DNA from: Arenicellales bacterium
GTDB lineage: Bacteria; Pseudomonadota; Gammaproteobacteria; Arenicellales; JAANXG01
Reading direction: 5' to 3'
Assembly: GCA_030066885.1 (NCBI GenBank)
Contig: JASJAT010000034.1
Coordinates: 1-35,100 of the forward strand
Length of the DNA stretch: 35,100 nucleotides
The first letter of the stretch is position 1, and each line of letters begins with the position of its first letter. The notes under the pieces were generated by a model. The model was not told the DNA's origin and did not search any database. It saw nothing but the letters and a program-made list of their open reading frames with translations. A program made the position numbers and the translations under genes. This document shows positions 1 through 35,100 of the stretch, one piece after another.

Positions 1-450
1 CTGGGTTCGCTGGTAGGCCATGCCGTAGCGGAGTGCCACCGCAATAACTACCGCACTAACAATGGCAACCCGCACTACTTGGTTTAGGTGGTCCACCGGC
101 CAGCGGGTCACTGTCATCCCTATGTGGTAGAGGGCATAAATCAAGCCCTCGTAAACACCGATAGCGATCAACAATAGCAGCACGAAGGCAATTATTGTGG
201 CACCGGTCAATTCCATCTTTTGCAAAGGCTTGGCAAGGATTTTTAATACCACGATGCTCAGCAGCGCCACGATTTGGGTGAACGCAGTCATCAGCAGAAA
301 GTCACTCCATGCTTCAGCGTTGAATTCACTATTGCGTACTACGGTCAGAACAACAGCGATAATTTGTGCACCTAACAAGAAACGCCAGGTGATCGTTGCG
401 CTTCTGAAGTCAGGAAAGGAAGGTTTCGGGGGTTGGGTATCTTGTTGCAT
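1..450 (-). CDS. AlgZ/FimS-like sensor histidine kinase, N-terminal part (runs off the left edge)
   Basis: The leftward frame opens with ATG at 450 and stays open to base 1 (150 codons), so the gene is cut by the window edge. The visible part has a soluble N-terminus (MQQDTQPPKPSF) and then hydrophobic segments typical of four closely spaced membrane helices, including a segment around ATIIAFVLLLLIAIGVYEGL. No kinase domain is in view. The assignment rests on this N-terminal topology plus position: in Pseudomonas the LytS-type kinase AlgZ/FimS is divergent from argH, exactly as here. If correct, it would phosphorylate an AlgR/LytR-type regulator encoded further left. The family is known to be membrane bound; the identity here is inference. 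Confidence 0.6.
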   Translation of the reverse strand, partial: MQQDTQPPKPSFPDFRSATITWRFLLGAQIIAVVLTVVRNSEFNAEAWSDFLLMTAFTQIVALLSIVVLKILAKPLQKMELTGATIIAFVLLLLIAIGVYEGLIYALYHIGMTVTRWPVDHLNQVVRVAIVSAVVIAVALRYGMAYQRTQ

Positions 451-538
451 AAAGCTTATTCATGGGCGATCAGACCACCTAATATTAACTCGCATAGATA
501 CAGATCGCATTCTGTCAACCTGCGGCATATTGGGTTGG

Positions 539-663
539 ACGGGGACAGTATACTCAAACAAACACAACTCCAAGTGTTTGATTACATGAAATTCTAAGCG
601 TCACCCGTTACTAGCCCCTTGTCCGGCGTTGTCACCCTGTTCTTCTTAAGTATACTGCCCTAA
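539..663. mobile_element. Degenerate MITE, same family as the two intact copies
   Basis: The left end reads cggggacagtatact (541-555 region) and the right end reads agtatactgccct (about 648-661). These are decayed inverted copies of the terminal sequence shared with the elements at 15867-15969 and 23952-24091. The spacing of about 125 bp lies between those of the two intact copies (103 and 140 bp). The ends have lost several bases and the interior shows no ORF. It sits in the leader region between the sensor kinase start and the argH upstream region. Confidence 0.5.
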
Positions 664-696
664 GGCTGGTTATAATCATCACTATAGAACAGAATC

Positions 697-723
697 AAAA
701 AAAAACCCCCCGAGACCGGGGGG
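697..723 (-). terminator. Rho-independent terminator (minus strand)
   Basis: On the minus strand a 7-bp GC stem (716-723 region pairing with 706-712, i.e. CCCCCCG/CGGGGGG) encloses a 4-nt loop and is followed by nine U residues (complement of A697-A705). No protein-coding gene on that strand ends just upstream, so it either ends a small RNA or is an attenuator in the leader of the sensor kinase gene that begins at 450. Confidence 0.75.
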
Positions 724-937
724 TGAGGTGACCTGATTCGGAAACAGGTGGGGGTGTCTGAGGAAGGTGTCCCGAACCAGGATAATCTAACCAGATCTGG
801 TTAGCATTTGTTTCTTTCAGAAGTCTAGGTCACTACCTGTAGGGGCGCAAGTACCGTAGATAAGCGGGTGGGGGCGGCGGACAAACGGTGTACGCCCCTG
901 AATGGCCCATAATCCCTGCACTTTAGCTTTGCTGAGT

Positions 938-943
938 TATACT
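938..943 (+). promoter_or_regulatory. Probable -10 element for argH
   Basis: TATACT lies 29 bases upstream of the argH start and matches the sigma-70 -10 consensus at five of six positions. No convincing -35 hexamer is found at 16-18 bp spacing, so the promoter may be weak or activator dependent. The hexamer is part of the palindrome GAGTTATACTC, which also presents TATAAC to the other strand. Confidence 0.35.
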
Positions 944-971
944 CGATGCTTCCACATAGCGGATGTAACGC

Positions 972-2372
972 ATGGTAACGAGCAAGCCTTGGGGAGGACG
1001 ATTCTCCGAGCCCACAAGCGAACTGGTTGAACAGTTTACTCAGTCCATTGATTGTGACTACCGGTTATATAAGTACGATATTCAGGGATCCATCGCTCAC
1101 GCACGGATGCTAACCCATGTCGGAATCCTTACCGCACAAGAGTGTGATTCAATAATCAACGGTTTACTGAGTATAGAACAAGATATTGAAAATGGTGTGT
1201 TCGAGTGGTCGCATAAGCTGGAAGACGTCCACATGAACATAGAAGCGGAGCTAACCAAAAGGATCGGGGATGCTGGCAAGAAGCTACACACCGGTCGCTC
1301 GCGTAACGACCAAGTCGCCACGGACATGCGGCTCTTTTTGCGGGATACCGTCGACGCGTTGGTCGAATTACTGCATGCTCTGCAGACAACGCTACTCGAT
1401 ATCGCTGATCGGGAGGCCGGAACTCTGCTGCCGGGATTAACCCATTTGCAGGTGGCTCAACCCGTGACTCTGGGTCACCACATAATGGCTTGGTTTGAAA
1501 TGTTGGCAAGAGACAGGAAACGTTTCAGTGAAGCGAGACGCCGCATCAATATCTCGCCTTTGGGCTCCGCGGCACTAGCAGGGACTTCTTTTCCGATCGA
1601 TCGCTCAATAACCGCAAAGGGCCTGGGTTTTGATGCAGTCAGCGAAAATTCTCTGGACGCCGTGTCGGACCGGGACTTTGCTATTGAGTTTTGCGCTCAC
1701 GCCGCTTTGCTGGCAGTTCATTTATCGCGTATAGCTGAAGAGCTCATTCTATGGTCATCAGCACAGTACCGGTTTGTTGAAATCGGAGATGCTTTCTGTA
1801 CGGGGTCTTCCATCATGCCGCAGAAGAAGAACCCGGATGTGGCCGAATTGATACGGGGTAAAAGCGGTAAAGTTATTGGTAATCTTGTCAACATGCTGGT
1901 GCTCGTAAAGGCCCAACCGCTGGCTTACAACAGAGACAACCAGGAAGACAAAATCCCCCTATTTAGTACGGTCGAAACAGTGACTGAATGCGTACGAGTA
2001 CTGAACGCCATGCTGCCTACCATTAAGGTGAACCGATCGGTGATGCGGGACGCAACGGAGGTTGGTTTCTCTACGGCAACCGATTTGGCGGAATATCTGG
2101 TTGGTAAAGGGGTGCCTTTCCGAGACGCACATGAGATCGTTGGCAAAACCGTTCGGTTTTGTGTCGACAATCAGTTACGCCTGGATCAGTTGAGTCTAGC
2201 CCAACTGCAGGGATTCAGTCCGGTTATAGAGAAGGATGTGACCCCCGTCTTGACTGTAGACGGCTCAATCCGAGCTCGTAACCATGTTGGTGGGACCTCG
2301 CCAGAGCAGGTAAAAGCCGCTATTGCCAGAGCGCGAAATCGGCTAGTATCGGAAGACGGAGGGCCGGAATAA
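972..2372 (+). CDS. argH: Argininosuccinate lyase
   Basis: Cytoplasmic enzyme that cleaves argininosuccinate to arginine and fumarate, the last step of arginine synthesis. The 466-residue length is normal for the family. The N-terminus [15 protein letters not shown] is typical, as are [16 protein letters not shown] (about residues 105-120) and [15 protein letters not shown] (about 155-170). The fumarase/aspartase superfamily signature [15 protein letters not shown] starts near residue 278 and contains the catalytic serine loop. The ATG at 972 sits directly before the conserved N-terminus, so the start is secure. It is divergent from the sensor kinase on the left, an arrangement shared with pseudomonads. 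Confidence 0.97.
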
Positions 2373-2590
2373 GGACATTCTGGTCGACTGAGTCCTTGTG
2401 GGAAATCCCGGACTCGACAGGGGATGCGGCAACGTCTCATTTGTTCTACCACGGCGCCTCTGGATTGCGTCACTTTGTTCGCAGTGACGAAGCGACCTTG
2501 AAAAATACCCGAGCGATTCGTCTGGTGACGCGGTAATATTGCGGTTTACGACGGACGTAACTGCTTTGAAGCATGTGCACGAGGTTCAGT

Positions 2591-2836
2591 ATGGTTAAGT
2601 ATTATTGTCAAACGTTGTTGATGGTGGCCGCAATAGGTACGGCAACTACCATCCTCACCGGCTGTGGGCAGAAGGGACCGCTGTACCTGCACAGCGATAC
2701 GCTCTCAGAGCAAGAGCAGCTGGAAGCGGAGCAGGAACGGCTGCAAGCGATACAACAACAAGCAGAAGAAGAAGTATTGGGGCCCCAACGCCAAGAGGGA
2801 GATACCGGGAGTTTAATACCATCACGATCGCCCTAA
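2591..2836 (+). CDS. lptM: LptM (YifL)-family small lipoprotein
   Basis: Protein of 81 residues with a short signal peptide and the lipobox ILTGC (Cys about residue 25), followed by the family hallmark GQKGPLYL. The remainder is a Gln/Glu-rich charged tail that probably forms a helix. In E. coli LptM is an outer-membrane lipoprotein that binds LptDE and promotes correct disulphide formation in LptD. I chose ATG 2591 rather than the in-frame ATG at 2573, because the signal peptide then begins with MVKYYC and an AGG lies upstream. It stands 28 bp before lysA, the same pairing (lppL-lysA) as in Pseudomonas, so the two are probably cotranscribed. Confidence 0.88.
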   Translation: MVKYYCQTLLMVAAIGTATTILTGCGQKGPLYLHSDTLSEQEQLEAEQERLQAIQQQAEEEVLGPQRQEGDTGSLIPSRSP

Positions 2837-2864
2837 GGCGAGGCATGCAAGGTCTCCAGCGGAC

Positions 2865-4124
2865 ATGGAATTCTTTCAGCGGCGAAATTCAGCACTATAT
2901 CTTGAGGACGTTGCCCTATCGAAAATTGCGGAGCGAGTGGGCACGCCTTGTTACGTATATTCGCGTGCGCTGATTGAGGCGAACTGGCGTGCCTATGACC
3001 ACGCCTTTGGTGGCAAGCCTCATTCTATTTGTTACGCCGTCAAAGCCAATTCTAATCTCGCCGTGCTGGGGGTTTTGGCAGATCTGGGTTCGTGGTTTGA
3101 CATCGTTTCTGTGGGTGAGTTGGAACGGGTATTGATGGCAGGTGGCCGTCCCGAACGGGTCGTCTTTTCAGGGGTGGCAAAAACCCACGATGAATTAGAA
3201 AGAGCACTGCAGGTGGGAATTCATTGTTTTGATGTTGAATCGATAGAGGAACTGCAGCGTTTGAGTCAGATAGCGCAGCGTCTTGACAAGGTTGCGGCAA
3301 TCGCTGTTCGCGTAAATCCTGACGTGGACGCTAAGACCCATCCATACATTGCAACCGGCTTAAAAGAGACAAAATTCGGCGTCGGGTTTAACAGCGCAGT
3401 TGAAACCTACCTTACGGCTGCCAATCTCCCGAACATTGAAATAACCGGAATCGCTGCTCACATCGGGTCTCAGATTACGGAAGCGGCACCGTTTATCGAA
3501 GCCTTGGAATGCATGCTCACACTTATTCAGCAGCTTGCTACGCAAGGGATCGAAATAAACCACCTGGATATCGGGGGTGGATTGGGCATTCGCTACCAGG
3601 ATGAAGCACCGCCCAATCCGCAGTCCCTAATAGAGGCAATGGTGAAACGGGTTCATGCAAAAAGGCCCGATCTGACTATATACGTGGAACCCGGCAGGTC
3701 TATTGTGGGCAACGCAGGTGCGCTTCTTACCAAAATCGAATATTTAAAATCCAACGATAGTAAGCACTTTGCGGTGGTCGACGCCGGGTTGAACGATATA
3801 CTACGGCCGGCTTTATATAAAGCTTGGCAAAACATCGTCCCGGCGACGGAAAGGAAGGAGACACAGCCAAGGGAATACGACGTAGTGGGCCCGGTATGCG
3901 AGACCAGTGATCTATTGGGATCGAAGCGAAGGCTCGCAGTAGAATCGGGGGATGTCCTGGTGATCATGGACGCGGGGGCATATGGTCATGTTATGAGTTC
4001 AAACTATAACTCTAGGCCCCGTCCACCTGAGGTAATGGTAGACGGTGGTCAGTACCACGTAGTACGTAGAAGGGAAACAATCAACCAATTACTGGCCGCC
4101 GAATCGGTATTGCCGGCTAACTAA
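2865..4124 (+). CDS. lysA: Diaminopimelate decarboxylase
   Basis: PLP-dependent cytoplasmic enzyme that converts meso-diaminopimelate to lysine. The 419-residue protein has the fold-type III layout. YAVKANSN carries the PLP lysine (K60), HIGSQI lies near residue 200, and EPGRSIVGNAG is present. CETSD in the C-terminal barrel is the partner active-site loop, and GAYGHVMSSNYNSRPRPPEVMV is a typical C-terminal motif. The start ATG at 2865 gives the usual MEFFQRRN beginning. In many relatives dapF follows lysA; here the next gene is an unrelated periplasmic protein, so dapF must be elsewhere if present. Confidence 0.97.
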   Translation: MEFFQRRNSALYLEDVALSKIAERVGTPCYVYSRALIEANWRAYDHAFGGKPHSICYAVKANSNLAVLGVLADLGSWFDIVSVGELERVLMAGGRPERVVFSGVAKTHDELERALQVGIHCFDVESIEELQRLSQIAQRLDKVAAIAVRVNPDVDAKTHPYIATGLKETKFGVGFNSAVETYLTAANLPNIEITGIAAHIGSQITEAAPFIEALECMLTLIQQLATQGIEINHLDIGGGLGIRYQDEAPPNPQSLIEAMVKRVHAKRPDLTIYVEPGRSIVGNAGALLTKIEYLKSNDSKHFAVVDAGLNDILRPALYKAWQNIVPATERKETQPREYDVVGPVCETSDLLGSKRRLAVESGDVLVIMDAGAYGHVMSSNYNSRPRPPEVMVDGGQYHVVRRRETINQLLAAESVLPAN

Positions 4125-4312
4125 TGAATCCACCTCCCCTCAGCCCGCCATTTCGAGGACCTCGAACTCAATTCAGTAGGCGTACTCATCTAGTGACTTA
4201 AAAGAATAAAGATGAAAGTTTAAAGAACTGGTTTTTCAATGGTTTGCTTAGGTTTGGTATCTTACTTTTCACTTTCAACTTTGCACTTTCAACTTGTTCA
4301 CTGGATCGCCTC

Positions 4313-5632
4313 ATGTTGATAACTCGTTATCGTTGGTGGTCTTCCCCCCACGTGCATGCCGACAGAAGTGTTAGGTTTATTTCTTATCTCTGCTTTGTAG
4401 GGTTGTGTTGTAAATCTTTGCTTTTTGCAATCCCCAGCCATGCATTCGAGTATGAAGATTTGGTTGCTCTCATTCGGGACAAGGAGCTTACGACTATAGA
4501 TACGGTTATAGAAAACTTGCCGAAGGAGTACCTGCAGAATTTTACGTTGGCCTTCGGTAGCCGTAGCTTGCATGGGTCTTCATACGAAAACCCTAGGGTG
4601 ATTCTTTTTGGAAACACGGCCAAATTTATCATTGCATTCAATGGTGACCCCACCCATAGCGAATATCATAGTTTAGAGGCAATGCAGTTTAGAGAGGAAA
4701 GTAAGGTATTTGAACTGCGTTCAATTTCATTTGAAAACGGTGTCCGTTTCTCGGGCAAGAATCCGTCTGTTTGTCAGAATTGTCATGGAATCAATCCGAG
4801 ACCGATTTGGAGTAGCTATGAATATTCGGACATTGAAGACCGCGAGCACTGGCCGGGATTCTATGGGTCGACACACGACGCACCAGTTTTGAACGAAAGA
4901 GAGCGCGAGGCTTACATCCGTTTTCGTAAACTCGCTGCTGAACATCGACGCTATCGATTCCTGATATTAGATCACCCTGAAACAGACTGGTATCCATTCG
5001 GAACCGGCCCGCATCAACACCGATTTCGACCTAACAACCGACTCGGAAACCTGCTGGCCCGGTTGAATGCAAAAAGGATAGCCAATGACCTAAAGAGCAA
5101 GGTTTTTTTTCAAAAGTATCCAAACATCGCCTTGCAATGGCTGTTGCAATGTAACCAGGCCGAACAAGAACACTATTTAAGCTTTATTAAGAGCTTGTAC
5201 GATCGCGATGTTGAACCTCTATTACATGTCAAACTGGACCAGTTCCGGTCAAAATCCGTCGAACAAGTTGCTTTTGTTTTTGAGAAGCTCTTATCGGGTC
5301 TGGATGTGTATACATGGAATCTCAGCCTGAATCCCTCACCGGACGAGCCGCGTTTCTTTACCGGTATCGTTAGCATAGACGATTTAGTTGCTGCTGCCGT
5401 ATTGAGTGAGCTGGCCGACAACCACTGGTTGCGGCGTTATTACGTCCCGTGGACGCAACGTCAGTTATACAACTCGTTCCAGGAAGGTTACTACGACGCC
5501 AATGTAGCGCCTGGAGAGGTTGGTAAGTCTTATGACGAAATCGAGTTGTTCTTTGATCGCGAGCGTGCAAAGCAAGCGTGCTCTCAACTGGAACAGTATG
5601 GCCGGGAAGAGGCAGGCATGAAGAATGACTAG
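4313..5632 (+). CDS. Putative periplasmic protein with a single CxxCH motif, function unknown
   Basis: About 439 residues from ATG 4313. An in-frame ATG at 4244 would add 23 residues, but 4313 places the hydrophobic stretch VRFISYLCFVGLCCKSLLFA close to the N-terminus as a signal peptide ending near PSHA. One haem-binding-type motif, CQNCH, lies at about residues 154-158 and is followed by GINPRPIWSSYEYS. Shortly after comes WPGFYGSTHDAP. The CxxCH motif and export signal suggest covalent haem c, but there is no classical cytochrome c fold and no obvious distal Met. The remainder is charged and rich in Trp, Tyr and Arg. It stands between lysA and aroE with 27 bp to aroE, so it may share a transcript. 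I do not recognise a named family. Confidence 0.7.
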   Translation: MLITRYRWWSSPHVHADRSVRFISYLCFVGLCCKSLLFAIPSHAFEYEDLVALIRDKELTTIDTVIENLPKEYLQNFTLAFGSRSLHGSSYENPRVILFGNTAKFIIAFNGDPTHSEYHSLEAMQFREESKVFELRSISFENGVRFSGKNPSVCQNCHGINPRPIWSSYEYSDIEDREHWPGFYGSTHDAPVLNEREREAYIRFRKLAAEHRRYRFLILDHPETDWYPFGTGPHQHRFRPNNRLGNLLARLNAKRIANDLKSKVFFQKYPNIALQWLLQCNQAEQEHYLSFIKSLYDRDVEPLLHVKLDQFRSKSVEQVAFVFEKLLSGLDVYTWNLSLNPSPDEPRFFTGIVSIDDLVAAAVLSELADNHWLRRYYVPWTQRQLYNSFQEGYYDANVAPGEVGKSYDEIELFFDRERAKQACSQLEQYGREEAGMKND

Positions 5633-5658
5633 TAAGGATAGTCAACAGGGTATTGAAG

Positions 5659-6528
5659 ATGTCTGACCTGTTCGACTTTGATCAGCCGCCGCCTTTGTAC
5701 GCTGTCATGGGCAACCCGGTTGCGCACAGCAGGTCCCCCGAAATTCACCAGCTGTTTGCTCAACAAGCATCGATCAAGATCGACTACCAACGCCTTCAGG
5801 TTGATGTGGGTGGTTTTGCACAAGCGGTAAGTAATTTTCAAGCCAGTGGTGGCCAAGGTTTAAACGTGACAGTCCCGTTTAAAGTTGAGGCATGGGAGCT
5901 AACAGATACCTGTAGCGAACGTGCTGAGTTGGCACGTGCAGTGAATACTCTGTGGTTTGAGGCCAATGCGATAAACGGCGATAACACGGATGGTGTTGGT
6001 ATCGTCCGAGACATCAATAATAATTTGCAACGACCGATCAATCATACCCGGCTATTGGTGTTGGGTGCTGGAGGGGCGGTTAGAGGTGTACTCGGAGAAT
6101 TGTTGCGTTGCCAGCCGAGTCAAGTTGTTGTTGCCAATCGAACCGTCGACAAAGCGGTCGAGCTTGCCGATACGTTCCAAAATCATAGTAACGCTGAAAT
6201 ACTTGGCTGTGGGTTCGGGGAATTGGAGGAAATGCACTTCGACATCATTATCAACGGCACCGCCGCAAGCTTGACCGGTGAAGTCCCGCCCATACCGAAG
6301 ATACACTTCGGCGATGGGGCACTGGCCTATGATATGGTGTATTCAACGAAACCCACGGCTTTTATGCGTTGGGCTACAGGTACTGGTATTCCTCACGTTT
6401 CAGATGGCCTAGGCATGCTGGTGGAGCAGGCCGCGGAGTCTTTTTATATCTGGCACGGCTACCGGCCAAGCACCGAACCGGTCATTCGGGCTTTGCGGAG
6501 CGGCACCGCGACAGAAGATGGCCTGTAG
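5659..6528 (+). CDS. aroE: Shikimate dehydrogenase
   Basis: NADP-dependent reduction of 3-dehydroshikimate to shikimate in the chorismate pathway. NPVAHSRSPEIH binds substrate near residues 19-30, and GLNVTVPFK carries the catalytic lysine (K75). GDNTDGVG holds the catalytic aspartate (D111), and LGAGGAVRGV (about 135-144) is the nucleotide-binding turn. I chose ATG 5659 over an in-frame TTG at 5653. The protein, about 289 residues, is slightly long; the extra residues are at the N-terminus (DLFDFDQPPP) and the C-terminus. The stop codon TAG lies inside a REP palindrome (6524-6551), so the last residues may have been altered by that element. Confidence 0.96.
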   Translation: MSDLFDFDQPPPLYAVMGNPVAHSRSPEIHQLFAQQASIKIDYQRLQVDVGGFAQAVSNFQASGGQGLNVTVPFKVEAWELTDTCSERAELARAVNTLWFEANAINGDNTDGVGIVRDINNNLQRPINHTRLLVLGAGGAVRGVLGELLRCQPSQVVVANRTVDKAVELADTFQNHSNAEILGCGFGELEEMHFDIIINGTAASLTGEVPPIPKIHFGDGALAYDMVYSTKPTAFMRWATGTGIPHVSDGLGMLVEQAAESFYIWHGYRPSTEPVIRALRSGTATEDGL

Positions 6529-6551
6529 GAGCGGCGCGCCCTCGCCGCGAT
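6524..6551 (+). repeat. REP-like palindrome, copy 1
   Basis: The sequence tgtaggagcggcgcgccctcgccgcgat belongs to the GTAGGAGC-type REP family seen in pseudomonads and relatives. Other copies here are at 11119, 13708, 15903 (inverted) and 26684. It carries the aroE stop codon. Confidence 0.75.
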
Positions 6552-6616
6552 AATCACAGTCCCCATACTCGTCGTTCCGGTAGAAGCACGTGTTTTGCTT
6601 TTCCTTACATAGTATG

Positions 6617-6720
6617 TTCTCGCGCGAAGACGCAAAGGACGCTAAGTAAAGAAATAAATGTATGCGCCATTTAGAAAAACCGGGCGAGCTTTGCGTCCTG
6701 GCGAGAGTTATTCTTTTTTA
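6617..6720. repeat. Dispersed inverted-repeat element (cgcaaag family), copy 1
   Basis: The left arm ctcgcgcgaagacgcaaagg and the right arm ctttgcgtcctggcgagag are imperfect inverted complements flanking about 50 bp. Homologous elements lie at 11191-11292 and 13585-13691, with conserved arms and divergent centres, and the right arm is followed by ttattctttt or a similar T-rich tail. There is no coding capacity. It could fold into a long hairpin and act as a bidirectional transcript end between aroE and gor, whose 3' ends converge here. Confidence 0.65.
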
Positions 6721-6743
6721 TTCGAACTAGGGGGAATAGCAGG

Positions 6744-6808
6744 GTGACTAGCAGCGAGTGTGATTCGTTTTATTTTCTCGCTACTAGAAACTAGTTCCTC
6801 GTTACTGT
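6744..6808. repeat. CTAG-rich dispersed repeat, copy 1
   Basis: The segment with gtgactagcagcgagtg, tcgctactagaaactagttc and cctcgttactg resembles 11039-11106, which has ggctagtaattagtcacgag and actagctactagataca. Both copies adjoin a REP and a cgcaaag element, so these elements cluster. No function can be read from the sequence. Confidence 0.4.
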
Positions 6809-6810
6809 GT

Positions 6811-8166
6811 TTAGTTCAACGTGACCAGTTCCTCGGCAGCGGTGGGGTGTATGGCAACTGTATTGTCGAAATCCTTTTTAGTGGCACCCATTTTCACAGC
6901 AACGGAGAATCCTTGGATCATTTCGTCGGCAAAATCCCCTGCGATGTGACACCCTACTATTTTTTCAGTTTCACCGGTTGTAACGAGCTTTACTACGGTT
7001 GGTGATTTACGATCCAGCGCTGCGTAGTACATATTCACGAACTGGCTCCGGTATATCTTGATTGAGTCCCGGCCGAACTGCTCGATGGCTTGTGCCTCAG
7101 TTAAACCAACGGTACCGATGGGGGGGTGGCTGAATACAACTGTAGGAATGTTTGTGTAGTCTAATCGTGCATCGGGCATATCGTTGAACAAGCGATCCGC
7201 CAGCCGCCGTCCTGCGGCGATGGCCACCGGGGTGAGTTCATCTCGACCCGTAACGTCGCCGACAGCGTATATACCTTCGACGTTGGTATTCTGAAACAAA
7301 TCAGTGACGGCATAGCCGGACTCATCGACGGTAACGCCGGCTTTGGGTAGATCCAGATCAGTTGTGTTTGGCTGGCGGCCAATGGCCCATATAACGCAAT
7401 CGAGTTGGTCAATTTGCCGGCCATCATGGCTATGCAGCGTCAGCGACCCATCCCGTTGCCGCTCCAAGCCATTGCTCTGGAAATGCGTCTCGAACTTGAT
7501 GCCGGACACCTCCATCTCTTGCATGACCAGATCGTGTAAATCATGGTCCCAGGTCCTTAATATCTTCCGTTTACGCAGAACCTGGGTGACTTCACTGCCC
7601 AGATTGTCCAGGACGCCAGCGAACTCTGTGGCGATGTACCCGGCTCCAACAACGGCGACCCGATGAGGTTGTTCTTCCAATTCAAAAAAACCGTCGCTGG
7701 TAATGCCCAGTTCCGCTCCGGGGAGTGCCGGCAGCTTAGGGTGTCCGCCCGTGGCAATTAAAATGTGCTTGGCCTGGTACTGTTTACCATCCACCGAGAT
7801 AGTGTTTGAGTTAACGAAACGCGCATGGCCTTGTATTTCCTCCACTCCGGAATTAGCCAGGTTGCGGCCATAAATGGCGTTTAACTTCGTGACGTATGCA
7901 TCTCGAGCGGTTTTGATGGCATTCCAATTAAAGCCCTTGACCTCTACGTCGAAACCGTAGTGTTTGGCGTGCTCGAGGACTTCCGCGACTCTAGCCGTGT
8001 TCCACATGACCTTCTTCGGAACACAGCCGACGTTTACACAGGTTCCACCAAGCTTGCCATATTCAATGAGCACCACTTTTGCGCCGTATTGAGCAGCGCG
8101 TCTGGCCGAAGCGATGCCGCCACTGCCGCCACCGATCACGATATAGTCGTATAGCTGAGTCACCAT
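6811..8166 (-). CDS. gor: Glutathione-disulfide reductase
   Basis: FAD- and NADPH-dependent flavoprotein of 451 residues that keeps glutathione reduced in the cytoplasm. The FAD-binding GGGSGG is at residues 12-17, and the redox-active disulphide is in [13 protein letters not shown] (C43, C48). The second dinucleotide motif, [12 protein letters not shown], is followed by arginines in VLRKRKILR that suit NADPH. The C-terminal HPTAAEE holds the proton-relay histidine (about H440). The GR-type spacing CVNVGC and the following PKKVMWN favour glutathione reductase over dihydrolipoamide dehydrogenase. It is divergent from prlC, with 109 bp between the starts. Confidence 0.93.
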
Positions 8167-8275
8167 AAGTACAGAGTTAGGTAGAAAACTACAATGTACA
8201 GCATAATTGTTGGATAAAGTATAAGAACAACGTCAACACATCTGTTTCCTTTAACTTTGATAGTTTCTTTTTACA

Positions 8276-10330
8276 ATGAGCCAGAAAGCCAATACCAATC
8301 CCCTGTTCGATATAGAGCATCTGCCTGCCTTTAGTGAAATCACCCACGAGCATGTAACCCCTGCGGTGGACTTTGTGCTTGACAGGAATCGGCAACGCGT
8401 GGACGAGCTTGAGGCGGTAGCTGAAAGTGCGACTTGGGATAACTTTGTGCAACCTCTTGAAGATATCAACGAGGACTTGTCAAAAACCTGGTCCCCTGTG
8501 TCGCACCTGAATGCCGTCAAAGACAGCGAAGCGCTGCGTCGGGAATATGAGTCATGCTTGCCGAAACTTTCCGCTTATCATGCAGATCTGGGGCAAAACG
8601 TAAAACTATACCTGGGCTTCAAACGAATCAAAGAAAGTGCCGAGTTCGAGTCTCTGCAAAAGGCGCAGAAGAAGATAATTGACAACGCACTCCGGGATTT
8701 CCGATTGACGGGAGTAGAACTTCCGGAAACGAAAAAGAAACGCTTTAAGGAAATCCAAGAACGTCTATCTGTTCTCAATAACCAGTTCGACCGAAATGTA
8801 TTGGATGCAACGAACGCGTGGCATCTGCTGATCACCGATAGCGAAGACCTACGCGGGCTGCCAGCCTCCGTATTGGAGATGGCACAACAGCTGGCAAAAC
8901 AAAACGATCAGCAAGGGTGGCGTTTCACACTGGATGTTCCGTCTTATCTGCCGTTCATGATGTACGCAGAGAATCGTGCCTTGCGCAAATCCATGTACGA
9001 AGCCTACGTCACAAGGGCAAGTGAGCGAGGGCCCGATGCGGGCAAATATGACAATACCGACAAAATCACGGAGATACTCAGCCTACGTTATGAAATGGCT
9101 CGACTGCTGGATTTTCAAAGCTACGCAGAACTTTCTCTGGTGCCTAAAATGGCAGAATCGCCGCAAAAAGTCCTGGACTTCTTGCTGGATTTATCCAAAC
9201 GAGCTAAATCCGTGGCATTTCAGGAATTGGAGCAACTCAAGGATTTTTCAGCTAAGCAATTAAACATCGATAAGATCGAAGCCTGGGATTTAGTGTATTG
9301 CTCAGAAAAGCTGAAGCGATCTCTGTTCGATTTTAGCGAGGAAGATGTACGCCCATATTTTCCTGTAGACAGAGTACTTGGCGGCATGTTCGAAGTCGTG
9401 GGGAGGTTATACGGTCTGGTGATCGAACCTGTCCATGGCGTTGATGTTTGGGATCCGCAAGTGCAGTTCTATGAGATAAAGGATTCCAAAGGGGTTGTAC
9501 GTGGCCAGTTTTATGTCGATTTGTATGTACGACCGCATAAGCGTGGCGGTGCCTGGATGGATGAGTTTGTCAGCCGTAAATCAGATCGAAAGTGCATACA
9601 AACACCGGTTGCTTATCTCACCTGTAATTTCTCGATTCCGGTGGGAGATAAACCGGCTCTGCTTACACACGAAGAAGTGGTCACCCTATTTCATGAATTT
9701 GGACATGGACTGCATCACATGCTTACCAAAGTTGATTACGTCGGTGTGTCGGGCATCAATGGTGTTGCCTGGGACGCCGTGGAGCTACCAAGTCAGTTCA
9801 TGGAGAACTGGTGTTGGGAGGTTGAAGCACTGAATCTCGTAGGAGGGCATTACGAAACCGGCGCAAAATTGCCGGATGACCTGCTGCAAAAGATGAAACG
9901 AGCCAAGAACTTTCAATCTGGGTTACAGATGCTCAGACAACTGGAATTCGCCCTATTCGATATGCACCTGCATCACGGATTTGATCCGGGTGGCTCCAAG
10001 AGCGTACAGGCCTTGTTGAATGAAGTGAGACGCGAGACAGCGGTCATTTTTCCACCAGAATATAACCGCTTTCAGAACAGTTTTTCTCATATTTTTGCTG
10101 GGGGATATGCGGCGGGATACTACAGTTACAAGTGGGCGGAAGTGCTGTCGGCAGATGCGTTTAGCTTGTTTGAAGAGCGCGGTATATTCGACCAGAAAAC
10201 CGGCCGCTCCTTTCTGCGGAATATTCTGGAAACCGGCGGCTCTGTAGAACCGTTGCAGGCATTTGTATCCTTTCGGGGGCGCGAACCTAAGGTTGATGCA
10301 CTGTTACGCCAGAGCGGGCTGGAGGCATGA
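8276..10330 (+). CDS. prlC: Oligopeptidase A (M3 metallopeptidase)
   Basis: Zinc metallopeptidase of the thimet oligopeptidase family, 684 residues, which degrades signal peptides and other short peptides in the cytoplasm. The zinc site HEFGHGLHH starts at H473 (H473, E474, H477), with the third ligand glutamate expected in GVAWDAVELPSQFMENW downstream. Conserved C-terminal features include the SHIFAGGYAAGYYSYKWAEVLSAD region. The length matches E. coli OpdA (680). The start ATG at 8276 gives MSQKANTNPLFD. The next gene begins 30 bp after its stop. Confidence 0.96.
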   Translation: MSQKANTNPLFDIEHLPAFSEITHEHVTPAVDFVLDRNRQRVDELEAVAESATWDNFVQPLEDINEDLSKTWSPVSHLNAVKDSEALRREYESCLPKLSAYHADLGQNVKLYLGFKRIKESAEFESLQKAQKKIIDNALRDFRLTGVELPETKKKRFKEIQERLSVLNNQFDRNVLDATNAWHLLITDSEDLRGLPASVLEMAQQLAKQNDQQGWRFTLDVPSYLPFMMYAENRALRKSMYEAYVTRASERGPDAGKYDNTDKITEILSLRYEMARLLDFQSYAELSLVPKMAESPQKVLDFLLDLSKRAKSVAFQELEQLKDFSAKQLNIDKIEAWDLVYCSEKLKRSLFDFSEEDVRPYFPVDRVLGGMFEVVGRLYGLVIEPVHGVDVWDPQVQFYEIKDSKGVVRGQFYVDLYVRPHKRGGAWMDEFVSRKSDRKCIQTPVAYLTCNFSIPVGDKPALLTHEEVVTLFHEFGHGLHHMLTKVDYVGVSGINGVAWDAVELPSQFMENWCWEVEALNLVGGHYETGAKLPDDLLQKMKRAKNFQSGLQMLRQLEFALFDMHLHHGFDPGGSKSVQALLNEVRRETAVIFPPEYNRFQNSFSHIFAGGYAAGYYSYKWAEVLSADAFSLFEERGIFDQKTGRSFLRNILETGGSVEPLQAFVSFRGREPKVDALLRQSGLEA

Positions 10331-10360
10331 TTTGGTGCGTCGTCTATACTTATTTCTGCT

Positions 10361-11014
10361 ATGACTAAGATTGCGATAATTCTATTTGGCGTATTTGTCT
10401 TGCTTGGCTCCGCCCAAGGACAGAATCTGTACAAGTGGGTGGACGAGCAGGGTAACGTATTTTATCAGGACCAACCTCCGGAAGGGGTTGAGGGGACTGT
10501 CGAGGCTTATGGTGAAGATCCTGAACTCATTGCTGATGCCGAAAAAGATCCTCGTTCAATCGCTGCGGAGAACTTCCCGATAACGCTTTTTTCCATCCCT
10601 GTTTGCGATGCGTGTGACTTGGTGCGCAACATGCTGGAGAAAGCTGATGTTCCCTTTATGGAAAAAGACGTCAATGACAACCCACCGGTACAAGATGAAC
10701 TGATGAATTTAGCTGGGCAATTATCCGTGCCGGCGCTGGCTGTGGGAAAAAAAGTAATCTATGGATACAACTCTATGGCCATAGAAGAGGAACTAACCAG
10801 TGCGGGTTACCTTGCTAAAGCCGGAACAGAACAAAGTGATGATAGCGTTGGCCAAGACACAGGTCTTTCGGCAGAAGAGGTTGAACAACAAGCTGAATTG
10901 GCGGGCCAAGAGTTCGCTTCAGACCTGGAAGCTCTAGAGGACGAGAGCTTTGATGATCTGGATACAGCTGAAGAGATCCCTGAAGACGAGCAAATCAAAG
11001 TAGGAACCTACTAA
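10361..11014 (+). CDS. Exported DUF4124-glutaredoxin-like fusion protein
   Basis: A signal peptide (residues 1-20, MTKIAIILFGVFVLLGSAQG) is followed by a DUF4124 segment (NLYKWVDEQGNVFYQDQPP, about 22-40). A thioredoxin-fold segment then begins ITLFSIPVCDACDLV with CDAC at C82-C85 and a cis-proline-type LSVPALAVG near residue 124. The C-terminal 60 residues are acidic (Glu/Asp/Gln-rich) and probably disordered. This domain pairing recurs in gammaproteobacteria, and it probably acts as a periplasmic thiol redox protein, though no substrate is evident. It may be cotranscribed with prlC, 30 bp upstream. Confidence 0.8.
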   Translation: MTKIAIILFGVFVLLGSAQGQNLYKWVDEQGNVFYQDQPPEGVEGTVEAYGEDPELIADAEKDPRSIAAENFPITLFSIPVCDACDLVRNMLEKADVPFMEKDVNDNPPVQDELMNLAGQLSVPALAVGKKVIYGYNSMAIEEELTSAGYLAKAGTEQSDDSVGQDTGLSAEEVEQQAELAGQEFASDLEALEDESFDDLDTAEEIPEDEQIKVGTY

Positions 11015-11038
11015 GACAGTTTGTGGGAGCAAATAGTG

Positions 11039-11106
11039 GCTAGTAATTAGTCACGAGTAGCGAGTACGTTCTCCCTTATTTTTACTAGCTACTAGATACA
11101 AGATAC
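11039..11106. repeat. CTAG-rich dispersed repeat, copy 2
   Basis: It contains ggctagtaattagtcacgag and actagctactagataca and resembles 6744-6808. It lies in the 309-bp gap between the DUF4124-glutaredoxin gene and the MFS gene, which otherwise holds only a REP and a cgcaaag element. Confidence 0.4.
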
Positions 11107-11118
11107 GCACTACTGTTC

Positions 11119-11143
11119 TGTAGAAGCGGCGCCCTCGCCGGGT
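11119..11143 (+). repeat. REP-like palindrome, copy 2
   Basis: The sequence tgtagaagcggcgccctcgccgg differs by a few bases from the copy at 6524. It stands in the gap between converging genes, next to a cgcaaag element. Confidence 0.65.
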
Positions 11144-11190
11144 AATTGGCACGACAAACGTCATCTACATTAAGCAGATCGTCAAAATAC

Positions 11191-11292
11191 TCTCTCGCCA
11201 AGGCGCAAAGCACGCCAAGAAGGCAACTAAAGTATGCCCCTATCATCGGGTTTTAAATCTTAGCGAGCTTGGCGTCTTGGCGAGATTTTTAT
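11191..11292. repeat. Dispersed inverted-repeat element (cgcaaag family), copy 2
   Basis: The left arm tctcgccaaggcgcaaagc and the right arm gcttggcgtcttggcgaga are near-perfect inverted complements. The centre (actaaagtatgcccctatcatcg and following) is unlike the other copies except for scattered bases. It lies between the converging 3' ends of the DUF4124 gene and the MFS gene and could fold into a hairpin that ends both transcripts. Confidence 0.7.
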
Positions 11293-11323
11293 ACCGGAAC
11301 CTGGCTGGAACGACGCAGTATCA

Positions 11324-12523
11324 TCAAGAAGTTGCCGTCGCGAGCCGAGTCTGTCGACGCGATGCAAACAGTACGGTTCCCACGGTCATCAGTGCAGCGA
11401 TACCCACAACCCAGAACAGGGATTGCGGTGCATAGTGATCGAGTAAGTATCCAAACAACGGTGGACCAAGTATCCCACCGATATTGTAGCCGGTAGATAC
11501 AAATCCAAATACTTTGCCAACTTCACCGGGTGGGGTGACGGAACGTATCAACATATCTCGCGAGGGCGCTACCATCCCTGAAAAAAGGCCGGCAATGCTG
11601 AATAGCAGGCCGGTAACGACAAAAGGAGGGTGAAATGCGGCGATGGCAAACATAACGACGGCGACTGCGACAAAGCAAGTAGCTGCAAAGCGGCCATGCC
11701 GTGTAGTCTGGTCCGCTACCCAACCGCCGACAAGTACGCCGACGGGCATGGCGAACAAATAGCAGGACAGAAGTACACCGGCACTTGTCAACGATATGGT
11801 AGAAAGCTCGGTAAGGGCACTGACGGAGAATCCGGTAACACCACGACCCGTCAGTGATATGCCAACGAAAAACAACAACCCCATTACTACTGGCAAGGAA
11901 ATCAACAAGCGTAAGCCTGCCTTGCTAGATTGATCTGAAGGCGTTGCCGCCGGTGATGCGACATCGTCCAGCAATGCAGAATTGACCGCAAGAAGGATAG
12001 CGACGACGCCCCCACCCGCACCACACAGGACGATGGCCATCCGCCAGTCCAACCACACCATTAGCCCAAGGATAGTGGCCGGGGCGACTGCTTCTCCAAG
12101 ATAGCCTGCGAAAGTGTGTATGGAAAAAGCACGGCCCATTCGAGAACCATCAACAGCCCTGGTCAGAATAGAGTAATCGGCGGGGTGATAAACCGAGTTG
12201 GCAATTCCTGCCAAGGCGAGAAGCACAACGAACGCGCCGAACGTTGCGAAGAAACCAATACCGGCGATGACAACGGCCTCGAGCAGCAGCCCAGCAATAA
12301 GCAGCCGGCGTGCGCCATAACGGTCCACGATAAATCCGGCCGGCACTTGGGTCAAAGCTGTTGCAATACTGTAGGTCGTCAGAGCAAATCCGAGTTCCGT
12401 AAAGCCGACGCCGTAGTGTTCACGTAAAATCGGAAACAGCGGTGGCAGCAACAACATATAGAAATGGCTGAAAAAATGACCGGTGCTGACTAAGCCGACA
12501 ACCTTTGTTTCGAGACGGGTCAT
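11324..12523 (-). CDS. Major facilitator superfamily transporter
   Basis: Inner-membrane protein of 399 residues with about twelve hydrophobic segments. The loop after helix 2 (VPAGFIVDRYGARRLLIAGL) has the GxxxDRxGxRR pattern typical of MFS motif A, and an equivalent loop in the second half reads VGGWVADQTTRHGR. The N-terminal half resembles FsmR/NarK-like and drug exporters, but the substrate cannot be read. The start is ATG at 12523. It follows the NDUFA9-like gene by 50 bp on the same strand, so the two may be cotranscribed. No cognate regulator is adjacent. Confidence 0.85.
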   Translation of the reverse strand: MTRLETKVVGLVSTGHFFSHFYMLLLPPLFPILREHYGVGFTELGFALTTYSIATALTQVPAGFIVDRYGARRLLIAGLLLEAVVIAGIGFFATFGAFVVLLALAGIANSVYHPADYSILTRAVDGSRMGRAFSIHTFAGYLGEAVAPATILGLMVWLDWRMAIVLCGAGGGVVAILLAVNSALLDDVASPAATPSDQSSKAGLRLLISLPVVMGLLFFVGISLTGRGVTGFSVSALTELSTISLTSAGVLLSCYLFAMPVGVLVGGWVADQTTRHGRFAATCFVAVAVVMFAIAAFHPPFVVTGLLFSIAGLFSGMVAPSRDMLIRSVTPPGEVGKVFGFVSTGYNIGGILGPPLFGYLLDHYAPQSLFWVVGIAALMTVGTVLFASRRQTRLATATS

Positions 12524-12573
12524 CTAATTGCTTAATAGATCGCGTTCAGGCGTGGTCAACAGCTGACCATCCC

Positions 12574-13461
12574 TTACTGAAAGGCGACTTCTTCAAGGGA
12601 CCGGGGCGTGATGCTGAGATCCTGGAGGGTATTCGTACCGGCACTAACGATGTTGTCATCGCGCATCAAAATAATTTGGTCTCTGGTGAGGGGCGGGTTG
12701 GGAAGTAGTGTAGCGGTAGCAGCCAAAGTTTCCCAAATCAAAAAGGGCACCGGCAAAAGTAGACGCTTTCGTTTTTCTATTTTTTGCAGCACCTCGAGTA
12801 GTTCACGATAGGCATAGGTGCGAGGCCCACCCAGTTCGTAGATTTTGCCTTGGCTATCCATACCGTCGAGCACCCGTACGGTTGCGTCGGCCACGTCTTC
12901 GACATGCACCGGTTGGAGTTTTGTACTACCGCTTCCGAAAAGCGGGATTATGGGAAGGTAGTGGATGAGATTCATTAGGGTGCTTAGAAATGCATCGTTA
13001 GGACCGAACAATACGCTTGGGCGAAGGATTACAGCATTTGAAGCCGCATCCCGGACACGCTCCTCTCCAATCGCCCGGGCTCTGATGTAACGAGACGATG
13101 ACTGCGTGTCGACCCCGATGCCTGAAATGTGAATCAGTCGAGCTGCCGCTGCTGACGACAGCTGGGCCACAGCATATGCCCCCTCAACGTGGACTGCGTC
13201 AAAACGGAGTCCACCTTTTTCGATATACAAACCGACGGCATTCACGGTGGCATCGGACCCTTTAATTGCCGTTGCTACAGAAGATTTTTCGGTTACATCC
13301 GCTTGCACTTGTTCTACCGCTTCACCCATATTCTGAAACAGGCTTGTTCGTGGATGTCGTACTGCTACGCGTACCCCGTAACCTGCTTGTGCTAAACGGC
13401 GAACGATGTGCTGTCCCAGGTAACCGGTTCCCCCAAAAACTGTGACTTGTTCATTACGCAA
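12574..13461 (-). CDS. NAD(P)-binding reductase, NDUFA9-like atypical SDR
   Basis: Protein of 295 residues with an N-terminal Rossmann fold: VTVFGGTGYLGQHIV gives the GGTGYLG nucleotide motif of atypical short-chain dehydrogenases. RPSVLFGPNDAF (about 147-158) is the signature of the complex I NDUFA9-like group; bacterial members are soluble proteins of unclear substrate, sometimes linked to quinone or lipid metabolism. It has ISGIGVD in place of the catalytic Ser region but no clean YxxxK, as usual for this group. The start codon appears to be TTG at 13461, with GAGG upstream; no ATG lies in frame before the Rossmann strand. It is probably in one transcript with the MFS gene. Confidence 0.82.
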   Translation of the reverse strand: MRNEQVTVFGGTGYLGQHIVRRLAQAGYGVRVAVRHPRTSLFQNMGEAVEQVQADVTEKSSVATAIKGSDATVNAVGLYIEKGGLRFDAVHVEGAYAVAQLSSAAAARLIHISGIGVDTQSSSRYIRARAIGEERVRDAASNAVILRPSVLFGPNDAFLSTLMNLIHYLPIIPLFGSGSTKLQPVHVEDVADATVRVLDGMDSQGKIYELGGPRTYAYRELLEVLQKIEKRKRLLLPVPFLIWETLAATATLLPNPPLTRDQIILMRDDNIVSAGTNTLQDLSITPRSLEEVAFQ

Positions 13462-13584
13462 GGGTGTTGGCCTCGTTTACCCCATTTCCGCCATTGCGAA
13501 ACGAAGTGGAGCAATCTAATAGCTGAGTTATAAAGTTAAAAGAGCCGTGATGGCAGAACGCGTGCCTTGCTCATCCATAAAAAC

Positions 13585-13691
13585 AGACTCCCGCAAAGGC
13601 GCAAAGCACGCCAAGAAAGAAATAATATGCTCTTCAACATGAAGATTAAACTCTGCGAGCTTAGCGTCTCAGCGAGAGTTATTCTCTCTTT
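13585..13691. repeat. Dispersed inverted-repeat element (cgcaaag family), copy 3
   Basis: The left arm cccgcaaaggcgcaaagcac and the right arm gcgagcttagcgtctcagcgagag are followed by ttattctctcttt. The left arm and tail match copies 1 and 2. It occupies the 274-bp space between the monohaem protein gene and the NDUFA9-like gene. Confidence 0.65.
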
Positions 13692-13707
13692 GAAATCTGG
13701 AAACCCG

Positions 13708-13734
13708 GCAGGAGCGGCGCCCTCCGCCTCGATA
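13708..13734 (+). repeat. REP-like palindrome, copy 3
   Basis: The sequence gcaggagcggcgccctccgcctcgata is a decayed copy of the REP family. It abuts the stop codon of the leftward monohaem protein gene (tta at 13736-13738). Confidence 0.6.
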
Positions 13735-13735
13735 G

Positions 13736-14857
13736 TTATTTTTTAATCAGCTCATGCAGTTCGCGGATATCGGTAGTGGGGTCGCCCAGAAAATTCGTGT
13801 AACTGAATTCCTCCAACAAGAGGTAAGCCGGCATAGCATGTGGGCCTTTAGGGGCAGCGCGAATTGCCGACTCCAACAAAAATTCCATTTCAGGCACAGC
13901 GGGCTTTGGTCTAAGCGTACGAAGGGTGATAACCCCCAGCAAATAGTACGCTTCAGATAATGCCTCAGGATCCACCTTGTCGCTACTTCCGACTAATTGC
14001 CGGAGTTCGCTAGAGGCGACGATATCGTGAATGGCACGCTCACGACCCGCGGGAGCTATGGTAAGAGCGGTGGCCTGATTAAACACATCGCGCGCTCGAT
14101 CCAGCGAAGGTTCGATGTTTAGATTATCGCCAAGCTCACTCATGCTGTTTTGCCATACACCGACGTGATGCTGAATGTATAACGGTACATCGTCACGCTC
14201 CAGAAACTTGTCTAATGTAGAACGTACACGCTCGAAATCCTGTGTCACCGTGAGACCTATTCGAAGGTACTCAATGAGTACACCATCCAAATCGAGGTCG
14301 AATGGATTGACCGAGTCATCCAAAATAATTTCTTCGTATTTGTTCAGAGCGCTATCGAATTGCCGGGTAGCTACGTATAGCTGTGCGATCTCTTCCGGGT
14401 CTAACTCACTGGTGTCCATGCGCGCAAAGAGTTTCTGTCCCAACAAGAAATCCGAATCATCCGGTAAGCGTGAGTGACATGAGACACAATTTTGGGCCAT
14501 GTCGAACAAGGAGAAGTAAGCATCTATATAACTTTCGTCTTGGAACGCGGACGAAACCCGTTCAATCGCCCTGTCAAAGGAGCGCGCCAGTAATTTAAAC
14601 TCCGGATCGCGGCTCTCGGCGTGTTTGGCAAGCTCTTTGTCCGAGGAGGTCAGAACGTCCAAATGGCGTTCAACAAGGGCCTTGTCGTCTGCGCTCATGT
14701 CCTGCTCGGCTCGCAAACTCAGGGGGAGGAGATAGGCGATGGCATCGAACGCCTGCCGCATAGTCTGTTGCACTTGCTGATCGTCAGACTGGGCGTGGAC
14801 CGACGATGTAAGCAGAACAATTGAAAGAAAGTATGGCCGCAGCGAAGTAGCACGCAT
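13736..14857 (-). CDS. Exported monohaem c-type protein, function unknown
   Basis: About 373 residues from ATG 14857; the frame also offers a start at 14887, but 14857 places the signal peptide (MRATSLRPYFLSIVLLTSSVHAQ) at the N-terminus, with GAGG upstream. One haem motif, CVSCH, is at residues 124-128 from this start, in a helical region (YFSLFDMAQNCVSCHSRLP) resembling cytochrome c' type proteins. The C-terminal two thirds look helical and TPR-like, with repeated leucine and alanine patterns. Probably a periplasmic electron-transfer or scaffold protein; no partner oxidase or reductase is adjacent. Confidence 0.75.
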   Translation of the reverse strand: MRATSLRPYFLSIVLLTSSVHAQSDDQQVQQTMRQAFDAIAYLLPLSLRAEQDMSADDKALVERHLDVLTSSDKELAKHAESRDPEFKLLARSFDRAIERVSSAFQDESYIDAYFSLFDMAQNCVSCHSRLPDDSDFLLGQKLFARMDTSELDPEEIAQLYVATRQFDSALNKYEEIILDDSVNPFDLDLDGVLIEYLRIGLTVTQDFERVRSTLDKFLERDDVPLYIQHHVGVWQNSMSELGDNLNIEPSLDRARDVFNQATALTIAPAGRERAIHDIVASSELRQLVGSSDKVDPEALSEAYYLLGVITLRTLRPKPAVPEMEFLLESAIRAAPKGPHAMPAYLLLEEFSYTNFLGDPTTDIRELHELIKK

Positions 14858-14980
14858 ATTAAAAACCTCGGTCAAAGACAGGAACACTATGTTAAGTTGA
14901 GATAGGTAGTCAGAAGCTGATCGAAATCAAGTTAGATTGTGTTTACTAAAAGGCTGGTATCGTAAGTAATCATGTGCCCG

Positions 14981-14997
14981 CTTGCCAAATTGGCAAG
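14981..14997. promoter_or_regulatory. Perfect 17-bp inverted repeat, possible operator
   Basis: CTTGCCAA-A-TTGGCAAG lies in the 243-bp space between the divergent monohaem protein gene and xthA. Its 8-bp perfect arms around a single base suit a dimeric helix-turn-helix repressor. There is no T-run, so it is not a terminator. The binding protein is unknown. Confidence 0.4.
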
Positions 14998-15100
14998 TGT
15001 CGGAATGCACTTTCTACGAGTATCATCTAAAAAAGTAAATGTCGGTGGTGATCGTTTTTTGACCTAGAAGAAAAATAATCCATATGCAGGCGGAACAGTC

Positions 15101-15871
15101 ATGAAAATTGTCACTTGGAACGTCAACTCGCTGCGCGTCCGGCTACCTCAGGTAATGAATTGGCTGGAAAAGCACGCGCCAGATGTCTTGTGTCTTCAGG
15201 AGACCAAGATGTCCGACGACGATTTTCCCGAAAGCGCAATCAAGGATGTCGGCTATGAAGTGATCTACTCCGGTCAGAAAACATATAACGGGGTCGCTAT
15301 GCTAAGCAAGTCAGCGGCATCGAACGTAGTCACCGACCTGCCGAATCAAGACGACCCGGCACGACGACTGCTGGCTTCTACAGTAAATGACATTCGCATA
15401 CTGAACATATATGTGCCTAATGGGCAAGAAGTCGGTTCTGACAAATACGAATACAAGCTTTCTTGGTTGGAGAGCTTGCAAAAATTCGTACACGACGAGC
15501 TTGCTCATTACCCTGATTTGGTACTTCTGGGTGACTACAATATCGCGCCCGAAGATCGGGATGTGCACGACCCCAAATTGTGGCAGGGAAAAATCTTGTT
15601 CAGCCAACCGGAACGTGCGGCGTTTGAACGGCTGATACAGACAGGGCTCAAAGACAGTTTTCGGAAGTTTGAGCAGGAACCGAACAGCTTTAGCTGGTGG
15701 GATTACCGTGCGGTTGCCTTTCGCCGCAACCGCGGCCTGCGAATCGACCACATCCTGTGTAGCCCGTCTTTGTATGAACGCTGTACTGCCTGTTATGTCG
15801 ATAAGGAGCCGAGGAAGCTGGAGCGTCCTTCAGATCACGCCCCGGTCGTAGCCGAGTTCGAAGACCCTTAA
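15101..15871 (+). CDS. xthA: Exodeoxyribonuclease III (AP endonuclease)
   Basis: Metal-dependent nuclease of base excision repair that cuts at abasic sites and trims 3' ends. The 256-residue protein starts MKIVTWNVNSLRVR, where N7 is a metal ligand, and CLQETK gives E34. LGDYNIAPEDRDVHD provides the catalytic Asp/Asn pair, and RIDHIL and SDHAPV give the C-terminal Asp-His. An AGGCGGA Shine-Dalgarno precedes ATG 15101. The stop TAA falls in the left end of MITE copy A, so the end of the gene coincides with the element boundary. Confidence 0.95.
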   Translation: MKIVTWNVNSLRVRLPQVMNWLEKHAPDVLCLQETKMSDDDFPESAIKDVGYEVIYSGQKTYNGVAMLSKSAASNVVTDLPNQDDPARRLLASTVNDIRILNIYVPNGQEVGSDKYEYKLSWLESLQKFVHDELAHYPDLVLLGDYNIAPEDRDVHDPKLWQGKILFSQPERAAFERLIQTGLKDSFRKFEQEPNSFSWWDYRAVAFRRNRGLRIDHILCSPSLYERCTACYVDKEPRKLERPSDHAPVVAEFEDP

Positions 15872-15969
15872 ACCGGGGACAGTATACTTTTTAATATGAC
15901 CTATCGCGGCGAGGGCGCCGCTCCTACAGTTATTCTTTACGTTAAAAAGTATACTGTCCCCGGTTTAAG
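15867..15969. mobile_element. MITE copy A (103 bp) with 28-bp perfect terminal inverted repeats and a nested REP
   Basis: The ends are perfect inverted copies of 28 bp beginning cttaaaccggggacagtata. No transposase is encoded. The centre holds an inverted REP palindrome (15903-15928). The family also has an intact copy at 23952-24091 and a decayed one at 539-663. It overlaps the xthA stop codon on the left, and on the right it encodes the final residues and stop of the DUF123 protein on the other strand. Confidence 0.8.
15903..15928 (-). repeat. REP-like palindrome, copy 4 (inverted, inside MITE A)
   Basis: The sequence atcgcggcgagggcgccgctcctaca is the reverse complement of the REP family. 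It fills the centre of MITE A, which is otherwise just terminal repeats, and so resembles a REP captured between MITE ends or a composite mobile unit. Confidence 0.75.
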
Positions 15970-16368
15970 CATGGAAACCTGGGGTCGCGCTTCTAAGAAA
16001 AACAAGTGAGAAACAGCGGACGTATCAGAAGCGCCGAAACCTATCAGGGGAATGGACACATCATTCGACTTGGACAGAGTACTGACCCACGTTCGTTCAC
16101 GTTTAGTGTTTGAGTACGTAACCCACAATTCGAGCAGATCGCAATGTGGCTTTAAGTAATCAATGTGCCAATGTGGAGAATGGGATTCGCCAAGGTGATG
16201 GCGTATGCGCGCCTTTATACCACCCGGACCGAAGGCACTGCCCACATACAAATAGTAACCCGGTTGCAGTTTGAGTAGACCCAGTTTACCAATTCGGATT
16301 GAACGAGTTGTTCTACATGCATACGTCAGCGCGTAGGTTCCGGTATCCGGCTTGAGCTGTCGCCACAT
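15937..16368 (-). CDS. DUF123 / GIY-YIG-type nuclease-like protein, C-terminus replaced by MITE sequence
   Basis: Protein of 143 residues. The segment PGYYLYVGSAFGPGGIKARIRHHL (about 36-59) is the DUF123 signature, a GIY-YIG relative sometimes fused to endonuclease III. WHIDYLKPHCDLLELWV and CDL/H-rich segments follow. The DNA or RNA substrate is unknown. The last dozen residues (MLKPGTVYFLT) are encoded by the terminal repeat of MITE A, so the natural C-terminus has been lost or changed. The start ATG at 16368 is 2 bp from the prmC stop, so it is translated from the hemA-prfA-prmC transcript. Confidence 0.75.
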   Translation of the reverse strand: MWRQLKPDTGTYALTYACRTTRSIRIGKLGLLKLQPGYYLYVGSAFGPGGIKARIRHHLGESHSPHWHIDYLKPHCDLLELWVTYSNTKRERTWVSTLSKSNDVSIPLIGFGASDTSAVSHLFFLEARPQVSMLKPGTVYFLT

Positions 16369-16370
16369 CT

Positions 16371-17216
16371 CTACTGGGTATTGGTACAGCCTTCTGTAAT
16401 TCGATCGAAGCCGGCATAGTCTCGGTGACAGGATATTTTTTCAAAACCTGCTTTACCCAACAATTGTTCTACCTGCTCGGCTTGCGTCGCACCATGCTCG
16501 AGCACTAACCAACCGTTGTGCCGCAGGTGTTTACCTGCCAATGCTGTTATGACAGACAAGGCATCGAGTCCGTCAGGACCCGCGCGCAAGGCGTGCACAG
16601 GTTCGTGCGCCAGGTCACCCTTTTGAAAGCACGGGTCGTTCTCCGCGACGTAAGGTGGATTGCAGACGATCAGGTCGAAAGTGCGTCCTGTTAAGGCGTC
16701 GAACCAATCACTTGCAGCAAATTGGATGTTCTGCACCTCCAGACTACGTGCATTTGCTGCGGCAACCGCGAGCGCGCCCGGTGAGATGTCGGTCGCGATG
16801 ATTTCGCACAGGGGTCGTTCCTTGGCGATGGCCAAACCGACAGCACCGCTGCCGGTGCCCAGATCCACAACTTGCCGGCGTTCATTTACAGGCAGATGCA
16901 CCAGTGCGCGTTCCACCAGGTGTTCGGTTTCGGGGCGAGGTATCAGAACCTTTTCATTAACCGCCAGGGTCAATGACCAAAACTCCTTCCGGCCCGTTAT
17001 GTAGGCGACAGGTTCACCCCGTTGGCGTCGGTGAACATATTCATTAAAACACTCATCGTGTTTTTGGTTTAGCGATTCGTCTGCACGGGACATAACCCAT
17101 GCCAGATCCTTTTCCAGACAATGTTGAAGTAGAACACGCGCATCAAGATCCGCTGTAGAACTAATTTCCTTCAGCTCATTCTTGGCGTTAACCAGGGCGT
17201 TTTTTATCGTCGGCAT
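16371..17216 (-). CDS. prmC: Release factor N5-glutamine methyltransferase
   Basis: SAM-dependent enzyme that methylates the GGQ glutamine of RF1 and RF2. It has 281 residues. GEPVAYITGRKEFW (67-80) and LIPRPETE (91-98) belong to the N-terminal substrate domain. VDLGTGSGAVGLAIA (107-121) is the SAM site, and NPPYV (186-190) is the catalytic NPPY that holds the target glutamine. The start ATG at 17216 lies 14 bp from the prfA stop. The hemA-prfA-prmC order is the classical one and couples RF1 to its modifying enzyme. Confidence 0.95.
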   Translation of the reverse strand: MPTIKNALVNAKNELKEISSTADLDARVLLQHCLEKDLAWVMSRADESLNQKHDECFNEYVHRRQRGEPVAYITGRKEFWSLTLAVNEKVLIPRPETEHLVERALVHLPVNERRQVVDLGTGSGAVGLAIAKERPLCEIIATDISPGALAVAAANARSLEVQNIQFAASDWFDALTGRTFDLIVCNPPYVAENDPCFQKGDLAHEPVHALRAGPDGLDALSVITALAGKHLRHNGWLVLEHGATQAEQVEQLLGKAGFEKISCHRDYAGFDRITEGCTNTQ

Positions 17217-17230
17217 ACAGAACTACCGGC

Positions 17231-18319
17231 TTAGTCTTCGGCTGACAAAGCTGCCAACTGGTTCGTTTGATGTTCCGCAATCAAAGGCCCAATCACCTGA
17301 TCCATGTCACCTGTGAGTACTTCGTCCAGCTTGTACAAAGTGAGGCCTATTCGATGATCCGTGATACGTCCCTGCGGAAAGTTATAGGTACGTATCCGTT
17401 CTGAGCGATCGCCGCTACCGACCAAAGATTTTCTCGTCTGTGCTTCTTCGACTTGCTGTTTCGTCCTTTCAGCTTCGAGTAGTCGAGAGCGGAGTACGGT
17501 CATAGCGCGAGCCTTGTTCTTGTGTTGCGAACGATCATCTTGCGACTCTACGACGATGCCGCTCGGAAGATGGGTAATTCGAATCGCAGAATCGGTTTTG
17601 TTGACGTGCTGGCCTCCAGCCCCGGAGGAACGAAAGGTATCGATACGCAAATCCTGCGGGTTGATTTCCACGTCGTCGATTTCTTCAGCTTCGGGCATTA
17701 CCGCTACCGTGCAAGCGGAAGTATGTATGCGACCTTGAGCCTCAGTCTCGGGCACACGCTGGACTCGATGTGCACCTGATTCAAACTTCAAGTGGGAGTA
17801 CACATTCTTACCGACCACCCGACTGATGATTTCCTTGTATCCACCGTGCTCACCTTCACTTTTACTGAGCACCTCCACTTTCCATCCCCGTTTTTCCGCA
17901 TACATGGTGTACATACGGAACAGATCACCCGCGAACAATCCGGCTTCGTCACCGCCGGTACCCGCACGTACTTCTAAAAGAATATTACGTCCGTCGTTGG
18001 GGTCTTTAGGAATTAGGAGTTTTTGAATCTCTTGCTCCTGCTGACTCAGTTTGCTTTCCAAACCCTTGACTTCCTGTTGTGCCAGCTCACGAAGTTCGCT
18101 GTCGCTGTCTTCGAGCATGGATTTTGCCGCATCGAGTTCGCTACAGGTCGCCTGATGCAACCTGTACTGCGTGACTACCGGCTCTATTTCCGCGAGTTCT
18201 ATAGATAAACTCTTGAAGAGATTTTGATCACTAATGGTGGCCGGGTCGGTGAGTAACCCGCTTATCTCTTCTTGTCGTTCGACCAACTGATCTAGCTTCG
18301 CATGTATCGATGGATTCAT
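17231..18319 (-). CDS. prfA: Peptide chain release factor 1
   Basis: Class I release factor recognising UAA and UAG. From ATG 18319 it has 362 residues; an in-frame TTG at 18331 is less likely because the family starts MxPSIxx[16 protein letters not shown] contains the PxT tripeptide (PET) that marks RF1 rather than RF2. [15 protein letters not shown] carries the GGQ (about 235-237) that triggers peptidyl-tRNA hydrolysis and is the PrmC target. It lies 18 bp downstream of hemA on the same transcript. Confidence 0.96.
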
Positions 18320-18337
18320 ACTTCTTAACAACTCATC

Positions 18338-19603
18338 TCAGCTTTCCAGTTTAAACAGGCGGCGAACTGCTTCGCTTAAAGTGCCGTCACTATCGCTCCT
18401 GGTCAGTTGTTCAGTAGGGCTATGGGTAAACTTTTTAGATAGGCTGTTTGCGAGTTGCTGTACAACCGCATTCGCGTCTTCGCCAGATTGTAGTTTTTTA
18501 TACGCACGCTGCAGCTCTGCCTCGACGATACGATCCATAGATTGACGCAATGCCTTTATGGTTGGGACCGCGTTCAAGCTGTGTAACCAGCCCATGAATT
18601 CTTCGGTGTGTACGTCTATGATCTGCTCGGCCTCTTCAGCCGCCGCTTTGCGGGCCTGCAGGTTTTCCTCTATCACCCCTCGCAGGTCATCCACTGTATA
18701 CAGGAACACATCGTTCAGTTCAGCCACCTCGGGTTCTATATCGCGAGGTACGGCTAAATCCACCATAAACATGGGGCGATGCCTTCGTTTCTTCAAGGCA
18801 CTCTCAACAGCACCTTTGCCCAGTATTGGCAGCGTACTAGCAGTGGAAGATATAACGATATCCCCATCGCTCAAGCGTGCCGGTAGTTCGTCCAGAGATA
18901 TGGCTTCCGCTTGATAGAGTTGAGCGAGATTACGAGCACGTTCCAGCGTGCGATTGGCGACAATCAAATGTTTTACCCCGTTCTCCTTTAGATGACGGGC
19001 AGTCAGCTCAATAGTTTCACCGGCTCCGATCATTAACACCGTCTGTTGGGATAAATCACTGAAGATCTGTTTGGCCAACGACACCGCGGCGTAAGCGACG
19101 CTGACTGCACTGGTTCCGATCGCCGTGTCGGTGCGTACGCGTTTAGCTACAGTAAACGTCTGTTGGAACAGTCGATTCAATATCTTGCCGGTAACGCCGG
19201 TTTTGTGGGCGATGGCGAAAGCTTCTTTCATCTGTCCAAGAATTTGCGGTTCACCAAGAACCATCGAGTCCAATCCTGCGGCGACGCGGAAGGCATGACG
19301 CACTGCTTGTGCATCTGGATAGCGGTATAAATATGGTGAAATGTCCGCTTGTGACAGACCGTGAAAGTTACACAACCACGTTATGATCTGCTCGGATGTA
19401 TCGCTCTGTTGGTGGCAATAAATTTCAGTGCGGTTGCAGGTCGAAAGAATGGTCGCTTCTTCAACAGCGTTCTTGGTGGTTAACTCCCGTAGGGCATCAC
19501 CAAGGAGATCGGTTGTGACGGCCGCCTGCTCTCGAATACGGATCGGTGCGCTCTCGTGATTAAGCCCTAGCGCGAGTAAATGTACTTTCCTTTTTGTATC
19601 CAC
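18338..19603 (-). CDS. hemA: Glutamyl-tRNA reductase
   Basis: NADPH-dependent reduction of glutamyl-tRNA(Glu) to glutamate-1-semialdehyde, the first committed step of C5 tetrapyrrole synthesis. The 421-residue protein has STCNRTEIY with the catalytic cysteine C56, the NADPH motif MIGAGETIELTARHL (about 190-205), and a C-terminal dimerisation helix region ending RRLFKLES. The start is GTG at 19603; no ATG precedes the conserved VHLLALGLNHESAP. It is 15 bp downstream of a CstA-like gene, which is unusual since hemA more often leads its own transcript. Confidence 0.95.
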   Translation of the reverse strand: MDTKRKVHLLALGLNHESAPIRIREQAAVTTDLLGDALRELTTKNAVEEATILSTCNRTEIYCHQQSDTSEQIITWLCNFHGLSQADISPYLYRYPDAQAVRHAFRVAAGLDSMVLGEPQILGQMKEAFAIAHKTGVTGKILNRLFQQTFTVAKRVRTDTAIGTSAVSVAYAAVSLAKQIFSDLSQQTVLMIGAGETIELTARHLKENGVKHLIVANRTLERARNLAQLYQAEAISLDELPARLSDGDIVISSTASTLPILGKGAVESALKKRRHRPMFMVDLAVPRDIEPEVAELNDVFLYTVDDLRGVIEENLQARKAAAEEAEQIIDVHTEEFMGWLHSLNAVPTIKALRQSMDRIVEAELQRAYKKLQSGEDANAVVQQLANSLSKKFTHSPTEQLTRSDSDGTLSEAVRRLFKLES

Positions 19604-19618
19604 GGGCTTAACAATCTC

Positions 19619-21340
19619 TTACCTTGAAGCTCGGGCTAATGGGATCGCACTCGCTTGTTGCTGACGGACTTTTAAGATAGCGGACACGCAAGCAGTCAAA
19701 CTGATGATGGCAATTACACCAATCAAACAAGCCAATAAAAATAGTAACCACTCTTGCTTTTGCCACCAATCAATCAGCAACCAGATTAACCCCCATATTG
19801 CAAACACCAGGCTGAACAGTGCTGGCACAAATGAAAATAAGGCGTTTCGAGCTATTCGCAACAAGATTAAAGTGAGCACCATCAGAAAAATCCCGGCGAA
19901 AAGTTGATTGGCCACCCCGAAAACAAGCCAATGCTTCAGTTCTAGATCAGCCTGAAAAAGCCACAGCGCTGCAATCGCCACGAAGCCAACCGCCAATCGT
20001 TCTCTATAATGCGGGCTAAATAGCGTTGTGAGTTCAAAGTCTTCCACAAATTCTTCTACGGCATAGGCGAGCGTTCGCAGCGCATACTCGAGCATGATAA
20101 GGGTGAGACCGGCAAACACCGCCGCCACCGCAGCAACTGCCAAGGAGTAAGGGATCCCGACAACGGCAACAAAACGCGCCAATTTGACCACAGCGATATC
20201 GAGCCAAGCGTACAACGAGGCCTGATCTGGCCAAACACTGTAGAAAGATAGCCACTCTTCCTGGGTAGTGAAACCTGCACACAGTACCAATAAGACCACC
20301 ACGCCTAAGACGCCCACCGTTAGCATGCTGCCATACCCTAACATTGGCACGTCTTTTTGCTGCTTGATTTGCCTTACGACAGGACCGGTCATAATCAGGG
20401 CATACACACCCGAAATCGCGCCACCTGTAATCGCCAGGAAAAGCAGCGGAAAGACACTGGGCAGGTCATCATCTAACTGAAAGTCCGGTGCTACTAGCGG
20501 TGAAGGAGTCAATATCAACCCGATCACCACAAGCAGGACCAGCAGGATCAGCAACACGCCCATAAAAGCGCCGCGTGGTTGTGCCACCAAGTTAACCGGC
20601 GCCTTGATGGATTTGTAAGCCAGGACTAAGGCTACAGTAGCCCAGATCAATTCATTGGATAGGTTGAGTATCTCGACGCTGCCGAGATGAAATCGCCAAA
20701 TTCCGGTAGCACTTAATGGAAGCCACTGTCCCAATAGTATGCCGGCTATGAACAATACAATCCCCGCGTTCAGCCAGATCAATAGCGTTGGGTTTGCCTG
20801 TGTCCCAAACCCCCGGCGAAGTACAAAGGGGGCAATCACCAGACACAAAAAGCTCCAGGTAGCCTCGGGGTGGGCTTGCAGCAATTGACCAAGTAACACG
20901 CTCATCAGGGCACACAGACACAAAAGGACAATGACGCCGAGTAGGTACATCGGGAACGCGCCCCAAATGCCGGTTTGGTCGTAAACAATACCGGCTAGAC
21001 TGTCTCCGGACCTACGCAAGCTGGACCACAGGCTGGCCAGTGCAAATGTACCCCCGGCCACCAGAGAGCCGGCCACTACCCACAAAAAAGCGGGAATCCA
21101 GCCCCAGATCACCCCCACAGCCACACCTAAAACCGACAAAATACCGAAACCGGCGATGATATTGCTGAACAGTATCCAACGTTCGGTGGCGACAAGGTCA
21201 TGCTCATCGGCCCTGCGTAGTGCCGGTGTCGAGGCATCCTTGTTTATCCGAAACACCGCCAAAGCAAGGAATTTCGCGTAATAGCGGTAGCCCATCACGA
21301 AGACAAACAAGACAATTGCCAGTAGTAGCAGTGTATTCAT
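19619..21340 (-). CDS. CstA-family membrane protein
   Basis: Inner-membrane protein of 573 residues with roughly sixteen hydrophobic segments. It follows the CstA layout: an N-terminal helix, then MGYRYYAKFLALAVFRINKDASTPA, then ERWILFSNIIAGFGILSVLGVAVGVIWGWIPAFLW, corresponding to the pore-forming region where canonical members have HHWxSIAGxGPIxGP. Here that His/Gly/Pro motif is degraded (LFSNIIAGFGIL). CstA proteins are peptide or pyruvate importers, usually 600-700 residues; this one is shorter and diverged, so substrate transport is not assured. It leads the leftward hemA operon, 15 bp before hemA. Confidence 0.75.
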   Translation of the reverse strand: MNTLLLLAIVLFVFVMGYRYYAKFLALAVFRINKDASTPALRRADEHDLVATERWILFSNIIAGFGILSVLGVAVGVIWGWIPAFLWVVAGSLVAGGTFALASLWSSLRRSGDSLAGIVYDQTGIWGAFPMYLLGVIVLLCLCALMSVLLGQLLQAHPEATWSFLCLVIAPFVLRRGFGTQANPTLLIWLNAGIVLFIAGILLGQWLPLSATGIWRFHLGSVEILNLSNELIWATVALVLAYKSIKAPVNLVAQPRGAFMGVLLILLVLLVVIGLILTPSPLVAPDFQLDDDLPSVFPLLFLAITGGAISGVYALIMTGPVVRQIKQQKDVPMLGYGSMLTVGVLGVVVLLVLCAGFTTQEEWLSFYSVWPDQASLYAWLDIAVVKLARFVAVVGIPYSLAVAAVAAVFAGLTLIMLEYALRTLAYAVEEFVEDFELTTLFSPHYRERLAVGFVAIAALWLFQADLELKHWLVFGVANQLFAGIFLMVLTLILLRIARNALFSFVPALFSLVFAIWGLIWLLIDWWQKQEWLLFLLACLIGVIAIISLTACVSAILKVRQQQASAIPLARASR

Positions 21341-21568
21341 TGACTGTTGGTACTTAGCTCAGTAGCGCAAAAAGGTATTCGACAAAGGATATAGATGCCT
21401 ATAATAATGTAAGAAATGCAAGGGCGGAGTTAAAATGGACCTATATTTGAATTCCGTTGTCTCATACAAAGTGTACGGTGGTGTTGTCTCTGCTTTTTCA
21501 GCTTGCTTCAAGCAAACTCATTAAGCAAGCACGAAAAACGCTCCAACTTCATCAAGATCTAAGAAATT
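21341..21568. other. Divergent intergenic region (cstA-like / TPR lipoprotein)
   Basis: The 228 bp must hold promoters for both directions. An imperfect hairpin, agcttgcttcaagcaaactc, is followed by attaagcaagc (about 21500-21530). I see no convincing consensus promoter or known operator. Confidence 0.3.
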
Positions 21569-23308
21569 ATGTGCCTGTCACTGCAAAAACGATACTGGTT
21601 TAGTGTTGTTGTCGGTATATCGATCGGATTAGCGGGATGTGCAACCGCACCCGAATCCACCGCCCCGACGGTTCAGCCCACGACAAGCGAAATAGACGCC
21701 ATCGGGACTGAATTACCTGATGTCGAGCTTACATCCGAACTGTTGTATCAGCTTTTATTGGGTGAACTTGCTATCCAGCGCGAAGAGTACCAAACAGCCG
21801 CGGAGGCATTTGCCAAAGCAGCCGAGAAATCCCAGGACTACCGGATAGCGGAACGTGGTACCCGCGTTGCGTTGAGAGCCAGAGACTATGACCGCGCACA
21901 GCAAACAGCACGTATATGGGCAAAGTTAAAGCCCGAAGATACGGCACCCCTCGAAGTCGTCGCCATGTCTTTGGTCGAGGATGGACGTATCGATGAAGCG
22001 TACGCAGTTGTCGAAGAGTTGCTTGATCTCGACAGCAAGACGGGAAACGTCTATCGACGACTCGCGGATCTACTGAGCAGGCAACCGAATCAGAGCGGTG
22101 CTCTGGAATTGTTGTCCCGTCTTATTGCCCAGAGCCCGAATGACCCTGAACTCTATTATGCCCAGGCATTTCTAGCCGATCGGATAAAAGAGTTTGACGT
22201 GGTGGTTGAATCCATAGACAAGGCACTGGAGCTAAAACCCGATTGGGAAGAGGCTGCGTTAGCTAAAGCTGCCCACCTGGTGAGTCGTCAGGCCGATAAG
22301 GAGTCCGTGGTTGGGTTTTGTAAGCAATTCTTGGAAGACAATGCGCAGGCCAATAGGCTGCGGCTTTATCTGGCTCGTTACCTGGTCGATCAGGGAGACC
22401 TTGAGGGGGGATTCGATGAGTTCGTTGCGCTCATCGAACAAGATCCCAGTAACACAGATGCCCTGTACGCAGCTGGTTTGCTGGGTCTTCAACTTGAGCA
22501 GTTTGATGAAGCCGAAAACTACCTGAAACAAAACCTCAAACTGCGCCCCAATAATGACCAAATCCGCTTATATCTCGGGCAATTAGAGATAGAGCGCGAG
22601 CGCTACGAACAAGCAGAGCAGTGGTATAGAGAAGTGCGATCTGAGGGATATTATTTTGAAGCCCAGATCGCAATCGCCGACGTGCTGGCTGAAACTAAGG
22701 GTGTCGATGCGGCGTTAGAGCACTTACAGACGTTGCACCCAGGCGACCAGGAAGCGTACGTGCGCTGGGTGTTGGCACAGGAGCGGGTGTTGCGCACCGG
22801 TAAGAGATTAATGGAAGCAAAGGATATGCTCGACGCGGCTGTCGATCGTTATCCGGAAGATACCGATCTCATATACGCGCGTGGTTTGCTTGCGGCGCAG
22901 TTAGACCTGCTCGAGATTCATGAACGCGACATGAGGAAGCTGCTGGTAAAGGATCCCACCAACGCACATGCGTTGAATGCACTGGGCTATACACTGGCCG
23001 ATTCTACCGATCGGTATGAAGAAGCACATACGCTCATCGAACAAGCGCTTTCCATACGTCCCGAGGACCCGTTCATTCTAGATAGTATGGGTTGGGTGCT
23101 ATATCGTTTGGGCAATCATGCGGACGCTATAGAGTATTTAGAGCGGGCCCTGACCAAACGGGAGGATGCGGAGATTGCAGCGCATTTGGGTGAGGTATTG
23201 TGGGTCACGGGTGAACAAGAGCGCGCGAAGGAAGTTTGGCAACGAGCCCTTGATCAACATCCAGACAATGACGTTCTGCGGGATACTTTAAAAAAATTCA
23301 ACCAATGA
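21569..23308 (+). CDS. TPR-repeat lipoprotein (PA4667-like)
   Basis: Protein of 579 residues with a lipoprotein signal (lipobox GLAGC, Cys about residue 24) and then mostly tandem tetratricopeptide repeats, such as LLLGELAIQREEYQTAAEAF, YAAGLLGLQLEQFDEAENYL and LDSMGWVLYRLGNHADAIEY near the C-terminus. It probably faces the periplasm as a scaffold. It overlaps lolB by 4 bp (ATGA), so translation is coupled, matching the Pseudomonas PA4667-lolB pair. The constant link to the lipoprotein-sorting protein LolB hints at an envelope role, but none is proved here. Confidence 0.9.
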   Translation: MCLSLQKRYWFSVVVGISIGLAGCATAPESTAPTVQPTTSEIDAIGTELPDVELTSELLYQLLLGELAIQREEYQTAAEAFAKAAEKSQDYRIAERGTRVALRARDYDRAQQTARIWAKLKPEDTAPLEVVAMSLVEDGRIDEAYAVVEELLDLDSKTGNVYRRLADLLSRQPNQSGALELLSRLIAQSPNDPELYYAQAFLADRIKEFDVVVESIDKALELKPDWEEAALAKAAHLVSRQADKESVVGFCKQFLEDNAQANRLRLYLARYLVDQGDLEGGFDEFVALIEQDPSNTDALYAAGLLGLQLEQFDEAENYLKQNLKLRPNNDQIRLYLGQLEIERERYEQAEQWYREVRSEGYYFEAQIAIADVLAETKGVDAALEHLQTLHPGDQEAYVRWVLAQERVLRTGKRLMEAKDMLDAAVDRYPEDTDLIYARGLLAAQLDLLEIHERDMRKLLVKDPTNAHALNALGYTLADSTDRYEEAHTLIEQALSIRPEDPFILDSMGWVLYRLGNHADAIEYLERALTKREDAEIAAHLGEVLWVTGEQERAKEVWQRALDQHPDNDVLRDTLKKFNQ

Positions 23309-23952
23309 CATTCCGTGGACTCTTGGCCGGGATGGCCATTGGGGTGTTGGCTCTCACCGGTTGCGCCAGCGCACCCTCCAGACCCGCTGTCGACGATCCT
23401 GTTAAAGCCTGGCAACACAGGGTAAATGATCTATCTGCTATCGCCAGCTGGGAAGTCAAGGCGAAACTGGCTGTAAAAACCCACAAAAGAGGGGGCCAAG
23501 CAAATATGTTGTGGCGTCGGGAGCAGGCTGATCACAACATCAATTTGTATGGACCTCTCGGCGGCGGTCGCGTCATTCTAACCCGGACCGCAGAAGGCGC
23601 CATCCTTCGGGACAACAAGAAAAGAACTTATCACGCTGATACGACGGAAGAGCTTCTGTATCGCGTCGCGGGCTGGCAGGTGCCGTTCGGATCCATGCGC
23701 TATTGGGTATTGGGGGTGCCGGAGCCCGGCCAAGGCTACGAAGAATCCATAGATGAATGGGGTCGCTTACAGACCTTGCGACAATCCGGGTGGGAGATCG
23801 AATTCGTGGAGTACCGAGACTTCGACGGGCGCGAGCTTCCGCGCAAGTTCCTAATGACCGCGTTGCCCGGTACCACCCATATCGTAGACGACCCACTCGG
23901 TGAAAACGATGAGGTTAGGGTGAAAATTATTATTAAACGTTGGCGGTTCTAA
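23305..23952 (+). CDS. lolB: Outer-membrane lipoprotein receptor LolB
   Basis: LolB accepts lipoproteins from the periplasmic carrier LolA and inserts them into the outer membrane. Of 215 residues, the signal peptide ends in the lipobox ALTGC (C20). The conserved LolB pattern follows with WEVKAKLAVKT, NINLYGPLGGGRVIL and WVLGVPEPGQGYEES. It overlaps the TPR gene by 4 bp. The stop TAA runs into MITE copy B. The gene normally following, ispE, is absent. Confidence 0.93.
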   Translation: MTFRGLLAGMAIGVLALTGCASAPSRPAVDDPVKAWQHRVNDLSAIASWEVKAKLAVKTHKRGGQANMLWRREQADHNINLYGPLGGGRVILTRTAEGAILRDNKKRTYHADTTEELLYRVAGWQVPFGSMRYWVLGVPEPGQGYEESIDEWGRLQTLRQSGWEIEFVEYRDFDGRELPRKFLMTALPGTTHIVDDPLGENDEVRVKIIIKRWRF

Positions 23953-24091
23953 AACCGGGGACAGTATACTTTTTAACCCGAGATGTAAGCGCAGCGCCCT
24001 GTCTGCGATTCAATCGGAACGAAGGTGCCGAAACACCCTGAATTTGTTCCTAAAAACGAATTGTTGTTAAAAAGTATACTGTCCCCGGTTT
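23952..24091. mobile_element. MITE copy B (140 bp), in the expected ispE position
   Basis: The terminal inverted repeats of 25 bp (left 23952-23976, aaaccggggacagtatactt onward; right 24067-24091) match MITE A. The interior of about 90 bp is different and has no ORF of note. It begins in the lolB stop codon and ends a few bases before the TTGACA of the tRNA-Gln promoter. Confidence 0.8.
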
Positions 24092-24096
24092 ATAAA

Positions 24097-24126
24097 TTGA
24101 CACGCGGTCGCCCTGTTGCGCAAAAT
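24097..24126 (+). promoter_or_regulatory. Probable tRNA-Gln promoter
   Basis: A perfect -35 TTGACA (24097-24102) and CAAAAT (24121-24126) are separated by 18 bp, about 90 bp before the tRNA. The -35 begins just outside the MITE B right end, so the element did not disturb it. Confidence 0.5.
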
Positions 24127-24215
24127 ACGCCGTTTTTTCAATCGGCGGTTCGGCGCTGGTGTAATGGTTAGGCTCAAAACAACCCCGCAAAGTACTTCGA
24201 CGCGGGTACATGAAT

Positions 24216-24290
24216 TGGGGTGTAGCCAAGCGGTAAGGCACCGGATTTTGATTCCGGCATGCGCAGGTTCGAATCCTGCCACCCCAGCCA
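24216..24290 (+). tRNA. tRNA-Gln (anticodon TTG)
   Basis: The 75-nt cloverleaf has acceptor TGGGGTG/CACCCCA, the anticodon stem CCGGA/TCCGG with loop TTTTGAT (anticodon TTG, reading CAA), T-arm GCAGGTTCGAATCCTGC and an encoded CCA end. It lies immediately before prs, the same position as tRNA-Gln in Pseudomonas. Confidence 0.95.
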
Positions 24291-24316
24291 CATTTCGATA
24301 TGACAGAGGATGCTGA

Positions 24317-25267
24317 GTGACTAACGAGGACCTGGCCCTTTTCACCGGTAACGCCAATCCTAAACTGGCTGAAGCAGTGGCTCGCTACCTGGGTGTCCCC
24401 GTGGGTCGTGCATTGGTTGGTCGCTTTAGTGACGGCGAAGTTAACGTCGAAATTCTAGAGAATGTTCGTGGACGGGATGTCTTTCTCATACAGCCGACGT
24501 GTGCACCCGCTAACGACAACCTGATGGAATTATTGGTCATGATCGATGCGTTGCGGCGGTCGTCGGCGCAACGAATCACGGCAGTGATACCGTATTTCGG
24601 TTACTCCCGCCAAGATCGTAGACCGCGAACTGTACGCGTTGCCATCACCGCAAAATTGGTCGCCAGTATGATTGACAAGGCTGGTGCGGATCGAGTGCTT
24701 ACCATGGATTTACACGCAGATCAGATTCAGGGATTTTTCGAGGCACCGTCGGACAATATTTATGCATCGCCGGTACTATGGGGAGAACTATGGCGCCACG
24801 AACCCGAGGACCTGCTGGTGGTGTCGCCGGACGTTGGCGGAGTCATGCGGGCACGAGCCATGGCTAAGCAGTTAGGCGCCGATCTGGCCATTATCGACAA
24901 ACGCAGGCCTAAGGCCAATGAGTCGAAAGTGATGCACATCATTGGTGAGGTCGATGAAAAGGTATGCGTGCTTATTGACGATATGGTGGATACCGCGGGC
25001 ACCTTGTGCGAAGCGGCCGCAGCTATGAAGGAAGACGGGGCTCAACGTGTGCTTGCTTACTGCACGCATCCAGTCTTGTCGGGTGATGCAGTGCAGCGTA
25101 TCACGAAGTCAAAATTGGACGAGTTGGTCGTGACGGACACCATTCCGTTGAGCGAAGAGGCTGCAGCGTGTACCAAGATTCGTCAGTTGAGTATCGCTGA
25201 GCTGCTCGGCGAGTCGATTAGGCGCATTTCGGAAGGGGACTCTGTAAGTTCCATTTTTATTGAATAA
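24317..25267 (+). CDS. prs: Ribose-phosphate pyrophosphokinase
   Basis: Makes PRPP from ribose 5-phosphate and ATP for nucleotide, histidine and tryptophan synthesis. Of 316 residues, [14 protein letters not shown] is the family N-terminus, and [19 protein letters not shown] is the ATP/flexible loop. [11 protein letters not shown] is the divalent-metal and ribose site, and [14 protein letters not shown] is the PRPP signature. The start is GTG 24317, with AGAGGA upstream; no ATG lies close by in frame. It is followed by rplY after 51 bp. Confidence 0.96.
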
Positions 25268-25275
25268 TATTTTTC

Positions 25276-25301
25276 TCGGGCGGGACCTGAACGCCCAAGT
25301 T
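25276..25301 (+). promoter_or_regulatory. Stem-loop in the prs-rplY gap, possible L25 leader
   Basis: ctcgggcg and cgcccaag form an 8-bp stem with one mismatch around a 9-nt loop, 17 bp before rplY and just upstream of its GGAGAG ribosome-binding site. There is no strong U-run, so a terminator is unlikely. L25 leader RNAs are described in gammaproteobacteria; whether this is one is speculation. Confidence 0.25.
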
Positions 25302-25318
25302 TAATTGGAGAGTTAGTA

Positions 25319-26014
25319 ATGAGTACGCAGTACCAGATTCAAGCCTTGCCCAGAACCGGAAGAGGCACGGCTACAGGCCGTAAATACCGTCGAGCTGGCA
25401 GCGTTCCAGCCGTGCTTTATGGCGCAGGTAAGGACAACCAAAGTTTGCTTCTAAACCACAACGAGATCTTGCGTAACTTGGAAACCGAGGGGTTTCAGTC
25501 CGCGATTATCGACATTCAAACCGAAAACGGCACCGAGCAAGCGATTCTCAGGGATGTGCAGATGCATCCCTACAAGGCACAGGTAATGCATGTGGATTTT
25601 CAAAGGGTGAGTGCAACCGAAAAAATACGTATCGCGGTACCGCTGCATTTCATCGGTGGTGAAGAGTGTCCGGGTGTGTATAACGAAGGCGGCATAGAAT
25701 CTCACCTTATCAACGAAGTGGAGGTGGAATGTCTACCAGCAGATCTGCCTGAGTATCTTGAGGTCGATATATCCGGCTTGCACCTGCATGAATCGGTCAA
25801 ACTAACCGACATCAAAGTCCCAGAGGACGTGGTCATAACGGCATTGCTTCACGAGGGTGAGGATCAGACGATAGCATCTATCCTGGCGCCTAAGGCCATC
25901 GAGGAAGAAGAACTGGTTGAAGCCGAAGAAGAAGCACTGGCAGAAGGTGAAGAGGAAGAGGGCGCAGAACCAACCGAGGGAGAAGCTCCGAAAGAAGAGC
26001 AGCAGCCTGAGTAA
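25319..26014 (+). CDS. rplY: 50S ribosomal protein bL25, CTC (long) type
   Basis: The long form of bL25 (231 residues against 94 in E. coli) binds 5S rRNA through its N-terminal domain. GTGRKYRRAGSVPAVLYGAG-like sequence is at the N-terminus (RTGRGTATGRKYRRAGSVPAVLYG), followed by the beta-barrel CTC domain (HEGEDQTIASILAP). The last 40 residues are a long acidic Glu-rich tail typical of the family. ATG 25319 is preceded by GGAGAG. The prs-rplY-pth-ychF order is conserved widely. Confidence 0.95.
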   Translation: MSTQYQIQALPRTGRGTATGRKYRRAGSVPAVLYGAGKDNQSLLLNHNEILRNLETEGFQSAIIDIQTENGTEQAILRDVQMHPYKAQVMHVDFQRVSATEKIRIAVPLHFIGGEECPGVYNEGGIESHLINEVEVECLPADLPEYLEVDISGLHLHESVKLTDIKVPEDVVITALLHEGEDQTIASILAPKAIEEEELVEAEEEALAEGEEEEGAEPTEGEAPKEEQQPE

Positions 26015-26050
26015 ATTGTTGGAGTTAGGGGCGCTTGCCTGTTAGGCAGC

Positions 26051-26632
26051 ATGACATCACCTGTGCTGTTAGTCGTTGGACTGGGTAATCCAGGAGACCG
26101 TTATGCTGCGACACGTCATAACGCTGGACTGAATTTCTTACACCAGGTTGCGGCGGACTACGGTGCTACATTTCGCCACGAATCAAAATTCGAAGGGAAA
26201 GTCGCCAATGCGCGTATCGAATCGAACGAAGTTCGACTATTTGCCCCGAATACGTTCATGAATGACAGCGGTCGCCCCATTGCCAAGGTGGTTAACTTCT
26301 ACAAAGTACCGATGGAGCAGTTGCTCATTGTGCATGACGAACTGGATTTGCCACCGGGTACGGTGCGGGTAAAACGAGGTGGCGGGGCCGGCGGTCATAA
26401 TGGCTTGCGCGATATATTCCCGAAGCTGGGTTCGAGAGATTTTCTGCGCCTACGGATTGGCATAGGTCACCCGGGTTCGGCCGATCAGGTCGTTGACTAT
26501 GTCCTACGCAAGCCACCTGAGGCAGACGCTGATCTCATACAGAAGTCAATCGAAGCGGCGCGCAAGGAGTTCCCCAAGATTGTTCGTGGAGACACCGATT
26601 TGGCAATGAACGTACTCCACACCCGTGATTAG
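26051..26632 (+). CDS. pth: Peptidyl-tRNA hydrolase
   Basis: Releases peptides from prematurely dropped peptidyl-tRNA. Of 193 residues, VVGLGNPGDRYAATRHNAG holds N13 and the catalytic H23. NTFMNDSGRPI is the substrate-binding motif, VHDELDLPPGTVRVK carries the Asp that orients the catalytic histidine, and GGGAGGHNGLRDI follows. It is 36 bp after rplY. Confidence 0.96.
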   Translation: MTSPVLLVVGLGNPGDRYAATRHNAGLNFLHQVAADYGATFRHESKFEGKVANARIESNEVRLFAPNTFMNDSGRPIAKVVNFYKVPMEQLLIVHDELDLPPGTVRVKRGGGAGGHNGLRDIFPKLGSRDFLRLRIGIGHPGSADQVVDYVLRKPPEADADLIQKSIEAARKEFPKIVRGDTDLAMNVLHTRD

Positions 26633-26683
26633 GATGTACCTCACTCCGGTAAGATCGGCACCGTTATTGCGATCGTGTCCAGG

Positions 26684-26710
26684 TGGTAGGAGCGGTATCT
26701 CCCCCGCGAT
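26684..26710 (+). repeat. REP-like palindrome, copy 5
   Basis: The sequence tggtaggagcggtatctcccccgcgat lies between pth and ychF and belongs to the REP family, with a variant centre. Confidence 0.6.
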
Positions 26711-26740
26711 CGGGCCTCCTATTCGATAAATACAAGGATC

Positions 26741-27832
26741 ATGGGCTTTCGCTGCGGTATAGTGGGTTTACCCAACGTTGGAAAATCCACGCTTTTCAAT
26801 GCTCTAACGCGCTCGGCAATTCAAGCCGAGAACTACCCGTTTTGCACGATTGAACCCAACGTTGGCATCGTGCCGGTGCCGGACGAACGCTTGCAACGCA
26901 TTGCGGACATTGTGCGTCCAAAACAAGTCATTCCCACCGTCATAGAATTTGTCGACATCGCAGGGTTGGTAGCAGGTGCGTCACAAGGGGAAGGGCTCGG
27001 GAATAGGTTCTTGGCACATATTCGTGAAGTTGATGCGATCGCGCACGTGGTGCGGTGTTTCGAAGACAACAACATTACCCATGTCTCCGGTAAGGTGGAT
27101 CCGGCATCTGATATCGAGATAGTTAACACGGAGTTATTGTTGGCAGACATGGAAGCTATTGAGCGTGCAATTGCAAAAACGGAGAGAGCTTCCAAAGCCG
27201 GTGATAAATATGAGATGTCGAGATACAAATTGTTCACGCAGGTACATCAACAACTCGACAATGGAAAACCAGTCCGAACGATGAGCCTCTCTAAACAGGA
27301 AAAGGACGCTGTTAAGCCACTATGTCTGCTGACCAGCAAGCCGTTGTTCTACATTGCTAATGTCGATGAGGAGGGACTTACACAGAATCCGTATCTTACT
27401 CGAGTCGAAGAAATCGCAACCGGAGAAGGTACTCCGGTCGTTCCGATTTGTGCAGCCATCGAGTCCGAGCTGGCACAACTTGCCGATAGAGATCGGAGGG
27501 AGTTTTTAGCAGAGTTGGGGTTGAATGAACCTGGCCTAAATCGGGTCATCCGTGCTGGCTATCACCTTCTAAGTTTGCAGACATTCTTGACCGCTGGACC
27601 GAAAGAAGCCCGCGCTTGGACTGTCCGCACTGGAACAAGAGCACCTCAGGCCGCTGGGGTAATCCATACTGACTTTGAGCGTGGTTTTATCCGGGCCGAA
27701 GTGATCTCATACGAAGACTATGTCGCGCTGGGCGGTGAGCAAGGAGCTAAAGAGGCCGGAAAGATGCGCCTGGAAGGAAAGGATTATGTCATTCAGGATG
27801 GGGACGTCGTCCACTTCAGATTTAATGTTTAA
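26741..27832 (+). CDS. ychF: YchF/Ola1-family ATPase
   Basis: TRAFAC-class P-loop NTPase, 363 residues, which binds ribosomes and prefers [21 protein letters not shown] is the Walker A region at residues 6-23. [19 protein letters not shown] is the switch II region. ANVDEEG is the NxxE-type motif that replaces NKxD and gives ATP specificity. [20 protein letters not shown] is the C-terminal TGS domain. AAGGA precedes ATG 26741. tRNA-Met follows 194 bp downstream, as in Pseudomonas. Confidence 0.97.
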
Positions 27833-27902
27833 CACCGGATCCAAACTGCATACTCGCGTATACGTGTCTACTGTAAGGAATAATGTAAGGTATATATAGG
27901 AC

Positions 27903-27934
27903 CGTCATTCCCGCATGCTTTTAGCGGGAATCCA
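27903..27934. repeat. cgtcattcccgc dispersed palindromic repeat
   Basis: cgtcattcccgc-atgctttta-gcgggaatcca forms a 7-bp stem (TTCCCGC/GCGGGAA). It is a widespread intergenic repeat type in proteobacteria, here between ychF and tRNA-Met. A short direct repeat (tgtaagg, twice) lies just upstream near 27870-27890. Confidence 0.6.
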
Positions 27935-27970
27935 TTGAGGGAGTACATGACCGGAACACGAACCCTGAGG

Positions 27971-27999
27971 TTGACAAAGCTTCTTTAAGCTTTGAGAAT
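27971..27999 (+). promoter_or_regulatory. tRNA-Met promoter
   Basis: A perfect -35 TTGACA (27971-27976), 17-bp spacer and GAGAAT (27994-27999) stand 27 bp before the tRNA. The spacer contains the inverted repeat AAAGCTT/AAGCTTT. Confidence 0.6.
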
Positions 28000-28025
28000 C
28001 TCCGCCCCTTCCAGTTTATCAGTGT

Positions 28026-28102
28026 GGCTATGTAGCTCAGCTGGTTAGAGCACGGCACTCATAATGCCGGGGTCGGTGGTTCAAGTCCACCCATAGCCAC
28101 CA
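28026..28102 (+). tRNA. tRNA-Met, elongator type (anticodon CAT)
   Basis: The 77-nt cloverleaf has acceptor GGCTATG/CATAGCC and CCA encoded. The anticodon arm CGGCA-CTCATAA-TGCCG gives anticodon CAT. The D-arm AGCTCAGCTGGTTAGAGC and the overall sequence match elongator tRNA-Met better than the lysidine-modified tRNA-Ile2. It marks the boundary between conserved and accessory DNA. Confidence 0.93.
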
Positions 28103-28126
28103 TCCAACTTTGGGTCCATTCTGGGC

Positions 28127-28163
28127 ACATAGGTAACAGTTTATACCGAGGACATAGGTAACA
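28127..28163. repeat. Short direct repeats, possible IS-end remnant
   Basis: The 12-mer acataggtaaca occurs at 28127-28138 and 28152-28163. Similar acataggtaaca-type sequence occurs at the ends of some insertion sequences. No matching partner end or transposase is seen here. Confidence 0.35.
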
Positions 28164-28404
28164 CATTTGGAGCGAAGGGATTGTCACCCACGGGCTCCAC
28201 TCGGTTCTCGTCTTGGTCGGGCCTTTGTTCATCCGAGTCCCCTAGATATCCCCTCGCGACCTGGGTTCTCCCGTGCCCGAGCTCGGCGGCGATGATCCGC
28301 CGGGCCGTCCCATAGCGACGGCGCTGAGTTCGGCTCATTTTCCGCCGCATCGGTCTTCCCCGCTTGGAAGGAGGGTGGCCGGTGAGCTCCTTGTAGCGCG
28401 TGAT
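28141..28404 (-). pseudogene. Tyrosine-recombinase (integrase) C-terminal remnant
   Basis: An open minus-strand frame from 28404 to 28141 encodes ITRYKELTGHPPSKRGRP and then RRYGTARRIIAAELGHGRTQVARGYLGDSDE. ELGHGR...YLG matches the C-terminal box of integrase-domain proteins (LGH followed by the tyrosine nucleophile). An in-frame stop lies just before the Ile and the N-terminal and central parts are missing, so it is a remnant. The IS-like sequence adds unrelated residues at the 3' end. Sitting 39 bp from tRNA-Met, it is the expected position of an island integrase. The identification is from motif memory, not a search. Confidence 0.5.
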
Positions 28405-28502
28405 CTACACGAGCCGGCGGCATGACTGGGATGAAACCTCCGACGAGACACCGAGTTTCGAGGCGATGCCTCCGGAGTCGTAGGTCGAAACTCCCGAGAC
28501 TG

Positions 28503-29426
28503 CTAAGAGCCGGCGGTATGCGCTTCCCGGTATTCGCTTGGCCCCATACCGAAGAACTCCTGAAATGCGTGGCTGAAGTGGCTTCGGCTCTCGTAACCCA
28601 CCTGTCCGGCGATGGCCTTGACCGGCTGATCCGAGTTGGCCAGCATGCGCGCCCCGGCGCGCAGCCGAACCTCGGTTACGAAATCCATCGGCGAGCGCCC
28701 GAACGACTCCTTGAACTGCGCGGCAAAGGTCGAGCGGCTCATCGCGCACATATCAGCCAGGATTTCCAGTGAATAGCGCTGGCCCGGCTGGTCGATCACC
28801 TTCTCTATGGCGGCGCTCAGGCGGGGTTTCTCCAGCGCCAGCAGCCAGGGCAGCCGGCACTCCGATGATTCCCCGTGTGCGCGCAGCAATTGGATGAAAC
28901 ACTGCTGAAACAACACCTTTAACATGGAGCGTGAGCCGACCCGGGGTCGGGCCATCTCATCGATGATGGAGTCTATGCTGTCCCGTATTGGGTCGCCTTC
29001 CCGGGTGTGGAGGACAATCGGCTCCGGCAGGTAGTCGAATATCCCATCCAGCCCCCGGTAGCGGGCATCCACCGATCCGCAGGTAACTGCGACGCCGCCC
29101 TCGAGTTCGCCGATATTCCGCCCCGCCTCCACGAGTTCAGCATCCATGGGTCGGCACTGGCGGACGCGCTCCGACAGATCGGCGGGTAAACCGGTGCCCT
29201 CGAGGCGGTGTACGGTTCCCGCCGGCACGACAACCATGGTCCCGGGCTCCGCAGCCACCCGGTCCCGGGCGTCGAAAGTCAGAACGCCTCTACCACCGAG
29301 TACGTAGTGAATGGTGGCTTCGTCCCGCGGCCCGAGGTCGAGCGATTCCCCCGCCTCTGCACAGCAGAACGCGAACGGCCGCACCACGATGTCAAGATTC
29401 TCGAACAATTTGTCTATTGACAGCAC
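28503..29426 (-). CDS. AraC-family transcriptional regulator with cupin sensor domain
   Basis: From GTG 29426, with GGAAG 8 bp upstream, the protein is 307 residues. The frame remains open upstream, but the extra 94 residues are not protein-like. The N-terminus (residues 1-90) is a cupin-type ligand pocket with GGRGVLTF and PAGTVHRLEG. The C-terminal pair of HTH motifs is clear: YSLEILADMCAMSRSTFAAQF and PVKAIAGQVGYESRSHFSHAF, then GMGPSEYR. It is divergent from the cysteine hydrolase gene and probably controls it. G+C content is higher than in the core region. Confidence 0.88.
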   Translation of the reverse strand: MLSIDKLFENLDIVVRPFAFCCAEAGESLDLGPRDEATIHYVLGGRGVLTFDARDRVAAEPGTMVVVPAGTVHRLEGTGLPADLSERVRQCRPMDAELVEAGRNIGELEGGVAVTCGSVDARYRGLDGIFDYLPEPIVLHTREGDPIRDSIDSIIDEMARPRVGSRSMLKVLFQQCFIQLLRAHGESSECRLPWLLALEKPRLSAAIEKVIDQPGQRYSLEILADMCAMSRSTFAAQFKESFGRSPMDFVTEVRLRAGARMLANSDQPVKAIAGQVGYESRSHFSHAFQEFFGMGPSEYREAHTAGS

Positions 29427-29616
29427 GATATCTTCCGTATCCTGCTTCCGCCAAGCAGTATACCCACCTCCGGACGATACCGCACAGAATCCGGACGATT
29501 CTGAACCGCGTCGGACGATTCCGCACCTATACCGGCCCAAGGAACACGCCAATCTGCTTACTCTGAAGCCGTGGTCAGATTCACAGTTCATAACTTCAAC
29601 GTACGGAGGTATCGAA

Positions 29617-30444
29617 ATGTACAACAAACCAGGCATCAACCATGAAATAGCCGATGACGCCGTTGACCGTCGTGGGTTCCTGAAGACCGGTCTCGCCCTC
29701 GGCGCCACCGCAGCCGCTGCCGCCGGTGCACTCCCGAGTCGCGCCGCTGCCGCGGAAAATCCGTACGCGGACCCCGCAGAGCCCGCACTGCCGCCGTCGA
29801 ATATGGTGCTGGACCCGAGCCGAGCCGCGCTGGTGGTGGTTGACCCTCAGATCGATTTCCTCAGCCCCGATGGAGTCACCTGGGGCGTGGTGGGTGCGAG
29901 CGTGCAGGAGCACAATACGGTCGAGAACCTGGAGCGGCTGTTCAAGGCCGCCAAGCAGGTCGACCTGACGGTGGCGGTCTCGCCGCACTACTACTACCCC
30001 ACAGACAAGGGCTGGCGCTTCGAAGGGGCGCTGGAGAAGCTGATGCACGCCATCGGCATGTTCGACCGGGAAAGCCCTTTCGAACTGACCGAGAATTCCG
30101 GCGCCGACTTCATGCCCCAGTACAAACCCTACATCCTCGATGGCAAGACCATCATCACCTCGCCGCACAAGGTGTATGGCCCCGAAGTGAACGATCTGGC
30201 GCTCCAGTTGCGCAAGCACGGCGTTGACCAGGTCGTGCTGGCGGGCATGTCGGCGAACCTGTGCGTGGAATCGCACCTGCGCGAGTTGCTCGAGCAGGGA
30301 TTCGAGGTGGCCGTGGTCCGCGATGCGACCGCTGCCGCGAAGATCCCCGAGGGCGACGGCTATCTCGCCGCCATCATCAACTTCCGCTACATCGCGAACG
30401 CCCTTTGGACCACGGATGAGGCGGTCAAGCTCATTACCGCGTGA
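29617..30444 (+). CDS. Tat-exported isochorismatase-family cysteine hydrolase
   Basis: Protein of 275 residues. The N-terminus has a twin-arginine signal (DRRGFLKTG, then a hydrophobic Ala-rich run), cleaved near AAAENPYADP. The hydrolase domain has ALVVVDPQIDF with the catalytic Asp, SPHKVYGPE with the likely Lys, and GMSANLCVESHLRELLEQGF with the nucleophilic Cys, completing the Asp-Lys-Cys triad of nicotinamidase/isochorismatase enzymes. ATG 29617 has GGAGGT 6 bp upstream. Export in a folded state is unusual for this family, and the substrate is unknown. It is probably controlled by the adjacent AraC protein. Confidence 0.85.
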   Translation: MYNKPGINHEIADDAVDRRGFLKTGLALGATAAAAAGALPSRAAAAENPYADPAEPALPPSNMVLDPSRAALVVVDPQIDFLSPDGVTWGVVGASVQEHNTVENLERLFKAAKQVDLTVAVSPHYYYPTDKGWRFEGALEKLMHAIGMFDRESPFELTENSGADFMPQYKPYILDGKTIITSPHKVYGPEVNDLALQLRKHGVDQVVLAGMSANLCVESHLRELLEQGFEVAVVRDATAAAKIPEGDGYLAAIINFRYIANALWTTDEAVKLITA

Positions 30445-30554
30445 GCCACACCGGTACTCCGATGGCCGGTTTCTCACGCCGGCGCGGGCACGGAACCAGC
30501 CAGGAGACCGTGCCCGCATATGGCGGGAACCATGAGACAACAGGAGAGAAAACG

Positions 30555-30719
30555 ATGACACAATTCAATGATCTGTACGATCGCATGATCCGCGCCATGG
30601 GCGTCGAAGACCTCAATATCTCCACGGCCGGCGTGAAGTTCTACAGGCACGGTGGCGACATTCCAGACGTGGCCGTGACGTTACAGATCGCATTGAGATT
30701 AACCCAAAAGATCTGTTAG
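30555..30719 (+). pseudogene. Short ORF, 5' fragment of an unrecognised gene joined to DUF433 sequence
   Basis: ATG 30555, with GGAGAG upstream, begins MTQFNDLYDRMIRAMGVEDL and runs for 54 codons. The first about 40 residues look like a genuine N-terminus with good translation signals, and the gene follows the hydrolase by 110 bp. The last residues come from reading a DUF433 remnant in another frame. I do not recognise the family. It is probably a truncated gene of the hydrolase operon. Confidence 0.45.
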
Positions 30720-30823
30720 ATGCTTACCCCGGATTGACTGAGGCCGATATCAAGGCAGCGGTTGCCTATTCTGCCGATACGCTCGCGCATGAAGAAACGA
30801 TTCTGATAGTCGGGCGACAATAA
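30686..30823 (+). pseudogene. DUF433 (antitoxin-like) remnant with internal deletion
   Basis: The frame reads DRIEINPKDLLDAYPGLTEA and then DIKAAVAYSADTLAHEETIL up to TAA at 30821-30823. Intact DUF433 proteins have about 40 residues between the RIxxNP start and the LLxxYPxLTxxDI end; these are missing here, so the middle is deleted. There is no start codon in this frame. DUF433 genes are often followed by a DUF5615 toxin gene; none is visible downstream. Confidence 0.55.
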
Positions 30824-30928
30824 TCGACGGCGTTCGGCTTCAGCAAAACGAGGTTTTGCCTGTGAGAACCCTGACCTTCTGTTGTGCCGATATGCTCGCC
30901 TCATCAGATCGATGTGGGCGCGCAAGTT

Positions 30929-31864
30929 CTATCCAAGTCTACTCTCTGCGATCTCAAGGCTTCTCGCCACAGCTTCGTGAAGCAGGATCGGTTCGCTCCC
31001 TGGCCCCACCGTCAAGAGTTTTGGGCCAGTTCTTGGCGACCCCACGTACGGGCGAATATAGACTTGACCATCCGGGCATCGCTCGAAATAAGTGTATCCC
31101 TCATCGTGCCCCACTCTTGTGCAGCCCTTAATTCTGAGAATCGTGCGCGGAATCGAATCACAAATATCATTGATGCATCCAACGTTAGGAAGATCGGGAA
31201 GATCAATGGAACACGAGGACCAGTGCGCCTTGTTGTGGTCTAGGCTGGTGATTGCTTTTTCAATGGGTTTGAGCTTTGGAATCAGTAATACATCGAGCTC
31301 TGCTTTGGTTACAATCGAGGCAAGCGGATTGACTTTCCTTACCTCAGTATCAACTTGAGCCACTCTTTCTTTCGAAACGCCCTCGAGATGTGTGAAGAGA
31401 ATGAGAGAAGAGACTTTAAGCTGTTCAGCTTCAAGCTCGTTGTGAAAACCTCTCTTTTGCCAGTTCTTTACGTCCACCACAGATACTTGAACCGGAGGCA
31501 TAAAACGTTCTTCCAGGCCAACACCGAGAAAACCCATCAGTGTACATGCATCGGAGGTGCCGTTCGCCTCAATCAGCGTTATTCCTCTCCTCCTCGCTGG
31601 GATGCTGTTCACGCAGTCTCTTAGCTCGCCAATGCCGTCGCAACAAATACAGCTGCCAGTAAGGGCTTTCACCGACCTTGGCATGATGTCAACGGAAATC
31701 TGCTGGGCATCGAGATCCGCGTTCATGTAGTCATTGAGGATCACATAGGGATCCCACCTTTTCTCAAGGAAGCTCTCGACTAGGTGCCTTAGGAGCGTGG
31801 TCTTTCCTGCCCCCAAGAAACCAACGATAGTTACAATCGATTCCGTTGTGTTCGCAGCGTGCAT
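30929..31864 (-). CDS. COG0523 (CobW/YjiA)-like P-loop metallochaperone, atypical
   Basis: Protein of 311 residues. GFLGAGKTT (15-23) is Walker A, and CICC (72-75) is the CxCC metal-binding motif of COG0523. SVVDVKNW matches the Walker B region. The guanine-specificity NKxD is not present: the equivalent place reads LFTHLEGVSK (about 156-165), so nucleotide preference may differ. A short C-terminal domain is present (YTYFERCPDG and following). The family delivers zinc or other metals to client enzymes and is often Zur-controlled. Base composition is lower in G+C than in the flanking genes, suggesting separate acquisition. Confidence 0.8.
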   Translation of the reverse strand: MHAANTTESIVTIVGFLGAGKTTLLRHLVESFLEKRWDPYVILNDYMNADLDAQQISVDIMPRSVKALTGSCICCDGIGELRDCVNSIPARRRGITLIEANGTSDACTLMGFLGVGLEERFMPPVQVSVVDVKNWQKRGFHNELEAEQLKVSSLILFTHLEGVSKERVAQVDTEVRKVNPLASIVTKAELDVLLIPKLKPIEKAITSLDHNKAHWSSCSIDLPDLPNVGCINDICDSIPRTILRIKGCTRVGHDEGYTYFERCPDGQVYIRPYVGSPRTGPKLLTVGPGSEPILLHEAVARSLEIAESRLG

Positions 31865-31916
31865 TTTACGAACGCATCCTTAGAAGTATCGATGGCGGAG
31901 CAGGTATTTTGTAAAC

Positions 31917-31931
31917 AGTTGCAACATAACA
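31917..31931 (-). promoter_or_regulatory. Possible Zur-like operator upstream of the COG0523 gene
   Basis: On the minus strand TGTTATGTTGCAACT lies 53 bp before the COG0523 start. It matches ten of fifteen positions of the palindromic Zur core TGTTATAATATAACA, including one full half-site. It also contains GTTGCAAC. It is a weak match judged by eye. Confidence 0.3.
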
Positions 31932-31964
31932 ATTAGCGCGAACAACCAAACCAATGCCCACCGT

Positions 31965-32990
31965 TTACAAACCCATTATTGGTTTCAGCGCAAATGAGGC
32001 GTTCAGCAGCCACAGCCCCAAAAGCAATAGCAGGGCACCGCCAAGCGCTCCCACACCACCTGCTACTAGCGTCCACAGCGGTGACCGGTGAGCGACCACC
32101 GCACTCGCCCAACTCCGGGCCTTCGTGGCAAGAAAGGCCAAAACGACAACAGTGACCGCGGTCCCCAGGGACATCGCCATCACGGCAAGCGCGCCATGCC
32201 AAATTATGTCCATCACAGCGGCTAGGATCAGCACCAACACTGCTCCGCTGCACGGGCGCAGCCCAATCGCCAATACCACGCCAACCATCGCATGACGGCT
32301 GTCAACGGTGTCAATTTCAACCGCGCTGGGCAGATGCCGGCAGCCACAACCATCCCCGTGTACATGACCGGCATGGTCGTCGTGGACTTGGCCGGTTTCA
32401 TGCCGCAACTGGCGAACACTATGGGCCAAGGTGGCTGCGGCGCGTGCTAGCAGATAAAGTCCGACGATTGCAAGTAGAGTGAAGCTGACCCGCGTGGCCC
32501 ACAGTGATGCGGTTTCTGTCTCCCTCGGCAGCCAGCCGGCCATACCAACCAGGCCGTAAACCAGCAACAGCGCCGTTACGCCCTGCAGCAGCGCCGCGCT
32601 CGTCCCCATGGCGATACCGCGATTCAGCCGGCTTCGTTGGGTCAACAGGTAGGTCGTCAACACGGCCTTCCCATGTCCAGGCCCTGCGGCATGCAAGACA
32701 CCGTAAAGAATGCTCATCAGTACCAAAGCCCAGCCCACACCATCCTTGCCACGCAGGTCTCGTAACTCCCTCGTCAGCGCACGGTGAAACTCGCGCTGCT
32801 TTGACCAGACCCAGGTCGCAGCCTGATCCCAGACGGCGACTGCCTGCCTGGCACCAGCGTATTCATCACCTGTGGACTGCTCGATGATGGTTCGCTCACC
32901 CAGCAGTATATTTGTCGCATGCGATTCGGCCGAGAACACGATCGCACCCATCCATGCGAGAAAAATGGCCAAAGAGCAACTCACTCGCAT
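31965..32990 (-). CDS. NicO-family metal permease (nickel/cobalt or zinc)
   Basis: Membrane protein of 341 residues with an N-terminal signal/helix, several transmembrane segments and the NicO motifs LYGVLHAAGPGHGKAVL (about 95-111) and GLRPCSGA (243-250). Between them a cytoplasmic or periplasmic loop is rich in histidine and cysteine (201-219, HDDHAGHVHGDGCGCRH), a typical metal sink. Related RcnA and HoxN-type proteins move Ni or Co. Here the gene overlaps DUF1007 by 10 bp, a recurrent partnership, and stands in a zinc-type locus, so zinc is possible. Confidence 0.85.
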   Translation of the reverse strand: MRVSCSLAIFLAWMGAIVFSAESHATNILLGERTIIEQSTGDEYAGARQAVAVWDQAATWVWSKQREFHRALTRELRDLRGKDGVGWALVLMSILYGVLHAAGPGHGKAVLTTYLLTQRSRLNRGIAMGTSAALLQGVTALLLVYGLVGMAGWLPRETETASLWATRVSFTLLAIVGLYLLARAAATLAHSVRQLRHETGQVHDDHAGHVHGDGCGCRHLPSAVEIDTVDSRHAMVGVVLAIGLRPCSGAVLVLILAAVMDIIWHGALAVMAMSLGTAVTVVVLAFLATKARSWASAVVAHRSPLWTLVAGGVGALGGALLLLLGLWLLNASFALKPIMGL

Positions 32991-33622
32991 CGAATGGTCA
33001 CCGTTTCAGAGAACTGAATGCCGAGGTCATCACCACCGCTTTCATTTATCCCGAGCGAGGCCGCGTAGGCGACCAGGGCCGCGTCCGGTCTTGGCGCTTC
33101 GAGATGGTATCGACACGCCGGTGGCGCGTCTTTGAGCACGATGGCCGGCCCCTCTTCGGCGTGCAACATCTCGACAAAGTAAGTCGGCTCCGCGACCCGA
33201 TAGACAATGTCGCTTTTCGTCGGGTCCAACGGTACTGTCATCGGCAGGCGGAATTCGATCTCGATCCGATGATCCCGCATGCCAATCCGGGTTTGCTCGG
33301 GGGTGCCTAATTTGGCCTCTCCACCTTCGTGTTCAATCCGAATAAAGTAATGATGCTTCGATGTGTTACTCAGTATCTGATTGAGGATCGCCTGTAATTC
33401 CTCCCCGGTCGCGGCTGCATCATCGGTCAGCAACACCGAGTAGTAATCATCGAATAACCAGCGCAGTTTCACGCCGCTGATCAGTCCCTTTGGATTGAAT
33501 TGCCACTCGGCGAATACATCGATCCAATGGTGGGGATGGGCCTGTGGCGCTGAATTGCCGAGCAACAGCAGCAGCATCAATCCGGCCATGCCGCATCTGT
33601 GGTAATGCCGTACACCCATCAC
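32981..33622 (-). CDS. DUF1007 family exported protein
   Basis: Protein of 213 residues with a signal peptide (RCGMAGLMLLLLLGNSAPQA) and then the DUF1007 signature HPHHWIDVFAEWQFNPKGLI and LRWLFDDYYSVLL. HPHH near the mature N-terminus could bind a metal ion. The family is nearly always next to NicO-type permeases and is thought to act as a periplasmic accessory for metal uptake. It overlaps the upstream small gene by 4 bp (ATGA) and nicO by 10 bp, so the three are translationally coupled. Confidence 0.85.
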   Translation of the reverse strand: MMGVRHYHRCGMAGLMLLLLLGNSAPQAHPHHWIDVFAEWQFNPKGLISGVKLRWLFDDYYSVLLTDDAAATGEELQAILNQILSNTSKHHYFIRIEHEGGEAKLGTPEQTRIGMRDHRIEIEFRLPMTVPLDPTKSDIVYRVAEPTYFVEMLHAEEGPAIVLKDAPPACRYHLEAPRPDAALVAYAASLGINESGGDDLGIQFSETVTIRCE

Positions 33623-33855
33623 GTCTTGGCAGCAGCGCGTTGAAACCAGGCCAACACCTGCTCGCGATAGGAATCACCGTACAACCTCGCGAAACGTTGT
33701 GATTCCTCGTGGTGCGGATCACCGAGAACGGCGATGCGCGCCTGAAGAAACTCGGGCGTCAACGCCAGACCGCATTTGACTTCTATGCAATAGCGCCAAC
33801 TTGTGTAGTCGCCGGGAAACAGTTCCGCGGCATAGCGTGCGGTGTCGTCGGCCAT
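33619..33855 (-). CDS. Small protein of the metal locus, unrecognised
   Basis: From ATG 33855 it has 78 residues: MADDTARYAAELFPGDYTSW and onward, containing RYCIEVKCG with two cysteines, LTPEFLQARIAVL and REQVLAWFQ. I preferred this start because the longer frame upstream is a shadow of the COG0523 remnant. Starting 4 bp after the remnant's stop and overlapping DUF1007 by 4 bp, it is evidently an operon member. C-x6-C plus the setting might suggest metal binding, but no function is known to me. Confidence 0.7.
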   Translation of the reverse strand: MADDTARYAAELFPGDYTSWRYCIEVKCGLALTPEFLQARIAVLGDPHHEESQRFARLYGDSYREQVLAWFQRAAAKT

Positions 33856-33859
33856 GGGG

Positions 33860-34039
33860 TCAGTCCTCGTCGTGCTCGGCAGACCACTTCGGGAAGGGGT
33901 CGTCGAACGTCTTCCAGGTGTCCGGGCCGGCCGCCAGCTCGACATCGGCGAGCAGACAGCGATCGGGGATGTCGCGGGTCCGCTCAGGCTCGAGGTACCG
34001 GCCGATGAACACGATCTCCTGGCGGCTAGCCCTGATGCC
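33860..34039 (-). pseudogene. COG0523 GTPase C-terminal remnant
   Basis: Reading on from the receptor gene stop, the same frame encodes 59 residues without a good start codon: SRQEIVFIGRYLEPERTRDI, then PDRCLLADVELAAG and DDPFPKWSAEHDED. RQEIVFIG...CLL.D.E...DPFP.W is the usual C-terminus of zinc-regulated COG0523 proteins. The P-loop and CxCC parts are missing, so an internal deletion probably removed most of the gene, leaving the remnant between the receptor gene and the 78-aa gene. Confidence 0.6.
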
Positions 34040-35059
34040 TCACGAACCGAGCGCCTGCGCGAGTGTCGTCGCGTTGTGGCGCATCATTTCGAGATAGGTT
34101 GGCGCAGGACCATCCTGGTCGGAGAGCGCGCCAGGATAGAGCGTCCCGCCGATGGTGGCGCCAGTCTCGTTAGCGATCTGCTCCAAAAGGCGCGGGTCAG
34201 CGACATTCTCGACGAATGCCGCTGCGATACCTTCAGCGCGCATCTGCTCGATCAAAAGGGCGACGTCCTGCGCCGAAGCTTCGCTGTCGGTGCTTAGCCC
34301 CTGCGGTGCGAGGAATGTCAATCCGTAGTCGCGGCCAAAGTACTGGAACGCGTCATGAGACGTGACGACGGTGCGGCGGTCGGCCGGCAGGCTTGCCACG
34401 ATCTGGTGGATCTCAGCATCTAACGCCTCGATCTCGGCGACGTAAGCTGCGCGGTTCTGGTAGAAATCGGTCGCATTCGCCGGATCGGCCTGGGCCAGAG
34501 CGGCAGTGATGTTGTCGACATAGGTCACGGCAAGGCTGAGGCTCTGCCAGGCGTGCGGGTCAAATGCGCCGTGATGATGGCCATGACCCTCGTCATCCGC
34601 GTGATCTTCGCCTTCGTGTTCTCCGTCTTCGTGCGCTTCGTTTTCGGCATGCTCTTCACCTTCGTGATGCTCTTCATCCTCGTGGTGCTCTTCGCCTTCT
34701 TTGAAGGCCATCGGTTCGATCCCTTGGGTTGCAACCACGCGCGCGCCATCGAAATCGGAGGCGTCGATCAGCCGGTCCAGCCAGCCTTCGAACTCAAGCC
34801 CGTTGACGATGAGCACCTCTGCTTCGCTCACCGCACGCGCGTCGGCGGGGGTCGGCTTATAAACGTGCGTATCGCCATCGGGGCCGACGAGTGTCGTGAC
34901 GTTCACGTGGTCGCCCCCGATTCGCTCCACCATGTCGCCAATGATCGAGAAAGTCGCGACCACGGGCGTTGGTTGGTTTGACTGCGCCACCACGGGTGCG
35001 GCGAGCGCCAGGGCGACAACGGCGGTTGCAGATCTTAGAAGGGTTCTATGCAATTTCAT
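34040..35059 (-). CDS. Zinc ABC transporter substrate-binding protein (ZnuA/AztC-like)
   Basis: Protein of 339 residues with signal peptide 1-26 (cleavage after APVVAQ). Cluster A-I fold markers are FSIIGDMVERIGGD, DTHVYKP with ligand H65, FDPHAW with H169, and SHDAFQYFGRDYGL with H235. Between the first two histidines is a long His/Glu/Asp-rich loop (about 121-163), typical of zinc rather than manganese receptors. The closest type I recall is AztC of Paracoccus. It would pass zinc to an ABC permease and ATPase, which are not in view and may lie further right. ATG 35059 is preceded by AGAGAAG. It heads the leftward metal operon. Confidence 0.9.
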   Translation of the reverse strand: MKLHRTLLRSATAVVALALAAPVVAQSNQPTPVVATFSIIGDMVERIGGDHVNVTTLVGPDGDTHVYKPTPADARAVSEAEVLIVNGLEFEGWLDRLIDASDFDGARVVATQGIEPMAFKEGEEHHEDEEHHEGEEHAENEAHEDGEHEGEDHADDEGHGHHHGAFDPHAWQSLSLAVTYVDNITAALAQADPANATDFYQNRAAYVAEIEALDAEIHQIVASLPADRRTVVTSHDAFQYFGRDYGLTFLAPQGLSTDSEASAQDVALLIEQMRAEGIAAAFVENVADPRLLEQIANETGATIGGTLYPGALSDQDGPAPTYLEMMRHNATTLAQALGS

Positions 35060-35100
35060 AAGGCTTCTCTTTCAGGATTCGAAGTGAGGACGTGGCAGGG

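Follow-up and report, generated by a model that had tools for sequence, protein, structure and literature searches.

Haemophilus influenzae has, according to reviews, a second high-affinity system for zinc, ZevAB (PMC3872050, PMC8000910, PMC10563805). In Bordetella pertussis, one operon (BP3077-BP3082) encodes a metal ABC transporter together with a TonB receptor, a NicO protein, and a DUF1007 protein; its authors read it as serving manganese and nickel/cobalt transport (PMC9858536). Zur-regulated COG0523 clusters combine a zigA/yciC-type GTPase with DUF1826, zinc-enzyme paralogues, and a Zur box (Haas et al. 2009, PMC2770081). A fourth relevant system, AztABCD of Paracoccus denitrificans, is built around an AztC-group receptor with a His-rich loop.

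The window analysed here is a complete contig (G000:C132) of 35,100 bases from a genome bin of 250 contigs that is 89% complete. Near its right end, a leftward run of genes resembles each of these systems in part (Table 1). ZevA belongs to the DUF1007 family and ZevB to the NicO family, and on this basis the locus is like ZevAB in having neighbouring DUF1007 and NicO genes with an indicated zinc role (PF06226 and PF03824, encoded side by side with a 10-bp overlap); unlike ZevAB, the pair is joined here to an aztABC/zigA cluster. The Bordetella operon likewise brings a metal ABC transporter together with NicO and DUF1007, and a Fur-family regulator gene adjoins it, but that operon includes a TonB receptor, and neither zigA nor DUF1826 is reported for it (PMC9858536). 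The likeness to AztABCD lies in the receptor, in the aztA-aztB-aztC order of relatives, and in the end of an aztB gene upstream; it stops after aztC, where a zigA remnant stands instead of the chaperone gene aztD, and at a model score of 305 bits against a cut-off of 350. The COG0523 clusters have the same kinds of genes, but in the window zigA is a 54-codon remnant and DUF1826 has been lost. Because ZevAB is known and the Bordetella operon is published, the combination of DUF1007/NicO with a metal ABC transporter is not new.

The locus probably represents the downstream end of a partly decayed zinc-starvation cluster of the Zur type, which would encode an aztABC importer and a parallel DUF1007/NicO importer.

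Table 1. Features of the zinc cluster and of its left flank (positions in the window)
Feature	Position	Strand	Evidence or remark
tRNA-Met	28026..28102	+	Left edge of the foreign-looking segment carrying the cluster; congeneric similarity stops at its 3' end
COG0523/CobW-like GTPase, separate, 311 residues; possible further member	30929..31864	-	PF02492, E 2e-24
NicO-family permease (ZevB-like)	31965..32990	-	PF03824, E 9e-26
His/Cys loop of NicO, residues 193-218	32337..32414	-	HDDHAGHVHGDGCGCRH
DUF1007 periplasmic protein (ZevA-like)	32981..33619	-	PF06226, E 4e-42
Small helical protein, 78 residues	33619..33855	-	Homologues adjoin zigA/dksA/zur/aztABC genes
Remnant of zigA (ZigA-type COG0523 GTPase), final 54 codons with stop	33860..34024	-	DNA aligns with zigA in L027 and L030
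aztC-like zinc ABC receptor (solute-binding protein), signal peptide, His-rich loop	34040..35059	-	PF01297, E 9e-89
Receptor loop rich in His/Asp/Glu, residues 121-170	34550..34699	-	13 His and 22 Asp/Glu among 50 residues
3' end of the zinc ABC permease gene aztB, final 8 codons with stop, LPRPHFES*	35072..35098	-	Matches the AztB C-terminus of L027

The receptor and its truncated permease gene

The initial annotation of this DNA, made from the letters alone, described a zinc-type ABC receptor with a His-rich loop in a tightly packed leftward run with a COG0523 remnant, a small protein, DUF1007, and a NicO permease bearing a His/Cys loop, and all of these parts were recovered, in that order. 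The receptor and the remnant are separated by 15 bp and the remnant and the small protein by 4 bp; the small-protein and DUF1007 genes overlap by 1 bp, and those of DUF1007 and NicO overlap as given above. The receptor is a ZnuA-family protein, for which the NCBIfam model AztC is the closest although the score (E 7e-91, 304.6 bits) falls under the equivalog cut-off, and it is 79-82% identical to a protein of G015, a genome of the same order. A PF01297 receptor with a His-rich loop belongs with the cluster A-I zinc ABC importers, and His/Asp/Glu-rich loops are said to signal zinc specificity in such receptors (PMC7463823).

The same annotation saw no ABC permease in the window. The contig stops 41 bases upstream of the receptor start codon, but the 27 in-frame bases at its edge translate as LPRPHFES-stop, 12 bp ahead of the receptor ATG. 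AztB of the nearest relative, L027, ends in the same eight residues (25/28 bases identical), and aztB tails elsewhere among the relatives, such as ALPRRHFEV, lie 11-12 bp ahead of aztC. An aztB gene stands directly upstream of aztC in 64 of the 74 relatives with upstream DNA, at a median gap of 55 bp; the remaining 10 have no recognisable permease directly upstream, and L101, L102, L107, and L109 are aztC relatives of this kind. On the strength of the tail, its normal spacing, and the 64 relatives with aztB upstream, the permease gene is truncated by the end of the assembly, not missing. An ABC-3 permease gene thus adjoins the receptor, as an end here and intact in relatives, and because the AztB C-terminus lies 12 bp upstream, the receptor gene takes third place in the gene set of a zinc ABC importer, aztA-aztB-aztC.

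The gene aztA, present in relatives, would fall beyond the contig end here, and no complete aztA, aztB, or zur is found in the window. No true zinc-type ABC permease is encoded in the assembled genome, which is what the loss of aztB to an assembly gap would produce; the genome's single ABC-3 match (30 bits) is in a siderophore/B12-type (FecCD-like) operon. In L027 (positions 3168-6130; genome G015), a second zinc-type ABC receptor, a permease, and a possible outer-membrane protein adjoin zur-aztABC, and a Zur-box-like site lies ahead of these additional genes.

Partial deletion of zigA; a small conserved protein

DNA identity to the zigA genes of L027 and L030 starts directly after the 15-bp gap behind aztC. 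The GTPase domain, with the intact GTP-binding domain and CxCC that mark a ZigA-type protein, has been lost. Similarity to L027 reaches the end of aztC and picks up again 2.4 kb on, within zigA; the intervening DNA in L027 comprises two DUF1826 genes and 354 more zigA codons. Because this DNA is missing relative to L027, the COG0523 remnant is what a deletion of about 2.4 kb has left. Compared with L130, the pN/pS of the zigA tail (0.20/0.34) is higher than in the neighbouring genes (about 0.10-0.12 over 0.40-0.52). A decaying fragment would be expected to show this, although the tail is short. The C-terminal part of zigA also occurs alone in a second genome (L131, 6622-6837), where it adjoins the small protein, dksA, and NicO; its setting there is different, and the DUF1007 gene of L131 is apparently truncated.

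About 100 bp past NicO, the separate CobW-like GTPase carries GTP-binding and CICC motifs; no CobW_C domain was found in it, and a weak Zur-like half-site (31914-31929) lies upstream. At a guess, this protein might stand in for zigA.

The other genes of the run have been maintained. The dN/dS values are 0.09 for aztC (against L027) and, against L130, 0.13 for the small protein, 0.18 for DUF1007, and 0.21 for NicO, so that all four are under purifying selection, beyond chance.

Homologues of the small protein are encoded in 6 of 368 other genomes of the class and in L027, L030, L083, and L091. Ten of its loci were read, and nine have zigA, zur, dksA, DUF1826, folE2, or aztABC relatives nearby; at the tenth (L135), the gene is preceded, at a distance of 81 bp, by a 15/16 match to the Zur box. 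The family is found in Zur-type zinc clusters within Gammaproteobacteria and outside it. Pfam and NCBIfam gave no match for any of 11 members, nor did a comparison of the small protein with the PDB yield one by sequence or fold. The structure model has five helices (pLDDT 87); Y17, W20, C23, L32-T33, G60, and F71 are conserved, and C28 is nearly invariant. We suggest, tentatively and with some doubt, that the protein could be under Zur control and could act alongside ZigA-type GTPases, or more generally in zinc handling, in a role not described before; selection would then have preserved it here even after the loss of zigA. It is the least explained part of the locus and the part most worth testing.

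Origin of the segment

The zinc cluster sits within a foreign-looking segment right behind the tRNA-Met gene. Three congeneric genomes align with the window up to the tRNA 3' end (28102) and none aligns beyond it, although in one of the three its own contig stops at this same point; the GC content steps from 0.507 before the tRNA to 0.588 after it; and DUF1007 was not found in the other 108 genomes of the order. The foreign appearance is drawn from these three observations, and horizontal gain of the cluster is most likely. Genomic islands are usually inserted directly after a tRNA 3' end, and the position of the segment has this typical form. If the segment 28103-35100 were instead contamination or part of a chimeric assembly, joined on at the tRNA, the cluster would not belong to the host; this would account for the same GC step and the same absence of DUF1007 from the order, and for a short repeat directly past the tRNA-Met (window 28026-28520) that also opens another contig, C180. 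The closest aztC, however, comes from a genome of the same order (G015), and we consider a chimeric join rather unlikely and the genomic island the better reading. The question concerns origin, and either answer is compatible with a role in zinc uptake. Within the segment, an AraC-type regulator adjoins an isochorismatase-family protein with a twin-arginine signal (28503-30444).

The metal served by DUF1007 and NicO

The DUF1007 reading frame likely begins at the ATG at 33619, which overlaps the small-protein stop, and not at the GTG at 33622; the equivalent starts read MGLQHYYRCGMAG in the window and MGVRHYHRCGMAG in L130. An HPH motif shortly after the signal peptide and two Cys residues are common to the DUF1007 proteins. 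The window protein has no sequence match in the PDB, and its best fold match, the periplasmic domain, with copper bound, of a HupE/UreJ-2 protein (9gce), is no more than suggestive, with E 8e-5 but TM 0.34/0.41. In NicO the motifs HAAGPGHGK (family form HAxGPGHGK) and RPCSGA are conserved, and most other DUF1007-linked NicO proteins compared have similar His/Cys loops. These motifs would fit capture and transfer of a metal, without proving which one.

Gene order in relatives points to zinc, most strongly in L130. The nearest DUF1007 (80% identical) and the nearest NicO (78%) are found at this locus, which comes from a 100% complete genome, in a run that reads in one direction DUF1826-DUF1826-zigA-small protein-dksA-DUF1007-NicO-aztA-aztB-aztC-zur-zrgA and is headed by a single Zur-box-like site, TTATGTTATAATATAA. 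The order in L030 is aztA-aztB-aztC-DUF1826-DUF1826-zigA-small protein-NicO, followed by hisI and folE2 paralogues. Sites of the L130 form precede zur-aztA in L027 and most other relatives, and they resemble the Paracoccus Zur motif (PMC5387054). The matches are strong in L027 and L130; the window has no convincing Zur box, its best scores being far under those of the relatives and at most the weak half-site noted above, and the promoter would fall beyond the contig.

With DUF1007 present in only 16 of 369 genomes of the class, the proximity of the pair to aztC is far above chance: of the 58 loci with room, 16 have NicO and 13 have DUF1007 no more than 9 kb downstream of aztC. In a tree, the window NicO groups with three zinc-cluster NicO proteins (support 100/100); most rows owe their zinc label to selection through aztC, and only this close grouping was used. 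Zinc or related metal ABC genes adjoin DUF1007 in 5 of the 15 other DUF1007 genomes in the class sample, so the pair is not exclusively zinc-linked. Judged by gene order, the Zur-box-like site, and the nearest relatives, DUF1007 and NicO very probably serve zinc here.

Import of nickel or cobalt by the pair, with zinc neighbours that are accidental or metal shortages that coincide, would accord with the Pfam names of the family and with the NiFe hydrogenase and hyp genes of the host, which imply a need for nickel; in most of the sampled gammaproteobacteria, moreover, DUF1007/NicO genes do not adjoin zinc genes. It is nevertheless improbable, since the nearest relative has the pair inside a single run of zinc-shortage genes, none of 17 DUF1007/NicO loci searched matches hydrogenase or hyp seed proteins, and the hydrogenase genes of the host are on another contig. 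Export is a still weaker candidate. NicO shares a superfamily with RcnA of Escherichia coli, annotated as a nickel/cobalt exporter and likewise equipped with a His-rich loop, and an exporting NicO with DUF1007 could balance the import of zinc; identity to RcnA is only 18% and the RcnA branch of the tree is very long, Zur-type clusters are otherwise made up of shortage genes, and the published ZevAB works in uptake, which makes this very improbable. Least credible of all is the proposal of the initial annotation that the receptor passes metal to the non-ABC NicO permease. The genes are adjacent, and some receptor relatives do have no recognisable permease directly upstream, but the receptor has its own aztB there at normal spacing, cut by the contig end, and in L155, L156, L159, and L160 DUF1007 accompanies NicO as its periplasmic partner with no receptor gene detected nearby. 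That annotation had itself listed znuB/znuC directly adjoining the receptor as part of what would speak against it; the aztB end comes close to this, with aztA beyond the contig. Zinc as the metal of DUF1007/NicO remains well supported, although the pairing is already known.

Under the preferred reading, a Zur-type zinc-starvation cluster, the ancestral order would have been aztA-aztB-aztC-(DUF1826)2-zigA-small protein-(dksA)-DUF1007-NicO. Comparison with relatives shows that both DUF1826 genes and all but the end of zigA were deleted in the present genome. By analogy with those relatives, zinc shortage would take Zur off the promoter and the run would be transcribed; AztC would then take up periplasmic zinc for the AztB/AztA importer, while the ZevA-like DUF1007 protein may bind periplasmic zinc for the ZevB-like NicO permease as a second importer acting in parallel.

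The apparent novelty of the locus is thus removed: the receptor is no orphan, and a zinc role for DUF1007/NicO has precedent. What the locus offers is comparative support that ZevAB-type pairs, despite the Pfam name "nickel transport", are part of zinc-shortage gene sets well outside Haemophilus, and it directs attention to a small conserved protein without a family name in those gene sets.
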